NCBI GenBank assembly: GCA_947178445.1 | Contig: CAMWYJ010000010.1 | Location: 1-64,000, forward strand | Length of the DNA: 64,000 bases | Origin: an uncultured Clostridium sp. | Lineage (GTDB): Bacteria; Bacillota; Clostridia; Lachnospirales; Lachnospiraceae | Reading direction: 5' to 3' | Part shown: positions 1 to 64,000 of the stretch, piece by piece | How positions within the stretch are numbered: position 1 is the first letter of the stretch | Layout: each line of letters opens with the position of its first letter | Made by a program: the position numbers and the translations under genes | Notes under the pieces: model-generated | Told to the model about the DNA's origin: nothing | Seen by the model: the letters and a program-made list of their open reading frames with translations, nothing else | Databases searched by the model: none

Positions 1-20
1 AATGCTTTTTTATTCGATTA

Positions 21-392
21 TTAATTTGATTTCTCTTTTTTTTCATGTTTTATTGTTTCCAGTATATCCTTAAAATTAATCGGTTCCAAAGCTGCCTCTT
101 GTTCCTTTATTTCATCTGCCGAAAGTTCTGTTAAAACTGTCACACTCTCCTTGCATACTGCAAGTGCAAGATATTTTTCACCAATTTTTACAATTTCTAT
201 CACCTTATTATTGGATAAACGAAACACCTCTACTATTTTGATATTGCCTCGTTTATTCATAACACCAGATTGAAAACTTCCTGCAATTCTAGCTGCCAAA
301 TATGCCAGAAAAAGAACAAAAAGAAACAATAAAATTGCACAAATAAGCTGTCCAATACTTTTTAAGCTGGAAGTAGACTGTATAAGATTCAT
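21..392 (-). CDS. fliO: FliO-like flagellar export component
   Basis: The 123-residue product has one N-terminal membrane segment (about residues 13-35) and a short basic cytoplasmic domain, the architecture of FliO/FliZ, which helps assemble the FliP-FliQ-FliR core of the flagellar export gate. Sequence similarity in this family is weak, so the call rests on topology, length and position after cheY, where Bacillus has fliO (fliZ). It starts 2 bases after the cheY stop codon, so translation is probably coupled. fliP is expected next, beyond the window edge. Confidence 0.75.
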   Translation of the reverse strand: MNLIQSTSSLKSIGQLICAILLFLFVLFLAYLAARIAGSFQSGVMNKRGNIKIVEVFRLSNNKVIEIVKIGEKYLALAVCKESVTVLTELSADEIKEQEAALEPINFKDILETIKHEKKEKSN

Positions 393-394
393 AT

Positions 395-757
395 CTACTC
401 GATAGCCTTCTTTACAGCCTCCAAAACGCGGTCTGGCTGGAATGGTTTAACAATAAAATCTCTCGCACCAGACTGGATGCTTTCGATAACCATTGCCTGC
501 TGTCCCATAGCAGAACACATAACAACACTTGCATTTGGATCACTCTCTTTGATTTTCTTAAGAGCCTGGATACCATCCATCTCTGGCATAGTAATATCCA
601 TTAACACCAAATCCGGCTGGGTCTCAGCATATTTTTCAACGGCTTTTGCACCATTTTCAGCCTCACCGGCAATGCTATAACCATTCTTTGTTAAAATGTC
701 TTTAATCATCATTCTCATAAAAGCTGCATCATCACAAATTAAAATACTCTTAGCCAT
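395..757 (-). CDS. cheY: Chemotaxis response regulator CheY
   Basis: A 120-residue single receiver domain with no output domain. The acidic pair D9-D10, the phosphoacceptor D54, the switch residue S82 and the conserved K104 (in VKPF) are all present. Phospho-CheY binds the flagellar switch (FliM, FliY) to change rotation. It lies between fliY and fliO, as in Bacillus subtilis. The start follows a GGAGA box seven bases upstream. Confidence 0.95.
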   Translation of the reverse strand: MAKSILICDDAAFMRMMIKDILTKNGYSIAGEAENGAKAVEKYAETQPDLVLMDITMPEMDGIQALKKIKESDPNASVVMCSAMGQQAMVIESIQSGARDFIVKPFQPDRVLEAVKKAIE

Positions 758-782
758 ATCATATTCTCCATTTCATAAAACT

Positions 783-1970
783 TTATTGTTTAATGATATC
801 AGTTACCCTGATACCAAAGCTTTCTTCAATTACAACAACCTCTCCCTTTGCAACAAGCTTACCATTTACCAATACATCGATTGGTTCACCTGCAATCTTG
901 TCCAGTTCGATAATTGTTCCTGGTGCAAACTCTAAAATCTCTTTAATCGACTTACTCGTTCGTCCCAATTCAACCGTAACCTCTAACGGAACATCCATAA
1001 TCAAATCAATGTTTTCCTGCTGGGTTATCGGATTAAAGGATGCATTAAATGGTTGGAATTGAACAGGTTGTACTTGCACATCCTGTACCGGCGGCGCATA
1101 ATTATATGGCATCCCCTGTCCCATCATTGGCATTTGTCCCATTGGTGGCATCTGTCCCATCATCGGCTGTCCCATTGGAGGAACCTGTGCTGCCATTGGT
1201 TGACCTTGTGGTGCTCCAGCATCCACTGATGGTGGCGGTGTTGCCGGTGTCTCCTCCTTGACATCTTCCTTCGCCTGCTCGTCTTCCTGGTTGGAATCAA
1301 ATATTGAATATAATTCTTTTGCCAACTCAATTGGATATAGCTGCATGATTGAACTGTCAACCAAATCTCCAATTTCCATTTTAAAGAAAACCCTAACAAA
1401 CGATTCTGTTTTCGTAAACCCTACCTTTGATTCATCCGCTTCATCTGAGAGATCAACAAGCTCTGCAGAAGGCGGTGAAATATCTACCATACGGTTTAAC
1501 ATAGAAGATAATGATGTTGCAGATGAGCCCATCATTTGATTCATGGCCTCACAAATTGCACTTAAGTGAAGCTCAGACAATTCATCTACTAAATTAGTGC
1601 CATCTCCTCCCATCATCAAATCTGTTATTACTTTAACATCATCTTCGCGAAGAATCAAGACATTATTGCCATCAATTCCTGCTTTATAAGAAATATTTAT
1701 GAAGACACAAGGTCGTTCATATTCAGCCGCAAGCTCGTCCCATGTACTTATCGTTACAGTCGGTGTCGTTATTGTAACCTTCTGATTCACGAGGGAATAA
1801 AGTGTTGTAGCAGCAGTACCCATACAGATATTTGAAATCTCGCCAATTGCATCACACTCATCCGCACTTAAAGGACTACTACTAGAAGAACCTGGGGCTG
1901 TATCACCCGCATCGCCACCCGTATTGCCAAGCAATGCATTTATTTCTTCTTGTGATAACATTCCATCCAT
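783..1970 (-). CDS. fliY: Flagellar motor switch protein FliY (FliN with CheC-like phosphatase domain)
   Basis: A 395-residue protein in three parts. The N-terminus has a short MLSQEEINALL motif of the type that binds phospho-CheY. The CheC-like domain carries two E-x2-N phosphatase signatures (around ECDAIGEISNI and ICEAMNQMMG). The C-terminal SpoA/FliN domain (about 315-395) forms the C-ring. The linker (about 250-300) is rich in Met, Pro, Gln and Gly. FliY is expected to dephosphorylate CheY-P and to form the lower C-ring with FliM. It lies 4 bases after fliM and before cheY. Confidence 0.93.
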   Translation of the reverse strand: MDGMLSQEEINALLGNTGGDAGDTAPGSSSSSPLSADECDAIGEISNICMGTAATTLYSLVNQKVTITTPTVTISTWDELAAEYERPCVFINISYKAGIDGNNVLILREDDVKVITDLMMGGDGTNLVDELSELHLSAICEAMNQMMGSSATSLSSMLNRMVDISPPSAELVDLSDEADESKVGFTKTESFVRVFFKMEIGDLVDSSIMQLYPIELAKELYSIFDSNQEDEQAKEDVKEETPATPPPSVDAGAPQGQPMAAQVPPMGQPMMGQMPPMGQMPMMGQGMPYNYAPPVQDVQVQPVQFQPFNASFNPITQQENIDLIMDVPLEVTVELGRTSKSIKEILEFAPGTIIELDKIAGEPIDVLVNGKLVAKGEVVVIEESFGIRVTDIIKQ

Positions 1971-1974
1971 GTTC

Positions 1975-2952
1975 CTACTCCTCTCTTATTATTTCTGTTA
2001 CCTTCACAGCATAATTTTCATTGCCGGAACCCGGTAACGCTTTAAATTTAACAATATTACCAACATACACATCCAGTTCTTCATCAACATGGGAATCCAG
2101 TTTAATAATATCGCCAACTTGCAAATTAATAAAATCCATAACCGAAATACTGCTTTTACCAAGCAGGGTTTTAATCGGTATCTGCGCTTTGTTGATGATG
2201 GTTTCAATAGCCTCATCATAAGCCTCTTCATCCTTTGTCTGCATCGTTGAAAACCAGTACTTGGTATTCAATTTATCCATAACATCCTCCAATGTCATAA
2301 ACGGCAGACAAACATTCATCAGACCTTCCACATTTCCTATTGTAACATTAATCGTTATGATTGCAATCATTTCACTCGGTGATATAATCTGGGCAAACTG
2401 TGAATTCGTCTCTATCCGTTCCAACCTTGGATGTATTTCTATTACATTTTGCCACGGTTCGCGAAGTAAATCAACCAAAATCGTAAAGATTCTTTCTAAT
2501 ACGCTTAATTCAATCTCCGAATAGTCACGTGGTTTATCAAGCGGTTCCCCCATTCCACCCAACATACGGTCTATAATCGTAAAGCCTAAGTTGGAGGCTA
2601 ACTCAATAATAATCGTTCCCTGCAGTGGGGAAAAATTGACAATTCCAAGCAAAACCGGATTCGACAACGCATTTGAAAACTCAGAGTAAGTAACTGCTTC
2701 CGAATTCATCACATCGATCTGAACATTTTTACGAAGATAAGCTGGAAAATTACTGGATACCAGTCTTCCGAAATGTTCAAAAATAATCTCCAACGTCCTT
2801 AAATGTTCTTTTGAAAATTTGGCAGGTCTTGCGAAATCATATTCTTTAATTTTGACGGCTGGATCATCATTCATCTCTTCAACGTCTAACTCACCAGAAC
2901 TTAATTGTTTGAGCAAAGCATCAATCTCATTTTGAGATAACACATCTGCCAT
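1975..2952 (-). CDS. fliM: Flagellar motor switch protein FliM
   Basis: A 325-residue FliM of normal length. The N-terminal VLSQNEIDALLKQL motif binds phospho-CheY, the middle domain (about 45-230) is CheC-like without a clear phosphatase signature, and the C-terminal SpoA domain (about 245-320) contacts FliY/FliN. It lies between fliL and fliY with small gaps. The start follows a strong GGAGGTGA box. Confidence 0.95.
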   Translation of the reverse strand: MADVLSQNEIDALLKQLSSGELDVEEMNDDPAVKIKEYDFARPAKFSKEHLRTLEIIFEHFGRLVSSNFPAYLRKNVQIDVMNSEAVTYSEFSNALSNPVLLGIVNFSPLQGTIIIELASNLGFTIIDRMLGGMGEPLDKPRDYSEIELSVLERIFTILVDLLREPWQNVIEIHPRLERIETNSQFAQIISPSEMIAIITINVTIGNVEGLMNVCLPFMTLEDVMDKLNTKYWFSTMQTKDEEAYDEAIETIINKAQIPIKTLLGKSSISVMDFINLQVGDIIKLDSHVDEELDVYVGNIVKFKALPGSGNENYAVKVTEIIREE

Positions 2953-2996
2953 TTCCTCACCTCCAATAGTCTAGTCATACATTTCTTCTATATATA

Positions 2997-3506
2997 CTAT
3001 TGAAGTGTAAATTTGCTAAATGAAACACTGTATATACAGTCTGTAGCATACTTTTTCTGCAAATCATCCAAAATCTTTTCTTTAATCTTTTCCTGTGTTG
3101 CCTGATCACTAATCTCATCATATGTGTAGGTTTGAATAATATTTCTCGCCTCATCAAACACAACACCAGATGCATCTGTCAATGCGACATTCAAATCCTC
3201 ATAATCCTTCGAAGCACTGTTCAATCCAAGTGTTAAACCAACCTGTACAAAATGCTTATCACCGCTTCCATCGTCCTTTAGATTCACAACCTGTGCGTCC
3301 ACACTATAGGTTGCCATATCCTTAAGTGATACAGTAGGTTGTGCATTGTCGCTTTTCAATTCCAGACTCAATACAGATGCAATATCTGTAATCAGGCTGT
3401 TTACCTTCTTTGCCGATGGCATACAGACAAATACAATAATGATATTCAATATCAAATTCACTACACATAATGCCAGTATAATAACTGTAATTAAATTCTT
3501 TCTCAT
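2997..3506 (-). CDS. fliL: FliL-like flagellar basal body protein
   Basis: A 169-residue protein with a single N-terminal membrane segment (about residues 6-28) followed by an extracytoplasmic domain, as in FliL, which surrounds the stator and supports torque. The domain is diverged; position between motB and fliM is the main support. The start has a GGAGAAGGAT ribosome site. A generic flagellar membrane protein is the alternative. Confidence 0.75.
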   Translation of the reverse strand: MRKNLITVIILALCVVNLILNIIIVFVCMPSAKKVNSLITDIASVLSLELKSDNAQPTVSLKDMATYSVDAQVVNLKDDGSGDKHFVQVGLTLGLNSASKDYEDLNVALTDASGVVFDEARNIIQTYTYDEISDQATQEKIKEKILDDLQKKYATDCIYSVSFSKFTLQ

Positions 3507-3515
3507 ATCCTTCTC

Positions 3516-4472
3516 CTATTCTATCATCGTTTCTGTATCAGAATTCAACTGATTATATATCTTTATGGAAACTCTACGGTTCTTTGCCCTGCCCTCTTCT
3601 GTATCATTTGAGGCAACCGGACGATTTTCACCATAGCCTGCCACTTTCATATTCGCTTTTTCCAGATTTGTCTGCTCCATAACATATTCATACACCTTTG
3701 TTGCCCTAGCAGTGGAAAGATAAAGGTTGCTTTCATACCTCGAATTGTGAATCGGTATATTATCAGTATGCCCTTCTATCTCAATCACACATTTTTTATA
3801 TTTTCCAAGAATCGAGGCAACCTTTTGCATAAACATCCTTGCATCTTCCCGGATTTCTGCCTGTCCGGCATCAAAAAGAATTGCACCATTCAAATCCAGC
3901 GAAACATATTGTGAATTAAAATCCATCACAACCTTATCTTCAATGTTATAGGATTCTGTCATTTCTGATATTTCATCATACATCTGCTCCGACTGCTCTA
4001 AGCCATACATATCAAGCTGTTCCTTTAATTCATTCGTAGAAAGTTCTTCTTTTCCCTTATTCATGGAACTCTCATCAAGCACTTCCTCCGTATTCGGTTC
4101 AATACTGTCAGGCTGATTCGAACTGTCACTGGTTCCATCATCTGCACCCGTTGCAGATAAATCCTGATTATTTCCTTTTACTTCAGACGACACACCAATA
4201 TGCTCTAAAAATGACTCAATACCCGGGAGCTGTGTTACGCCACCCGAAACAATCGGTCCTGCCTCTAAAGAAACCGACCCGGCTTCCAAAATACTAAAAC
4301 TCATATCATTAAAAGAAGCCATAATCTGCTGAATCTTTCCTTCATCCATAGTAGAACTTGCAAAAAGCAACACAAAGAAACACAAGAGCAGATTCATCAA
4401 GTCACTAAATGTAGACATCCACGCCGGAGAGCCTTCGTCTGGCGGCGTTTCCCTTTTTTTTGCCATAATCAT
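3516..4472 (-). CDS. motB: Flagellar stator protein MotB
   Basis: A 318-residue stator subunit. One membrane segment (about 24-42) carries the ion-binding aspartate D24 in the FSDLMNLL motif. An acidic, Ser-rich plug/linker follows, then an OmpA-like peptidoglycan-binding domain (about 190-305) with EGHTDNIPI and AKNRRVSI motifs. The start codon overlaps the motA stop in an ATGA, so both subunits are translationally coupled. Proton versus sodium use cannot be settled from the sequence. Confidence 0.95.
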   Translation of the reverse strand: MIMAKKRETPPDEGSPAWMSTFSDLMNLLLCFFVLLFASSTMDEGKIQQIMASFNDMSFSILEAGSVSLEAGPIVSGGVTQLPGIESFLEHIGVSSEVKGNNQDLSATGADDGTSDSSNQPDSIEPNTEEVLDESSMNKGKEELSTNELKEQLDMYGLEQSEQMYDEISEMTESYNIEDKVVMDFNSQYVSLDLNGAILFDAGQAEIREDARMFMQKVASILGKYKKCVIEIEGHTDNIPIHNSRYESNLYLSTARATKVYEYVMEQTNLEKANMKVAGYGENRPVASNDTEEGRAKNRRVSIKIYNQLNSDTETMIE

Positions 4473-5263
4473 TCACCATCCTCTGTCATTCCATCTCGCA
4501 TGCTAGGATCTAAGAAAGACTTTAATTTTTCCTCAATAACACGAGGATTTTCACCTGCCTGTATTGATAATAATCCTTCTATCATAATCTCTTTCAACTG
4601 CATTTCAGAATCATTGTTAAGCGCTAATTTACCAGCTACCGGAGCACTCAGCCAGTTTGCAATAAAAGAACCATAAAATGTTGTAATCAGGGCCACCGCC
4701 ATATTCGGACCGATGGAATCCGGATCTGACAAATCTTTAAGCATCAAAACCAAACCAATCAATGTACCAATCATACCCCAGGCAGGTCCCATGGCACCAA
4801 CCTGTTTCCAGAAAGCAATATTTTTTTGGTGTCTTGCATCTGTGTTTATCAGTTCTGCCTCCAAAATTCCCCTGACAAGCTCTGGATCCGTACCATCTAC
4901 AATCAGCATAATTCCCTTTTTCATAAAAGGATCTTCCAGGTTATTTGCTGATTCCTCCAATGCCAGAAGACCTTCCTTTCTGGCAATGTTAGACAATTCT
5001 ATAATCTGCTTGATCGTTCCCACAACATCATAGTTCGGAACCTTAAAAATTAATGCCATTGACTTAATACCGGCAATAAAGCCCTGCATAGGGTAACTCG
5101 CCATAACCGCACCAATTGTACCACCAAAGGTAATCAATAACGATGGAACATCCCAAAAAGACATAATCTTTCCAAAATCAACTCCAGTGTCTTTACTATA
5201 TACCATACCAAATATCATTAAAGCAAATCCTAATACTAAACCAACTATCGATGCTATATCCAA
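4469..5263 (-). CDS. motA: Flagellar stator protein MotA
   Basis: About 264 residues with four predicted membrane segments and a large cytoplasmic loop, the usual MotA/PomA plan; with MotB it forms the ion-driven stator. No ATG is available. I prefer the TTG at 5263, which gives the family-like start MDIASIVGLV and has a GAGGTGGAG ribosome site; an in-frame GTG at 5272 would add three residues but lacks a site. It lies between flbD and motB, whereas Bacillus keeps motAB elsewhere. Confidence 0.93.
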   Translation of the reverse strand: MDIASIVGLVLGFALMIFGMVYSKDTGVDFGKIMSFWDVPSLLITFGGTIGAVMASYPMQGFIAGIKSMALIFKVPNYDVVGTIKQIIELSNIARKEGLLALEESANNLEDPFMKKGIMLIVDGTDPELVRGILEAELINTDARHQKNIAFWKQVGAMGPAWGMIGTLIGLVLMLKDLSDPDSIGPNMAVALITTFYGSFIANWLSAPVAGKLALNNDSEMQLKEIMIEGLLSIQAGENPRVIEEKLKSFLDPSMRDGMTEDGE

Positions 5264-5408
5264 TGTCTCCACCTCACTAAACTATAATAAATCAAGGTTT
5301 CCTTAAAAAAGAACCCTTTTCAAAATAACCTGTATAATTGTATCACAATTCAAAAAAATATTCTACATAAATTTACACAAGAATACAATTTTTATTATAA
5401 CTCATGTT

Positions 5409-5609
5409 CTATACCTGATTATCCCATGCCCGATAGATTTCTCTCTTATAAGATATTACTAAATTTGCGACCTCTTGTCTACTCTCTTTCACAATAATTT
5501 TTTTACCGGTAGCAAGAGAAACCACTGTGTCAGGAGTTTCTTCCACAAATTCTATCAAATCTGCATTCACCGTAAATTTCATTTCATTCAATTTTGTAAG
5601 TTCAATCAT
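5409..5609 (-). CDS. flbD: FlbD/SwrD-family flagellar protein
   Basis: A 66-residue protein starting MIELTKLN, the hallmark of the FlbD/SwrD (YlzI) family found after flgE; the Bacillus member raises flagellar motor power for swarming. The start at 5609 is preceded by GAGG at the right distance; the longer in-frame extension has no ribosome site. It lies after a strong hairpin that ends the flgE transcript and has its own likely promoter, so it appears to head the motAB-fliLMY-cheY block. Confidence 0.88.
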   Translation of the reverse strand: MIELTKLNEMKFTVNADLIEFVEETPDTVVSLATGKKIIVKESRQEVANLVISYKREIYRAWDNQV

Positions 5610-5644
5610 CCTTCTACCTCTACTGTACAAATTTCAATAATATC

Positions 5645-5673
5645 ATTATAACAGAAAAGAGACCATTGCACAA
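5645..5673 (-). promoter_or_regulatory. Probable sigma-A promoter for flbD-motAB-fliLMY block
   Basis: On the minus strand a TTGTGC -35 box and a TATAAT -10 box are 17 bases apart, starting about 36 bases upstream of flbD. The -35 lies inside the terminator-like hairpin that follows flgE, so termination and re-initiation sites overlap. Confidence 0.55.
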
Positions 5674-5703
5674 TTGTATTTCAATTCCAATTACAATGGT
5701 CTC
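5659..5703 (-). terminator. Hairpin after flgE
   Basis: Perfect 10-base arms (GAGACCATTG / CAATGGTCTC) enclose a 25-base loop and are followed on the minus strand by TTTT. It sits about 20 bases past the flgE stop codon, consistent with an intrinsic, perhaps partial, terminator. Confidence 0.6.
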
Positions 5704-5724
5704 CCTAAATATTATCTTTTCATA

Positions 5725-7104
5725 TTATCTCTTCAAATTAACAAGCTCTTCAATCAGGGTATCTGACACCGTGATAATTCTGGAATTTGCCTGGAAACCT
5801 CTCTGCGTTACGATCATCTCTGTAAATTCCTGAGATAAGTCAACATTGGACATTTCCAAAACACCCTGTGTCATAGTTTCACCGGTATCCGCAATCGTCT
5901 GTCCGATTCCGTCAAACTCTCCGGAGGCCTTCGTTTCCTTATACAAATTGCCTCCAATCGCCTCAAGACCAGCCGGATTCACGAAATTTGCAACACAAAT
6001 CTGTCCGAGAAGCTTATTGATACCATTATCATAGATACCATAAATCCTACCCTGTGTATCGATACTGACATCTGTCATCTTGCCGACCTTACGACCTGCC
6101 CCTAAAGCGGTATTATCCTTTGCACCTCTGTGAGTCTCCGGATTACTTTCTCCACTCTTTGATGCATACATATGTAAGGAAGAACAATCTATTTCAATAC
6201 TCATAACAGGCGGATCCTGAGTCGGATCCTGGAATACATTACCATCTACCGCTGGGTTTTTGCTGGCGATAGTTAAATTCGTTGCCAGTGCTCCTACAAT
6301 GCCTCCCATACCGACAAAATCACCGGAATTTCTATCAAACTGAATAGTTGTATTCGACAGTGCTGCTGTATATTTACCATTGGTCGGATCAATAATATTA
6401 ACATTATTCACATCCTTAATCGAATCAACTGCAATATTATATGCGCTCGGATCACTCGGTGATTGCGTGATTTTAAGCTTAACGGTATAACTGTTACCCA
6501 AATTATCATAAATAGATACTGTCGTTGAAACGCCATCTGCTGTTGTCAATCTGGCATCCGTTTGAACAATATTACCTGTCATATAGGTCTTCGATGTCAT
6601 TTCCGGCGGCGCCGTCTGATTTTCAACTGCTTCCGGCCGTAATGCCGAAACCGTATCTCTACGAATTTGTGTAGGATCATCTGGGTCAACCTGCCAGCCC
6701 ATTACCAAATCACCGGAACCATTTACCAAGTTACCGGCATCATCTGTATTAAATGCACCAACCTTCGTAAAATAATTGACACCATTACGGTTTACAACGA
6801 AAAATGAACTGCCGTTGATCATCAAATCATATGGATTATTCGTTGACTGTGCAGATCCTGCTCCCTGTGATACAGTAATCGTTGCCACATTTGTACCTAA
6901 ACCAATCTGTTTTGCATTGGTACCACCGCTTGTTGTCGTAGATGCCGTTGCGGATTGTGTTGTCTGATAAAGTACATCCTTGAATAATACTGAACTTGAT
7001 TTGAAACCTACCGTATTTACATTCGCTATATTATTACCAATTACATCCATTTTCGTCTGGTGTGTCTTAAGTCCCGATACACCAGAGTAAAGTGATCTCA
7101 TCAT
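5725..7104 (-). CDS. flgE: Flagellar hook protein FlgE
   Basis: A 459-residue hook protein. The N-terminus (SLYSGVSGL, then IGNNIANVNTVGFK) and the C-terminus (DLSQEFTEMIVTQRGFQANS) are the paired coiled-coil flagellar rod/hook signatures, with hook domains between. It polymerises into the hook outside the cell after export. It is preceded by flgD and a small flagellar gene, and followed by flbD, as in Bacillus. The start has a perfect AGGAGGT site. Confidence 0.95.
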   Translation of the reverse strand: MMRSLYSGVSGLKTHQTKMDVIGNNIANVNTVGFKSSSVLFKDVLYQTTQSATASTTTSGGTNAKQIGLGTNVATITVSQGAGSAQSTNNPYDLMINGSSFFVVNRNGVNYFTKVGAFNTDDAGNLVNGSGDLVMGWQVDPDDPTQIRRDTVSALRPEAVENQTAPPEMTSKTYMTGNIVQTDARLTTADGVSTTVSIYDNLGNSYTVKLKITQSPSDPSAYNIAVDSIKDVNNVNIIDPTNGKYTAALSNTTIQFDRNSGDFVGMGGIVGALATNLTIASKNPAVDGNVFQDPTQDPPVMSIEIDCSSLHMYASKSGESNPETHRGAKDNTALGAGRKVGKMTDVSIDTQGRIYGIYDNGINKLLGQICVANFVNPAGLEAIGGNLYKETKASGEFDGIGQTIADTGETMTQGVLEMSNVDLSQEFTEMIVTQRGFQANSRIITVSDTLIEELVNLKR

Positions 7105-7178
7105 AATTTTTGACCTCCTAATTTTTTGATGTTTATCCCATCTGTCATTCCGGGATATCTAGCCTCCCAAAGGTCCAG

Positions 7179-7580
7179 CTATACAATAACTGCTCCATCA
7201 ATATTTGTAAACACATTGCTGTCATTGGTATCTTGATCCATCGCAGTAATTACCGTATTGTTTTTAATGTTAACAATAAATGCAATGTTGTCCATCATGA
7301 CCAATGATTCTTTAATACTCTTTTCTTTTGCCTGCCTGATACCACTATTAAGTCTCTCCATCTGCTCATCATTTAAATTGATATTCCTGCTTGCCAGACG
7401 AGCATTCGCATGCTTTGAAAATATTACTTCATCGGAAATACTGCTTTCACTTGCCTTGATAAGCATCTCTTCAAAAGATATCGTTGTTTTTTTCTCAGCC
7501 TGCCTTTCAGTTTTATAGTTCATCAGGTAGGTATCTTTCATCTGCTCAATTGACACAAATGAATTCTGTAAACGGTCCAT
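7179..7580 (-). CDS. Small flagellar operon protein (between flgD and flgE)
   Basis: A 133-residue soluble protein resembling the small conserved 'flagellar operon protein' that sits between flgD and flgE in many Firmicutes. A central FSKHANARLASRNINL motif (about 53-68) and predicted mixed helix/strand content are visible; there is no signal peptide. Its biochemical role is not established. The start has a GGGGAGA site. Confidence 0.75.
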   Translation of the reverse strand: MDRLQNSFVSIEQMKDTYLMNYKTERQAEKKTTISFEEMLIKASESSISDEVIFSKHANARLASRNINLNDEQMERLNSGIRQAKEKSIKESLVMMDNIAFIVNIKNNTVITAMDQDTNDSNVFTNIDGAVIV

Positions 7581-7604
7581 GTTTATCTCCCCTTTTCCAT
7601 AAGG

Positions 7605-8216
7605 TTATACATTTTCAGTTCCATCTGTTTTATTCCCATCACCGTTATTTATTTCAGAAGAACCACTTCCTTCTGTCTTCCCGTTATCTGTTTCAGAAGA
7701 ACCACTTCCTTCTGTTTTCCCGTTATCTGTGCTTGGTGTCTCAGAATTTCTGGAAATATATTCAAGATAATCCAGACTGACAACCGAATCCAGATAATCG
7801 GAATCATAATACTGATCTTTAATGGAAAAATATGTTTTGCCTCCATTAATTGTAACGTAATCCACAAGACCACTGATTTGGTTAATATTTCCTGCAGTAT
7901 CCGGAACATTTAAAATCACATACTGTCCTGCTAAGTTCAGTGCACGGTTGTTAGAGAAAGTCTGATTGATATTCTGTAATTCTTCTACACTTGAAAACTG
8001 TGCCAACTGTGACATATACTCCGTATTACTGGTCGGCTCTAATGGATCCTGATACTGCATCTGTGCAACTAGTAACTGCAAGAAAGCATCCTTGTCAAGA
8101 GAACTATTCGATTTTCCACTGCTCTTGCTTGCTGCCGCTGCCGCCTTCGTCGTATCAATTGCTTTTGTGTTCGTATTCGTTGTGTCTGTTGAACCAATAC
8201 CCATTGTTGATGCCAT
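7605..8216 (-). CDS. flgD: Flagellar hook-capping protein FlgD
   Basis: About 203 residues. The conserved N-terminal core DKDAFLQLLVAQMQYQDPLEP identifies FlgD, the scaffold that caps the growing hook. The start at 8216 is seven bases after AGGAGG; the upstream ATG at 8222 is too close to the site. The C-terminus carries two and a half copies of a 13-residue Gly/Ser/Thr/Asn repeat, an unusual low-complexity tail. Confidence 0.92.
   Translation of the reverse strand: MASTMGIGSTDTTNTNTKAIDTTKAAAAASKSSGKSNSSLDKDAFLQLLVAQMQYQDPLEPTSNTEYMSQLAQFSSVEELQNINQTFSNNRALNLAGQYVILNVPDTAGNINQISGLVDYVTINGGKTYFSIKDQYYDSDYLDSVVSLDYLEYISRNSETPSTDNGKTEGSGSSETDNGKTEGSGSSEINNGDGNKTDGTENV
7652..7729 (-). repeat. 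Tandem 39-bp repeat in the 3' end of flgD
   Basis: Two adjacent 39-base units (7652-7690 and 7691-7729) differ by single bases and encode DNGKTEGSGSSET-like peptides; a degenerate partial unit follows toward the stop codon. The unit is in frame, so copy-number change would keep FlgD readable. Confidence 0.85.
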
Positions 8217-8278
8217 ACGCATACCTCCTTTTTCTTTACTGTAATGTATATCGGAAACACGACCGGATTGCTTAACCC

Positions 8279-9820
8279 TTATGCCGTATAACTTACACTG
8301 CTTCCCGCATACTTCATTTTCTCAAGTTCCGCTGCCTCTTTCTCGTCTTCATCCTCCTGCAATTCCGATAAGCCAGACTTTTTACCTGAATTAGAACTTT
8401 GCTTGCGTTCATATAAACTCTGTTCCTCATTGTTGCTCTCAAATCCTGTTGTAGAAACCATAACTTCAATTGCATCTACCTTGAGATTTTGCTGTTCCAT
8501 TGATTCTTTTAGACTGGTAAGTCCACCTTCAATTGCCTGCTTTGCAGCCTCTGTCTCTGCCATAATTCTAGCAGTCAGGACACCATCCTTGGAAACCACA
8601 TTAATCTGAATCTTTCCTAAATGTTCCGGATATAGCTGCATTTCTAAAGAAGTAGTATCCTGATTCATGTTCAACTTAACCTGTTCAACAATTTGGTCTA
8701 TAACTTCTTTACCCGATACCGGAACCTCTTCGACAAAGGAAACATCCTGTACATTGTCTAATGCCTGCTCTACTGCCTGCAATACCGGATGTTCAAAATG
8801 CAAATCCCTTTTATCTGTTACGGAATTCTTTTCTGTATTATGTACTTCCTCTTTGAAAGTATAAGTATCCTGCTTTCCACTCATTTCTGAATCCGAAGTA
8901 TCCTGTCCGTCTTTGCGAATCGGATTTTCGTTCGAAACTGTAACAGACGGCTCCTTTAAATCTATCGGTATATCCATGTCCATATCCACATCCTGCCCGC
9001 CATCCGGCTGTTTTGCAACACCTGTTTTTACAAGGTTTTCCTCCATATGGGAATCAACATGAGGCATATAATCCAAAAGATTCTTTTCATTCTGCCCTTT
9101 TGCATAATCACTTAAATCCTCAAGACTTACACCATCCTGTACAATTTCTTCTTTCAAATCATCAAAAAATTGGTTCCAGTCCTGATTCAAGCCTTCATCC
9201 ACTAGCAAATCAGAAACATCTGCTGAATTCATGGAAAGGAAAAAGCTCTTCAAACCGTCCTCTGACAGTAAATCCTCCGCCTCCATCCCAAATTCATCAA
9301 GTTTTTTGCTCAGGTCTTCCACAGCTAAATCGAAGTGTTCCATTACCTGCTGTAAAATATTACCGATTGTTTCCAGCAATGCATCCAACTCTTCTAAAGA
9401 AAGATCCGTATCACTTTCTTCAACAACATTTTCTAAAATTTCTGTCGTTTCTATCTGCTCTGTTGCTATGATTTCATCATATAAAGGTTCCTTTTCAACT
9501 TCTAAATCTGTATTTTGAACATTCTCTTCCTTTACATTCTCCTGCCTTACATCTTCTGCACTCTTCTCCACGGTTTTATCCTTTACAGAAGTTTCTTTTG
9601 AAGAAGTGTTCTTTAAAGAAGTATCTTTTGAAGATACAGCCTTTACATCCGACTGTTGCTTTACATCCGTATTATTTTTGCCGGAAGAATCGGTAGAAGA
9701 CTTCAAAAAGCTTGCAAAATCTGTTTGTTCTGATTTGTCCGCACTTGTACGGCTACCTTTACCAGTCTGATTGCCAACCATAAAAAAATTAGACACATTC
9801 ACGCTTTCATTCACCTGCAT
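8279..9820 (-). CDS. fliK: Flagellar hook-length control protein FliK
   Basis: A 513-residue protein with a long, acidic, poorly conserved N-terminal part rich in Ser/Lys/Glu and a conserved FliK C-terminal domain (about 385-480) containing LYPEHLGKIQINV. The family measures hook length and switches the export gate to filament substrates. It lies between the ylxF-like gene and flgD, as in Bacillus. The ribosome site AAAGGAGG precedes the start. Confidence 0.9.
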   Translation of the reverse strand: MQVNESVNVSNFFMVGNQTGKGSRTSADKSEQTDFASFLKSSTDSSGKNNTDVKQQSDVKAVSSKDTSLKNTSSKETSVKDKTVEKSAEDVRQENVKEENVQNTDLEVEKEPLYDEIIATEQIETTEILENVVEESDTDLSLEELDALLETIGNILQQVMEHFDLAVEDLSKKLDEFGMEAEDLLSEDGLKSFFLSMNSADVSDLLVDEGLNQDWNQFFDDLKEEIVQDGVSLEDLSDYAKGQNEKNLLDYMPHVDSHMEENLVKTGVAKQPDGGQDVDMDMDIPIDLKEPSVTVSNENPIRKDGQDTSDSEMSGKQDTYTFKEEVHNTEKNSVTDKRDLHFEHPVLQAVEQALDNVQDVSFVEEVPVSGKEVIDQIVEQVKLNMNQDTTSLEMQLYPEHLGKIQINVVSKDGVLTARIMAETEAAKQAIEGGLTSLKESMEQQNLKVDAIEVMVSTTGFESNNEEQSLYERKQSSNSGKKSGLSELQEDEDEKEAAELEKMKYAGSSVSYTA

Positions 9821-9854
9821 ATTTTACCTCCTTTCATATATTTTTAATAAGTGG

Positions 9855-10613
9855 TCATGGCAATAGCTTTTTCGTTACATTTGCGGCAAAATCGGCTTCA
9901 AACTGATTCATTATATCTGCCCGGGCATCTGTTTTCATAGCCCCAAGAATCTCTGCAACCGTATCTAAATTGCCTATCTTCTGCAACACCTCCGCTGCTT
10001 CTGCGGGTTTCATATTTTCATAGGTTTTCGCAACCTCCTGCAAATCACTATCCACCGACTGTTGTGAGATAACCTGGCGATAAATCGCCTCCGCATTAGC
10101 AGCATCTATACTTTCATACCACTTACTATATGTATCGGCATCCGGAGCATTTTCTCCATAGACTATTTCTCGATAAAATTCTTCCTTTTCTTTCTGAAAT
10201 GCATTCTGATTCTCTTCAAATGCCTTTAAACGCTCAATCTCCTTAGTCAGATCATCATTATTTTCTTTTAAGGATTTATTATTTTCGCTTAATTTATCAT
10301 TCTCTTCCTGCAATTTTTCAATCATGTCCTTTGCCTGAGAAAGCGTTGCAATCTGATTTTCATCCGAATTCTCCTCTGCTTCTGCCTTCAATTGTTCCTC
10401 TGACGGCTCTGGTAAAATTTTACTTATAACCGGAACATCCTTTAAAATCGGACGTAACACTGAACTTCCAAAACCCCCGATATCAAACTTGATCAATGCT
10501 GCAAGAATAGCCAGCCAGACAACAATAATTAAAATCACAAAAAAACCTGATAATAATTTATTGCCAAAACTTTCTTCATTTCCATCTTTTTTCTCTTTGC
10601 TCTTCTTTGCCAT
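9855..10613 (-). CDS. YlxF/MotE-like flagellar membrane protein
   Basis: A 252-residue protein with a basic N-terminus, one membrane segment (about 17-40), a long coiled coil (about 95-145), and a C-terminal domain resembling the MgtE intracellular N-domain (about 195-250). This is the layout of YlxF (Bacillus) and MotE (Rhizobium), encoded between fliJ and fliK. In Rhizobium MotE is a chaperone for a periplasmic motility protein; the Firmicute role is unclear. It starts 6 bases after fliJ. Confidence 0.8.
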   Translation of the reverse strand: MAKKSKEKKDGNEESFGNKLLSGFFVILIIVVWLAILAALIKFDIGGFGSSVLRPILKDVPVISKILPEPSEEQLKAEAEENSDENQIATLSQAKDMIEKLQEENDKLSENNKSLKENNDDLTKEIERLKAFEENQNAFQKEKEEFYREIVYGENAPDADTYSKWYESIDAANAEAIYRQVISQQSVDSDLQEVAKTYENMKPAEAAEVLQKIGNLDTVAEILGAMKTDARADIMNQFEADFAANVTKKLLP

Positions 10614-10619
10614 ATCTTC

Positions 10620-11075
10620 TTATTCCTCCTCTCCATCCCGGTTGTTATACTGATAACTGACCAACTGGTCAATTTCTTTTATCTCTTCCTGATTGAGTTC
10701 CTGTAAAAAGACTTCAAACTGATTCTCTTTCAGTTTCTCATGAATCTTACGTTCTTTCATAGCTTCACTCATTACTTTCATTGCCTGCTCTAGCTCCTGC
10801 TCGATCTCATAAATCCTGTTTTGCTGCTCCTCAATATATCCATCCATGATCAAAATCGAATTCTTACAGGCTTCAATCTCTAACACATCCAGCTTTTCTG
10901 ACAAAAGCTTACGATAGGTATTAAAATATGCTTCTTTCCTTGCATTCAGTGCATCCAGTTCATCCAATGCTTCATTTAATCTATTTCGGACTTCCATATA
11001 ATGCTGTTTGGCCTGTTCTTCTAATTTGTACTTAATATCAAGAATGCTCTGCATGCGATAAATAAACTTTGCCAT
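10620..11075 (-). CDS. fliJ: Flagellar export chaperone FliJ
   Basis: About 151 residues, almost wholly coiled coil, starting MAKFIYRMQSILDIK as in FliJ, the stalk-like protein that joins the FliI ATPase ring to the export gate FlhA. The ATG at 11075 is eight bases after a GGGAG site; the GTG two codons upstream is less well placed. It follows fliI in the operon. Confidence 0.85.
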   Translation of the reverse strand: MAKFIYRMQSILDIKYKLEEQAKQHYMEVRNRLNEALDELDALNARKEAYFNTYRKLLSEKLDVLEIEACKNSILIMDGYIEEQQNRIYEIEQELEQAMKVMSEAMKERKIHEKLKENQFEVFLQELNQEEIKEIDQLVSYQYNNRDGEEE

Positions 11076-11137
11076 TGCCACATCTCCCGGTACGCTTTAT
11101 TCCATTTCATCCTTTCAAGCTCCTGTTTTCATCCGAA

Positions 11138-12451
11138 TCATATATCACCTTTAAAAATGCCCATAAGCATATCCAGTTCATCCTCTAACAGATACTTTGT
11201 ATCCACATCCTGCTGTAAAAATTCGTTTACCTGCCCAATCTTGGAAATAGCGTAATCAATATCCGGATTCGAGCCAGAACGATACGCACCGATATTAATC
11301 AAATCCTCCGCTTCATTATAAGTTGCCAGTACATTTTTAAGCTTGCCCGCAGCGTCCTTATGTTCCTTTGACGCAATTCCACTCATACATCGGGAAATAC
11401 TCTGTAACACATCAATTGCAGGATAATGATTCTTATGTCCTAGCTTTCTAGATAACACAATGTGTCCGTCTAATATTCCCCTTGCTGTATCGGATATTGG
11501 CTCATTAAAATCATCGCCATCTACCAAAACAGCATAAAGCCCTGTAATAGAACCTTTTTCAGAATTACCAGCCCTCTCTAAAACTTTAGGAAGCTCCGCA
11601 TAAACAGATGGCGGGTAACCTCTTGTAACCGGGGGTTCTCCCGTAGCAAGTCCAATCTCTCTTTGTGCCATACAAAAACGTGTCATATTATCCATCATAA
11701 GCAGCACATCTTTTCCCTGATCCCGAAAGTATTCCGCAATCGCTGTCGCAGTTTTCGCAGCCTTATTACGAATAAGCGCCGGCTTATCAGAAGTCGCAAT
11801 CACTAATACCGAGCGTTTCATACCCTCTGCACCAAGATCCCGTTCAATAAATTCCCGGACCTCTCTTCCACGCTCCCCAATCAGGGCTATCACGTTGACA
11901 TCCGCCTTGGTATTTCTTGCAAACATGCCCAGGAGTGTAGACTTTCCTACACCAGAACCTGCAAAAATACCAATACGCTGGCCTTTTCCAACCGTAATCA
12001 TTCCGTCAACCGCTTTCACACCTAATGGCAGGATATCTGATATCATTTTTCTTTTTAATGCATCCGGAGGAGGTGCTTCAATTGGATAAAACTCACTTAA
12101 GTTAAGCTCTTTCCCATCAATTGGTCTGCCGAGGCCATCCAAAGAACGTCCAAGCAATGCTTCACCAACCGGAACTTTTAACGGTTCTTTTGTATTCTCT
12201 ACCGTAGCACCAAGCCCAATTCCTTCCACACTTTCAAAGGGCATAAGTAAAATCCGGTTATCTTTGAAGCCTACCACCTCTGCCATAACCTGATGCAAGC
12301 CATCCTTTGATGTTATTTTGCATAAATCATTTAACTTACAGGTGGGGCCTACCGATTCCACGGTAAGTCCCACCACCTTCACTACTTTCCCTAATTCCGT
12401 TACAAATGTTTTATTTACCAAAGCAAAATACGGTTCATAATTAATATCCAA
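11138..12451 (-). CDS. fliI: Flagellum-specific ATPase FliI
   Basis: A 437-residue F1-beta-like ATPase that energises flagellar export. The Walker A motif GSGVGKST (about residue 168) and Walker B VLLMMDNMTRF are intact, together with GERGREV and the VDGDD region typical of FliI. No ATG fits; the TTG at 12451 is preceded by AGGTGA. It lies directly after fliH, its regulator. Confidence 0.95.
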   Translation of the reverse strand: MDINYEPYFALVNKTFVTELGKVVKVVGLTVESVGPTCKLNDLCKITSKDGLHQVMAEVVGFKDNRILLMPFESVEGIGLGATVENTKEPLKVPVGEALLGRSLDGLGRPIDGKELNLSEFYPIEAPPPDALKRKMISDILPLGVKAVDGMITVGKGQRIGIFAGSGVGKSTLLGMFARNTKADVNVIALIGERGREVREFIERDLGAEGMKRSVLVIATSDKPALIRNKAAKTATAIAEYFRDQGKDVLLMMDNMTRFCMAQREIGLATGEPPVTRGYPPSVYAELPKVLERAGNSEKGSITGLYAVLVDGDDFNEPISDTARGILDGHIVLSRKLGHKNHYPAIDVLQSISRCMSGIASKEHKDAAGKLKNVLATYNEAEDLINIGAYRSGSNPDIDYAISKIGQVNEFLQQDVDTKYLLEDELDMLMGIFKGDI

Positions 12452-12459
12452 ATCATCAC

Positions 12460-13347
12460 CTATTCCCGAATCAAAAGCTTTAACGCTTTGATCAAATTAT
12501 TTAACTGCACATCTAAGCTGACATCAACAATACCATTGTCTGTATCAATCATACACTGCATAGCCTGAAGCTTTGCATCCTCATAAATCTCTAATTCAAT
12601 GCTTGGATTTAGTGCACCATATATCTCATCTTTTTGTTCAGACAACATTTCGTAGTCATCACAGGAAACACGAATTACAAACTTACTGCTGTTTTCCAAG
12701 TCACGCATCGCCATATTTATCATATGAAGCAATACATTCCGCTCATTTTCTATGGATACACCCGTAATAGATGGAATGAGCTGGCACAACAAATCCACCA
12801 TTTTATGCTCTGTTTTTACAATGAATTCTTGTTCTTTTTCCATTAGCAATTGCTCATTTTGGACTGCCTGTGCATCAAGTTCGGCCTTTTTCTCCTCATA
12901 CTCTGCAATGACTTGGCTGCTTCCATCGGAATATCCCGTCTGATATCCTTCCTCATGTGCCTGCTTTTTGATATTTTCAACCTCGTCATAAGCTGCAGCT
13001 CTCATTTGCTCCGTCTCTTTATGAACCTGGTTTACAATCTCCTCTGCCTCCCGCTTAGCTGCCTGCAATATTTCCTGAGACCGCTGTATTGCCTCTTCCT
13101 TTGAAATATCCAAAGCTTCATCCGACTTTCCATCAGATAGGGAACTTCCTGCCTCCGATTCCTCATCCAAACCCACATCCCGAATCAATGCGGCCGCCAA
13201 CGCTTCTTCTGCTGACTCTTCTGATGTTTCCATTTCCTGTAACGAAGAATTCTCAATACTCTCGATAATATGATTTTTATTTGTATCAATTACCAATGCA
13301 TTATTTTGTGAAAATGCAACAAATCCAGATTTTATCAGATTAGACAA
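12460..13347 (-). CDS. fliH: Flagellar assembly protein FliH
   Basis: About 295 residues with a long charged, coiled central region (about 85-175) and a conserved C-terminal FliH domain. FliH holds FliI in check and docks it at the C-ring. I place the start at the TTG at 13347, giving MSNLIKSGFVAF, the usual FliH opening, nine bases after GGAGGTG; the longer frame would overlap fliG by 47 bases. The chosen start overlaps fliG by 8 bases. Confidence 0.85.
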   Translation of the reverse strand: MSNLIKSGFVAFSQNNALVIDTNKNHIIESIENSSLQEMETSEESAEEALAAALIRDVGLDEESEAGSSLSDGKSDEALDISKEEAIQRSQEILQAAKREAEEIVNQVHKETEQMRAAAYDEVENIKKQAHEEGYQTGYSDGSSQVIAEYEEKKAELDAQAVQNEQLLMEKEQEFIVKTEHKMVDLLCQLIPSITGVSIENERNVLLHMINMAMRDLENSSKFVIRVSCDDYEMLSEQKDEIYGALNPSIELEIYEDAKLQAMQCMIDTDNGIVDVSLDVQLNNLIKALKLLIRE

Positions 13348-14353
13348 TGATCTCGTCACCTCCACCACGGGAAATAACAATTTCACCGGTATCCTCTAAT
13401 TTACGAATAATATTAACAATCTTCTGCTGTGCATCTTCAACATCCTTAAGACGTACAGGTCCCATATAATCCATATCTTCTTTGATCATCGCAGCAAGAC
13501 GAGATGAAAGATTGGAAAAAATACAGTTTTGTACATCCTCATTGGCATTCTTAAGTGCAATTGCAAGCTCATTATTATCAACCTCACGGAGAACTGTCTG
13601 AATTGCACGGTTATCAAGAGTAAGAATATCCTCAAATACAAACATCTTACGTCTGATTTCATCTGCAAGCTCTGGTTCTTCAACCTCAAGTGTCTCCATG
13701 ATATGTTTCTCTGTACTACGGTCTACCGTATTCAAAACAGCTACAATTGCATCTACTCCACCCACAATCGTATAATCCTGATTGACAAGTGATGAAAGCT
13801 TCTTCTCCAATACTTTTTCCACCTCTTTGATTACATCCGGACTGGTCCGGTCCATCAAAGCGATACGTTTTGCTACTTCTGCCTGTTTCTCAGGCGGAAG
13901 TGAACCCACAACTGCCGCTGCCTGTCCGGATGGCAAGTATGCTAAAATGAGAGCAATCGTCTGGGGATGCTCATCCTGGATAAAGTTAAGCAACTGTGAT
14001 GGATCTGCCTTACGGACAAATTCAAAAGGACGAACCTGCAAGGATGCAGTAAGTCTGCCAATAACATCCTTTGCTTTATCCTCACCGAGTGCTTTATCAA
14101 GCAGCTCCTTTGCATAACCAATACCACCCTCTGAAATATACTGCTGGGCAAGACATACCTCATAAAATTCTTCTAATATACTTTCCTTTATATCAGGAGG
14201 AACACTTCTTGTATTTGCAATCTCTAATGTAAGAGACTCAATCTCATCTTCTTTTAAATGCTTAAAAATATTCGCCGACTTCTCTGGTCCTAAAGAAATT
14301 AGCAATATCGCTGCCTTTTGAATTCCCGAAATATCATCATCATAGCTTGGCAT
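13340..14353 (-). CDS. fliG: Flagellar motor switch protein FliG
   Basis: About 337 residues with the three FliG domains. The N-terminal part (IQKAAILLISLGPE) binds FliF, the middle has the EHPQTIALILAYL motif that contacts FliM, and the C-terminal charged torque helix region (FEDILTLDNRAIQTVLREVD) faces MotA. The start at 14353 is seven bases after GGGAGGAG; the longer frame would overlap fliF. It ends in a short overlap with fliH. Confidence 0.95.
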   Translation of the reverse strand: MPSYDDDISGIQKAAILLISLGPEKSANIFKHLKEDEIESLTLEIANTRSVPPDIKESILEEFYEVCLAQQYISEGGIGYAKELLDKALGEDKAKDVIGRLTASLQVRPFEFVRKADPSQLLNFIQDEHPQTIALILAYLPSGQAAAVVGSLPPEKQAEVAKRIALMDRTSPDVIKEVEKVLEKKLSSLVNQDYTIVGGVDAIVAVLNTVDRSTEKHIMETLEVEEPELADEIRRKMFVFEDILTLDNRAIQTVLREVDNNELAIALKNANEDVQNCIFSNLSSRLAAMIKEDMDYMGPVRLKDVEDAQQKIVNIIRKLEDTGEIVISRGGGDEIIV

Positions 14354-14370
14354 ATATAATCTCCTCCCAA

Positions 14371-15987
14371 CTAATTCCATTCATCATTCAACCAGTTTCG
14401 AAGCAACAATGCCACCTGTTCCGGATTCTCATCCACAAAGCGCTCAATCTGCTGCCTGGTTGCCGACTTATCGCTAAATTCAATATCTTCAAGCGTCTGG
14501 TTTTCCTTCGTTGTAGCAAGTAATGCTTCAACAGAAAGCTCTGGTTCTAATTCGGTGACTTCCACCGGCTTCATACCCTTGAATACTACAAAGCATAAAA
14601 GTGCAACAATCAAAATTGCCAATACAAACTGTAAATAATTTGTTACTGTATCCACCGCACTCTGCTCCTGTGGATAGAAAAGCGGCACCTCATACGCCTG
14701 GATCTGAATTCGGTCTGCACTGATACCAGTAGCCTGTTCTACCAATGCATAGGTTTCTTCATCTACATCAATCGGTCTGCGTTCGTCATTTTCCTGCTGG
14801 AAAGCTTCAAAGTTCGTCCCCTGAAGTGCTCCTGCCTTCTTCATCTGCGCTTCATCATAAACAACATACCGGCTAAGCACTAATGCAACCGAAGAGTTCT
14901 CTGTATTCACACGCCCAATTGATTTTTTCGTAACCGTAGTTGTCTGGCTTGTGCCATATTCTTCTCTAATGACATTTGCACTACTGTTCCCTGTCGTTCC
15001 ATTTAAAATATTGTAATCATTTACCGTTCCGTCATTTGAATCCGTTCCGGGTATACCGGATACACCATCTACATTCTCTGCACTATAGGAATACCGGCTA
15101 CTCATCGGACCAGTATCCTCCTCCGCATCATCTGAATATAAATGAATATCTTCAATGCTTTGTTCATCTAAATCAATATCTAAATTCGCAGCAATCTCTG
15201 CATCATTATAAACACCAGTACTTACAAAAAGATTTCTCACCTGATCCTTAAAGCTAGCCGTTACCTGATCCTTTATCTTCATCTCTGCCGCTGCTTTGCC
15301 CGCTGTGGATGTCGAAGTCTCTCCACCAAACAGCAGATTACCCGCCTGGTCTACGATTCTTACATTGTCTGTGCTAGAATTGCCAATCGTTGTAGCTACG
15401 AAATTCGCAATTCCTTCTACCTGAAGCTCGGCATCAAAATCTGCCGTTGTAGTCAGCATAACACTGGCTGAAGATTCTTTTGTTTCGGATAATAATGAAT
15501 TAGATGAATCCGGTACTGAAATATGTACAGATGCCTGATTTACACCATCCATGCTCTGCAGATCCTTTTCTAACTGCTTCTGATCATAGATAATCTGTTT
15601 TTTCTTTCTCTCTGAATCTGTTGTGGACATACTATTATTAAATGCATCATCATAACTGGTATCCTTATCTGCCGCAATATTATTCTGTCCTAATACAAGT
15701 CTTGCCGCTGATTCATTTTTTTCATCGACTGAAAACACAAGCCCATTACTGGAAACATTATACTTGATTCCTGCCTCTGTTAAAATCTCACTGGCAGAAG
15801 CTGCATCCGTTGTATTTTCAAAAGTTACCAATTGAACATACTTTGTACGATTTAATAGCACAACAAGCGCCACCAGTGTAAATATCACTGCTGCCGAAAT
15901 GCTGACAATCAATGTCTTTTGTTTACTTGTAAACCGATTCCAAAACTCCACAAATTTTGTCTGGATTGCTTTTAATCTGTCTAACAT
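14371..15987 (-). CDS. fliF: Flagellar MS-ring protein FliF
   Basis: A 538-residue MS-ring protein. Two membrane segments (about 24-46 and 445-466) bracket the large extracytoplasmic ring-building region, and the C-terminal tail (about 500-538, with FVDENPEQVALLLRNWL) binds FliG. Length fits the family. It sits between fliE and fliG, and its stop is 17 bases before the fliG start. Confidence 0.95.
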   Translation of the reverse strand: MLDRLKAIQTKFVEFWNRFTSKQKTLIVSISAAVIFTLVALVVLLNRTKYVQLVTFENTTDAASASEILTEAGIKYNVSSNGLVFSVDEKNESAARLVLGQNNIAADKDTSYDDAFNNSMSTTDSERKKKQIIYDQKQLEKDLQSMDGVNQASVHISVPDSSNSLLSETKESSASVMLTTTADFDAELQVEGIANFVATTIGNSSTDNVRIVDQAGNLLFGGETSTSTAGKAAAEMKIKDQVTASFKDQVRNLFVSTGVYNDAEIAANLDIDLDEQSIEDIHLYSDDAEEDTGPMSSRYSYSAENVDGVSGIPGTDSNDGTVNDYNILNGTTGNSSANVIREEYGTSQTTTVTKKSIGRVNTENSSVALVLSRYVVYDEAQMKKAGALQGTNFEAFQQENDERRPIDVDEETYALVEQATGISADRIQIQAYEVPLFYPQEQSAVDTVTNYLQFVLAILIVALLCFVVFKGMKPVEVTELEPELSVEALLATTKENQTLEDIEFSDKSATRQQIERFVDENPEQVALLLRNWLNDEWN

Positions 15988-16134
15988 AATCTTCCCTAAC
16001 GAATCATCTCGTCTATCCCTTATCCATTTAATGGTTTTTTATCTATTCTTCCTGCCAAAAGACAGTTTTTGAATATCTGATATATACATCTGACAAATAT
16101 ATGAAATGTATAGATCCTTTAAAACGTGTAATTA

Positions 16135-16452
16135 CTAAATCTGCATATTTATCAATTCTTTATAAGCCTCTAATGCTTTATTTGTCACTTTCACAGTATA
16201 TTGCAGGGCAATATTTGCTTTCTGCTGTGCGATTGCTAAATCATGCGTACTTGTTGCGTAGCCAAGTGCAAAATTAATTTCCGACTCCTCCGCTGCATTT
16301 TGCAAATCATCTGCATTCTTATACATCTGAATTGCAGAACTAAACAGGCTGTCAAAAGCAGTTTTATTGTCCCGTTCAACCTCTGCTGTATTATAGCTGT
16401 TAAACAGTACACTCTGTATTGTTTCACTGCCGTTAATTGCTGAAACTGCCAT
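16135..16452 (-). CDS. fliE: Flagellar hook-basal body protein FliE
   Basis: A 105-residue FliE, the adaptor between the MS-ring and the rod. The C-terminal half (DLAIAQQKANIALQYTVKV, then NKALEAYKEL) is the conserved FliE helix. It lies between flgC and fliF. A 147-base gap to fliF contains no gene or clear terminator. Confidence 0.93.
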   Translation of the reverse strand: MAVSAINGSETIQSVLFNSYNTAEVERDNKTAFDSLFSSAIQMYKNADDLQNAAEESEINFALGYATSTHDLAIAQQKANIALQYTVKVTNKALEAYKELINMQI

Positions 16453-16469
16453 TTTCTATCACTCTCCTA

Positions 16470-16913
16470 TTATTCAAATAATTCAAGACCTTTTGCTGCC
16501 ATAGCCTTTGACGCATTAAATGCAGTTGCATTTGCTTCATAGGAACGACTGGCATCAATCAGGTTTGTCATTTCTGTTACGGTATTCACATTCGGAAGGG
16601 TTACATATCCGTTCTCATCCGCATCCGGATGATTTGGATCATATGCCATGATTCCTTCCGAATTATCCTCCACAATTGCTGTGATTTTTACGCCATTTGC
16701 CTTATACGGTGAAAGCTTATTGCTAAGTATCGTATCAAAAGACATATTCGAATTCTCATGAAATACCACGGTTTGTCTCTTATATACGTTACCGTTCTCA
16801 TCTCTTGTCGTATTCACATTTGCTATATTCTGCGCAATCACATCCATTCTCGTCCGCTGTGCTGTCATACCGGAAGCAGATACATCCATAGCATTAAAAA
16901 TTCCACTGCTCAT
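16470..16913 (-). CDS. flgC: Flagellar basal-body rod protein FlgC
   Basis: About 147 residues with the rod signature near the N-terminus (FNAMDVSASGMTAQRTRMD, IAQNIANVNTT) and the C-terminal ASRSYEANATAFNASK helix. It forms the proximal rod with FlgB. The ATG at 16913 is nine bases after AGGAGG; a TTG two codons upstream is too close to the site. Confidence 0.95.
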   Translation of the reverse strand: MSSGIFNAMDVSASGMTAQRTRMDVIAQNIANVNTTRDENGNVYKRQTVVFHENSNMSFDTILSNKLSPYKANGVKITAIVEDNSEGIMAYDPNHPDADENGYVTLPNVNTVTEMTNLIDASRSYEANATAFNASKAMAAKGLELFE

Positions 16914-16943
16914 TCGCAAACACCTCCTAAAAAATATCTATCC

Positions 16944-17336
16944 TCACTGAGCCAATACTGTTTTATATCTTGCAAATTCCTGTCCGATCTGTTCTACCAA
17001 TGTATTATAACGGATTTGATTCTGTGCAAGCATGGAATTCTCTGTATCAGCATCAACATTGTTTCCGTCTAAGCGATAGGAAAGGGTCGAGGAATCTGTA
17101 TATATGAATCCGCTAAAATCAGAAAGGTGTGTATTAATCTCCCCTACTCTCTCATCCAAAGGATTATCTCCAATCAATGCCTGCTGTAAATAGTTTTGAA
17201 ACGATACATCCTTGCGCTTGTAATTCGGGGTACCTACATTTGCCAAATTATTCGTTATAATCTCATGACGGGTATTTGCAGCATCTGCTGCTTTGTCCAA
17301 CACATTAATATAATTGTAAATATTTGTGTTAATCAT
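16944..17336 (-). CDS. flgB: Flagellar basal-body rod protein FlgB
   Basis: A 130-residue rod protein with the NLANVGTPNYKRKDVSF motif (about 31-47). It is the first flagellar gene of the operon, 112 bases after codY, the same order as in Bacillus subtilis. The start has a GGGAGGT site. Between codY and flgB is an imperfect hairpin (17398-17429) that could be a weak terminator, so flagellar genes may be partly transcribed with codY. Confidence 0.94.
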   Translation of the reverse strand: MINTNIYNYINVLDKAADAANTRHEIITNNLANVGTPNYKRKDVSFQNYLQQALIGDNPLDERVGEINTHLSDFSGFIYTDSSTLSYRLDGNNVDADTENSMLAQNQIRYNTLVEQIGQEFARYKTVLAQ

Positions 17337-17397
17337 ATGTAACCTCCCTTAAATAGTATCTTTTTTCTGTGTATCCCTGCCATCAAAATAGCAATAG

Positions 17398-17429
17398 AAA
17401 GGACTTATGAGTGAACTCACAAATCCTTT
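17398..17429 (-). terminator. Imperfect hairpin between codY and flgB
   Basis: Fourteen-base arms (AAAGGATTTGTGAG / CTCATAAGTCCTTT on the minus strand) with a few mismatches and a four-base loop. The following T-run is interrupted, so if it terminates it should leak into flgB. Confidence 0.4.
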
Positions 17430-17448
17430 TGCAATTCCAAAATCCATT

Positions 17449-18219
17449 TTACTTATGCAATTGGCATACTTCATCAAATACCAGCTCATTCAAAACCTTG
17501 ATATAGGTTCCTTTCATTCCTGAAGATCTGGTTTCGATAACGCCCGCACTTTCAAATTTGCGAAGTGCATTCACAATAACAGAACGGGTAATCCCTACCC
17601 TGTCTGCAATCTTTGATGCAACCAAAATCCCTTCCATTCCGGAAAGCTCATCAAAAACATGAACAATCGCTTCCTGTTCTGAGTTTGACAACGTACTGAT
17701 TGCAGATTTAATGATTGCAATCTTACGATCCTCTTCTGCTGACTCTTCATTGACGCTACGCATCATTTCAAGTCCTACAACGGTTGTGCCATACTCACTA
17801 AGAATAATATCATCTATTGTGTACTGGCTGTCTTCCTTATACATGAAAACAGTACCAAGACGTTCTCCTGCAATATCGATTGGAGTAATGACTGCCTGAT
17901 ATCTTTCCAGATTTTCAAATTCAAAACCCAATGTGGCAAGGTTGACATTCTCTTTTGTAGATAAAACTCCTAAAAAGCGTTCATTCAGCATTGGATCTAT
18001 GAACCCACCTACCTTCTCTACAATCAATTCTGTAATCTCATGAATATCAGACCGATTCTGAATCCCTAAAACCTTTCCTTTCCTGCTTATCACAAGAATA
18101 TCTGATTCTAAAATCTCACTTAACACCTTGCAGATATCATTAAAAACAACCTTGTGGGAGCTGTTATTATGCAACAGCTGATTAATTTTTCTTGTCTTAT
18201 CTAATAGCTGGACACTCAT
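17449..18219 (-). CDS. codY: GTP- and branched-chain-amino-acid-sensing pleiotropic repressor CodY
   Basis: About 256 residues. The N-terminal GAF domain binds branched-chain amino acids, and the C-terminal winged helix carries the conserved ASKIADRVGITRSVIVNALR recognition region. It represses nutrient-limitation genes, often including motility genes, in Firmicutes. The start at 18219 (MSVQLLDKTRKIN) matches the family and follows a GGAGGGGG site. Clustering with topA upstream and flgB downstream matches Bacillus. Confidence 0.96.
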   Translation of the reverse strand: MSVQLLDKTRKINQLLHNNSSHKVVFNDICKVLSEILESDILVISRKGKVLGIQNRSDIHEITELIVEKVGGFIDPMLNERFLGVLSTKENVNLATLGFEFENLERYQAVITPIDIAGERLGTVFMYKEDSQYTIDDIILSEYGTTVVGLEMMRSVNEESAEEDRKIAIIKSAISTLSNSEQEAIVHVFDELSGMEGILVASKIADRVGITRSVIVNALRKFESAGVIETRSSGMKGTYIKVLNELVFDEVCQLHK

Positions 18220-18388
18220 AAGCCCCCTCCAATCATTTAACAATTCTACCACAATTCGCAGATAATAACAACAACTTTATCAAATTTACAAAATTATTCC
18301 ACAATATGATTGCTTTTCAAAACTGACCAGTTAACGGTCTGCCCTGTGTATTCAGCCAAGATATAAACAAATAAAAAGCCATTATCTG

Positions 18389-20452
18389 TTACTTTTTCTC
18401 ACATACAAATCCACACTCTTCATTATTACAGACAAGCTTATTACCTTTCTCTAACATAACTCCACCACATTTCTCACATCTAGTAGCCGATGGTTTCTGC
18501 CATGTCATAAAGTCACATTCCGGATTATCAATGCATCCAAAATATTTCCGTCCCTTTTTGGTCTTTTTCAGCACGACATCCTTGCCACATTTCGGACATT
18601 CCACACCAATTTTTTCATAATGTGGTTTTGTAAAACGACATTCCGGAAAGCCAGGACATGCCAGAAACTTTCCGTGCGGTCCATATTTTACAACAAGCAT
18701 TCTTCCACAGACTTCACAAGGTTCATCTGTCACTTCATCCTCAATCTTAATATGCTCCAATTCCTCGTTTGCTGCCTGGACGGCTGCCTCTAAATCCGGA
18801 TAGAAATTAGAAATAACGGTCTTCCATTCAATACTTCCATCCTCAATGTGATCCAGCAATGACTCCATATTCGCAGTAAATTCTGTATCCACAATAACCG
18901 GGAATGCTTTTTCCATAATCTGGTTCACCGCTTCCCCTAACTCTGTCACATAAAGATTCCTATTTTCCTTCACTACATACCTTCTTGCCAGGATGGTAGA
19001 AATCGTTGGTGCATAGGTACTTGGTCTTCCAATCCCTGCCTCTTCTAATTTGCGAACTAAAGAGCCTTCTGTATAATGAGCCGGCGGCTGTGTAAAATGC
19101 TGCTTATCCACAAAATCTTCTACTGTCACTTCTGTCTCTTTGTCAATCCCCTTGAATTGGTTTTTTAACTCGTCATTTTCATCTTCCATTGCATATACTG
19201 CCATAAAGCCTTCAAATACAAGCTTTGTTGAAGTTGCACCAAACTCATACCCTTTTGCTTCTAGCCGCAGCGTCTCACTTTCGTAACGAGCCGCTTCCAT
19301 ACGGCTTGCCAGAAAACGGTTATAAATAAGCTGATACAAACGGAACTGATCTCTTGACATCTGTTCTTTCAGTTTAACCGGAGATAGTGTTATATCTGTT
19401 GGGCGAATCGCCTCATGCGCATCCTGAATCTTCTGATTGTTCTTCGATTTTTTATTCTCTGTACTGACATACTGCTCCCCATACTGTGAACGAATATACT
19501 CTACCGCCGATTCATTCGCTTCATCAGATATACGGGTAGAATCTGTTCTCAAATACGTAATAAGACCAATGCTTCCCTTTCCCTTGATATCAACACCTTC
19601 ATAAAGCTGCTGGGCAATACGCATGGTTTTGCCCGTGGCAAAGTTAAGCTTTCTCGCTGCTTCCTGCTGTAAAGTCGAAGTGGTAAACGGAAGAGGCGAT
19701 TTTTTTGTGCGGGTTGATTTTTTAATCTCTTTCACAAAAAGCCCAGAGCCTTTGAGCTCTTTTAAAATCTTATCCATCTCATCCTTTGAATGAATCTCTG
19801 CCTTTCCATTTGGTGTCTTTAAAAGCTTCGCTGCAAATGGCTTCTTATTGTTTCCTGCCTTTACCATTGCCTCTAATGTCCAGTACTCCTCTGGTATGAA
19901 ACTATTTACTTCCTCTTCCCTGTCACAAATCAGCTTCAATGCTACCGACTGCACGCGGCCTGCACTTAATCCTCTTTTTACCTTAACCCACAAAACAGGA
20001 CTGATTTTATAACCTACCAAACGGTCTAACACACGCCTTGCCTGCTGGGCATCTACAAGCCCCATATCAATATCTCTTGCATTCTTTAAAGAACCTTTCA
20101 CTGCGTTCTTTGTGATTTCATTAAACGTAATTCTTTTGTAATTCTTATCCTCTAGCTTAAGTGCCTTTGATAAATGCCATGAAATCGCTTCGCCCTCACG
20201 GTCCGGATCAGTTGCGAGGTATACTTTATCAGCCTTCTTCACAGCCTTTCTTAAAGCTGCAAGCAGCTCTCCTTTTCCCCGAATCGTAATATACTTTACT
20301 TCAAAATTGTTATCTGTATCAATCCCCATCTGAGATTTTGGTAAATCTCTCACATGACCATTCGAAGCAATTACCTCGTAATTACTTCCAAGAAATTTTT
20401 TGATTGTTTTAGCTTTTGCCGGTGACTCTACGATAACTAGGTTCTTTGCCAT
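18389..20452 (-). CDS. topA: DNA topoisomerase I
   Basis: A 687-residue type IA topoisomerase that relaxes negative supercoils. The Toprim domain opens MAKNLVIVESPAKAKTIKKF and has the DPDREGEAISWH motif; the active-site tyrosine is in GLITYLRTDSTRIS. Three C-terminal four-cysteine zinc ribbons (from about residue 575) complete the enzyme. It lies between dprA and codY. Confidence 0.97.
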   Translation of the reverse strand: MAKNLVIVESPAKAKTIKKFLGSNYEVIASNGHVRDLPKSQMGIDTDNNFEVKYITIRGKGELLAALRKAVKKADKVYLATDPDREGEAISWHLSKALKLEDKNYKRITFNEITKNAVKGSLKNARDIDMGLVDAQQARRVLDRLVGYKISPVLWVKVKRGLSAGRVQSVALKLICDREEEVNSFIPEEYWTLEAMVKAGNNKKPFAAKLLKTPNGKAEIHSKDEMDKILKELKGSGLFVKEIKKSTRTKKSPLPFTTSTLQQEAARKLNFATGKTMRIAQQLYEGVDIKGKGSIGLITYLRTDSTRISDEANESAVEYIRSQYGEQYVSTENKKSKNNQKIQDAHEAIRPTDITLSPVKLKEQMSRDQFRLYQLIYNRFLASRMEAARYESETLRLEAKGYEFGATSTKLVFEGFMAVYAMEDENDELKNQFKGIDKETEVTVEDFVDKQHFTQPPAHYTEGSLVRKLEEAGIGRPSTYAPTISTILARRYVVKENRNLYVTELGEAVNQIMEKAFPVIVDTEFTANMESLLDHIEDGSIEWKTVISNFYPDLEAAVQAANEELEHIKIEDEVTDEPCEVCGRMLVVKYGPHGKFLACPGFPECRFTKPHYEKIGVECPKCGKDVVLKKTKKGRKYFGCIDNPECDFMTWQKPSATRCEKCGGVMLEKGNKLVCNNEECGFVCEKK

Positions 20453-20475
20453 GGCGGCTCCTCCAATATTAATAA

Positions 20476-21582
20476 TTATAATCTGATTGCATAATAGTTC
20501 CTGGCTGTTTCAATTATAATACTATCTAGTACCATGCGATTCAGTGCCTTTAATACATCCTGTGGTGCAATCTGTACATCCGCGATAATATCATCTATAT
20601 ACCTAGGATCAATTCGCAAACAACTATACACCATTTTTTCCAGGGGTGCAAGTGACATTTTTGAAATATTGCTCTGCAAAGCATCAAAATAACTGTTTTT
20701 TGCACTATCATTTCCCTTAACATGCAATATATCTAAAATATCTGCCACCTCCGTCACTATATGTGCACCTAACTTGATTAAATGGTTACATCCTACACTT
20801 TTTATATCTGATATCCTTCCCGGAACCGCAAAAACCTCCTTTCCCTGCTCTAATCCCTGGTCAACCGTTATAAAAGTTCCACTCTTTTCCATGGCCTCAA
20901 TCACCAGTATTCCATCGCATAAACCCGAAATCAGCCGGTTTCTTTGCGGGAACAGACCGGAAACAGGGGCGATTCCTATATTGCTTTCTGATAAAATCCC
21001 ACCCTGTTCCTGCAGTTTCATAAATAACTCATAATTCTCTTTTGGATAAACCTGGTCAATTCCGCCACCAATTATCCCCATCGTATATCCGTTGCCCTCT
21101 AATGCACCCTGATGTGCCATCCCATCCACCCCCCGGGCAAGACCGCTTATTACTGATATACCGGATACTGCAAGCTCTCTTCCAAAAAAACGTGCCATTT
21201 CCAAACCATACCTGGTACAATTCCTTGCTCCAATCACCGCCACAATCTTCTTATGCTCCGGCGGCAGGCTGCCCTTCAAATACAGGCCACAAGGTGCATC
21301 CGGTATGTATTGATACTGTCTTGGATATTCGGGCATCGATGGATATAGAAATCGAATCCCCCTTTTTTCCAATTCTAAAAATTCCCTCACCACCTGCTCT
21401 TCTTGCCTTGAAGCGATACATTCATTCGTCACAGATTCTTTTTTTAAAAATTTTTTAATCTCTTCCTCCGGTGCATAAAACACCGTCTCAGGCGAACCGA
21501 AATACTCCATCATCGCCCATACCGTTTTACGCCCTATTCCTTCTATATTATTAATCCAATACCAATAATGTGCCTCTGTCAT
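20476..21582 (-). CDS. dprA: DNA-processing protein DprA
   Basis: A 368-residue DprA/Smf with the Rossmann-fold signature VIGARNCTRYG, the SGLARGVDGMAH and GGGIDQVYP motifs, and a C-terminal winged-helix-like domain. It protects incoming single-stranded DNA and loads RecA during transformation. Its start overlaps the comM stop by four bases. The pair comM-dprA suggests transformation capacity, but no uptake genes are in view. Confidence 0.95.
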   Translation of the reverse strand: MTEAHYWYWINNIEGIGRKTVWAMMEYFGSPETVFYAPEEEIKKFLKKESVTNECIASRQEEQVVREFLELEKRGIRFLYPSMPEYPRQYQYIPDAPCGLYLKGSLPPEHKKIVAVIGARNCTRYGLEMARFFGRELAVSGISVISGLARGVDGMAHQGALEGNGYTMGIIGGGIDQVYPKENYELFMKLQEQGGILSESNIGIAPVSGLFPQRNRLISGLCDGILVIEAMEKSGTFITVDQGLEQGKEVFAVPGRISDIKSVGCNHLIKLGAHIVTEVADILDILHVKGNDSAKNSYFDALQSNISKMSLAPLEKMVYSCLRIDPRYIDDIIADVQIAPQDVLKALNRMVLDSIIIETARNYYAIRL

Positions 21583-23114
21583 TGCCGTATTCCCCCTTTA
21601 TGAAAATCCGGCAGCCTGTATGACAAAGCCTCCCAAATATGTTCACAGGTAACCTGCTCCTTCTTATCAAGATCGGCTATCGTTCTTGCAACCTTCAAAA
21701 GCTTCGCTAAGCCTCTGGCCGATAAATCATATTTTTCAAATATTTCCTTTTGCAATGCCTTTTCCTCTCCTTGAAGATTGCATATATCCTCTAACATATT
21801 ACCTGGAATCTGAGAGTTATATAGCAAGTTATATGGCATTAACCGTTTCCTTTGTATCTTGTGGGCATCTTCCACCCGTTTCCTTATCTCTTCCGAAGAC
21901 TCTGCTTCCTCATTGCTGAACAATTCCTCATATTCCATCTTTTTTACGGAAATATTCATATCCATCCGGTCAAGCATAGGCTCCGACATTTTATTTAAAT
22001 ACCGCTCAATCTGGGGTGTTGTGCAACGGCATTTGCTAAGATCCGGATAAAATCCACACGGACATGGATTCATAGCTGCTACAAGCATAAAATCACAAAA
22101 AAATGTATAGCTTCCCTGCAGTCTTGAAATCGTAACTGTCCCATCCTCTAAGGGCTGCCGCATCATCTCAATCAAATTCCTCGGAAATTCCAAAAGCTCA
22201 TCCAAAAATAACACTCCTCTGTGTGCCAAACTGATTTCTCCCGGTCTTGGATTTACTCCCCCGCCAATCAACGCCTGGGCAGTGATGGAATGATGCGGTG
22301 CTCTGAACGGTCTTCTTGTAAGCAGTCCCTGTTCTGGCTCTAACAGACCATTTACACTATATATTTTTGTAATTTCAATACTTTCCTCATAGGTCAACTC
22401 CGGCATAATCGTAGAAATTCTTTTTGCTGCCATCGATTTTCCAGCTCCCGGTGGTCCTGAATATAATATATTGTGCATTCCTGCCACCGCAATTTCTGTT
22501 GCACGTTTTAGTACCTTCTGTCCCTTCATATCTGAAAAATCCATCGGAAAACTCTCTGTTACAGGACTATAAACGTCCATAAAAGGCTCCGGTAAAATCT
22601 CCGTTTCACCTGTCAAATGTTTCACTACCTGTTTAAGACTCTTTGCCCCTAAAATCGTTACATCCGAAATAAATGCTGCCTCTTTGCGGTTTACATATGG
22701 CAAAATAACGGTATGAATTCCCTGTTTCTTTGCAAAATCCACAATTGATAAAATTCCCCGTACACCTCTCACATCACCATTTAATGAAAGCTCCCCAATA
22801 ATCAAAACATCCTCTAAACATTCATTGGCAATATAACCGTAAGCTGCCAATAGGGCAATACTAATGGGTAAATCAAAAACAGAACCTTCTTTCCGGATAT
22901 CCGCCGGTGATAAATTCACGGTAATCCGCTTTGGAGGTAGTAAATAGCCAGAATTCTTAAGGGCAGTTCTCACCCTGTCACTGGCTTCGCGAACTTCAGA
23001 TGCTAAAAAACCTACCATATTAAATATCGGTAGTCCTTCGCTGACATCGGCCTCCACTGTAATGAGCCTTCCTTCCACTCCATGCAGTGTGCCGCTTAGA
23101 ACTTTGTTATACAT
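21579..23114 (-). CDS. comM: YifB/ComM-family Mg-chelatase-like AAA ATPase
   Basis: A 511-residue protein with an N-terminal Lon-protease-like domain and a Mg-chelatase AAA core: Walker A GPPGAGKSM (about residue 219) and Walker B GVLFLDELLEF. A cysteine cluster (CPCGFYPD..CRC) is typical of the family. In Haemophilus and Vibrio, ComM is a helicase that promotes branch migration during transformation. It heads the comM-dprA-topA-codY group behind a good promoter. Confidence 0.94.
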   Translation of the reverse strand: MYNKVLSGTLHGVEGRLITVEADVSEGLPIFNMVGFLASEVREASDRVRTALKNSGYLLPPKRITVNLSPADIRKEGSVFDLPISIALLAAYGYIANECLEDVLIIGELSLNGDVRGVRGILSIVDFAKKQGIHTVILPYVNRKEAAFISDVTILGAKSLKQVVKHLTGETEILPEPFMDVYSPVTESFPMDFSDMKGQKVLKRATEIAVAGMHNILYSGPPGAGKSMAAKRISTIMPELTYEESIEITKIYSVNGLLEPEQGLLTRRPFRAPHHSITAQALIGGGVNPRPGEISLAHRGVLFLDELLEFPRNLIEMMRQPLEDGTVTISRLQGSYTFFCDFMLVAAMNPCPCGFYPDLSKCRCTTPQIERYLNKMSEPMLDRMDMNISVKKMEYEELFSNEEAESSEEIRKRVEDAHKIQRKRLMPYNLLYNSQIPGNMLEDICNLQGEEKALQKEIFEKYDLSARGLAKLLKVARTIADLDKKEQVTCEHIWEALSYRLPDFHKGGIRQ

Positions 23115-23150
23115 ATAATCTCCTGTTCCTCTCCAGACCGGAACAAATAT

Positions 23151-23179
23151 ATTATACTATGATTTAATATAATATGCAA
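23151..23179 (-). promoter_or_regulatory. Sigma-A promoter for comM operon
   Basis: On the minus strand TTGCAT and TATAAT are separated by exactly 17 bases; the -10 lies about 37 bases upstream of the comM ATG. It probably drives comM-dprA-topA and perhaps codY. Confidence 0.7.
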
Positions 23180-23388
23180 TTCATATTTATATTATATGTA
23201 TATTTTTTTCTTAATTCGTATACTATCATTTCATATAGATGTATTGTTCTTTGAAACAAAAGAAATTTTTATGCTGCAGAAAATTTTTGCAAAATAGAAA
23301 GACTATCGATTGGTTTTTTGCATTAGAACTGTATTCCTGCTTCTTATATACATTCTACCCAAACAATAGTCTTCTCTTTTAACCATCT

Positions 23389-23838
23389 CTAATTTAACAG
23401 CTTTTTTAACTCATCCATAAAGATATTTACATCTTTAAACTCCCGGTAAACGGAAGCAAAACGCACATAAGCAACCTGATCCAATTCCTTTAATTCATCC
23501 ATAACAATTTCACCGATGACAGTACTCTCAACCTCTTTTTGCTCTAAATTAAAAACTGCTGTCTCAATCCGGTCAACACATCTTTCAATATCATCTACTG
23601 AAATCGGACGTTTGTGACAGGATTTGATAACACCTGACTCAATTTTTGACCGGTCATACGCTTCCCGAATCTTATCTTTTTTAATAATGATAAGTGGAAT
23701 CGTCTCAACTTTCTCATAAGTTGTAAAACGCTTGCCACAGTCGTCACACTCTCTTCTCCTTCGAATAGAGCTGTTATCATCTGCTGGTCTTGAATCAATT
23801 ACTCTTGTATTATCTTCTCCGCAAAACGGACATTTCAT
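23389..23838 (-). CDS. nrdR: Transcriptional repressor NrdR
   Basis: A 149-residue NrdR. The N-terminal zinc ribbon (CPFCG at 3-7, then CDDCG) binds NrdR boxes and the ATP-cone domain (about 49-139) senses dATP/ATP, shutting off ribonucleotide reductase genes when dATP is high. No nrd genes lie in this window. It follows the YmxH-like gene by 54 bases and has a strong AAAGGAGG site. Confidence 0.97.
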
Positions 23839-23892
23839 ATGTAATTCCTCCTTTGGTTATCTTTTGACTAAATGCTTTTTTAATGCATTCGT

Positions 23893-24150
23893 CTAATCGT
23901 CCCTCATAAGCGCCTTTTCCAAATTGACATCCACAAGTATAATATCCGGTCCAATCCGAACCACATCACAAAAACGGATATAATATCTTAAGCATTTACT
24001 AAAGCAGGAAAAGAAATGTATCGGAGTAGGCACGATCAACGCACAAATTTGTCCGTTACATTCATCAAATTCAATATCCGCCACACATCCAATTCTCTTA
24101 CAATCCTTGCAATTAATAACTTCTTTCTGTTTCAGGTCAAGAAACGTCAT
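23893..24150 (-). CDS. YlmC/YmxH-family PRC-barrel protein
   Basis: About 85 residues matching the YlmC/YmxH family: KEVIN..CKRIGCVADIEFDECNGQICALIV is the PRC-barrel core. The family is common in spore-forming Firmicutes and often sits near sporulation or cell-division genes; its function is unknown. I chose the ATG at 24150 because it aligns with the family's usual start; upstream in-frame starts exist and none has a strong ribosome site. Probably co-transcribed with nrdR. Confidence 0.8.
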   Translation of the reverse strand: MTFLDLKQKEVINCKDCKRIGCVADIEFDECNGQICALIVPTPIHFFSCFSKCLRYYIRFCDVVRIGPDIILVDVNLEKALMRDD

Positions 24151-24329
24151 AAATGACACCATTTTCATTCTTAACAACAATATATGCTGTATTTTTAATA
24201 AAAAGACACATTTCTTGTGATTAACATAATATGTTTACGTTTCTATTATACATGATATAATAAAAAAAATCTACTATATTTTTACAATTTCTTAACCTTC
24301 CTATTTAAACCTTGTGGGACATATACTCT

Positions 24330-25118
24330 TTACAAAATAACCTTTACCGGACATTTTTCTTTGCAGTTTCCACAATGGGTACATTTTTTCTGGTCAATGT
24401 ATGCCAGATTATTCTCCACTGTAATTGCTTCAGACGGACAGTTTCTGGCACACAGTCCACAGCCGATGCAGCCTGTCTGACACACCTTTTTCACCTCTAT
24501 GCCCTTATCCTTAGAACTACACTTCACATGGCAGACTGCATCCGCCGGCACAAGCTCAATCAGGTGTTTTGGACATTCTGCAACACATTTTCCACAAGCC
24601 TTGCATTTTTCAGAATCGACCACCGCAACACCATCTATGATCTCGATTGCATCAAACGGACAGACCTTTTTACAATTGCCATACCCTGTACAGCCGTAGG
24701 TGCAGGCTTTTGCACCTCCTCCCGGATTATTCATGGCTAGCTTACAGTCTTCCACTCCTACATATTCATAATAATCTTTGGCCTTTTCACAGGTTCCTGC
24801 ACATTTTACATAGGCAGTCATCCGGACAGAATCTTTTGCATCTACACCCATAATCTTACCAATATCTGCTGCACAGGCATCTCCGCCAACCGGACAACTA
24901 TTTACAGATGCCTCGCCCTTTGCAATCGCTGCTGCCAAGCCATCACAACCTGCAAAACCACAGCCACCACAATTGTTACCGGGCAGACATTCTCTAACCG
25001 CTACTTCCTTCTCATCTACTTCAACTTCAAATTTTTCCCCGGCAATTCCAAGTAAAATCCCTATTAAGGCTCCGGTTCCGCCTACAATTGCCATTGCAAG
25101 TAAAATTGATGTCACCAT
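24330..25118 (-). CDS. rnfB: Rnf complex subunit RnfB (iron-sulfur)
   Basis: A 262-residue RnfB. An N-terminal membrane anchor (about 4-24) is followed by the four-cysteine domain CLPGNNCGGCGFAGC and then four ferredoxin-type CxxCxxCxxxCP-like clusters, more than the two found in proteobacterial RnfB. It accepts electrons from ferredoxin for the Na+- or H+-pumping ferredoxin:NAD+ oxidoreductase. It is the last gene of the rnf operon. Confidence 0.96.
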   Translation of the reverse strand: MVTSILLAMAIVGGTGALIGILLGIAGEKFEVEVDEKEVAVRECLPGNNCGGCGFAGCDGLAAAIAKGEASVNSCPVGGDACAADIGKIMGVDAKDSVRMTAYVKCAGTCEKAKDYYEYVGVEDCKLAMNNPGGGAKACTYGCTGYGNCKKVCPFDAIEIIDGVAVVDSEKCKACGKCVAECPKHLIELVPADAVCHVKCSSKDKGIEVKKVCQTGCIGCGLCARNCPSEAITVENNLAYIDQKKCTHCGNCKEKCPVKVIL

Positions 25119-25130
25119 ACCTTTCGCCTC

Positions 25131-25706
25131 CTACTTTATCAATCCGGAAAATCCAAAAAATGCCATTGCCATCAGTCCTGCTGTCACCAATACGATTGGC
25201 GTTCCCTTAAAAGACTCCGGCACATCATTATACTCAATCTTCTCCCTGATTCCCGCCATAATGATAATTGCGACTGTAAAACCCAACGCAGTTCCAAAAC
25301 CATTCACTACAGAAGATAAAAAGCCATAATCCTTCTGCACATTAATCAGTGCCACACCAAGTACCGCACAATTTGTTGTAATCAGAGGTAAATACACACC
25401 TAGCGCTGAATACAGAGATGGGATTTTTTTCTTTAAAAACATCTCTACAAACTGTACCAATGCTGCAATAACCAGAATAAACACAATGGTCTGTAAATAA
25501 GTGATATCCAGCTTAACCAATACAAAACGATAAATCAGATTCGTCACTGCTGAGGCAATCGTGATGACAAATATAACCGCTCCACCCATTCCGGCTGCCG
25601 TATCCACTTTTTTTGATACACCAATAAACGGACAGAGTCCTAAGAACTGGCTTAATACTACATTATTTACCAATGCTGCTCCCACAGCAATCAAAAACAA
25701 ATTCAT
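25131..25706 (-). CDS. rnfA: Rnf complex subunit RnfA
   Basis: A 191-residue integral membrane protein with about six segments and the conserved NNVVLSQFLGLCPF motif near the N-terminus, whose cysteine contributes to a membrane [2Fe-2S] cluster. Its ATG overlaps the stop codon of the Lys/Arg-rich gene upstream, and its ribosome site is made from that gene's last arginine codons. Confidence 0.96.
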   Translation of the reverse strand: MNLFLIAVGAALVNNVVLSQFLGLCPFIGVSKKVDTAAGMGGAVIFVITIASAVTNLIYRFVLVKLDITYLQTIVFILVIAALVQFVEMFLKKKIPSLYSALGVYLPLITTNCAVLGVALINVQKDYGFLSSVVNGFGTALGFTVAIIIMAGIREKIEYNDVPESFKGTPIVLVTAGLMAMAFFGFSGLIK

Positions 25707-26137
25707 CTTCTACGCCTCCTTTTCAGTGTCCGATTCAGCTTTGCAGTCTCTCTACGGTCTTGAATCCTGCGTTTTTTCTCCTGCCGTTTCCGCTCAGATT
25801 CCTTCTTATGCTTTGCTGCATTTTTTTTATTTTCTTTTCTTTTTGCAGAACGCATTACCCGTCTGCAAAAACGTTTATGATAACGGTTCATGCGTCCTGC
25901 TGCTCTTCTATGTTTTTTGCTGATATTTCGGCATCTTTTCGCATATACCATGGACTGTCTGCATTTTTTCTTATGTGCCTTCTGTTCCTTTCTTACTTTA
26001 CGCTCGTGAAGCTTTTTCAGCCTTCCCATATGCAAAAAGTGTAATCGTTCATATTTTCTCAGAATTCGTAAATGTGCTTTGATTCTTTGCCACTTACGCT
26101 TTATAAATCCCTTACCGGAGCAAATGGGCTGTTTCAT
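25703..26137 (-). CDS. Unrecognised Lys/Arg-rich protein inside the rnf operon
   Basis: A 144-residue protein of which 62 residues (43%) are Lys or Arg, ending in five arginines, with four cysteines (6, 59, 69, 91) and no membrane segment. I do not recognise a family. It looks real: it fills the only gap between rnfE and rnfA, starts one base inside the rnfE stop (TGATG) seven bases after AGGAGG, and its stop overlaps the rnfA start (ATGA). Predicted mostly helical. It might bind nucleic acid, ribosomes or acidic lipids, or be an assembly factor for Rnf; none of this can be shown from sequence. Confidence 0.7.
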   Translation of the reverse strand: MKQPICSGKGFIKRKWQRIKAHLRILRKYERLHFLHMGRLKKLHERKVRKEQKAHKKKCRQSMVYAKRCRNISKKHRRAAGRMNRYHKRFCRRVMRSAKRKENKKNAAKHKKESERKRQEKKRRIQDRRETAKLNRTLKRRRRR

Positions 26138-26853
26138 CAGGTCTCCTCCTTTTCCCGCTTAATACTTTCAGTTGTGAAGGTCTTCCCTCCACAAAGTGTA
26201 TTGGTACATCCTGCGCAGCCATCTTTTGCACATACGCAAACTGCTGCATCTGCTTTTTTCGCCTTATTGAGTTTTATCTTGTTCTGGACTGCAATCAGGC
26301 AGGCAAGCACGAAAAATGCCCCTGGAGCCAAAATCAATATTGTCACCGGTTCATAGCTTTCCGGCATCAGGCGAAAGCTAAAAATTGTTCCATTTCCAAA
26401 CAATTCACGAAAAATACCAATCGCAGTAAGTCCAACCGTAAAACCAAGTCCCATTCCAATTCCATCAAACATCGAAAGCCATACATCATTCTTCGACGCA
26501 AAGCTCTCTGCACGCCCCAAAATAATACAGTTTACAACAATCAACGGAATATAAATTCCAAGGGTATCATAAAGCGATGGAATAAATCCCTGCAGCAAAA
26601 ACTGTACAATGGTAACAAATGATGCAATTATTACAATATAAGCTGGTATTCTTACTTTATCCGGTATCACCTTCCGAAGAGCGGAAATCATCATATTACT
26701 TAACACAAGCACAACCGTCGTGGTAAGCCCCATACCAAGACCTCCAAGTGCCGAGGTTGTTACTGCCATGGTCGGACACATACCAAGCATCTGTACAAAG
26801 GTAGGATTTTCCTTCACAATACCACAATATAAACGTTCAATTGTCTTATTCAT
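26137..26853 (-). CDS. rnfE: Rnf complex subunit RnfE with cysteine-rich tail
   Basis: About 238 residues. Six membrane segments and the NPTFVQMLGMCPTMAV motif identify RnfE, partner of RnfA. The start at 26853 follows GAGGAGGTGGG; the longer frame overlaps rnfG. Unusually, after the last membrane segment there is a cytoplasmic tail with five cysteines spaced C-x-C-x4-C-x2-C-x4-C (about 206-221), which could hold a metal or cluster. Confidence 0.94.
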   Translation of the reverse strand: MNKTIERLYCGIVKENPTFVQMLGMCPTMAVTTSALGGLGMGLTTTVVLVLSNMMISALRKVIPDKVRIPAYIVIIASFVTIVQFLLQGFIPSLYDTLGIYIPLIVVNCIILGRAESFASKNDVWLSMFDGIGMGLGFTVGLTAIGIFRELFGNGTIFSFRLMPESYEPVTILILAPGAFFVLACLIAVQNKIKLNKAKKADAAVCVCAKDGCAGCTNTLCGGKTFTTESIKREKEET

Positions 26854-26866
26854 GTTCCCACCTCCT

Positions 26867-27457
26867 CTATTCCAATACACCAATATAGTAAAGTCCTGCA
26901 TTTACACCATTTGTCACTGCATTGGTCGTAATCGTTGCTCCAGATATTGCATCTATCTCATTTTCAGAGGCAGCACCATTTTTCGTATATTGAAAGTTCT
27001 CTACCTTCTTATCTGAAAACTGTTCTTTAAATTTCTCATCTTTTGCCTTCATTCCAAGACCTGCTGTTTCACTTAAAGAGAGAAATGAAATACCGTTTAA
27101 CGTCCCATCGCTTTTTACACCCATTGCAAACTGAATGTCTCCGCCGTATCCCTCATGATCGGTCACTGTCAGCACATAACCAATCGGATTTTTGTCTTTG
27201 TCATAGACTCCCATTGCTTCATCGATGACTGCATCCCAGCCATTTTTCTTAAATTCTTTGGTGATTTCGCCATTTAAGGGCAGTTCCGCAAAAGAATCTG
27301 CCTCAGCAAAAACTTCTTTGTAGGCCTCCTCTTTCGCCCTTTGCTGCTCTTTCGCAATAGGTTCCTTCGTAATCTGATAGACAAAGCCAAGCAACAATCC
27401 AGCTACTAACGTAATCACCAGCAAAGAAAACGTATTCTTAACACTTTCATTACTCAT
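26867..27457 (-). CDS. rnfG: Rnf complex subunit RnfG (covalent FMN)
   Basis: A 196-residue protein with one N-terminal membrane segment (about 10-30) and an FMN-binding domain. The motif DAISGATITTNAV (about 168-180) contains the threonine to which FMN is attached by a phosphoester bond by ApbE, encoded 5 kb upstream in the same direction. It overlaps the rnfD stop region by 8 bases. Confidence 0.96.
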   Translation of the reverse strand: MSNESVKNTFSLLVITLVAGLLLGFVYQITKEPIAKEQQRAKEEAYKEVFAEADSFAELPLNGEITKEFKKNGWDAVIDEAMGVYDKDKNPIGYVLTVTDHEGYGGDIQFAMGVKSDGTLNGISFLSLSETAGLGMKAKDEKFKEQFSDKKVENFQYTKNGAASENEIDAISGATITTNAVTNGVNAGLYYIGVLE

Positions 27458-28394
27458 GTTTTACTGCCCCCTTTCCAAATGCCCTCGGAACAGTTACGCG
27501 TTCAATTAATGGCACTAAAAGATTACCAATGATAATGGCATAGGATACTCCTTCTGCCGAACTGCCAAAAATACGGAACAGAAATGTCAAAAAACCAAGG
27601 AATACACCAAATAATACTTTTCCATTCGGAGTGATAGGAGATGTCACATAATCTGTTGCCATAAAAAATGCGCCAAGCATAAGCCCTCCACCAAAAATGT
27701 GTGCAGCCAAAAAGGATATATCAAACCCTCTGCCGGAAACCATTGCATAAATCAAAATAAATAAAGCAAATGAACCGATATAGCATAACGGTATCCTAAA
27801 ATTGATAACTCCTCTTACAACCAAAAATATTCCGCCAATTATAAGTGCAAGCGCACAGGTTTCTCCAATCGTTCCTGCCGTAGTCCCCAAAAACATGGAT
27901 AACACATCCACAGACTCGCCGGCTTTTAAATTTGCAAGCGGTGTTGCAGTCGTCACTGCATCATATGTAAATGTTGTCATGCGTCCTGTAAAAGAAATCA
28001 ATAAAAAACATCTTGCACCAAGAGCCGGATTCATAAAATTCTGTCCCAGTCCACCAAATAGCTGCTTCACAACAATGATTGCAAAAAAACTTCCTATTAT
28101 TGGCAGCCAAAGAGGTACCTCCGGTGGAAGGTTCAATGCAAGCAAAAGTCCTGTCAGCATTGCGGACAAATCCTTTATTGTACACTTCACACCGATTATT
28201 TTCTGATAGGCTGCCTCAAAGATGACACAGCTTATGACAGTGATCAAAACTGTAACGAGTGCCTTTATTCCAAAGTTATAAATTCCAACTATGGCAGCAG
28301 GCATTAAAGCTACAATGACCTGTCCCATAAGATTGGTTGTCGTCTCCTTATCCCTGATATGGGGAGAAGATGAAATCTTCATCGTCTGTTCCAA
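27450..28394 (-). CDS. rnfD: Rnf complex subunit RnfD
   Basis: About 314 residues, multi-spanning, with the SSSPHIR opening motif and the DAVTTATPLANLK sequence that carries the FMN-linked threonine in this family. The start codon is probably the TTG at 28394, eight bases after AGGAGG; the GTG at 28403 is part of that site. RnfD is a membrane-embedded flavin carrier of the pump. Confidence 0.94.
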   Translation of the reverse strand: MEQTMKISSSPHIRDKETTTNLMGQVIVALMPAAIVGIYNFGIKALVTVLITVISCVIFEAAYQKIIGVKCTIKDLSAMLTGLLLALNLPPEVPLWLPIIGSFFAIIVVKQLFGGLGQNFMNPALGARCFLLISFTGRMTTFTYDAVTTATPLANLKAGESVDVLSMFLGTTAGTIGETCALALIIGGIFLVVRGVINFRIPLCYIGSFALFILIYAMVSGRGFDISFLAAHIFGGGLMLGAFFMATDYVTSPITPNGKVLFGVFLGFLTFLFRIFGSSAEGVSYAIIIGNLLVPLIERVTVPRAFGKGAVKHE

Positions 28395-28406
28395 AATGTC
28401 CACCTC

Positions 28407-29729
28407 CTACTTCTTTCGGTTTGCCAAAATCTGTTTCCGTGTTCCAGCAATAATCTGTGTCAAATGCCTCTTTGCCGGACAGACATAGGAACAGCATCCA
28501 CATTCACAGCATTCCATGCCGTCACATTTTACAAACTCATCCAATTGTCCGTGACTTGCCAGATTTGCAAGCTTATTTGGCAATACACGTCCAGGACACA
28601 CCTCAACACATCGTCCACACCGGATACAGTTAGAAGGCTCTGTCTCCGACACAATATCCTCCCTGAAACAAAGCAGTGCCGATGAGCCCTTTACAATTGG
28701 TACATCCAGATCAAACATTGCTTTCCCCATCATCGGACCGCCGGAAATAATTTTTGCCGGATCCTCAATATTGAATCCTCCTACCGCATCAATTAATTCT
28801 CTTGCATTCGTTCCAATCCGCACACGGAAATTTGCCGTATCCATCACGGCATCCCCTGTTACTGTTACAATACGTTCAAACAGTGGCCTTCCCTCAATAA
28901 TTGCATTATAGATCGCCACAATAGTATCAATGTTATGCACGATACAGCCTGCATCTGCCGGAAGCATGGAGGAATTAATCTCCCTGCCTGTATTTGCCTT
29001 GATCAACTGTCGTTCTGCACCTTGTGGATATTTTGTTTTCACAGCATTTACTGTAATATTGTCAATATTTTTCGTTAAATCTGTAAGAAGTTTGATTGCA
29101 TCTGGTTTATTATCCTCAATTGCAATGATACCCCTTGCATGATCAAACAGATTGATGACAATCTGAAGACCTGTCACAATCTTTTCCGGTACTTCTAACA
29201 TTCTCCGGTAATCAGATGTCAGATAAGGTTCACATTCTGCACCATTTACAATAATTGTATCAATAAAATCCTCATTCTTTGGTGAAAGCTTTACATGTGT
29301 CGGAAAACCTGCACCGCCCATTCCGACAATACCTGCTTCCTTAATCGCATCTTTGACATCCTCTCTATACATCTGCTCTAACGGTCTTATATTCTTTGAA
29401 AAATCTATCTCCTCAAACAAACCGTCATTCTCAATAATAATCGAATTCACCTTTGTTCCGCTAACTGTCATTCTGGGTTCTATCGCCTTTACCGTACCAG
29501 ATATACCAGAATGAATATTTGCCGATACAAAACCACTAGCCTCCGCAATCTTCTGCCCTGCTAATACGTGGTCTCCTTTCTTTACCAGCGGTACTGCTGG
29601 TGCCCCAATATGCTGGGATAAGGGATAAACCCCATCTCCTTTGGGAAGATAATCACAGATTGCTTTTTTCATGGACAATTCTTTGCCATCATAGGGATGA
29701 ATTCCTCCCGAAAATGTTAATAAACCCAT
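28407..29729 (-). CDS. rnfC: Rnf complex subunit RnfC
   Basis: A 440-residue soluble subunit that binds NADH and FMN (GMGGAGFPTHVKL region, about 135-147) and two [4Fe-4S] clusters (CIRCGRCVEVCPGR, then CCECGCCSYVCPAK). It passes electrons to NAD+ in the ferredoxin-oxidising direction. First gene of rnfCDGE-X-AB. A TATAAT at 29792-29797 and a palindrome at 29812-29827 lie upstream, so the operon may have its own promoter. Confidence 0.97.
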   Translation of the reverse strand: MGLLTFSGGIHPYDGKELSMKKAICDYLPKGDGVYPLSQHIGAPAVPLVKKGDHVLAGQKIAEASGFVSANIHSGISGTVKAIEPRMTVSGTKVNSIIIENDGLFEEIDFSKNIRPLEQMYREDVKDAIKEAGIVGMGGAGFPTHVKLSPKNEDFIDTIIVNGAECEPYLTSDYRRMLEVPEKIVTGLQIVINLFDHARGIIAIEDNKPDAIKLLTDLTKNIDNITVNAVKTKYPQGAERQLIKANTGREINSSMLPADAGCIVHNIDTIVAIYNAIIEGRPLFERIVTVTGDAVMDTANFRVRIGTNARELIDAVGGFNIEDPAKIISGGPMMGKAMFDLDVPIVKGSSALLCFREDIVSETEPSNCIRCGRCVEVCPGRVLPNKLANLASHGQLDEFVKCDGMECCECGCCSYVCPAKRHLTQIIAGTRKQILANRKK

Positions 29730-29791
29730 GTAGCATACCTCTCTTTACATTTATTTGCACTTTCTTACACAATCTCATCGATATTACTCTG

Positions 29792-29827
29792 ATTATACAA
29801 CGTATGTACCTGTTTTACCAGTAAAAC
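29792..29827 (-). promoter_or_regulatory. Possible rnfC promoter with palindromic operator
   Basis: A TATAAT -10 (29792-29797, minus strand) has only a poor -35 (TGGTAA, 17 bases away). That -35 position falls in a perfect palindrome with arms GTTTTAC / GTAAAAC and a two-base centre (29812-29827). The layout suits a regulator controlling rnf; the regulator is unknown. Confidence 0.4.
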
Positions 29828-29869
29828 AATCAGAAAAATCAGAACATACCTGTAAAATATTCTCAAACA

Positions 29870-30037
29870 TCATATCCGGTCTTTCATCTCAATCAGCCGA
29901 ATTGGCTCCTGTGAAAAATCATAAAAGGATGCTGCATTGTCCCCTATATCATTCGAGCGTTTCACACGCTTTATTACGATACAAATAGCAATACAAACAC
30001 CTGATATAATTCCAAGAATGAAAGCTAATACAATCAT
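29870..30037 (-). CDS. Small single-span membrane protein (55 aa)
   Basis: A 55-residue protein starting MIVLAFILGIISG: one membrane segment (about 2-22), a basic KRVKR stop-transfer stretch, then a short acidic/polar tail. Its ATG overlaps the stop codon of the zinc-ribbon gene (ATGA) and has the site GGAGGTAGGAA, so it is coupled to that gene. I do not recognise it. A partner of the zinc-ribbon membrane protein is the simplest guess. Confidence 0.7.
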   Translation of the reverse strand: MIVLAFILGIISGVCIAICIVIKRVKRSNDIGDNAASFYDFSQEPIRLIEMKDRI

Positions 30038-31233
30038 TTCCTACCTCCTTGCCGGTCGGACACATAGCTTTTTATCTCCGTTGCTTCTGTCAACTGCTGA
30101 CTCTTTTTATAAGCAGCTAACGATTTAAATGCTGCACAAACAGAAATTACAGCCTCTGTAAAAATGATACCAATGATTTGACTGATCTCCTCTTCAAACC
30201 CGTCCGCATTCATTACTGCTTCTAATAAATACCAAAATAAAACGGTAAGCAAAACGGAAAGTCCAGTACTTAAGATACAGAGATCTCTGTGAACTTTTTT
30301 CTTCTCGACCGGAACCGCACCAACCATTTTCCCTGTCTGTCCATTTACCATAATAGTGTAAGGCCTTTCCTTATACCAAAACACCAAAAACCATGCCGGA
30401 AGCAGAGCATAGTATTTCCCAGTCAGTTCATGAATGAAGGCACTGCTTTTGACCTTAATGCTGTGTGCTGGGATTGTTTCCCGTATTTCCTGATTAAACA
30501 TTTTCTTTGCACGTTCTACCGCTGTAAACTCCATGACCTCCATAAACTCATCCGAACAATCCGCATAAAAACCGGATAAGTAGCCTGCTGAAAACGACTT
30601 TAAGTCCTTCATGTCATAAGGCTCTAACCGGACTGAAGACTCATCATTCAATGTTCTTGAGGCATCTACAGTAATCTTTTTGAAGGTATGCTCGACTTCC
30701 CTGTAATACAGATAAGTACGTGCATTATTTCCGCTTCCTATTTCTCCCGTCAAATACTGGTTGTCATGGCAATAGATATCAAACAGCCAGAACGGAACAT
30801 ATATTCCGCGAAGCGTATCCACACGAAAATCTTTAATTTCCTGCGGAATATACGCTCCTTTGCTCAAATGCTTACGGATAATGGCTAATGCTTCCTTCTT
30901 CGACACAGAAAACGGAAGAATAAAGTCCGGCTTTCGCTGCTTTGCCACCCGGTCAAATACAACAGTGGGCTGCCCACAGTAAGCGCAAAAAGTAGCACTT
31001 TCCACATCATTAATGATAAGCTGCGCCGCACAGGAAGTACAATGATAGACCTCACATTCCATCATCTCCACGTCATCTTCTAACTCCCCATCACTTTCCT
31101 CTTTCGCAGCAGCCTCCTCTGGAACTGTAAAATCCTTTGTCAGAAAAATAGAACCACAAAACTGGCACATCAAATCCGCCAAAGCTGGATCATATGTAAT
31201 TGCTCCGTTGCAGTTTGGGCATTTTATTATCAT
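30034..31233 (-). CDS. Zinc-ribbon membrane protein of unknown function
   Basis: A 399-residue protein with two N-terminal CxxC...CxxC zinc ribbons (CPNC..CQFCG at about 5-26; CTSC..CAYCG at about 65-87), a soluble middle part (about 100-310) and two membrane segments near the C-terminus (about 318-340 and 350-375). Similar zinc-ribbon proteins with C-terminal anchors occur in Lachnospiraceae; no function is known to me. It starts 73 bases after the Gx-transporter gene and overlaps the next small membrane gene. Confidence 0.7.
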   Translation of the reverse strand: MIIKCPNCNGAITYDPALADLMCQFCGSIFLTKDFTVPEEAAAKEESDGELEDDVEMMECEVYHCTSCAAQLIINDVESATFCAYCGQPTVVFDRVAKQRKPDFILPFSVSKKEALAIIRKHLSKGAYIPQEIKDFRVDTLRGIYVPFWLFDIYCHDNQYLTGEIGSGNNARTYLYYREVEHTFKKITVDASRTLNDESSVRLEPYDMKDLKSFSAGYLSGFYADCSDEFMEVMEFTAVERAKKMFNQEIRETIPAHSIKVKSSAFIHELTGKYYALLPAWFLVFWYKERPYTIMVNGQTGKMVGAVPVEKKKVHRDLCILSTGLSVLLTVLFWYLLEAVMNADGFEEEISQIIGIIFTEAVISVCAAFKSLAAYKKSQQLTEATEIKSYVSDRQGGRK

Positions 31234-31306
31234 TCATTTTCCTCTTTATCTTTGGTAGTTATTATACAAATTATACCGAAAGCACTATCTTTTTACAACA
31301 GGGAAT

Positions 31307-31804
31307 TCACGATGGAAGAATCTTGTTCATCTGCTGAAATATAAGATAACTAAGGTAGCCGACAAGTAGGCCCGAAACGGCACCCGATAAAAGCAGCACA
31401 ATAAAATAATAGAAAATCCTCACATTTTCCATAATAAGAGCTGCCACCAGTATTTGTCCTACGTTATGAAAAATCCCACCAGCAATGCTTACTCCAATCA
31501 CCGAAAAGCACTTACATTTCTTTAATACGCACATTAAAAAAATGCTGAACACCCCTCCTGCAATACCATAGATAATCCCAGATATACCAGAAAACAAAAA
31601 ACCCGTAATAGAAACCCGGAGTATCATAAAAAAGAATACCACCGTCTTTTTCTCCCTATACAACAAAAGAAGCGTAACAACATTCGCAAGTCCGATTTTC
31701 ATGCCGGGCACTGCCACAAAAACAGGAAGTAAAGTCTCTATGTAAGACAAAACAAGTGAGAACGCCAAAAGTAAGCCTAATTCTGTTACTTTACTTGTAT
31801 GCAT
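31307..31804 (-). CDS. Gx transporter family membrane protein
   Basis: About 165 residues with five or six membrane segments and the GMKIGLANVVTLLLLY motif near the first loop, typical of the Gx transporter family (annotated in older databases as heptaprenyl diphosphate synthase component I). These proteins resemble small-substrate transporter S-components and often sit beside NusG-II, ApbE and rnf genes, suggesting a role in flavin or redox-cofactor supply; the substrate is unknown. The ATG at 31804 was chosen over an in-frame GTG at 31813. Confidence 0.75.
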   Translation of the reverse strand: MHTSKVTELGLLLAFSLVLSYIETLLPVFVAVPGMKIGLANVVTLLLLYREKKTVVFFFMILRVSITGFLFSGISGIIYGIAGGVFSIFLMCVLKKCKCFSVIGVSIAGGIFHNVGQILVAALIMENVRIFYYFIVLLLSGAVSGLLVGYLSYLIFQQMNKILPS

Positions 31805-31821
31805 CCTCCTCACCTCCGACC

Positions 31822-32184
31822 TTAATTATCTATCTCTTTTTCTTCCCCACCTCTGATTTCCACAAAAACATCATTCGGCAGACAAATAATCATTTCTCCA
31901 TTTTTACAAACTGTCCCTTTCTTTACACAAATCTGATCAGGACAATCCGCTTCTACCATAAAAACCGCTCCATTTTCAATCCGGATTACATTATACCCGT
32001 TATTTTCTCCCCTGCATTCAATTGTTCGATCCTCATAAATGGAGTATTCAGAAGTAACACCATTTTTCGTAATTTGAACACTGTCACCCTGTTTTTCATG
32101 TTGTAAAAAACAAAGAGCGATTCCAGAAACCAGAACCGCTATGCATAAAATAATTATATCTCCCTTTTTTATTTTTCCGTCCAT
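31822..32184 (-). CDS. NusG domain II-containing membrane-anchored protein
   Basis: A 120-residue protein with one N-terminal membrane segment (about 9-26) and a small beta domain of the NusG-II type, including EADCPDQICVKKGTV (about 78-92) with two cysteines, a family signature. Genes for this protein are habitually next to Gx-transporter and ApbE genes. Not a transcription factor despite the name. Function unknown. Confidence 0.78.
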   Translation of the reverse strand: MDGKIKKGDIIILCIAVLVSGIALCFLQHEKQGDSVQITKNGVTSEYSIYEDRTIECRGENNGYNVIRIENGAVFMVEADCPDQICVKKGTVCKNGEMIICLPNDVFVEIRGGEEKEIDN

Positions 32185-32234
32185 TCTTCCATCCCTCTTT
32201 TGAATACATAGGATACCCGAAATATCATGGTTGT

Positions 32235-33311
32235 TTATTTGGAAAGTTTATATGAATCTTCCTTGATGTTGAAATTTTTTTTGATCCCGTCTGTTATATA
32301 TACCTGCTTGTCCTTTGTAATAAAAATTGCTTCTACACCTTTTTTCTTCGCATACTTCATTCCATCTTCCAACCCCATAACAAAACAGGCTGTTGACAGA
32401 GCATCCGACAAAATTCCACTGTCACTGATGATCGTCACTGAAATCAGTCCGTTGTCTGCCGGATAGCCGGTAAAACTATCCATTATATGATGATATCGTT
32501 TCCCATCCTTTTCAAAATATTTTTCATAATCGCCAGAGGTCGAAATCATTGTATTACCTGTACATTTCAGCACACCCATGACATCCTCCTCTTCCTTTCT
32601 CGGATCCCTTATTCCAATATGCCAGTCTTTTAAATCTCCTTTTGAGCCATATACAGCAATACTTCCTCCGACAGATACAACTGCTCCATCAATATCCGTC
32701 TTTTTCAGTTCTTTTACAATCTCATCACAAGCAATTCCCTTTCCGGCTGCACCAAAATCAATTGCCATTTCTTCCTTATGAAAAATAATACCGGTCTCTG
32801 TCAGTTCTATATTGGAGGCATCAATATTTTGCTTCACCATATCAATTACCTCCGGCAGTGGAACAATTTCTGCACCATCCTCAATCCCCCACAAGCTGGT
32901 AAGTGGTCTGATACAGGGACAAAACGCACCGTCCGTTTCCTTCCATATCTCTAATTCCTTTTTGAGATATTCCATAATATTTTCCGACAAGCCGTAAGAA
33001 CCACCAACAGCATAATTCCGGTTACATTTTGAAACTTCCGAATCAGCGACCCTGACTGAAATCTGTTTTTCCAATTCTCTCAGACAGGTATCAATTCTAT
33101 CATTTATCTCTTCATTTTCGGCGGTACTGTCAGAATAAAAGGTTTTTTTTACGGCCGTTCCCATTGTCTTTCCAGCAAAGGTATCGCTTGCTATATTTTT
33201 ATCCCTAACGCTCTGGTTTCTTATTCCGGCAATAATCAACAAGACCATACTAATTCCGATAAAAGCTCCAATTATGACGGACTTGTATCTTCTCACATAA
33301 TATCGCCACAT
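32235..33311 (-). CDS. apbE: FAD:protein FMN transferase ApbE
   Basis: A 358-residue exported enzyme with an N-terminal anchor (about 13-30). Motifs GKTMGTAVKKTFYS, IDFGAAGKGIACDEI, VSVGGSIAVYG and SDALSTACFVMG are the ApbE substrate and Mg-binding blocks. It transfers FMN from FAD to the threonine of RnfG and RnfD outside the membrane. It begins only 11 bases after fabZ, so it may be transcribed with the fab genes, and leads toward rnf. Confidence 0.94.
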   Translation of the reverse strand: MWRYYVRRYKSVIIGAFIGISMVLLIIAGIRNQSVRDKNIASDTFAGKTMGTAVKKTFYSDSTAENEEINDRIDTCLRELEKQISVRVADSEVSKCNRNYAVGGSYGLSENIMEYLKKELEIWKETDGAFCPCIRPLTSLWGIEDGAEIVPLPEVIDMVKQNIDASNIELTETGIIFHKEEMAIDFGAAGKGIACDEIVKELKKTDIDGAVVSVGGSIAVYGSKGDLKDWHIGIRDPRKEEEDVMGVLKCTGNTMISTSGDYEKYFEKDGKRYHHIMDSFTGYPADNGLISVTIISDSGILSDALSTACFVMGLEDGMKYAKKKGVEAIFITKDKQVYITDGIKKNFNIKEDSYKLSK

Positions 33312-33322
33312 AACAACTTCAC

Positions 33323-33748
33323 CTAACCAATCATAAAGGATATCTCCGCCTTGCAGGCAACCTTGCCATCCACAGATGCCGTCACAGCCCCGATGCCCAA
33401 CGGTCCTTTCACTTTAATAATCTCACATTCCAGATCCAGCCGGTCACCTGGAACTACCTTCTGCTTGAACTTTGCACTATTGACACCTGCAAAATAAGCT
33501 GTCTTTCCCTTAAAATTCTCCTGAGACAGCACTGCCACTGCTCCTAGCTGAGCTAATGCCTCTAACTGAAGAACACCCGGCATTACAGGCTCACCCGGGA
33601 AATGTCCTGCAAAAAAAGGCTCGTTATAGGTAATATTTTTATACCCTTTTATGGATTTTCCAGGCACCATCTCTGTCACCTTATCAATCAGTAAAAATGG
33701 CTGACGATGCGGTATAATTTCCATAATCTGTTTAATATCCAATTCCAT
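33323..33748 (-). CDS. fabZ: 3-hydroxyacyl-ACP dehydratase FabZ
   Basis: A 141-residue hot-dog-fold dehydratase with catalytic H49 (in GHFPGEPVMPG) and E63 (in LQLEALAQ). It removes water from 3-hydroxyacyl-ACP in type II fatty acid synthesis. It is the last of the fab genes here and is followed 11 bases later by apbE. Confidence 0.96.
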   Translation of the reverse strand: MELDIKQIMEIIPHRQPFLLIDKVTEMVPGKSIKGYKNITYNEPFFAGHFPGEPVMPGVLQLEALAQLGAVAVLSQENFKGKTAYFAGVNSAKFKQKVVPGDRLDLECEIIKVKGPLGIGAVTASVDGKVACKAEISFMIG

Positions 33749-33798
33749 GTTATTATCCTCTCATTCCATAATATCGTTAGGAAATCGCAAAACGCTTC

Positions 33799-35043
33799 CT
33801 ATTCTCCGACATACTTTCTTATAACAATAGTCGCATTATGTCCGCCAAAACCTAAGGAATTTGATATACACACATTGACATCCTTAGAGATCCCTTTGCC
33901 CTTTACATAGTTCAGCGTGAAATCTTCACCCTCCTCTACCTCATTAAGGCCTACATTTTCATGGATATAGCCATCCTCTATGGACTTCACACAGGTAATA
34001 AATTCAACACCACCTGCCGCACCAAGCAAATGGCCAACCATAGACTTAGTAGAACTGATTAATACATCATTTTGTGCATCGCCAAATGCTGCCTTAATAG
34101 CTCTTGTCTCGAATAAATCGTTATGATGGGTGGAAGTTCCATGTGCATTGATATAATCAACCTCAGATGGCTTAACACCGGCATCTTTCATGGCTAATAT
34201 CATTGCATTCGCTGCACCCATACCGTCCTCAGCCGGTGAAGTAATATGATATGCGTCGGATGTTGCACCATAACCAACCACTTCTGCTAAAATCCTGGCA
34301 CCTCTCGCCTTTGCATGTTCCAGTTCTTCTAATACGACAACACTTGCTCCCTCTCCAAGAATAAATCCTGCTCTGTCCTTGTCAAACGGAATGGATGCTT
34401 TTGTTACATCCTCTGTTGTGTTAAGAGCAGTAAGCGCAGAAAATCCACCGATACCAATCGGGGTAACACAGCTTTCTGTTCCTCCTGCAACCATAACATC
34501 TGCATCCCCATACTGAATGGTACGGAACGCTTCACCAATATTGTGAGTTCCAGTCGCACATGCGGTTACTACATTAATTGACTTACCCTTTAATCCAAAA
34601 TAAATAGAAACATTTCCACATGCCATATTCGATATCATGGCCGGAACCAGCAATGGCTCAATTCTCGCCGGTCCTTTTTCTTCTAATCGCTTTATATTGC
34701 GTTCTATAGACTGCAGGCTTCCGGTTCCGGAACCTACTGCTGTACCTACTCGATACGGATCTTCTTTTTCCATATCAAGTCCAGCCTGTTCTATCGCTTC
34801 CTTTGCTGCCACCACTGCATACTGGGAGAAAAGCTCCATACGCTTTGCAGTCTTTGGATCAATATAATCCTTTGCGTTAAAATCCTTTACCTCTGCAGCA
34901 AGCTTTGCCTTAAATTCCGTAGCATCAAACTTGGTAATCGGTCCAATTCCAACCTTGCTTTCCTTAACGCTTTTCCAAAAATCCTCTACATTTAAACCAA
35001 TTGGGGTGATTGCACCCATACCCGTTACAACAACTCGTCTCAT
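33799..35043 (-). CDS. fabF: 3-oxoacyl-ACP synthase II FabF
   Basis: About 414 residues with the Cys-His-His condensing triad: Cys in VTACATGTHN, His in HGTSTHHND and His in KSMVGHLLGAAG. It elongates acyl-ACP. The start at 35043 gives MRRVVVTGMG and follows AGGAGaaaatc; the upstream ATG adds six residues without a good site. Lies between fabG and fabZ. Confidence 0.96.
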   Translation of the reverse strand: MRRVVVTGMGAITPIGLNVEDFWKSVKESKVGIGPITKFDATEFKAKLAAEVKDFNAKDYIDPKTAKRMELFSQYAVVAAKEAIEQAGLDMEKEDPYRVGTAVGSGTGSLQSIERNIKRLEEKGPARIEPLLVPAMISNMACGNVSIYFGLKGKSINVVTACATGTHNIGEAFRTIQYGDADVMVAGGTESCVTPIGIGGFSALTALNTTEDVTKASIPFDKDRAGFILGEGASVVVLEELEHAKARGARILAEVVGYGATSDAYHITSPAEDGMGAANAMILAMKDAGVKPSEVDYINAHGTSTHHNDLFETRAIKAAFGDAQNDVLISSTKSMVGHLLGAAGGVEFITCVKSIEDGYIHENVGLNEVEEGEDFTLNYVKGKGISKDVNVCISNSLGFGGHNATIVIRKYVGE

Positions 35044-35099
35044 GATTTTCTCCTTCACCATTTTCCTGTAATATGTCAGGTTATTTTATATTTTATTTA

Positions 35100-35840
35100 T
35101 TACACACTCATTCCACCGTCTACACAAATCACCTGTCCGGTAATATACGCTGCTTTTTCAGATGCCAAAAATGCCACCAGCTCTGCTACGTCTTTTACAC
35201 TTCCAAGCTTCTTCATGGCAATACGTTCTGCCACCTGTGCCTTTGCATCTTCCGGCATGGCATCTGTCATTTCTGTCACGATAAATCCAGGAGCCACGGC
35301 ATTTACAGTAATTCCACGTGAACCTAACTCCTTTGCAACGGACTTGGTAATACCGATAATTCCAGCCTTCGATGCAGAATAATTCACCTGTCCGCCATTG
35401 CCATATACACCTACAACACTTGATAAATTAATGATATGACCACCTTTTTGCTTTAACATCTGTCTGGAAATATGTTTAATACAGTTAAATGTACCCTTTA
35501 AATTAATATCTAATACTGCATTATAATCTTCCTCTGACATCTTCATTAAAAGACCGTCCTTTGTGATGCCTGCATTATTTACGAGAATATCAAGGGAACC
35601 ATACTCCTTCACGATATCCTTCATCATATTCTCCACTGCCATATAATCCGCTACATTACAGCAATATGTAGATGCCCTGCCACCATTTTCTTTAATGATA
35701 TCCACAACCTCTTCTGCCTTTTGTCTGCTGCCGTTATAATTTACAACGACGGTCGCACCATAGGATGCCAGGGTAACCGCTGTCTGTCTTCCAATTCCAC
35801 GGCTTGCGCCGGTTACTAATGCAATCTTTCCTGTTAACAT
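35100..35840 (-). CDS. fabG: 3-oxoacyl-ACP reductase FabG
   Basis: A 246-residue short-chain dehydrogenase with the TGASRGIGRQT cofactor loop, NNAG motif and the catalytic YSASKAG. It reduces 3-oxoacyl-ACP with NADPH. It starts 8 bases after fabD. Confidence 0.96.
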   Translation of the reverse strand: MLTGKIALVTGASRGIGRQTAVTLASYGATVVVNYNGSRQKAEEVVDIIKENGGRASTYCCNVADYMAVENMMKDIVKEYGSLDILVNNAGITKDGLLMKMSEEDYNAVLDINLKGTFNCIKHISRQMLKQKGGHIINLSSVVGVYGNGGQVNYSASKAGIIGITKSVAKELGSRGITVNAVAPGFIVTEMTDAMPEDAKAQVAERIAMKKLGSVKDVAELVAFLASEKAAYITGQVICVDGGMSV

Positions 35841-35848
35841 ATTTCCTC

Positions 35849-36775
35849 CTATAAGCCAAATACTTCTTTCACCTTATCAAGATCCGCGTATTTATCCACA
35901 TTGACAATCGTTACGTCTTTATTAATCTTCTTCACAAAAGAAGAAAGCGTCCTTCCCGGTCCAATTTCAATAAAGGTATCCACACCATCTGCTAACATAG
36001 CCTCCACACACTGAATCCACTTAACAGAAGATGATACCTGTGCAGAAAGCAAATCTTTTACTTCGCTCTTATCCTTCACAAAATCACCTGTCACATTTGT
36101 TACATAAGGTATAGCAATATCATGAATCTCAACATCCTTAAGTTCCTCAGCAAGCTTCTCGCTAGCGCCCTTTAACATTGGGGAATGAAAAGGTCCGCTT
36201 ACATTAAGTGGAACGCACCGCTTTGCACCTGCTTCCTTTAACAGCTCACAGGCCTTAGAAACCGCTTCCTTTTCTCCGGAAATAGCAATCTGACCCGGGC
36301 AATTATAATTTGCAATGCCTACAATTCCATCCACCTGCTCTAATATTTCTAAAATTTTATCTGCATCCATAGCAAGAATCGCTGCCATGCCACCCTGTCC
36401 AACAGGTACTTCATCCTGCATATATATTCCACGTTTTCTGACAACTTTCGCACAAGCTTCGAAATCCATCACACCAGAAGCTACCAGTGCAGAATATTCT
36501 CCAAGCGACAAACCACCTGTTACATCGGGTTTTACACCCAAATCAAGTACAGCCTGCATCATGGAAATCTCTGCAGTCAGCATCGCAATCTGCGTATACT
36601 CCGTAATATTAATATCATCATTCTCCTCAAAGCAAAGAGCTTCCATATCAAGACCTACCGCCTTTGATGCTGCCTCGAAAATTTCCCTGCTCTTTGCATT
36701 GTTATCATAGAATTCCTTTCCCATTCCAACATACTGCGCTCCCTGCCCTGGAAACATAAATGCCACCTTACTCAT
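35849..36775 (-). CDS. fabD: Malonyl-CoA:ACP transacylase FabD
   Basis: A 308-residue transacylase with the FPGQGAQYVGMG opening, nucleophile serine in GLSLGEYSA and the histidine in SGPFHSPML. It loads malonyl onto acyl carrier protein. In many Clostridia acpP and fabK lie between fabH and fabD; here only 58 bases separate them, with no room for either. Confidence 0.96.
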   Translation of the reverse strand: MSKVAFMFPGQGAQYVGMGKEFYDNNAKSREIFEAASKAVGLDMEALCFEENDDINITEYTQIAMLTAEISMMQAVLDLGVKPDVTGGLSLGEYSALVASGVMDFEACAKVVRKRGIYMQDEVPVGQGGMAAILAMDADKILEILEQVDGIVGIANYNCPGQIAISGEKEAVSKACELLKEAGAKRCVPLNVSGPFHSPMLKGASEKLAEELKDVEIHDIAIPYVTNVTGDFVKDKSEVKDLLSAQVSSSVKWIQCVEAMLADGVDTFIEIGPGRTLSSFVKKINKDVTIVNVDKYADLDKVKEVFGL

Positions 36776-36833
36776 GTACTGCTACCTCCTGCTCATTCTT
36801 ATCATTTTTATCTTTTCATAAATTGCTTTTTAT

Positions 36834-37796
36834 TTACCATTCCAATAAATGAGCACCCCATGTAAGACCTCCACCAAAACCGCAAAGCACAATCTTATCT
36901 CCACTTTTAAGCATACCGCCTTTGTTCATCTCATCTAATAAAATGGGAATGGAAGCACTCGAGGTGTTACCACAATGGTCAACATTCATCGGGAATTTCT
37001 CTATTGGAACTTCCATTTTCTTAGAAACGGAAGCCACAATTCTTGCATTTGCCTGATGAAGCACAAAATACGTAATATCATCCTTTGTAAGCCCTGCACG
37101 CTCTAACAGCAAATCAATACAAGCCGGAACTCTGCGGACAGCAAACTTGAAGATATCCGGTCCAATCATTTGGATATAATGCTTATCCTCCTGTTTTTTC
37201 ACAAGAAAGTTTCTGGTTGAACGTTCCTTACACTTTAAGGACATTCCCTTCGAACCATCACTGTGCGTTATAGTACTTAAAATACCATGCTCCTGATCTC
37301 TTACAATTGCAGCTCCTGCCCCGTCCGCAAATAAAATACAGGTGGAACGGTCTTTCCAGTCAACCATCTTGGAAAGCGTTTCTCCTCCAATTACCAATGC
37401 TGTCTTTGCCATGCCAGACCTAATATACGCATCTGCAACCTGCAGTGCATAGACAAACCCGGAACATGCTGCATTTATATCAAAGCAGGTTGCATTCACC
37501 GCTTCAATCTTATCCTGTACAATACAGGACATGCTTGGTGTCGCACGTTCTGGGGAAAGTGTTGCAAACACGATTAGATCAATTTCTTTTGGATCGATTC
37601 CTGCATCTTCAATAGCGAGCTTAGAAGCCTCTGCTCCCATAAAAGATGTTGTCTCATCCATTGCAATATGACGCTCCACAATTCCCGTATGTTCCTGAAT
37701 CCATTCATCATTCGTCTTCACAATCTTCGCCAACTCATTGTTATCAATGATCGTCGGTGGTAAATAACTTCCTGTCCCAATAATTCCTGTTGCCAT
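36834..37796 (-). CDS. fabH: 3-oxoacyl-ACP synthase III FabH
   Basis: A 320-residue condensing enzyme that starts fatty acid synthesis from acyl-CoA and malonyl-ACP. The catalytic Cys (AACSGFVYAL), His (LHQANARI) and Asn (GNTSSASI) are intact. It is the first gene of fabHDGFZ, behind a clear promoter with a palindrome over its -35 box. Confidence 0.96.
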   Translation of the reverse strand: MATGIIGTGSYLPPTIIDNNELAKIVKTNDEWIQEHTGIVERHIAMDETTSFMGAEASKLAIEDAGIDPKEIDLIVFATLSPERATPSMSCIVQDKIEAVNATCFDINAACSGFVYALQVADAYIRSGMAKTALVIGGETLSKMVDWKDRSTCILFADGAGAAIVRDQEHGILSTITHSDGSKGMSLKCKERSTRNFLVKKQEDKHYIQMIGPDIFKFAVRRVPACIDLLLERAGLTKDDITYFVLHQANARIVASVSKKMEVPIEKFPMNVDHCGNTSSASIPILLDEMNKGGMLKSGDKIVLCGFGGGLTWGAHLLEW

Positions 37797-37877
37797 AATC
37801 TCCTCATCTTTCTCAAAAAAATATGATTTTCCTACCTATGCAGCAACAGACTTTCACAAGTCTGCCTATTATCAAAA

Positions 37878-37910
37878 ATAATATCCAAAAAATGTTGTTT
37901 TGTCAACATT
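37878..37910 (-). promoter_or_regulatory. fabH promoter with overlapping palindromic operator
   Basis: On the minus strand TTGACA (37901-37906) and TATTAT (37878-37883) are 17 bases apart. A palindrome with 7-base arms AATGTTG / CAACATT and a 6-base centre (37891-37910) covers the -35, as expected for a repressor of fatty acid synthesis. It does not match the FapR or FabT consensus as I remember them. A small hairpin (37847-37864) lies in the leader. Confidence 0.65.
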
Positions 37911-37919
37911 AAAGGTTTT

Positions 37920-38273
37920 TTAGATTTCGTTTTCCTCCTCAGCAGTCACTTCGCTCCCGCCCTCATCAACAATTTCAGTACCGTCACTGTCTAACAGAGC
38001 AAGCTTTTCTTTCAAGTCTTTGATACGGATGTTCAACGTATCAACCTGTGAAACAAACATTTCTATCTTATCATCAATCGTTTCCTTTTGTTTCTTCGCA
38101 ATGTAAAGATCCATTCCCATCTGTGTAAAAAGCTTATTTTTATCATTGTTATAGCCGCGGATTTTACTCTTTAAATCGTTGATCGTTGCGAGGCGCTTTG
38201 TAGTATCCTTCGCCTTATCCATTGCGCTTGCTGATGTTTCTTTCATCTTCTCCAAAAAATCATTAAATGCCAT
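37920..38273 (-). CDS. Coiled-coil protein of unknown function
   Basis: A 117-residue, highly charged, helical protein. Residues 1-95 are likely coiled coil with a central GYNNDKNKLFTQMGMDLYI stretch; the C-terminus is acidic. No signal peptide or known domain is evident. It has a good ribosome site (AGGAGAAGG). It lies upstream of fabH and downstream of the GTPase genes with about 64-base gaps. Confidence 0.6.
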   Translation of the reverse strand: MAFNDFLEKMKETSASAMDKAKDTTKRLATINDLKSKIRGYNNDKNKLFTQMGMDLYIAKKQKETIDDKIEMFVSQVDTLNIRIKDLKEKLALLDSDGTEIVDEGGSEVTAEEENEI

Positions 38274-38337
38274 ATTACCTTCTCCTTTTCTTAAACAAAT
38301 TCATAGCCACTCTCACATGAAATAAAAATAATTTCCT

Positions 38338-39291
38338 TTAAAAATATACTACCTCTTCCTCCGGTCTTCCTGCTTTTTCTATTTTTTGTGCATATAATAC
38401 CGGTCCATCTCCCTCGAACTCCGGATAGAACTCTTTTTTTATCTTCGCAGTTACGTTAACCCATTCCCTATCTTTTAAATTCGGAGTTTCCAAAGAAACA
38501 CATTTAAAACCTAAAAATGTGATATCCTCCGCACAGCAGGTCATTGCAAATCTCCCCGGAACAAATGCTTTTCCCTTATACTGCGGTGGACAATATACCT
38601 GTCCTTTAAACTTGACAACCTTATCCACATAATGCTCTGGATTATCAGAAGCATCAATATAGAAAATTCCAAAGTCCTCATCTTCAATCTCTATCACATC
38701 TGCATCTAAATCATATGGAATTTCAATCTCCCCACTATCAACCTGTGCCTGTCCATTAACATTTTCAAAAACAATCTGGGCACGGCGGTTTATGGTCTTC
38801 ACTGCCATTCGCATGGTATTAATATCAGAATCATCCCTGCATCGGTTAAATACCACCATGTCCGCACTCTGGATATGCTCTGCCATCAAAGATTTCATGT
38901 TGTTATTATATACCGTAAATGTAGTGGCATCTATTAAGGTGATCACCTGTACAATCGTCCACCCCTTTGGAACGCGTATCCCAAACAGCCTTTCCAACTG
39001 CCACATTCCATTATATTCAATCATAACCTGTTTGGGATTGTATTCATCCTGCAGATCTAAAAGCTTATCTGTATTTATCTCCTCTTCCTCCAGATAAGCA
39101 ACACTGATATTCCGTTTTGCAAGCTCTGCCTCATCATATTCCTCAATTCCCTCTTCGGTAACAATCAATAAGGTTGGTTCCCCTTCCGTAAAATCCCTGT
39201 CAACCAGCGTTTCCCTACAAAACTGTGTCTTGCCGCCTTCTAAAAATCCCATAAAGACAAATACCGGAATTTCTTTTTCCTGTTTTTTCAT
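38338..39291 (-). CDS. CobW-like GTPase fused to a YcgQ-like C-terminal domain
   Basis: About 317 residues. The N-terminal half resembles a CobW/G3E P-loop GTPase with a variant Walker A (GFLEGGKT, residues 15-22) and lacks the CxCC metal motif of classical members. The C-terminal third (about 205-317), with VPGRFAMTCCAEDITFLGFK, resembles the extracytoplasmic domain of YcgQ/TIGR03943 proteins. This is an unusual pairing. The start at 39291 follows AAGGAA; a longer TTG frame is possible. It is followed in the operon by the coiled-coil gene and preceded by a second CobW GTPase. Confidence 0.7.
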   Translation of the reverse strand: MKKQEKEIPVFVFMGFLEGGKTQFCRETLVDRDFTEGEPTLLIVTEEGIEEYDEAELAKRNISVAYLEEEEINTDKLLDLQDEYNPKQVMIEYNGMWQLERLFGIRVPKGWTIVQVITLIDATTFTVYNNNMKSLMAEHIQSADMVVFNRCRDDSDINTMRMAVKTINRRAQIVFENVNGQAQVDSGEIEIPYDLDADVIEIEDEDFGIFYIDASDNPEHYVDKVVKFKGQVYCPPQYKGKAFVPGRFAMTCCAEDITFLGFKCVSLETPNLKDREWVNVTAKIKKEFYPEFEGDGPVLYAQKIEKAGRPEEEVVYF

Positions 39292-39423
39292 AGCGCATTT
39301 CCTTTCCAAATGATTTTGCTAAGTCCGTCCTGTGCCTTGCCGTTTGGGATTCTTTATACATCACTTAATGAAGCAGATCCCAGCCAGCTTCCGCCTTTTG
39401 GACTTTCATAGTAAATCCTGTTG

Positions 39424-40509
39424 TTATACCTGAAATAATTTTGCAATCTTTTCTTCCTCCAGATTGCTTCCAATCACACAAAGTTTACCGGTAACATCCG
39501 GCTGTCCCTGCCTGATTTCATATTCTTCCGGTGTCAGATCAAAGTAAATCCATGTGCCATCTGCTCCCGGTACAATGCCCTTTGCACGCAAAATAATACC
39601 ATACTCCGGATTCTCTGTATCTGCTAATGCCTTCAGGATATTCTCCATATCTTCTTTTGTATATTGGTGTGGTGTTTCTACACCCCAGCTTGTAAATACC
39701 TCATCCGCATGGTGGTGGTCATGGTGACAGCACCCACCGTCATGATGATGGTGTCCATGCTCCTCATGCTCATGGTCGTGATGGTGCCCATGTTCTTCAT
39801 GCTCATGGTCGTGATGATGTTCATGCTCATGGTCGTGATGGTGGTGTTCGTGATCATGAACATGTCCGCAGGTAGGGCAGACCCTTGCCTCCTCCATCAG
39901 TTCCTCTACTAAGGATTTCTCTTTTTCCATGGCAGCCACAATCTGTTTTCCATCAATATCATCCCACGCAGTCGTGATAATCGTTGCCTTGTCATTATGT
40001 TCCCTGAGCATCGCAGTAACAGCCGTAAGTTTTTCTTCATTCAGCTTCTGACTTCGGCTCAAAATAATGGTACTCGCACTCTCAATCTGGTTATTAAAAA
40101 ATTCCCCAAAATTCTTCATATACATTTTACACTTTGTAGCATCCACAACAGCAGAGGCAGAGTTAATTACGATTTTCTCCTCTCCCATATCTGCAACTGC
40201 CTTCATAACATCCGAAAGCTTGCCAACACCAGACGGCTCAATGATAATACGATCCGGCTTGTAGTCATTCAATACCTGTTCTAAGGCTTTTCCAAAATCC
40301 CCGACCAGTGAGCAGCAGATACAACCGGAATTCATCTCATTGATCTGTACACCCGCATCCTTCAAAAATCCGCCATCAATACCGATTTCACCAAATTCAT
40401 TTTCAATCAGTACAAGCTTCTCACCCTGAAATCCTTCTGCGATCAGCTTCTTAATCAATGTTGTCTTCCCTGCTCCTAAAAATCCAGAAATAATATCAAT
40501 CTTTGTCAT
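39424..40509 (-). CDS. CobW/G3E-family GTPase with histidine-rich metal-binding insert
   Basis: About 361 residues. Walker A GFLGAGKT (9-16) and the metal-binding CxCC (C63, C65, C66 in NSGCICCSL) define a COG0523 metallochaperone GTPase. A CPTCGH motif leads into a stretch of about 55 residues (about 213-268) of almost only His, Asp, Glu and Gly, a likely zinc/nickel/cobalt store, before the CobW C-terminal domain. The start at 40509 was chosen by spacing from AAGGAG. The encoded metal is uncertain; no Zur box was recognised. Confidence 0.85.
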   Translation of the reverse strand: MTKIDIISGFLGAGKTTLIKKLIAEGFQGEKLVLIENEFGEIGIDGGFLKDAGVQINEMNSGCICCSLVGDFGKALEQVLNDYKPDRIIIEPSGVGKLSDVMKAVADMGEEKIVINSASAVVDATKCKMYMKNFGEFFNNQIESASTIILSRSQKLNEEKLTAVTAMLREHNDKATIITTAWDDIDGKQIVAAMEKEKSLVEELMEEARVCPTCGHVHDHEHHHHDHEHEHHHDHEHEEHGHHHDHEHEEHGHHHHDGGCCHHDHHHADEVFTSWGVETPHQYTKEDMENILKALADTENPEYGIILRAKGIVPGADGTWIYFDLTPEEYEIRQGQPDVTGKLCVIGSNLEEEKIAKLFQV

Positions 40510-40563
40510 GTTCATCGTCTCCTTATCTAATATATTACATAAAATCAGCTGTCTTTGGGTTCC

Positions 40564-41466
40564 TTATAGCAAACTGGTACTAAAATACCGTTCTGCACGG
40601 TCAGCTAATACCGTAGCAATGATCTTATCCCCACCATATTTCTCTGCCATCTGTTTTGCAGCCCATACATTCGCTCCCGAAGAGGTCCCGACTAATAATC
40701 CCTGTATTGCTGCCAGTTCCCTTGCCGTTGCAATTGCATTTTCATCGCTCACCTCCACAATATCATCAATCATGGAAATATCCAATACCTCTGGGATAAA
40801 TCCATCACCAATTCCCTGAATTTGGTGAAGTCCCGGCTCATGTCCTAAAAGCGCTGATACATTCTTAGGCTCCACCGCCACAATTTTACAATCTGGATTT
40901 TCCTCCCTTAAATATTTACCGACTCCCTGAAGTGTTCCTCCACTTCCGATACCGGATACATAAATATCAACCTTCTTTCCTAACTGGGAAAGGATTTCCG
41001 GACCTGTAGTACGATAATGAATATCCGGATTTGCCGGATTCACGAACTGCTGTGGCATAAAATATTCATCCGACTGTGCCACCAGCTCTTCTGCCTTTTC
41101 CACAGAACCACCAATTGATTTCTCTGCCTTTGTGAGTATAAGCTCTGCACCAAGTGCCTTAATGATTTTTTTGCGCTCTTCACTCATATTCTCCGGCATC
41201 ACAATGATTACCTTATATCCTTTCCTTACTCCGCAGAATGCAAGACCAATTCCGGTATTTCCAGAGGTCGGTTCAACAATCGTCATGCCGGGCTTTAATT
41301 TTCCCTCTTTTTCCGCTTCCTCAATCATATTTTTCGCAATACGGTCTTTTATGGAACCACCGGGATTTAAAAATTCTGCCTTTGCAAAAATGTTAAGACC
41401 GGTACTCTGTTTAAGACTCAATAATGGTGTATTTCCAATCAAATCTAAAATATTTTCGTAATACAT
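40564..41466 (-). CDS. cysK: Cysteine synthase (O-acetylserine sulfhydrylase)
   Basis: A 300-residue PLP enzyme. The PLP lysine is in GGSIKDRIAKNM, with SGNTGIGLAF and GIGSGGTLQGVGKYL substrate/phosphate loops. It makes cysteine from O-acetylserine and sulfide. No cysE lies alongside; upstream is a TATAAT at 41508-41513 with a weak -35. Cysteine supplied here could feed the nearby IscS. Confidence 0.94.
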   Translation of the reverse strand: MYYENILDLIGNTPLLSLKQSTGLNIFAKAEFLNPGGSIKDRIAKNMIEEAEKEGKLKPGMTIVEPTSGNTGIGLAFCGVRKGYKVIIVMPENMSEERKKIIKALGAELILTKAEKSIGGSVEKAEELVAQSDEYFMPQQFVNPANPDIHYRTTGPEILSQLGKKVDIYVSGIGSGGTLQGVGKYLREENPDCKIVAVEPKNVSALLGHEPGLHQIQGIGDGFIPEVLDISMIDDIVEVSDENAIATARELAAIQGLLVGTSSGANVWAAKQMAEKYGGDKIIATVLADRAERYFSTSLL

Positions 41467-41653
41467 AATTCAATTCCCCTTTAATTGTCGATCTTTACTA
41501 ACGAAATATTATAACACTTATTAAAATATATTAACAGTAAAAAATAAATGATGATCCTATCCAAAACTGTCATATTACTGCGATTTGAATGCTGTCAGTT
41601 ATTGCAGATTATGATATCGGTTAACAGCTTATGATTCAAGGCTTGAAGAAACC

Positions 41654-42745
41654 TCATGTCCGCTCACCTCTGTGTAATATGGTCGCTCCCCCTGCTACTA
41701 TATCACCATCATAGAATACAACCGCCTGCCCCGGTGTGATTGCCCGGACCGGCTTTGAAAATCTGCAAAGCACTCTGTCTTTGTCAAGCATTGTGACGTT
41801 ACAGTCCTCACCCTGATGGGAATACCGAATTTTTGCAGTCAGTTTCAAACCATCCGTAAATGACGGCAATGCCATAAAATTTACATGGTCTGCCACTAAG
41901 GTATCGCAAAAAGTATCCTCATTGGTTCCAATAACAACTTCATTTGTTTCCGGACGGATAGCCACAACAAATGCAGGTGTTCCAAGAGAAAGTCCAAGAC
42001 CTTTCCTCTGCCCGATGGTATAATGGATAATACCTTTATGCTGTCCTAATATTCGTCCATCTAAATCCACAAAATTTCCTTTTTTAAACTCCCTGCCAGT
42101 CTCCCGTTTAATATATCCCGCATAATCATTGTCCGGAATAAAACAGATTTCCTGGCTGTCCGGCTTATTTGCGACTAGCAGACCAATCTTTTCTGCAATA
42201 TCACGGATTTCATCTTTTTCGTACTCCCCCACCGGCATCAGCGTATGGGATAGCTGTGCCTGTGTCAGATTATAGAGTGCATAAGTCTGATCCTTTTTGG
42301 CAGTTGCCGATTTTTTAAGAGCATATCTGCCAGTTGGCAGTTTACATACTCTGGCATAATGACCTGTCGCAATGTAATCACAGCCAAGCTCCATTGCACG
42401 CTTTAACAGTGCCTCCCATTTCACATAACGGTTACAGGCAATACAGGGATTTGGTGTTCTGGCATGCATATATTCTTCCATAAAATAGTCGATTACATTT
42501 GCCTTAAATTCTTTTTTGAAATTCAGCACATAATAAGGGATATCCAGCATATCTGCCACTCTTCTTGCGTCATCTACTGCTGACAGTCCACAGCAGCCGC
42601 CATTTTCTGCCTGGGAGACAGGATCCTCGTCCTGCCAGATCTGCATCGTGATGCCTATCACATTATACCCCTGCTCCTTTAAAAGATATGCCGCTACAGA
42701 TGAATCCACACCGCCAGACATTCCGATTGCTACTTTTTTCTTCAT
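41654..42745 (-). CDS. mnmA: tRNA-specific 2-thiouridylase MnmA
   Basis: A 363-residue enzyme that thiolates U34 of Lys, Glu and Gln tRNAs. The PP-loop GMSGGVDSSVAA, the first catalytic cysteine (TPNPCIACNR) and the second (SQEICFIPDNDY) are present. It follows iscS-iscU, the source of its persulfide sulfur. Confidence 0.97.
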   Translation of the reverse strand: MKKKVAIGMSGGVDSSVAAYLLKEQGYNVIGITMQIWQDEDPVSQAENGGCCGLSAVDDARRVADMLDIPYYVLNFKKEFKANVIDYFMEEYMHARTPNPCIACNRYVKWEALLKRAMELGCDYIATGHYARVCKLPTGRYALKKSATAKKDQTYALYNLTQAQLSHTLMPVGEYEKDEIRDIAEKIGLLVANKPDSQEICFIPDNDYAGYIKRETGREFKKGNFVDLDGRILGQHKGIIHYTIGQRKGLGLSLGTPAFVVAIRPETNEVVIGTNEDTFCDTLVADHVNFMALPSFTDGLKLTAKIRYSHQGEDCNVTMLDKDRVLCRFSKPVRAITPGQAVVFYDGDIVAGGATILHRGERT

Positions 42746-42823
42746 CTTTACAATTCCTTTTACTTATGCGAATCGGACTGCCACAGCAAACATAATTTCC
42801 GCTAAATGGCAGCCCGTGCTTTT

Positions 42824-43261
42824 TTAGTATTCCTCTTCTTCTTCCTCTTCACTAATATCATTCTTTGGTTTCGAAAGACCTTCCATGGTAATTCCATTTT
42901 TCTCGCAGTAATCCCAGAGTGCCGCATGAATCGCCTCTTCTGCAAGCAGGGAGCAATGAACCTTAACCGGTGGCAGCCCATCTAAAGCCTCCATAACTGC
43001 TTTATTGGTAACCTCAAGTGCCTCGTAAATCGTCTTTCCCTTTACCAGCTCTGTAGCCATGGAACTGGTTGCCACAGCAGCACCACAGCCAAAGGTCTTA
43101 AATTTTACGTCCCGAATCACCTGATTCTCATCAATATCAAAGTAAATGCGCATGATATCACCACATTTTGCATTGCCAACTGTGCCAACACCACTGGCAT
43201 TTTCAATCTCTCCCACATTTCTGGGATTCGTAAAATGATCCATCACTTTCTCGCTATACAT
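42824..43261 (-). CDS. iscU: Iron-sulfur scaffold protein NifU/IscU-like
   Basis: A 145-residue scaffold with three conserved cysteines (NAKCGDIMR, TFGCGAAVA, KVHCSLLAE) that hold the nascent cluster. The C-terminus is a run of acidic residues. It begins 31 bases after nifS/iscS, the usual clostridial pair. Confidence 0.94.
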   Translation of the reverse strand: MYSEKVMDHFTNPRNVGEIENASGVGTVGNAKCGDIMRIYFDIDENQVIRDVKFKTFGCGAAVATSSMATELVKGKTIYEALEVTNKAVMEALDGLPPVKVHCSLLAEEAIHAALWDYCEKNGITMEGLSKPKNDISEEEEEEEY

Positions 43262-43291
43262 CTTTTATTTCCTCCTAACTTTGTATCCTGC

Positions 43292-44479
43292 TTAAGAATT
43301 CTTCTTCACAAAATCCTCATAAAGCGGTGACATACTGCGAAGCTTCTCTACAATTTCCTTAATATGTTTCATCACATAATCCATCTCCTCCATGGTATTC
43401 TCATCCCCTAAGGTAAGCCTCAAAGAACCATGTGCAATCTCATGTGGAAGCCCGATGGCAAGCAGTACATGAGATGGATCTAATGAACCTGATGTACAGG
43501 CCGAACCTGAAGAACCACATATACCAGCCATATCAAGCATAATCAACATAGATTCTCCCTCGATAAACTGGAAGCTGATATTTACATTGTTTGGGAGACG
43601 GTTGTGTCTGTGACCATTGAGCCTCGCATATGGAACCTCTTTCAGTATTCGTTCAATCAGATAATCTCTTAATTCACATTCCTTCTTTGTCCGCTCCTCC
43701 ATGGTATCAAAGGCAATTTCTACAGCCTTCGCAAGACCAACAATGCCAGTTACGTTCTCCGTTCCGGCACGCCGGGAACGTTCCTGGGCACCGCCATGAA
43801 CAAAACTTCTAAGTTTCAGCCCTGTACGGATATAAAGAAATCCGATTCCCTTTGGACCATTTAACTTATGCCCGCTTGCACTCAACATATCAATATTACA
43901 TTCATCCACATTAATCGGTATCTGCCCATAAGCCTGCACTGCATCCGTATGGAACAAAACACCATGCTCCTTTGCAATCGTTCCAATTTCTTTTATTGGC
44001 TCAATCGTTCCAATCTCATTATTGGCAAACATGACCGAAATCAAAATCGTATCCGGCCGAATTGCCGCCCTTAACTGATCAAGCTTCACCACACCATTCT
44101 CATCCACGTCCAAATACGTAATCTCAAACCCTCTGCTTTCTAAGTATTGTGCTGTATGAAGAATTGCATGATGTTCAATCTTAGTGGTAATAATATGCTT
44201 TCCCTTTTCTGCATATGCTTCTGCTGTCGCCTTAAGTGCCCAATTATCCGACTCCGTACCGCCCGCTGTAAAGTAAATCTCATTACTCTTTGCACCTAAT
44301 GTATTGGCAATCAGCTCTCTGCACTCTGTAATCTTCGCTTTGTTTTTCTGGGAAAAAGTATATACACTTGATGGATTTCCAAAATTTTTTGTAAAATATG
44401 GCAGCATTACTTCTACAACCTCTGACCGCGCAGGAGTCGTTGCTGCATGATCCAGATAAATAAATCGTTTTTCTTCCAT
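43292..44479 (-). CDS. iscS: Cysteine desulfurase NifS/IscS
   Basis: A 395-residue PLP enzyme. DHAATTP opens the protein, the PLP lysine is in ASGHKLNGPKG, and the catalytic cysteine lies in the SSGSACTSGSLDPSHVL loop. It supplies sulfur to IscU and MnmA. It follows the Rrf2 regulator gene by about 110 bases, so it is likely under its control. Confidence 0.96.
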   Translation of the reverse strand: MEEKRFIYLDHAATTPARSEVVEVMLPYFTKNFGNPSSVYTFSQKNKAKITECRELIANTLGAKSNEIYFTAGGTESDNWALKATAEAYAEKGKHIITTKIEHHAILHTAQYLESRGFEITYLDVDENGVVKLDQLRAAIRPDTILISVMFANNEIGTIEPIKEIGTIAKEHGVLFHTDAVQAYGQIPINVDECNIDMLSASGHKLNGPKGIGFLYIRTGLKLRSFVHGGAQERSRRAGTENVTGIVGLAKAVEIAFDTMEERTKKECELRDYLIERILKEVPYARLNGHRHNRLPNNVNISFQFIEGESMLIMLDMAGICGSSGSACTSGSLDPSHVLLAIGLPHEIAHGSLRLTLGDENTMEEMDYVMKHIKEIVEKLRSMSPLYEDFVKKNS

Positions 44480-44590
44480 GATTCATCCTTCTTTCTATGA
44501 TTTCATATAATATTTTATGATAGACAGACCTGATGTCTATTTATTTCCAAAATTTAATACCTGATATTTACCAGACAATTTCTGCATCTT

Positions 44591-45049
44591 TTATAAATCG
44601 CACGATACACCATTGTCTCCATTGCACATCCGCATCTTCCGGTTATCCTCCACCAATTCACATAATAAAATGGAATCCACCGCATTCTGGATGCTGTCAT
44701 CTATCCGTTTCCAGACATTGCGCGTGACACAACTGCCACTTTCTGAGCATTCCGATTCGCCTTTTATCCCTGCACACTTTACAGGAGACAAATCACCCTC
44801 TAATGCTCTTAATATATCACCGACACTAATCGCTTCACTCGGTTTTGCAAGCACATAACCGCCCTGGGCTCCACGGATACTTTCGATCAAACCGGCCTTT
44901 TTCAGCTTCGCCATCAACTGTTCCAAATAACTGTCCGAAATAGACTGGCGTGCAGCAATATTGGCAGTGGACTGTGGGGTTTCCTCCGAATAGTCTGCCA
45001 AATCAATCATTGCCCTCAATCCGTACCGACCTTTTGTGGATAATTTCAT
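44591..45049 (-). CDS. iscR: Rrf2/IscR-family transcriptional regulator
   Basis: A 152-residue Rrf2 protein: the winged-helix N-terminus (MKLSTKGRYGLRAMIDLA) and three cysteines (about 92, 100 and 106, in KCAG..SECSESGSC) expected to bind a [2Fe-2S] cluster. It probably regulates the iscS-iscU-mnmA group and itself. A fourth and fifth cysteine occur near the C-terminus. Confidence 0.9.
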   Translation of the reverse strand: MKLSTKGRYGLRAMIDLADYSEETPQSTANIAARQSISDSYLEQLMAKLKKAGLIESIRGAQGGYVLAKPSEAISVGDILRALEGDLSPVKCAGIKGESECSESGSCVTRNVWKRIDDSIQNAVDSILLCELVEDNRKMRMCNGDNGVSCDL

Positions 45050-45088
45050 ATTCTCACCTCAATTCCGACTAAAACGCTCGGATATCAC

Positions 45089-45123
45089 ATTGCTAATATA
45101 GCAATCTTTTTGTTTTATGTCAA
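45089..45123 (-). promoter_or_regulatory. iscR promoter with palindrome over the -10 box
   Basis: TTGACA (45118-45123) and TATATT (45095-45100) are 17 bases apart on the minus strand. A perfect palindrome with arms ATTGCTA / TAGCAAT and a three-base centre (45089-45105) covers the -10, and a CCGA...TCGG pair follows near 45065-45082. Either could be the autoregulatory Rrf2 site. Confidence 0.65.
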
Positions 45124-45204
45124 GAAAATAATCTAACAAAGGTTCTGATATTAAAAAAAAAGCATAAAATAGCTATTAATCTTAATCAGTGTGGAGTATG
45201 ATCT

Positions 45205-46767
45205 ATGCAGACAAAGAGATATGTCCAAAGAATAAAGCGGTCCGCAACAGACAACTATGTCATAAAGGGAACTCTGATTTTGACAATAGCCGGATTTGCA
45301 ACACGAATTATCGGCTTTTATAATAGAATATTCCTGAGTCACTAAATCGGTGCGAAAGAATTAGGAATTTATCAGCTTATTTTCCCACTTTACATGGTTG
45401 CATTTTCCTTTACTACCTTCGGAAACGAATTGGCCCTCACCAAACTTGTCTCTGAATACAAAAGCCGGAACGATTACGCAAGCACCAAAACCTTTTTTAA
45501 GATATGTCTCTATATAAATATTGCTCTGGGCTTATTTACATGTATTATTATGTACAAAAATGCTGACATGTTATGCACAAAAGTGTTAAATGCACCGGAA
45601 TGTGCAAAATGTCTTCAGATTATCTCCCTAGGTATACCCTTTATGTCTGCAAAGGGTGCCATTCATGGATATTTCCTTGGATTAGAACAATCCGGAGTCC
45701 ATGGAACCTCTGATTTTTTGGAACAGCTTGCAAAGGTGCTTGGCCTATACATTCTCGCAAGCCTTATCTGCGTAAGAAGCTCCTATGATGCATCCTTTGC
45801 GGTATGGGGAATTGTAATCGGAGAGATTACTGCATTTCTTTTTTCTGCCTGCGCCCTTCTATTCCATTTTCAAAAACAACATAATGGAGAGCTTCCGGGC
45901 ATTCAAAAAAATGTGTGTTTCCGTCTGTTTCTAAAAGATTCCATACCCCTTACTACCAACCGGCTTGCCCTCACCGTATTACAGAGCATCGAATCTATCA
46001 TGATTCCAACAGTACTACTGAGCTACTATAAAAGCTCCACTGTAAGCCTTGCTACCTATGGTGTATTTACCGGCATGGCATTTCCTTTTATCATGTTTCC
46101 TTCCACTATTACCAACTCCCTATCTACAATGCTGCTACCTGCCGTTTCTTGCGCAAGTTCAGGAGAAAATCATGGCTACATGAAGGTTCTTTGTGAAAAA
46201 AGCCTGCATTTTTGCCTGTTAATTGGTATTTTTTCTATGACAATATTTTATATCTTCGGTGCAGATATCGGTTTCCTTTTTTTTGATAACAAAGAGTCCG
46301 GTCAGTATCTTATAATGCTTTCCATGCTCTGCCCGTTTATCTATTTAGCAACCACACTTGCCAGCATTTTAAACGGATTAGGCTATGCCACACACAATCT
46401 GATTCTGACAGTGGTAGCAACAACCATCCGGATTAGTTTTATTCTCTTTACCATTCCGAAAATCGGAATGCCCGGCTATATCGCAGGTCTTTTTGTCAGT
46501 TATCTGTTTTTAACCTTTTCCTGCCTTCATAAGCTGCAAAAGGAAATTTCGTTTTCCATCCGATTTACAAGGAGTATTTTATTTCCTACCGCAATTTTTG
46601 TATTCACAGGATCTGCAAGCTACATCTGCTATCAAAAATTACTGCAATGTAATTTTTTCTCCACCCCGGATATTATCCGGCTTTTATTTGTCCTGCTTGT
46701 TTATGGATTATCCGTCTTTTTACCGGTCTCACTGCTTAACTTAAGACAAAGTACATGTAAAAAGTAA
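45205..46767 (+). pseudogene. Flippase/SpoVB-like MATE-family gene with an internal stop codon
   Basis: Reading from the ATG at 45205 gives a family-like N-terminus with the first membrane segment (KGTLILTIAGFATRIIGF), then a TAA at 45343-45345 exactly in frame, then uninterrupted coding to 46767 with about 13 more membrane segments. The family is MOP/oligosaccharide flippases, including SpoVB, which move lipid-linked sugars across the membrane. One base change would explain it. A shorter product could start at the ATG at 45394 (457 residues) but would lack the first helix. The plus-strand orientation differs from its neighbours. Confidence 0.75.
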
Positions 46768-46805
46768 AAAAGCGACATATCACCGAAATGTAACACCTAA
46801 AAGCC

Positions 46806-46842
46806 AACAGGGAAAGCCAATAACATGACTTTCCCTGTTTTA
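46806..46842. terminator. Bidirectional terminator
   Basis: Perfect 11-base arms AACAGGGAAAG / CTTTCCCTGTT with a 12-base loop, T-rich on the plus strand and A-rich on the left side for the minus strand. It lies between the convergent flippase gene and yqeY. Confidence 0.8.
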
Positions 46843-46849
46843 CCCCCTG

Positions 46850-47287
46850 TTATTTACAAAGCTCACCGACAACCTCATTGATGACCTTCCCGTCTGCCTT
46901 TCCTTTTAATACTGGCATAACATTCTTCATAATCATACCCTTATTCTTCGATGCAACCACCTCAGAAAACTGTTCCATGATTAATGTCTTTACCTCGTCT
47001 GCACTTAACAGCTTTGGAGCATATTCACTAATCACATCATATCTTGCCTGATATTCCTCTATCAAATCGGTTCTATCTGCAGGACAGCTGTCAATCTGCT
47101 CCTTTACCGTCTTTAGCTCTTTAAGAATTACTCTGTCTACCAGTTCTTCTTTGATATCATCCCGGCAGCCCTCATCAATCGCCACCTTCTTTACTGCTGA
47201 AATCACAGAAGAAATCGCATCTTTTCTTCCTTTATTTTTTGCCTTCATTGCTGCAATCATATCCTTCTGTAATGTCTCTAACTGCAT
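46850..47287 (-). CDS. yqeY: GatB/YqeY domain protein
   Basis: A 145-residue helical protein of the YqeY family (MIAAMKAKNKGRKDAISSVISAVKK opening region, C-terminal GKADGKVINEVVGELC), related to the tail of the tRNA amidotransferase subunit GatB. Its precise role is unknown. It has a strong GGAGGT site and ends at the bidirectional terminator. Confidence 0.9.
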   Translation of the reverse strand: MQLETLQKDMIAAMKAKNKGRKDAISSVISAVKKVAIDEGCRDDIKEELVDRVILKELKTVKEQIDSCPADRTDLIEEYQARYDVISEYAPKLLSADEVKTLIMEQFSEVVASKNKGMIMKNVMPVLKGKADGKVINEVVGELCK

Positions 47288-47346
47288 GTTTTCTACCTCC
47301 TAATATATAAGTCACCCGCAGCAGGCTGCAAAGTATACAGAACCTG

Positions 47347-47577
47347 TTACGATTCATATAGCAAAATTCCAAATATCACAATTAACGGTATCAGTAAAAT
47401 ATAATGTTCTCCTATAACAAAACTTGTGATCCAAGCAACCACAAGCATAATTTCTAATAATAATAATAATAACCGAAACACTGCATAGCATTTTTTATTT
47501 TTCGATATGGCAGCAATAAAATATGCAACCAGCATCAACGCTGCAATCACCATAATCGCAATAATCAGATATCTCAT
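47347..47577 (-). CDS. Small membrane protein of unknown function (76 aa)
   Basis: About 76 residues with two or three hydrophobic segments (about 3-22, 30-50, 55-72) separated by short basic loops. The ATG at 47577 is seven bases after AGGAG. I recognise no family. It lies between metA and yqeY. Confidence 0.55.
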   Translation of the reverse strand: MRYLIIAIMVIAALMLVAYFIAAISKNKKCYAVFRLLLLLLEIMLVVAWITSFVIGEHYILLIPLIVIFGILLYES

Positions 47578-47716
47578 ACGCACACTCCTCACAAGTATAC
47601 TTATTATAACATATCTTTTTTATGATTACTAGTAAAAATATTTATATGAACAATTTATCCTTTCATTACACTTGATTCTTCTAAACAGGTCCTATCATTG
47701 TCATCTTGACTTAATT

Positions 47717-48622
47717 TCACAGCTCATACGGCGTTCGTTGATAAACATAGTAATTAAGCCAATTGAAGTATAATGTATTTGCATGACATCTCCATGACTT
47801 GATCGGCTTAAGCTTTGGATTATCGTCCGGATAATAATTCACTGGAATATCCGGATTCATCCCTTTTTCCAAATCCCGCTTATACTCCTGATCCAAAGTC
47901 ATTGTGTCATACTCCGGATGCCCCGTCACAAAAATGTTCTTTCCCTCTTCCGCAATAATCAAATATGGTCCGGTAATCTCACTCTCTGCCACAATCTCCA
48001 ACAATGGATTTGCCACAATCTCATCCTTTTTTACTCCTGTATATCTTGACTGTGGGACAAGGAATGAATCATCAAATCCCCTGACAAGCGGAGTCCGCTT
48101 GTGGAAGGTGTAATGCATATAGATACCGGAAAACTTCTTTGGAAGATCAAATTTATGCACACCATAACGATAGTAAAGACCCGCCTGTGCTCCCCAGCAG
48201 ATATGGAGAGTGGAAGTAACGTTTTTCTCCGACCAATCCATAATCCTTGTTAATTCCTCCCAATATTCCACATCTTCAAAGTTCATCTTCTCCACGGGTG
48301 CACCTGTGATAATCAATCCATCAAAACGGCGCCTTTTAATCTCATCAAACGTACTGTAAAAACGCTCCAAATGATTCCTTGCCACATTTTTCGGTTCATA
48401 GGTTCCTGTCCGGATAAAAGTAATATTTACCTGTAACGGAGTGTTTGACAGACTTCGGAGCAGTTGCAGCTCCGTATCCTCCTTAAGCGGCATCAAATTA
48501 AGGATTACCACCTCCAAAGGACGGATGTCCTGGCTCATGGCCCGGTCTGCATCCATCACAAATATATTCTCGTCTTCTAATATTTTCCTTACCGGTAAAT
48601 CGCTGTCTATCTTAATTGGCAT
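47717..48622 (-). CDS. metA: Homoserine O-acyltransferase MetA, probably acetyl-CoA-specific
   Basis: A 301-residue MetA. The catalytic cysteine (HICWGAQAGLYYRYG), the GHPEYD histidine and the RCHANTLYFNWLNYYVYQ C-terminus are intact. At the position that decides acyl donor, the sequence is TGAPVEKMNFE with Glu, where the E. coli succinyltransferase has Gly; Glu is linked to acetyl-CoA use. It makes activated homoserine for methionine synthesis. No SAM riboswitch is visible in the 50-base upstream gap. Confidence 0.93.
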   Translation of the reverse strand: MPIKIDSDLPVRKILEDENIFVMDADRAMSQDIRPLEVVILNLMPLKEDTELQLLRSLSNTPLQVNITFIRTGTYEPKNVARNHLERFYSTFDEIKRRRFDGLIITGAPVEKMNFEDVEYWEELTRIMDWSEKNVTSTLHICWGAQAGLYYRYGVHKFDLPKKFSGIYMHYTFHKRTPLVRGFDDSFLVPQSRYTGVKKDEIVANPLLEIVAESEITGPYLIIAEEGKNIFVTGHPEYDTMTLDQEYKRDLEKGMNPDIPVNYYPDDNPKLKPIKSWRCHANTLYFNWLNYYVYQRTPYEL

Positions 48623-48673
48623 AAACTATAACCTCTTTCCTATTTCCATATACATCTTATTATGCTACAAAAG

Positions 48674-50647
48674 TTATTCTTTTGCAAGCTCGATAAAATC
48701 TTCCTCCGAGAGAATCGGAATGTTAAGCTCCTTTGCCTTCTTATTTTTTGAAGAATTCGATGTTGTATCATTATTTATCAGATAATCCGTATTCTTTGAT
48801 ACCGCTCCTGTCACCTTACCACCAAGCTTTTCAATATAATCCTTTAACTCATTGCGGTTGGCAAAATGCTCCACACTACCTGTAATCACAAACGTTTTAT
48901 TTAAAAGTGTCTGCCTGTCCGCCTCTTCTTCCCTTTCAAAGGTGATTTCCTCTAATAGCTCTGAGACTATCTGCTCTCGTTCTTTATCATGAAAGAATTC
49001 ATAAAATACCTTTGCAAGCACCTCACCAATTCCATCAATGACAACCAATTCATCCTCCTGCGCATTTTCAATTCTTTGAAAATCATGTTTAAAGTAATCC
49101 ACTATCACTTTTGCATTGGCAAGCCCTATCCCTGCAATTCCAAGGCTGAATATGAATTTTGCCATGGGAACTGTCCGGGATGCCTCTATGGATTGCATGA
49201 GATTGTCATAAGATTTCACTCCAAAACCTTCTAACGCAATGATTTCTTCCCTATAACGTTCTAAATGATAGATATCCGGCAATTTTTTCAGATATCCATT
49301 TGCAATAAACTTCTCTAATGTAGCCTCCGAAAGTCCTTCAATATTCATGGCATTTCTCGACACAAAATGGGTAAATCCCTTGGTCTGCTTTGCACTACAT
49401 GCATCATTCATACAATACAGGGACTGGACACCATTCAGATCCTTAAGGATTGTCTTTCCACCACACACCGGACATATCTTTGGAATTTCAAGATGATTGC
49501 TTCTTGTATGATTCTCTGCCACCTGGGGAATAATCATGTTTGCCTTATACACTGTAATCCTATCTCCGATTCCAAGTTCGAAAGCCTTTAAAATACTTAC
49601 ATTGTGAAGGCTTGCACGGCTGACCGTCGTTCCCTCAAGCTCCACTGGTTCAAAAACAGCCACTGGGTTGATCAGACCGGTTCTAGATGCCGACCACTCC
49701 ACCTCCTTAAGTGTTGTCTCTGCCTGTTCATCAGCCCATTTAAAGGCAATCGAATCCCTTGGAAACTTTGCCGTTCTTCCAAGACTTCTTCCATATGCGA
49801 TATCGTTAAAAGATAATACCAGTCCATCCGATGGAATATCGTGGTCCGGTATTCTTGCAGCAAAATCCATCACTTGCTTTTCCAGGGAATCCTTTGTCAC
49901 CACAAAATGCTCTACCACATCAAAGCCCTGTCCTACAAGCCAATCAAACCGTCCGGTCATGGTATTATCATATCCAGAAGCCTTCACACCGGCTTCATCT
50001 AACACATCTGCCACCAAAGAAAATGCATAAAAATGAACATTTCTTTGAGCCGTAATCGCATTGTTCAATTGCCTTACTGAACCCGAACAAAGATTTCTCG
50101 GATTTTTATACTTATTCTCTACTTCCTCAATGGAATCATTTATCCTGTTAAAATCAGAATACCGGATTACCGCCTCTCCCCTTAAGACCAGATTTCCCTT
50201 ATATGGTATTGCCCTTGGAACATTCACAAAGGTTTTCGCATTATTCGTGATCACCTCACCAATTTCACCATTTCCTCTTGTAACCGCATTAATAAGCTCT
50301 CCGTTTTCATAAGTTAACACTACCGTAAGACCATCTAATTTCCACGAAAGCACACCCTCATGGTTTCCAAGCCACGTCTTTAATTCCTCCACTTCCTTTG
50401 TTTTATCAAGAGATAACATAGCAGAGGGATGTGGCTGCTTTTCCAATTCGCTTAAGACTTCATAGCCTACATTCACCGTTGGGCTGTTGGCAAGTACAAT
50501 CCCTGTCTCTTTCTCTAACACTAAAAGCTCATCATAAAGTTTATCATATTCGAAATTTGACATAATTTCTGTATCCTGCTGGTAATATGCCTTCGATGCC
50601 TGATTTAACAAATCAACCAATTCCCTCAAACGTTTCTTTTTATCCAT
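48674..50647 (-). CDS. ligA: NAD-dependent DNA ligase LigA
   Basis: About 657 residues. The adenylated lysine is in LSWKLDGLTVVL, a four-cysteine zinc finger (CPVCGG..CMNDAC) follows the OB fold, then helix-hairpin-helix motifs, and a C-terminal BRCT domain (about 590-655). It seals nicks in replication and repair. The start at 50647 follows GAAGGAGG; the longer frame is not needed. Confidence 0.96.
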   Translation of the reverse strand: MDKKKRLRELVDLLNQASKAYYQQDTEIMSNFEYDKLYDELLVLEKETGIVLANSPTVNVGYEVLSELEKQPHPSAMLSLDKTKEVEELKTWLGNHEGVLSWKLDGLTVVLTYENGELINAVTRGNGEIGEVITNNAKTFVNVPRAIPYKGNLVLRGEAVIRYSDFNRINDSIEEVENKYKNPRNLCSGSVRQLNNAITAQRNVHFYAFSLVADVLDEAGVKASGYDNTMTGRFDWLVGQGFDVVEHFVVTKDSLEKQVMDFAARIPDHDIPSDGLVLSFNDIAYGRSLGRTAKFPRDSIAFKWADEQAETTLKEVEWSASRTGLINPVAVFEPVELEGTTVSRASLHNVSILKAFELGIGDRITVYKANMIIPQVAENHTRSNHLEIPKICPVCGGKTILKDLNGVQSLYCMNDACSAKQTKGFTHFVSRNAMNIEGLSEATLEKFIANGYLKKLPDIYHLERYREEIIALEGFGVKSYDNLMQSIEASRTVPMAKFIFSLGIAGIGLANAKVIVDYFKHDFQRIENAQEDELVVIDGIGEVLAKVFYEFFHDKEREQIVSELLEEITFEREEEADRQTLLNKTFVITGSVEHFANRNELKDYIEKLGGKVTGAVSKNTDYLINNDTTSNSSKNKKAKELNIPILSEEDFIELAKE

Positions 50648-50752
50648 ACAAACCTCCTTCATTCCCATTTCCAAACCTTAAACATTATTTCCGAAAGAGC
50701 TATCAGTTCCGATATCCAGCTTCCCAATGCAATAAATTGAAATAAACTCCTG

Positions 50753-51481
50753 TCATTTTTTTGATTCCAACATATCCCGAAGTTTCGAAAGTTCTTCACT
50801 GCTAAGCTCCCAGATATCTCCCGGTTTTCTGTCTCCTAATAACACATTCATCACACGGATCCGTTTCAATTTTACTACCCGGTAATCGAAATGCTCGCAC
50901 ATTCGCCGAATCTGCCGGTTCATTCCCTGCGTTAAAACAATGGAAAAGCTCCTGTCTGTAAGTTTATTGACTTTACATGGATTCGTGACACGGTATACCT
51001 GTTTATTTCCATCAAAAATTCGGACTCCCTCTGACATTCTCTTCAAAAAATCCTCTGTAACCGGACGATTTACCTGTACAATATATTCCTTTTCATGCTG
51101 GTTTCTGGCCTTTGCCACATTATTACAGAGATCTCCATCATTGGTGAGCAGTAAAAGTCCTTCTGAATCCTTATCAAGCCTGCCAATATATTTTAAGGAT
51201 GGTTCCAAATCAAAATTTCTATAAATACCAGTTGTATCACCACGATATGCCGTACATGCATACCCCCTTGGTTTATAAAAACCAACCACGTAAGCTTCTC
51301 TTTTCGGTTCAATCAGATGTCCATCAACTCTTACCTCATCAGTGGTCTCCACTCTCCATCCCATATCTGCAGTCTCACCATTTACCGTTACTTTACCGTC
51401 TGCAATCCATTCGTCCGCTTTTCTGCGGGAGCAAAACCCGGAGGCACTTATATATTTATTCAGTCTGATCCATTCTTTCAT
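50753..51481 (-). CDS. rluF: RluF-like 23S rRNA pseudouridine synthase
   Basis: About 242 residues: an N-terminal S4 domain (RLNKYISASGFCSRRKADEWI) and a RsuA/RluB/E/F catalytic domain with the aspartate in GRLDKDSEGLLLLTNDG. The TQGMNRQIRRMCEHFDY motif is closest to RluF, which modifies 23S U2604. RluB-type activity cannot be excluded. Start at 51481 chosen by GGGGAA spacing. Confidence 0.88.
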   Translation of the reverse strand: MKEWIRLNKYISASGFCSRRKADEWIADGKVTVNGETADMGWRVETTDEVRVDGHLIEPKREAYVVGFYKPRGYACTAYRGDTTGIYRNFDLEPSLKYIGRLDKDSEGLLLLTNDGDLCNNVAKARNQHEKEYIVQVNRPVTEDFLKRMSEGVRIFDGNKQVYRVTNPCKVNKLTDRSFSIVLTQGMNRQIRRMCEHFDYRVVKLKRIRVMNVLLGDRKPGDIWELSSEELSKLRDMLESKK

Positions 51482-51516
51482 AATTATATTCCCCATTTAT
51501 TTTTTAAGGTGTTCAC

Positions 51517-51560
51517 AGTATATCACGGTATTTCTTAATGTTCAAATTTTTTTGAACATT
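51517..51560 (-). promoter_or_regulatory. rluF promoter with a long palindrome over the -35
   Basis: TTGAAC (51540-51545) and TATACT (51517-51522) are 17 bases apart on the minus strand. A perfect palindrome with 10-base arms AATGTTCAAA / TTTGAACATT and a TTTT centre (51537-51560) covers the -35 and lies about 64 bases upstream of the divergent lrp promoter. It may be the Lrp operator. Confidence 0.65.
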
Positions 51561-51623
51561 AGATAGCTTACTTTAAATCCTAACATCCAATATCCTCATG
51601 CTAAAATTTTTCACAAAAAATAC

Positions 51624-51652
51624 TTGAAAAAATTAGGGGCAACCCTTATAAT
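51624..51652 (+). promoter_or_regulatory. Sigma-A promoter for the lrp-like gene
   Basis: TTGAAA and TATAAT are exactly 17 bases apart. The transcript would start near 51659, about 78 bases upstream of the coding start. Confidence 0.75.
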
Positions 51653-51668
51653 ATTGCTTGAATACAAC

Positions 51669-51706
51669 GAGGTGTTCTTACGATTATTAAGAGCACCTCA
51701 TTTTTT
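51669..51706 (+). terminator. Terminator-like hairpin in the lrp leader
   Basis: Eleven-base arms GAGGTGTTCTT / AAGAGCACCTC with one G-U pair and a 9-base loop, followed by ATTTTTTATTT. It lies about 10 bases after the predicted transcription start and before the lrp ribosome site, so it could act as an attenuator. Confidence 0.7.
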
Positions 51707-51736
51707 ATTTCTGCACAGAAAGAAGGTTTTTCGCAT

Positions 51737-52207
51737 ATGGATAATATCGATAAAAAAATATTACATTTATTACAGGAAAACGCAAGATACCCACTAAAAT
51801 ACTTAGCAAGCAAAGTATTCCTATCTTCCCCTGCAGTATCTGCAAGAATTGATCGGCTTGAAAAAGCCCAAGTCATTACCGGTTATCATGCCACTGTCGA
51901 CCCGGTTATGTTAGGTTATCATGTAACCGCATTTATCAACATGGCATTAGATCCAAAACAAAAGCCTGTATTTTATCCTTACATTGAAGCCTGCCCAAAT
52001 GTGTTAGAATGCAACTGCATAACCGGTGCCTATTCCATGTTGATCAAGGTTGCATTTCCAAGTACAATGGAATTGGACTCCTTTATTGGAGAATTACAAA
52101 AATACGGTAAAACAGAAACACAGATTGTATTTTCCACACCAGTGAAACCCCGTGGTATTGATGTATATTCTACCGGTTTTACTGAAGAAGATGATGAAGA
52201 GGCTTAA
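51737..52207 (+). CDS. Lrp/AsnC-family transcriptional regulator
   Basis: A 156-residue regulator with an N-terminal AsnC-type helix-turn-helix (DKKILHLLQENARYPLKYLA, about 5-50) and a C-terminal RAM ligand-binding domain (about 65-145), usually sensing an amino acid. It is the only gene of its transcript, between a leader hairpin and a terminator. The target is unknown; the adjacent palindrome upstream of rluF is a candidate site. Confidence 0.92.
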   Translation: MDNIDKKILHLLQENARYPLKYLASKVFLSSPAVSARIDRLEKAQVITGYHATVDPVMLGYHVTAFINMALDPKQKPVFYPYIEACPNVLECNCITGAYSMLIKVAFPSTMELDSFIGELQKYGKTETQIVFSTPVKPRGIDVYSTGFTEEDDEEA

Positions 52208-52233
52208 GCCTATACAATTCTAAAGGCTATTAA

Positions 52234-52266
52234 AAAATGCGACAGTCCAAACTGTCGCATTTTCCA
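52234..52266 (+). terminator. Terminator of the lrp-like gene
   Basis: Perfect 13-base arms AAAATGCGACAGT / ACTGTCGCATTTT with a CCAA loop, 26 bases past the stop codon. The T-run is short because it is part of the stem. Confidence 0.8.
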
Positions 52267-52316
52267 TACTATAACATATGTCACCAATTTTCGGAGAAAC
52301 TTCGTTTGTTGCAATA

Positions 52317-52362
52317 GTCGCCAAATGTATATACAAGTATCTACGCTTGGCTCGTCATCTGC
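52317..52362. repeat. Copy A of a short dispersed sequence
   Basis: GTCGCCAAATGT at 52317-52328 is followed by a diverged stretch ending TTGGCTCGTCATCTGC. The same 12-mer followed by a related TTTGCTCGTTGCTCGC end occurs at 56576. See copy B. Confidence 0.4.
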
Positions 52363-52409
52363 ACAAATTGATGACCTGCCCCCTCATCAGCGCAATTCAT
52401 TATAACATT

Positions 52410-53306
52410 CTAATTCTCCGGGGTATCTTCCTCTGCATTACTTTGATCCGGGTTCTCTGAAGCATTCTCATTGTTACTTTCCTGCTCCGTATTCTCTGAA
52501 GCATTCTCCTGTCCTTGTATCTCCTCACTTGTCTGATCTGCAGCGGACTGTGTCTCTACATTTCGCCTGCTTATAATCTCATAAAACTCCCGCAAAGAGG
52601 AATCCTTTTCTTTCAGTTTAGCATTCTCCTCCTCCACAGCCTTATAAACCTTCTGGATATCTGCATCCCCTTTTACCTTCTCAATATATTCTTTTACATC
52701 TGCAGGCAATTTACCATTATTAATCATATACCCCCTCTCTCCGTTCACAATGTAAAGCGTTATGATATCATACGGCGAAGAATTCACTCCTGCGATGGTT
52801 AAATTTGCTACTACAAAAGTAATATAACTGTCCTCGTTAAGACCCGCCTTTGTATACACGGTAATATTTTCATAATTGGTAATAAATTCTGCTTTTCTCT
52901 TTAGATTTTCATCATTTCTGTACTCATCTGCATCCGTCACCATATCCTGAAGCCTCAAATAATCACAGGACGTGATAGCTTTAAAATAAGTTGTAACAAA
53001 CTCATTTAAGGATTCATTGGCATCTTTTTCATAGGGAATAATCGTATCATGCTCCTCATCAACATTAATGTTTTCCTTAAGTACTGCTTCCCTGTCTTCC
53101 TTTGATATATCTTCTGTCTTATGTACAAATGGCAGACCAACAAAAATATATGCCAGCACACAACACAATATAAATAAACTCCAGCCCAGACCAAGTTTCA
53201 GTTTCGGACTGACTGTGATTACATCTGCACCATCACCAAGCCTCAATTCTTTTAAGTGAAAATTTTCATATGAATCTGATATTTTATCAAATACACTCTT
53301 TTTCAT
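52410..53306 (-). CDS. Membrane-anchored protein of unknown function with acidic tail
   Basis: A 298-residue protein. A cytoplasmic N-terminus (1-38) precedes one membrane segment (about 40-60), an extracytoplasmic domain (about 95-205) with NTF2-like appearance, a short coiled region and a Glu/Asn/Gln/Ser-rich tail (about 245-298) with near-repeats of ENASEN. No family recognised. A palindrome (53322-53345, arms AATATTTTC / GAAAATATT) sits just upstream. Confidence 0.65.
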   Translation of the reverse strand: MKKSVFDKISDSYENFHLKELRLGDGADVITVSPKLKLGLGWSLFILCCVLAYIFVGLPFVHKTEDISKEDREAVLKENINVDEEHDTIIPYEKDANESLNEFVTTYFKAITSCDYLRLQDMVTDADEYRNDENLKRKAEFITNYENITVYTKAGLNEDSYITFVVANLTIAGVNSSPYDIITLYIVNGERGYMINNGKLPADVKEYIEKVKGDADIQKVYKAVEEENAKLKEKDSSLREFYEIISRRNVETQSAADQTSEEIQGQENASENTEQESNNENASENPDQSNAEEDTPEN

Positions 53307-53415
53307 AACTGTCTCCCGTCAAATATTTTCTATAATGAAAATATTGAATTTCTCTCATATTTGAACGTCATATAATTTTATTTTAACAAAATGCATATTA
53401 AAATGCAACAATCGT

Positions 53416-53444
53416 TTGCTATTTTCAAAATTTTGTAGTATTAT
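53416..53444 (+). promoter_or_regulatory. Promoter of tRNA-Arg
   Basis: TTGCTA and TATTAT are 17 bases apart and end 12 bases before the tRNA 5' end. Confidence 0.65.
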
Positions 53445-53456
53445 ATTAGACGTAGC

Positions 53457-53528
53457 GCACCAGTAGCTCAGTGGATAGAGCAATGGCCTCCGGAGCCATG
53501 TGCGGAGGTTCGATTCCTCTCTGGTGCA
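53457..53528 (+). tRNA. tRNA-Arg (anticodon CCG)
   Basis: A 72-base cloverleaf: acceptor GCACCAG/CTGGTGC, D stem GCTC/GAGC, anticodon stem ATGGC/GCCAT with loop CTCCGGA, T stem GGAGG/CCTCT with TTCGATT loop, discriminator A. The anticodon CCG reads CGG arginine codons. CCA is not encoded. It has its own promoter and terminator. Confidence 0.96.
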
Positions 53529-53537
53529 TTGCACGAT

Positions 53538-53580
53538 AACTCCTATCATCCTTGTTTTTCAAGTATGATAGGAGTTTTAC
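53538..53580 (+). terminator. Terminator after tRNA-Arg
   Basis: Perfect 12-base arms AACTCCTATCAT / ATGATAGGAGTT with a 15-base loop, then TT and A/C. It begins 10 bases after the tRNA. Confidence 0.8.
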
Positions 53581-53635
53581 TTATATACTGCAAAACACAG
53601 GATAGCAATTCATAAAAAAGGAGTGATTTATAAAG

Positions 53636-54073
53636 ATGCGGTATAACATCTATTGCAATAAGAAAAATCTGACAAAGAACCATAAAGCTGCCATTGCTGA
53701 ATTTGAAAAAAGACTTGGCAGTTATTGCGACATAACATTATCCGTTACAACAACACTTACCCTGCCAAAAGAAATCACAAAAGAAAACCACCACATTCTA
53801 TTTCTCTGTGATGGTCCTTCTACTTACTCATCTGATGAATTTGCAAGGTATCTTCAGAAACTGCATTTGAAAGGTACTTCTAATTTCCATATTTTGATTG
53901 GTTTTTCAGAGCCAGAGGGATATGATGCGGTTTGGTCCATTTCAAAGGAAGTCACACCAGACCGTCTATCCTTAAGCCAGAGTACTCTTTCCACAGAAAC
54001 TGCTACCCTGCTGTTTTATGAACAGCTTTACCGCGCTTATACAATACTGCAGGGTAAAACATACCACAAATGA
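53636..54073 (+). CDS. RlmH-like protein lacking the SAM loop (beta-type)
   Basis: A 145-residue protein that aligns with the SPOUT methyltransferase RlmH over its whole length: FEKRLGSYC near 23-31, FLCDGPSTYSSDEFARYLQKL at 56-76, and an excellent RlmH tail EQLYRAYTILQGKTYHK at 129-145. The glycine-rich SAM loop (IGGxxGLS in RlmH) is replaced by IGFSEPEGY (88-96). It is unlikely to bind SAM alone. It converges on the second RlmH-like gene, which has the loop but no tail; the stop codons are 2 bases apart. I infer a non-catalytic partner subunit. Confidence 0.8.
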   Translation: MRYNIYCNKKNLTKNHKAAIAEFEKRLGSYCDITLSVTTTLTLPKEITKENHHILFLCDGPSTYSSDEFARYLQKLHLKGTSNFHILIGFSEPEGYDAVWSISKEVTPDRLSLSQSTLSTETATLLFYEQLYRAYTILQGKTYHK

Positions 54074-54075
54074 TT

Positions 54076-54531
54076 TCATGATACCATATTCTTGATTTCC
54101 TCACAGAGCACCATTCTCATCAACTGATGCGGAAACGTCATCCTTGAAAAGCTTAACTTCATGTTTGAACGTTTCTTTAATTCTTCTGAAAGTCCCAGTG
54201 AACCGCCAATGAAATATGTAACACTTTCATATCCATCCTCAAATGCCTTTTTTACAACTTCCCTGTGCTGTCCGGTTGTCAGTTCTTTTCCCTCAATACA
54301 AAGAGCCACCACATAGTCTCTATTGGTAAACCGTTTAAAAAAATGTTCCCCCTCTTTTTCTAATATTTGCTTTTTCTGCTTTTCACTCACATGTTCCGGG
54401 ATTTTTTCATCCGGGAACTCTAATATTTCTAACTTATTATTTGTATCAAACAGTTTTTTTTGAATATTTTCTATTTCTGCTCTGTAATAGGAATCTTTTA
54501 TTTTTCCTATACACAATATCCTGTATTTCAT
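54076..54531 (-). CDS. rlmH: RlmH-like methyltransferase with SAM loop but without the C-terminal tail (alpha-type)
   Basis: A 151-residue RlmH: the SAM loop FIGGSLGLSEE (107-117) and FSRMTFPHQLMRMVL (128-142) are intact. RlmH methylates pseudouridine 1915 of 23S rRNA in helix 69. The protein stops at CEEIKNMVS where the family continues with Y-R-A-x-x-I-x-x-G-x-x-Y-H-K; no downstream frame restores that tail, because the next bases are the antisense end of the neighbouring gene. The missing tail is present in that neighbour. The start has AAAGGA. Confidence 0.85.
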   Translation of the reverse strand: MKYRILCIGKIKDSYYRAEIENIQKKLFDTNNKLEILEFPDEKIPEHVSEKQKKQILEKEGEHFFKRFTNRDYVVALCIEGKELTTGQHREVVKKAFEDGYESVTYFIGGSLGLSEELKKRSNMKLSFSRMTFPHQLMRMVLCEEIKNMVS

Positions 54532-54714
54532 AAAAATCCTTTTCTACCGTTCCTTTCATCCTTTCGATTCTGATTTCTCTATTGTTAAAATTCGTTTCGG
54601 AAACCGTTACAAAATGTTTTTCTCAACTTCATAATTTGTTCATATTTATCTTATATTATAATTATAGTATTTTTTTCATAATTTTTTTTCATTTAATTCT
54701 CCCTTATACTTAAT

Positions 54715-54745
54715 AAAAGAGACCAGCAATGGTCTCTTTTTATAT
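54715..54745. terminator. Terminator of putP
   Basis: Ten-base arms AAAAGAGACC / GGTCTCTTTT with a 6-base loop, 26 bases past the putP stop codon. T-rich on both strands' exits. Confidence 0.75.
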
Positions 54746-54765
54746 TCCTTTATAAATTTATTTCT

Positions 54766-56349
54766 TTATAAATTTCCATTTTTCATATCTTCAAATTCCT
54801 GCATGACTTCCTCTGATGGAGCTTTCGTTGCAAGCGATACGATAATAATCAGAGCAAAACTTATGAAAAATCCAACGAATAACGAATATAGCCCTGTCTG
54901 GGTTCCCAAAGTATTCACAATCTCTTTTCCCTTCGTATTCATTAATCCTGTATGGAATACCGGTATATAATCCCATACAAGCACTGTTACTGCGCCAGAC
55001 ACAATACCAGCTATCGCTCCTGCCAGATTTGTACGCTTCCAGTAAAGCGACAAAATGACAATCGGTCCAAATGCTGCACCAAAACCAGCCCATGCATTTG
55101 AAACCAGTCCCATAACAGAACTGTCCGGATTAAGCGCAATCAGATATGCGAGTATCGCTACAATTACTACTGTTGCACGGCTTACTGCAAGCACTGTTTT
55201 ATCGGTCGCATCTCTTTTTATAACCCCCTTAAATAAATCCTCTGCCACAGAAGATGCCGTTACCAAAAGCTGGGAATCTGCCGTAGACATAATGGCAGCA
55301 AGGATTCCACAGAGGAATAACCCACCAATAAATGCCAGGTTCATATCCGACATAAAAATCTTCTTGATCATTTCAATAAACACATTCTCTGCTGAAATCG
55401 AAGCTGCATCCCCTTCTCCTAAAATAGTTGGAAACAGATATGCACGTCCTACAATACCAATAATCACAGCAAAGCCTAAGGAAATTGCAACCCATACAAT
55501 CGCAATTACCTTCGACTTATTGAGCTCTTTTTCACTGGAAACAGCCATAAACCGAACCAGAATATGTGGCATACCCATATATCCAAACCCCCATGCGAGC
55601 TGAGAAATAATATAAACAGCAGAAACCTCAGAGCCCGAGTCATGCATGATATTCAAAAACGAACTGGCTCCTCCCGCCACACCGGTGGTATTTAATACTT
55701 CTGTCAGATTACCAGCGCCTAAAGAGAAATATGCGATGATCGGCACTACTAAAATACCAACTAACATCAACGTACCCTGAACAAAATCCGTAGTACAAAC
55801 CGCCATAAATCCACCTAAGAAAGTATATACTAATATGACGACTGCGCCAATTGTCAAAGCAAGCTTATAATCAATTCCGAATACAGAGGTAAAAAGCTTT
55901 CCTCCCGCAGTAAGGGCTGATGCCGTATATACTAAAAAGAAGATAACAAATACCAGCGAAGACGAAACCAGCAAAATTCTCTTCTTGTCATGAAACCGGT
56001 TTTCCAAAAATGACGGAAGCGTCAGAGAATTATTGGCACGGATTGTATACCTTCTAAGCCTTGATGAAATAAACAGCCAGTTACACACTGTACCAATAAA
56101 CAGACCGACCGCAATCCATGCCTGTCCGGTACCAAATGCATAAATACTTCCCGGAAGCCCCATCAGCAGCCATCCACTCATATCAGATGCCTGGGCAGAA
56201 AGTGCTGCTACCCATCCGTTTAATTTACGTCCACCTAAAAAATAATCTTCTGAATTCTTCGTCTTACCCGCATAAACTGCACCGATGACAATCATCATAA
56301 TCATATATATTGCAAATGCAAGTAAAACCCATATGATCGAACCATTCAT
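54766..56349 (-). CDS. putP: Sodium/proline symporter PutP
   Basis: A 527-residue sodium:solute symporter with about 13 membrane segments. The N-terminal YFLGGRKLNGWVAALSAQAS region, ASDMSGWLLMGLPG and the ADSQLLVTASSVAEDL motif are characteristic of PutP, which imports proline with sodium. The start follows AAGGAG. Divergent from the Na/Pi cotransporter gene. Confidence 0.93.
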   Translation of the reverse strand: MNGSIIWVLLAFAIYMIMMIVIGAVYAGKTKNSEDYFLGGRKLNGWVAALSAQASDMSGWLLMGLPGSIYAFGTGQAWIAVGLFIGTVCNWLFISSRLRRYTIRANNSLTLPSFLENRFHDKKRILLVSSSLVFVIFFLVYTASALTAGGKLFTSVFGIDYKLALTIGAVVILVYTFLGGFMAVCTTDFVQGTLMLVGILVVPIIAYFSLGAGNLTEVLNTTGVAGGASSFLNIMHDSGSEVSAVYIISQLAWGFGYMGMPHILVRFMAVSSEKELNKSKVIAIVWVAISLGFAVIIGIVGRAYLFPTILGEGDAASISAENVFIEMIKKIFMSDMNLAFIGGLFLCGILAAIMSTADSQLLVTASSVAEDLFKGVIKRDATDKTVLAVSRATVVIVAILAYLIALNPDSSVMGLVSNAWAGFGAAFGPIVILSLYWKRTNLAGAIAGIVSGAVTVLVWDYIPVFHTGLMNTKGKEIVNTLGTQTGLYSLFVGFFISFALIIIVSLATKAPSEEVMQEFEDMKNGNL

Positions 56350-56529
56350 ACTTTATTCTCCTTAAACCACAAAAATTTGTTCCATTCTATCACACTTTGT
56401 ATAAAAAATCCAGTTTTATAGTGACAAACCCCAAAAAACATCTTATAATGAATTTTATGTGGGTTTTTACCTACATTTAACACAATATTCACATAATAAA
56501 AACAATTATTTGAACAGATTATTTCACAA
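56350..56529. other. AT-rich divergent intergenic stretch
   Basis: The 302 bases between putP and the Na/Pi cotransporter gene hold the putP leader and promoter region in this part. I see no gene and no convincing -35/-10 pair here. The right half contains the GC-rich palindromic element listed separately. Confidence 0.5.
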
Positions 56530-56565
56530 GTCAAAGACGCCGCCCCAAGGGGCGGGATATTTGAC
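56530..56565. repeat. GC-rich palindromic element
   Basis: Outer arms GTCAAA / TTTGAC and inner arms CCGCCCC / GGGGCGG around an AA loop, separated by two 4-base bulges. Its GC content is far above the surrounding AT-rich DNA. It is followed by copy B of the dispersed sequence, together resembling a small mobile or repeated palindrome. Confidence 0.6.
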
Positions 56566-56575
56566 CCTCGCGGCT

Positions 56576-56621
56576 GTCGCCAAATGTCTGTAAACAGCCA
56601 ATTTGCTCGTTGCTCGCGGGA
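56576..56621. repeat. Copy B of a short dispersed sequence
   Basis: GTCGCCAAATGT (56576-56587), then CTGTAAACAGCCAA and TTTGCTCGTTGCTCGC. The first 12 bases are identical to copy A at 52317 and the end is related. Two CTCGCGG direct repeats flank it (56567-56573, 56613-56619). Confidence 0.4.
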
Positions 56622-56651
56622 ATAAAGCAGTATATATGGAGGACAAAAAAT

Positions 56652-58748
56652 ATGGAAATATTATCAGTATTGCAATTACTAGGAGGTGTAGGACTATTTC
56701 TATATGGTATGAGTCTGATGGGTTCTTCTTTGGAGAAGCTTGCCGGTTCCGGGCTGGAACGAATTTTAGAAAAACTTACTACCAGCAAGAAAAAGGGAGT
56801 CGGAGCCATCAAGGGCTGGGGACTTGGTGCAGGAGTAACTGCCATAATCCAAAGCTCTGCTGCCACTACCATTATGATAATTGGTTTTGTAAATGCCGGC
56901 ATCATGAAATTGAATCAGGCAATCCCAGTCGTGATTGGTTCTAACGTGGGTAGTACTGTTACAGCGCAGATTCTCCGTCTGGGTGATTTAGCTTCTGATA
57001 ACCTGATTTTAAAGCTTTTAAAGCCATCCTCCTTTGCTCCCATGCTTGTGGGAATCGGTGCCTTCATCCTCCTGTTCACCAAAAAGAAAAAGGCAAAGGA
57101 TATCGCCGGTATTTTAGTCGGTTTAGGGGTTCTATTTTATGGCATGACAACGATGGAAACAGTCTTTGCTCCCCTAAAGGAATCCGAAACCTTCCAAAAT
57201 GCCTTTACATCCTTTAGCAACCCGATTCTTGGTATTTTAATCGGTTTGGTAATTACTGCTATTATCCAAAGCTCATCTGCCTCTGTCGGCATCTTACAGG
57301 CATTATCCGCCACAGGAAGCGTCAGCTATGCGATTGCCGTACCCATTATCATCGGACAAAATATCGGTAAATGTATGACCATCATTTTAGGTGGTATCGG
57401 TGCCAATAAAAAAGCAAAACGTGTATCCTTAAGTTATCTGTTCTTTAATATATTTGGGGCTGTTTGTTTTACGGCAATTATATATGCTATCTACTTTACC
57501 GTTGGAATCAGCTTTTGGAATGACACTGTAAACCGTGGTGATATTGCGAATATCCATTTCCTATTCAATTTTATCACAAGCATTGTTCTCCTTCCGTTTA
57601 GTGATAAGCTTGGAGAATTTACCGGTAAAATAATAGGTGATGATGAAATATCAAAAATTGACCAGGAGCTTGCCACCCTGGATGATATGCTTTTAAATAC
57701 CCCAACCATTGCGTTAGAACAGTGTAAACATGTCATTGCTTCTATGGCTGACGCAATTTATGAAAACTATAAGCTTTCTACCAGTTTGATTTATGACTAT
57801 GATCCTTCCAAACGTTCAAAACTGGAAGCGAATGAATCCTTTATTGACAAATGCGAAAGCGTACTTTCAGCTTATATCGTTAAAATCAACTCCAAACGGC
57901 TTTCAAAGGATGACCGTCTCGTAGTCTCTGAAATTCTGAATTCTGTCAGTGACTTTGAGCGTATGGGAGATCACTGTATCAATATCGCCTATGTTGCACA
58001 GGACAAGAATGACCAAAATATTCACTTCTCTCCTGCCGGCCACAAAGAGGTAGACACGATCATTACTGCCGTTGACAACACTTTAAAAACAACCTTTGAA
58101 GCATTTAAACATGATAATGCATCTGCCGCAATCCGTGTTGAACCATTAGCAGAGACGATTGACCAATTAAAAGAAACCATCAAGGCTCATCATGTAGACC
58201 GCCTTCAGACCGGAGACTGTGGAATCGCAGGCGGCATCGCCTTAGTAGACCTTGTCACCAGCTTTGAACGTATTTCCTCCCACTGTGCCAACGTTTCCCT
58301 ACATATTATTAAACGTGTACAAAATGACCGTAATTTCGATGAAATGCACGGACATGCCAATGACAGCTTCAGTGAAGAATATAAAGCTTTATACCATTAT
58401 TATGAATCACAGTATATTACTCCAATCGTAACAGAAGCAAAAGCTCCACCAAAGGACTCTTTCCAGACAGCATCTGACTCTGCTGATACGTCTACCCAGA
58501 CATCTGCAAAGAACAAAAATACAACCAAAAAAGCTTTAGATAAAAAAGCCGCAGACAAAAAGGATTTGGATAAAAAAGAGCCTGCCAAAAAGAACTCATC
58601 TAAAAATGAACCAAAAAATAACGATAAAAAATCTCAACTAAAAAAAGATTCCGGCAAAAAAGAGCCTTCTAAGGAATTGCCCAAAAAGCTCTCGGATAAA
58701 AAAACGGAAGTAAAATCACACAAAGAGGATAAGCATAAGAAAAAATAG
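56652..58748 (+). CDS. Na/Pi cotransporter family protein with PhoU domain and lysine-rich tail
   Basis: About 698 residues. Two Na/Pi cotransporter repeats (each with a GIxITAIIQSSSA-type motif: AGVTAIIQSSAATT and GLVITAIIQSSSASV) lie in the first 310 residues, followed by a PhoU-like helical domain (about 330-560). The last 100 residues are a Lys/Asp/Ser/Glu repeat-like tail (KKALDKKAADKKDLDKKE...), unusual for the family. The start at 56652 is nine bases after GGAGG. It probably imports phosphate with sodium. Confidence 0.9.
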   Translation: MEILSVLQLLGGVGLFLYGMSLMGSSLEKLAGSGLERILEKLTTSKKKGVGAIKGWGLGAGVTAIIQSSAATTIMIIGFVNAGIMKLNQAIPVVIGSNVGSTVTAQILRLGDLASDNLILKLLKPSSFAPMLVGIGAFILLFTKKKKAKDIAGILVGLGVLFYGMTTMETVFAPLKESETFQNAFTSFSNPILGILIGLVITAIIQSSSASVGILQALSATGSVSYAIAVPIIIGQNIGKCMTIILGGIGANKKAKRVSLSYLFFNIFGAVCFTAIIYAIYFTVGISFWNDTVNRGDIANIHFLFNFITSIVLLPFSDKLGEFTGKIIGDDEISKIDQELATLDDMLLNTPTIALEQCKHVIASMADAIYENYKLSTSLIYDYDPSKRSKLEANESFIDKCESVLSAYIVKINSKRLSKDDRLVVSEILNSVSDFERMGDHCINIAYVAQDKNDQNIHFSPAGHKEVDTIITAVDNTLKTTFEAFKHDNASAAIRVEPLAETIDQLKETIKAHHVDRLQTGDCGIAGGIALVDLVTSFERISSHCANVSLHIIKRVQNDRNFDEMHGHANDSFSEEYKALYHYYESQYITPIVTEAKAPPKDSFQTASDSADTSTQTSAKNKNTTKKALDKKAADKKDLDKKEPAKKNSSKNEPKNNDKKSQLKKDSGKKEPSKELPKKLSDKKTEVKSHKEDKHKKK

Positions 58749-58798
58749 ATAATCGGTGCCGTTATGCAATAATCTTTTGCAAAACGGCACTCCTTTCA

Positions 58799-59737
58799 TT
58801 ATGATCGACATGTATTTTCTAAAGGACAGCCAAAAGACTTCTCTTTATATTTTGCTATTTCTGCCAGATATTTTTGTCCAATTACACTGATCGGTGCATC
58901 TTTTCTGGAAATATATCCGATTGTCATCTTCTCATCGGATTTTAATTTTACGGCACAATAATCCTTTCCATTCAATTCTTCGCATATAATTCCAGAGCAT
59001 AACGTGTATCCGTTTAATCCAATCATAAGGTTCAATATCGTTGCCCTGTCACTTGCACGGATAAATCTTTTGTACTGATATGTACTTAAAACCTCTTCCG
59101 AAAAATAAAAAGAATTATGCTCGCCCTGCGCAAATCCAAGACACGGGTACTCTTCTAACTCTTCTAAGGATATTTCTTCCCTTACAGCCAACGGATGTCC
59201 TTTCCACATATATACATAAATTCCACATTCCAATAGCGGGCAAAACCGTAAGGCATATTCTGCAAACAGCTTGTTTAACACATTTTTATTAAAATCATTC
59301 AGATACAATATACCAATTTCACTTTTACGGTTTCTGACATTATCAATCACCTCATAGGTTTTTGTCTCATAAACCTCAAATTCATACTCATCCATTCCGT
59401 ATTGTTTTACAAGCTCTACAAAGGCATTCACCGCAAACGTATAATGCTGCATCGATACGCTGAATGTTTTTTTCACTTCTGTCTGCGAAATATATTTTGC
59501 AGACAGCAATTCATACTGTTCCATCACAGATTTTGCATACCCAATAAACTCTGCACCTTTTGTAGTCAATGTTATACCGCTTTTGGACCGTATAAATACA
59601 TCAAAACCTATTTCCTGCTCCAATGAGCGGATTGCAGAGGATAGACTGGGCTGCGATATAAAGAGCGTTTTGGCAGCATCATTTAATGAATTTTCTCCTG
59701 CTACAGTAATTACATATTTTAATTGTGCCAGTGTCAT
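58799..59737 (-). CDS. LysR-family transcriptional regulator, possible methionine-uptake regulator
   Basis: A 312-residue LysR protein: N-terminal winged helix (LAQLKYVITVAGENSLNDAAKTL, SQPSLSSAIRSLEQEIGFDVF) and a substrate-binding domain (about 90-295). It lies after metN-metI-metQ in the same direction, behind its own promoter. A palindrome upstream of metN matches the streptococcal MtaR MET-box, so this regulator is a good candidate for an MtaR-like activator; that is inference. Confidence 0.9.
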   Translation of the reverse strand: MTLAQLKYVITVAGENSLNDAAKTLFISQPSLSSAIRSLEQEIGFDVFIRSKSGITLTTKGAEFIGYAKSVMEQYELLSAKYISQTEVKKTFSVSMQHYTFAVNAFVELVKQYGMDEYEFEVYETKTYEVIDNVRNRKSEIGILYLNDFNKNVLNKLFAEYALRFCPLLECGIYVYMWKGHPLAVREEISLEELEEYPCLGFAQGEHNSFYFSEEVLSTYQYKRFIRASDRATILNLMIGLNGYTLCSGIICEELNGKDYCAVKLKSDEKMTIGYISRKDAPISVIGQKYLAEIAKYKEKSFGCPLENTCRS

Positions 59738-59767
59738 TATTCCATCTCCTATTACTTATGATATAAA

Positions 59768-59792
59768 ATTGCGAATGCAGTGCATTCGCAAT
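59768..59792 (-). promoter_or_regulatory. Perfect palindrome in the lysR leader
   Basis: Twelve-base arms ATTGCGAATGCA / TGCATTCGCAAT around one base, about 30 bases upstream of the LysR start codon and inside the predicted leader. It may be an operator for autoregulation or an RNA hairpin; the sequence after it on the minus strand is ATTTTATA. Confidence 0.6.
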
Positions 59793-59826
59793 CCATCTTT
59801 ATTTACATAGTAAACCAATAGGTTTA

Positions 59827-59854
59827 ATTATATCTCAATCACGGTTTTTGTCAA
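59827..59854 (-). promoter_or_regulatory. Promoter of the lysR gene
   Basis: TTGACA (59849-59854) and TATAAT (59827-59832) are 16 bases apart on the minus strand, about 90 bases upstream of the coding start. Confidence 0.7.
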
Positions 59855-59934
59855 TCAATTTTCAGATATTCCTTTTTCAGCAGGCAAAAACTCTCTCAAA
59901 CAAATTGCATTATCAATTTTGCAGAGTCTGACTG

Positions 59935-60822
59935 CTACTCAAAAGGAATAACGGCTCCATCATAGGTTTCATTGATATAATTCTTGATTTCATCAGACTT
60001 TAATACATCGACCAATGCCTTGATTGCCACACTGTTCTCATTTCCCTCCTTAACACCAATGATATTTACATAGGTCACAGCTGCTTCTGAATCAGACTTC
60101 TCATATGCCAAAGAATCTTTTGCAACCGAAAAACCTGCCTGTAATGCATAGTTACCATTTAATACAACAAATGCATTCTCACCTACTACCCTTGCCACCT
60201 GAGCTGCCTCTAATTCAACAATCTCAATATTCTTTGGATTTTCCGCAATATCATTGACCGTTGCTTCTAAACCTGCACCCTCATTTAAGGTAATAATTCC
60301 ATTATCCTGTAATAACAGTAGTGCTCTTGCCTCATTCGTAGTATCATTCGGAACAGCAATCGTATCACCATCTGCAAGCTCATCTAAGGATGCCTTTGTC
60401 CCCGGATATATCCCAAATGGTTCATAGTGGATACCACCAGCATTTACAATATGTGTACCCTTTTCCTCATTATAACTATCAAGGTATGGTATGTGCTGGA
60501 AATAATTTGCATCGTATTCTCCACTTTCCACAACCTCATTTGGCTGTACATAATCCTCAAATTCCGTAATCTGCAAATCATACCCCTGCTCTGCTAAGAT
60601 TGCCTTCGCCTGATTTAAAATCTCTGCATGTGGTGTTGGCGATGCTGCAATCTTAATCTCGACATTCTCTGTGTTTCCTGTTTCGGTGTCCTCTACGTTT
60701 CCTTTTTCCGTACCTTCTATTACTTCAACGCTTGTCACGGCATCGTCACTTCCACCGCAGCCTGCTAAAACACCTGTTGCTAAAATACCTGTTACCAATA
60801 ATGTTAAAATTTTCTTCTTCAT
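59935..60822 (-). CDS. metQ: MetQ/NlpA-family methionine-binding lipoprotein
   Basis: A 295-residue substrate-binding lipoprotein with a signal peptide ending in lipobox LAGC (about 18-21), a Glu/Thr-rich linker and the NlpA/MetQ fold (ASPTPHAEILNQAK and YFQHIPYLDSYN are diagnostic). It captures methionine for MetNI. It is the last gene of metN-metI-metQ. Confidence 0.94.
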   Translation of the reverse strand: MKKKILTLLVTGILATGVLAGCGGSDDAVTSVEVIEGTEKGNVEDTETGNTENVEIKIAASPTPHAEILNQAKAILAEQGYDLQITEFEDYVQPNEVVESGEYDANYFQHIPYLDSYNEEKGTHIVNAGGIHYEPFGIYPGTKASLDELADGDTIAVPNDTTNEARALLLLQDNGIITLNEGAGLEATVNDIAENPKNIEIVELEAAQVARVVGENAFVVLNGNYALQAGFSVAKDSLAYEKSDSEAAVTYVNIIGVKEGNENSVAIKALVDVLKSDEIKNYINETYDGAVIPFE

Positions 60823-60932
60823 AACTCTTTTCCTCTTCTTTCTTCATTTTATTTAAACAGCCTTTCAGACTGCTGCTTATCATCTGTTTTTTCGGAATAA
60901 ATCCGCTTTAATAGCTATATTTTTATCTAAAC

Positions 60933-61592
60933 TTATTTTCTTTTGTCCAGCCTGGATGAAATGACCATTCCGACAGACTGAAAAATCTGTACTAATACAA
61001 TCAGTAAAAGAACTGTAACAATCATGATATCTGTCTTCCACCTGTAATATCCATACCGCACTGCAATATCTCCTAATCCACCACCGCCAACCGTTCCCGC
61101 CATGGCTGAGTATCCCAGAATTGTTCCTATTGCAATAGTCATCCCATTTACCAATGAGGTTCTTGCCTCCACCAGCAATACCTTTCCAATAATTCTCAAG
61201 TTTCCTGCTCCCATGGATTTTGCTGCCTCTATGACTCCGGCATCCACCTCCTTCATAGAGGACTCCACCATTCTCGCAATAAATGGTATGGCTGCCACCA
61301 CTAACGGAACAATCGTTGCGGTAGAACCTGTGCTCTTACCAATTAATAACCGGGTAAATGGAATCAATAAAATGAGCAAAATCAAAAATGGAATACTTCG
61401 AACCATATTGGCTGTTACATCCAATATCTTATATAAAACAGCATTTGGGGATAAACCATCTTTGTCAGATACTGCCAACAGTACACCCATTGGTAGACCA
61501 AACAGATATCCCAGCGCAGTAGAAAAAAGTGTCATATATAAGGTTTCCCCAATACCCTTTAAAATCATCTGTGTAACTTCAGGCGTCCACAT
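60933..61592 (-). CDS. metI: Methionine ABC transporter permease MetI
   Basis: A 219-residue permease with five membrane segments and the EAA-type loop (EAAKSMGAGNLRIIGKVLL) that contacts MetN. It overlaps the end of metN by 14 bases and has a GAGGAGGTG site. Confidence 0.94.
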   Translation of the reverse strand: MWTPEVTQMILKGIGETLYMTLFSTALGYLFGLPMGVLLAVSDKDGLSPNAVLYKILDVTANMVRSIPFLILLILLIPFTRLLIGKSTGSTATIVPLVVAAIPFIARMVESSMKEVDAGVIEAAKSMGAGNLRIIGKVLLVEARTSLVNGMTIAIGTILGYSAMAGTVGGGGLGDIAVRYGYYRWKTDIMIVTVLLLIVLVQIFQSVGMVISSRLDKRK

Positions 61593-62610
61593 CTTCTGTC
61601 ACCTCCTCTATCTCAATTCCATGCTCTTTTAAATATGCTTTTATTTCTTCTTTTCTGGTACTATCCTTTTTAAACTCCAATATCATCTCACCCTTCGCAA
61701 CCCCACCAACATTTTTTGTGAAAGCCTTTAAGATATTCACTGGTTCCTGAAAGGTTAATACCAGATTTGCAATAACCGGTTCAAATGCAGAGTTTTCCGA
61801 AAAGATAATGCGAATCATTTCACCATGCCTGATTCTGTCTTCCGTGATAAACATCTCTGTTTCTGCATCTGAATCTTTGTAAATCAATTCCTTCGCTACT
61901 TTTGAACGTGGATGACTGAATACCTCTGTTACCAGTCCGGTTTCTACAACCTCACCCGTCTGCATGATTGCCACATGGGAACAAATTTCCCGGACCACTG
62001 ACATTTGGTGTGTAATAATTACAATGGTGATTCCAAATCTTTGGTTAATATCCTTTAACAGTTCCAAAATCGATGATGTCGTCTGAGGATCCAGAGCACT
62101 GGTTGCCTCATCACATAAAAGAATTTTTGGAGTGCTTGCCAATGCTCTTGCAATTGCAACTCTCTGCTTCTGTCCTCCGGAAAGCTGTGCCGGATAGGCA
62201 TTTTTCTTATCGGATAACCCTACTAAATCCAATAGCTCAAGTGCCTTTTCTTTTGCTTCCTTCCTGCTCTTTTTCTGTATGTATAAGGGAAAACAGACAT
62301 TTTCTAATACGGACTTCTGCATCAGCAGATTGAAATGCTGAAATATCATTCCAATATCTTCTCTCTTCTTTTGCAATTCTCTTTTTGAAAAATCACCCAA
62401 TGATTTGCCTTCAATCAATACTCTTCCTGCTGTTGGTTCCTCCAGAAAATTTATACATCGTACCAGAGTACTTTTTCCAGCGCCAGACATTCCTATGATG
62501 CCGTATATGTCACCCTTTTCAATTGATAAACTGATATTTTTCAAAGCCTCTATTGTCCCATCTTTAGATATAAAGGATTTCGATAAATTTTCAATTATTA
62601 TCTCTGACAT
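61579..62610 (-). CDS. metN: Methionine ABC transporter ATP-binding protein MetN
   Basis: A 343-residue ATPase. Walker A GMSGAGKST, signature LSGGQKQRVAIARAL, Walker B LLCDEATSALD and the C-terminal NIL domain (about 265-340), which senses methionine for trans-inhibition, are all present. First gene of the operon. Confidence 0.96.
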   Translation of the reverse strand: MSEIIIENLSKSFISKDGTIEALKNISLSIEKGDIYGIIGMSGAGKSTLVRCINFLEEPTAGRVLIEGKSLGDFSKRELQKKREDIGMIFQHFNLLMQKSVLENVCFPLYIQKKSRKEAKEKALELLDLVGLSDKKNAYPAQLSGGQKQRVAIARALASTPKILLCDEATSALDPQTTSSILELLKDINQRFGITIVIITHQMSVVREICSHVAIMQTGEVVETGLVTEVFSHPRSKVAKELIYKDSDAETEMFITEDRIRHGEMIRIIFSENSAFEPVIANLVLTFQEPVNILKAFTKNVGGVAKGEMILEFKKDSTRKEEIKAYLKEHGIEIEEVTEDVDA

Positions 62611-62660
62611 CTTCTCTCCTCCCCTATCAAAAGTTTTAACTGTTTATGTTCACGTTTTAT

Positions 62661-62728
62661 AGTATACCATTCCTATAGGAAAAACAAAAATACATAAAAA
62701 ATACCACTATCTATAGTTTCAAACTATA
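62661..62728 (-). promoter_or_regulatory. metN promoter region with a MET-box-like palindrome
   Basis: TATAGTTT-N-AAACTATA lies at 62712-62728 and matches exactly the MET-box bound by the LysR-type regulator MtaR in streptococci. A TATACT -10 is at 62661-62666 with a poor -35 (TTTTGT, 17 bases away), placing the box near -66, a normal LysR activator position. A second palindrome TCCTATAGGA (62671-62680) lies in the spacer. Confidence 0.65.
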
Positions 62729-62744
62729 AATAATGGTATTTTTT
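62699..62744 (-). terminator. Terminator at the end of thiN, overlapping the MET-box
   Basis: A long hairpin with arms AATACCAxTATxTATAGTTT and its complement (three mismatches) with a one-base loop, followed on the minus strand by TTTTTT. It overlaps the last codons of thiN and contains the MET-box palindrome in its upper stem. Confidence 0.65.
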
Positions 62745-63425
62745 ATTTCCCTTATCTTTACTTTCAATCACCCATATTGAACCCTGCTTTAACGAGATGA
62801 TTGCCGCGGGCTCTGTGATTCGATTACTGACAGTCAAGGTATTTCCCGATAAAATCTCTTTATCCTTCAATGGATAAGCCACTCCACTCATCGTAAGTCC
62901 TTTCACGACAGGAGAGAATGGAATAACAGACAGATACTTTCCATGCTGCTTTTTCCTTTGAATGATAACCTCCGTTCTCGCTTCATCCGAAAGCATCTGG
63001 ATACGGTTTGTCTCATCCACCATATAACAATTCACTGCCGCCCGTTCTGCCATAAGCAGAAGCTCCATATTCATTAAAACATGATCTAACCGGCTGCCTG
63101 TTCCGGCAAGCATCGTAACCTCATCTGCCTCCATCTCAATCGCTTTCATCAGTGCAAGCTCTGTGTCAGATGCATCCTTTTTCGCCGGATAACGCTCTAT
63201 ACACGCCTTTAATTCCCCTGCAAGAACTCTTTCTTCATATCGGGAAAGCAAGCTCTTATCCACTGTGTCAAAATCCCCCAAAATAACATCCGGCAGGATT
63301 TGCAGGGTATCCGCATATTCCAATCCCTTATCAACAACAAAGACCTTATCAGCGGATAAGGTCTTACAATATTCCTTTGCAAATGGCAGATTTAAGTAAC
63401 CACCTGATATGATTAAGATATGCAT
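62724..63425 (-). CDS. thiN: Thiamine pyrophosphokinase
   Basis: A 233-residue thiamine diphosphokinase with the GDFDTVD (about 51-57) and GTGSRLDHVLMN motifs, the ATP and thiamine sites. It converts thiamine to its diphosphate. It overlaps the rpe stop by 13 bases, as in the rsgA-rpe-thiN arrangement of many Firmicutes. Confidence 0.94.
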   Translation of the reverse strand: MHILIISGGYLNLPFAKEYCKTLSADKVFVVDKGLEYADTLQILPDVILGDFDTVDKSLLSRYEERVLAGELKACIERYPAKKDASDTELALMKAIEMEADEVTMLAGTGSRLDHVLMNMELLLMAERAAVNCYMVDETNRIQMLSDEARTEVIIQRKKQHGKYLSVIPFSPVVKGLTMSGVAYPLKDKEILSGNTLTVSNRITEPAAIISLKQGSIWVIESKDKGNKKYHYL

Positions 63426-64000
63426 GCTAAAAGCTCCTTTACATTTTCTGCCCGGTCACCTCTAAATACCGCAGAACCCGCTACAAGGACGTTTGCTCCA
63501 GCCTGTACTGCTGCCTTGATATTAGAAGCACCTATTCCGCCATCTACCTCAATCCAGATATCAGGATAATCAGTTTCTGTCATTTTCTTCACATCTCTTA
63601 TCTTTATAAGACTATCTTCAAGAAATGATTGTCCTCCAAAGCCGGGATATACACTCATTACCAATATCAAGTCAATCATGTCAAGAAAAGGCTCCAAAAC
63701 CAAAACCGATGTGTCGGGGCTTATGGCAAGTCCAGCCTTCATTCCCATATCTCTGATTGCTTGTAAAGCTGTTTTTACATCCTTACAGGCCTCATAGTGT
63801 ATCGTAAGAATATCTGCTCCGGCTCTCTTAAAATCTTCCAGATAACGAACCGGTTCATCAATCATTAAATGAACGTCAAACAGCACCTTTGTCACCTTTC
63901 GTACAGACGAAATAACCGGTGCACCAAAAGAAATGTTCGGTACAAAACTCCCATCCATCACATCTAAGTGAATCATTGACGCTCCAGCCTGCGCTACCGT
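63413..64000 (-). CDS. rpe: Ribulose-phosphate 3-epimerase (5' end beyond the window)
   Basis: The reading frame stays open to base 64000; at least 195 residues are present. IHLDVMDGSFVPNISFG, DVHLMIDEP, MSVYPGFGGQSF and EVDGGIGASNI are the metal and phosphate sites of RPE, a TIM-barrel enzyme of the pentose phosphate pathway. The first residues lie beyond the window; an internal Met is not the real start. Confidence 0.95.
   Translation of the reverse strand, partial: TVAQAGASMIHLDVMDGSFVPNISFGAPVISSVRKVTKVLFDVHLMIDEPVRYLEDFKRAGADILTIHYEACKDVKTALQAIRDMGMKAGLAISPDTSVLVLEPFLDMIDLILVMSVYPGFGGQSFLEDSLIKIRDVKKMTETDYPDIWIEVDGGIGASNIKAAVQAGANVLVAGSAVFRGDRAENVKELLACIS

Follow-up and report, generated by a model that had tools for sequence, protein, structure and literature searches.

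The window analysed here, a stretch of 64,000 nt from contig CAMWYJ010000010.1 of an uncultured Clostridium sp. (Lachnospiraceae), contains two convergent rlmH-like genes, designated alpha and beta, each of which codes for an RlmH protein lacking a part that the other retains. We consider it very probable that the two products make up a heterodimeric form of RlmH, the 23S rRNA Ψ1915 N3-methyltransferase, and that this arrangement originated with a cassette.

Alpha and beta, two complementary RlmH-like proteins

Gene beta (53636–54073, plus strand; ATG at 53636, TGA at 54071–54073) codes for a loopless RlmH paralogue of 145 aa, the proposed donor of the C-terminal tail, and gene alpha (54076–54531, minus strand; ATG at 54531, stop at 54078–54076) codes for a tailless RlmH of 151 aa, the proposed donor of the SAM site. 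The frames converge and bases 54074–54075 alone lie between their stop codons, so the ORF coordinates bear out the two-base gap reported in the initial annotation. Upstream of beta there is a tRNA-Arg gene (CCG; 53457–53528). Both products exceed the cut-off of 27 for PF02590 (SPOUT_MTase), with 72.4 bits for beta, which matches the whole profile weakly, and 126.5 bits for alpha, which matches profile positions 1–141 of 154. Neither reaches any of the listed NCBIfam RlmH equivalog cut-offs, the best values being 161.4 vs. 172 for alpha and 58.1 vs. 172 for beta, and these cut-offs overlook both halves of pairs like that of the window; the cassette-type alpha of genome G369, described below, does pass (237.2 vs. 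172). No third RlmH match, which the initial annotation had named as telling against its reading if complete, was found in the genome of the window, a draft of 165 contigs rated 90 % complete. Because the same convergent order is found in 21 of 25 congeners, and because both kinds of protein recur in other families, the pair is neither a sequencing error nor a product of chance.

In E. coli RlmH, one protomer contributes the SAM pocket, with bights 1–3 including 103-GGPEG-107 and H129, and also gives K11, K42 and R43 to the putative RNA site, and the other protomer (monomer B) contributes R25, R26, R142, R154 and the catalytic tail; mutants E138A/Q, Y152F, H153F and R154A are reported to lack activity, and below 500 µM SAM the dimer leaves its second SAM site empty (passages in Koh 2017, PMC5430550). 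The proteins of the window, compared residue by residue, divide these parts in the way that the initial annotation described. Alpha keeps the SAM loop GGSLG of bight 2 (54193–54207, minus strand; equivalents of G104/G107) and the FPHQ motif of bight 3 (54124–54135, minus strand; equivalent of H129) and has no tail; beta has no SAM loop and keeps the tail, within the C-terminal segment EQLYRAYTILQGKTYHK (54020–54070, plus strand; equivalents of E138, R142, Y152, H153 and R154), together with K25-R26 (53708–53713, plus strand), equivalent to R25/R26 of E. coli and present as K-R in 50/50 betas.

An alignment of 46 complete RlmH, 50 alphas and 50 betas extended this division beyond the window, with rows that are not independent because 22 genomes of the window genus sit in each half. 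Within the SAM loop, G104 is present in 46 complete proteins, 49 alphas and no beta, and G107 in 46, 50 and none, respectively; the corresponding numbers for H129, in bight 3, are 46, 50 and 4. Tail residues Y152 and H153 are each found in 46 complete proteins, one alpha and 50 betas, with the single letters seen in alpha belonging to unrelated C-termini. Among the residues of monomer B, R142 is present in 46, 12 and 50 of the aligned rows, and an arginine at position 26 in 46, 14 and 50. Residue E138 (46, 45 and 49) is common to both halves, positions 11 and 43 are uninformative, as conservation is lacking there among complete RlmH too, and K42 is missing in 49 of the 50 betas owing to a deletion of the surrounding region. 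When counted with one row, of our choice, for each of 18 lineages, K/R25, K/R26, E138, R142, Y152, H153 and K154 are present in 18/18 betas, and G104, G107 and H129 in 0/18; among the alphas, G104 is present in 17/18, G107 and H129 in 18/18, E138 in 16/18, K/R at position 26 in 13/18, R142 in 7/18 and Y152 in 0/18. In both counts, alpha has lost the tail cleanly but the remaining monomer-B residues only in part. These losses agree with the protomer roles published for E. coli RlmH (passages in PMC5430550), and the logic of a composite site that the initial annotation invoked holds in this respect.

Since alpha and beta each lack what the partner keeps, only a heterodimer could be complete. As read from the sequences, the pair most likely forms an obligate heterodimer. 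Alpha would give the SAM pocket, and beta would give the face of the second protomer, comprising K-R from helix 1, E138/R142 from helix 5 and the catalytic tail Tyr-His-Lys; there would be one composite site per dimer, and alpha-alpha and beta-beta dimers would both be incomplete. We infer that the pair methylates Ψ1915 and that its members complement each other in trans.

Both genes are under purifying selection in the pairs tested. Values of dN/dS (Nei-Gojobori), which are rough because several dS exceed 1, were 0.09–0.20 for beta in eight of nine pairs and 0.06–0.16 for alpha in five of six, with the ninth and the sixth pair, respectively, being saturated; the value was 0.054 for the alpha of G578 against the complete RlmH of G470, and 0.061 between two complete RlmH. 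AlphaFold2 models of the single chains, with 25 sequences behind each, reached a mean pLDDT of 93.1 for alpha, in which the order of elements fits the SPOUT fold, and of 91.5 for beta. The best 15 matches of the beta model in a Foldseek search against the PDB were all RlmH-family chains, with TM-scores of 0.71–0.79 by query length, followed by TrmD. The long helix 2 seen in alpha is missing from the beta model, in which, as a single chain, the three C-terminal residues are predicted with low confidence.

Distribution of the two genes

Both genes are found in 21 of 25 other genomes of the window genus, in the same convergent order and with open frames, and neither is found in the other four, which are drafts rated 77–91 % complete. 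None of the 25 carries a complete RlmH or one gene alone, the latter being the situation that the initial annotation had regarded as telling against a functional pair. Ten genomes from other genera of the family have one complete RlmH each. In a sample of 393 genomes from the order, 365 contain a PF02590 match and 22 contain two or more; reading of the sequences resolved these 22 into 16 alpha/beta pairs and six artefacts. No RlmH match at E 0.001 was obtained in 28 of the 393 genomes. A sample of 243 genomes from the class, which shares part of its genomes with that of the order, yielded 224 genomes with a match, 19 with two or more, and 10 pairs.

Several second matches were discarded as pairs: that of G341 is one gene spread over two contig ends, those of G151 and G514 have broken frames, the second copy of G061, in tandem with the first, contains a stop, G123 and G144 have contig ends or two complete copies, and in G148, G536, G594, G540, G521, G539, G612, G626 and G627 the second matches are short, weak or broken. 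The lone match of G064, cut by a contig end, was likewise not counted. All of the 22 weak single-match genomes that were checked extend to the last position of the profile, one of them lacking its start, where the contig ends. One genus (G378, L064; G342, L068) has a single RlmH that is complete but unusual, in that its SAM loop is altered and its bight 3 reads TFTH.

A protein search of the class with the beta of G369 gave matches in 33 of 391 genomes at 1e-15, mostly complete RlmH as judged by ORF length, and added G730 and G688 as carriers of beta. Outside the class, 4 of 398 genomes matched at 1e-19, all four with alpha beside beta. Divergent betas are undercounted in these searches, because the beta of the window itself is missed at both limits. 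In total, beta is present in 51 genomes, 49 of which also have alpha and none of which has a complete RlmH by PF02590. The two with beta and without alpha, G103 and G688, are drafts, and an alpha-like gene without a detectable beta is found in G155 (L107, tailless) and, doubtfully, in G656; the most divergent pair, that of G598, is also the least sure assignment. Five more named records with convergent pairs, counted at record level, include that of Eubacterium sp. MSJ-21 (L191, NZ_JAHLPZ010000001.1), where the 3′ ends of the two frames overlap (3416–3432).

The genes are arranged as convergent neighbours, in tandem or on separate contigs, and are 8 kb apart in G730, 410 kb apart in G072 and, in contig coordinates, 2.3 Mb apart in G056. 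Their co-occurrence is therefore not due to linkage alone, since distances run from adjacent genes to 2.3 Mb or to different contigs.

Cassettes at rlmH and the origin of the pair

Genomes G369 and G578 contain a cassette with att sites inserted in rlmH. The alpha of G369 (L219) lacks its last three residues alone, and a gene for a large serine recombinase of 705 aa, with domains PF00239, PF07508 and PF13408, starts 88 bases past it. The best NCBIfam match of this recombinase is CcrC (5e-32), with 111 bits vs. an equivalog cut-off of 900, that is, below the Ccr cut-off. Past the recombinase come genes for type I restriction-modification, further cargo and beta, followed by an att-like sequence and the missing rlmH codons; the element is ca. 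15.66 kb long, and its flanks, when joined in silico, encode a complete RlmH. The element of G578, of ca. 15.9 kb by position arithmetic, has both attL and attR, also carries beta, and is 87–91 % identical to that of G369 over the four longest segments aligned by BLAST (ca. 11.3 kb). Both cassettes carry restriction-modification genes besides beta. A His_Phos gene is situated upstream of the alpha of G369, as at the intact rlmH loci of its congeners G305 and G427, and a gene for a trypsin-PDZ (HtrA-like) protease is situated upstream of the alpha of G578, as at the intact rlmH loci of G470 and G444; because the upstream genes match those of the congeners, these insertions are in the native rlmH. 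The HtrA-like gene is also found upstream of alpha in G451, G494, G541, G484 and G628.

Genome G471 has attL, a beta 14 kb further and an attR without the tail codons, and no recombinase was found on the contig bearing alpha and beta, including the 14 kb between them. This interval (L220, C18:128000–145000) contains response regulator and citrate-lyase genes as well as, judged by eye, IS200/605-like and transporter-like genes. A related cassette occurs in G470, a congener of G578 (L259, C17:47500–66000), with a recombinase of 69 % identity over 474 residues; its end retains the tail in cis, it carries no beta, and the genome has one RlmH match. The G470 cassette also bears genes for a Dcm-like methylase and Vsr. 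A gene combining RNase H and ParB_N lies on the tail-breaking cassette L219 (14328–15257), and its counterpart on L259 (14317–15240) was assigned by its similar start. In G041, a recombinase frame adjoins an intact rlmH, which is the only RlmH match of the genome. Beta thus accompanies 3/3 tail-breaking ends and is absent from 2/2 tail-keeping sites, in a small sample taken as the searches met it.

The intact beta-bearing cassette with its recombinase was found in two genomes only, G369 and G578. A search with PF07508 detected no recombinase beside the 3′ end of alpha in 16 other pair-bearing genomes, including that of the window, where none of the 11 PF07508 matches is on the window contig (C10); the window also contains no att-like 13-mer at ≤2 mismatches. 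A recombinase fragment situated 4 kb from the alpha of G056 was not counted because it is on the 5′ side of alpha. Searches with the beta of G369 did not reveal beta itself outside chromosomes: in plasmids (12 records) and phages (20) the matches were mostly of ca. 155–160 codons and taken as complete RlmH, and in viral contigs, scanned with patterns specific to the G369 beta, no relative turned up, nor did two att patterns match there. The pair of the window presumably descends from a cassette insertion such as those of G369 and G578.

A quick tree with 115 of the 146 rows, 31 near-duplicates or unsure rows being omitted, placed the betas in one clade (99) and did not recover the alphas as a clade. 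A more careful tree of 103 rows, without 12 long-branch or divergent rows of the quick tree, again placed the betas of many families in one clade (100/100, and 200/200 bootstraps), a grouping that could be aided by long branches; alpha was monophyletic in 0/200 bootstraps. The alphas of G578 (98/95), G369 (99/96) and G471 (100/99) group with complete RlmH proteins from the genus or family to which they belong. In AU tests, both of them weak, p was 0.0485 for all 35 alphas as a single clade and 0.136 for the alphas of G369, G471 and G578 as a single clade. The betas of these three genomes, which belong to three families, are 88–93 % identical, and the alpha of G578 is 83 % identical to the complete RlmH of a congener. 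The trees and the identity of the betas from three families indicate that alpha is the resident rlmH, converted several times independently, and that beta is mobile between lineages.

The split would have started with the insertion of an integrative cassette, equipped with a CcrC-like large serine recombinase, into the 3′ end of rlmH, the target that SCC elements also use. Beta itself may have arisen on such a cassette or have been picked up by one from a chromosome. Its attachment end would place a stop ahead of the tail codons, and the same cassette would bring beta, a tail-bearing, loopless RlmH copy, in trans. With decay of the cassette around beta, the resident rlmH could no longer regain its tail and the arrangement would be fixed, after which both halves would shed what the partner provides. 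Genomes G369 and G578, whose alpha is short of three residues, would then represent an early stage, G072 and G112, whose alpha retains R142, less eroded pairs, and the window genus and Eubacterium sp. MSJ-21 the fixed end state. A broader proposal, which we favour with moderate confidence, is that a class of integrative cassettes inactivates its target enzyme upon insertion by removing a catalytic tail and compensates with a half-enzyme in trans, so that a homodimer becomes an obligate heterodimer, and that many lineages of the phylum, the window genus among them, owe their split RlmH to the repeated decay of such cassettes.

The initial annotation had proposed, as one reading, that rlmH was duplicated within this lineage and that the copies then degenerated reciprocally, with no mobile element, and the adjacent convergent pairs of the window genus and several other families, with no element alongside, fit this idea. 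We nevertheless regard it as unlikely, because the tree unites the betas of every family included in a single clade (100/100), the alphas of three lineages group with the complete RlmH of their own kin, betas borne on cassettes exist, and the beta of the window is at most 30 % identical to any aligned complete RlmH and no nearer to its own alpha. What stands from that annotation is the heterodimer, as a prediction, with complementary loss, no third rlmH and no single-gene congener in its favour; the origin by duplication is not supported. Slightly less likely again is that alpha is active alone, another residue replacing the tail, and that beta has another role, e.g. in ribosome binding or regulation. 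The general base of RlmH is indeed not settled, and alternatives have been given (passages in PMC5430550), but R142 and Y152-H153-K154 are present in 50/50 aligned betas, beta occurs together with a tailless alpha in 49 of its 51 genomes and never with a complete RlmH, and the tail mutants of the E. coli enzyme are inactive (PMC5430550).

In G369 and G578, beta travels on cassettes that also bear restriction-modification genes, and it might be a dominant-negative or decoy directed against the host RlmH, with alpha as collateral damage. This appears quite improbable, given that the related cassette of G470 spares the tail in a genome without beta, that the sole RlmH match of G041 is an intact rlmH with a recombinase frame beside it, and that beta persists in other lineages with no detected cassette. 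The least probable explanation, marginally behind the decoy, is that both genes are decaying remnants in hosts that no longer make m3Ψ1915: the 28 order genomes without an RlmH match make the gene look dispensable, but dN/dS is 0.06–0.20 for both genes in unsaturated pairs and both frames are open in the 21 congeners carrying them.

Comparison with known systems

Alpha and beta are of the same Pfam family and fold as the homodimeric RlmH/YbeA/OrfX (E. coli 5TWJ, S. aureus 4FAK), and taken together they match its catalytic and SAM-site residues. The predicted heterodimer would also resemble it in having an asymmetric composite site, with the SAM site from one protomer and the tail from the other (passages in PMC5430550), but the homodimer is the product of one gene, whereas here there are two genes and the product of each lacks the part of its partner. 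The cassettes resemble SCCmec and the Enterococcus cassette chromosome in their large serine recombinase, whose best NCBIfam match in G369 is CcrC; SCC and enterococcal cassettes target the 3′ end of rlmH and have degenerate inverted-repeat ends that include the last rlmH codons (passages in PMC10061031 and PMC6222049). In contrast to SCC-type elements, those of G369/G578 have an attachment end that introduces a stop ahead of the tail codons, and they bring beta with them; the recombinase of G369 is far under the Ccr equivalog cut-offs.

The idea of a SPOUT heterodimer is itself prior: for the yeast proteins Ygr283c/Ymr310c (COG2106), a heterodimer has been suggested in which one SPOUT paralogue would be inactive or would bind the substrate (passages in PMC1829167), and no such proposal was found for RlmH in the literature searched. 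COG2106 is a different SPOUT family, the heterodimer is only suggested, and those passages do not describe partners of which one has lost the tail and the other the SAM loop. No split or heterodimeric RlmH, and no cassette complementing rlmH in trans, was found among the open-access titles and abstracts listed, which is weak evidence of absence.

If our account is true, the pair would be a natural dissection of the asymmetric active site of RlmH, made several times independently, and would form an obligate heterodimer, which elsewhere in the superfamily was found only as a suggestion (yeast COG2106). It would also reveal how a mobile element, and not a chance duplication, can drive the change from a homomer to a heteromer. 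The hosts are gut bacteria, in which an enzyme that marks the ribosome would apparently be made as two complementary proteins. Replacement of a homo-oligomer by a catalytic subunit and a SAM-defective paralogue is the type represented by the m1A58 tRNA methyltransferase. The yeast enzyme has been named as a catalytic/non-catalytic pair (passages in PMC1829167). Unlike this methyltransferase, which is of a different fold class, both halves of RlmH would give residues to the active site, and here the partner can arrive on a mobile cassette.
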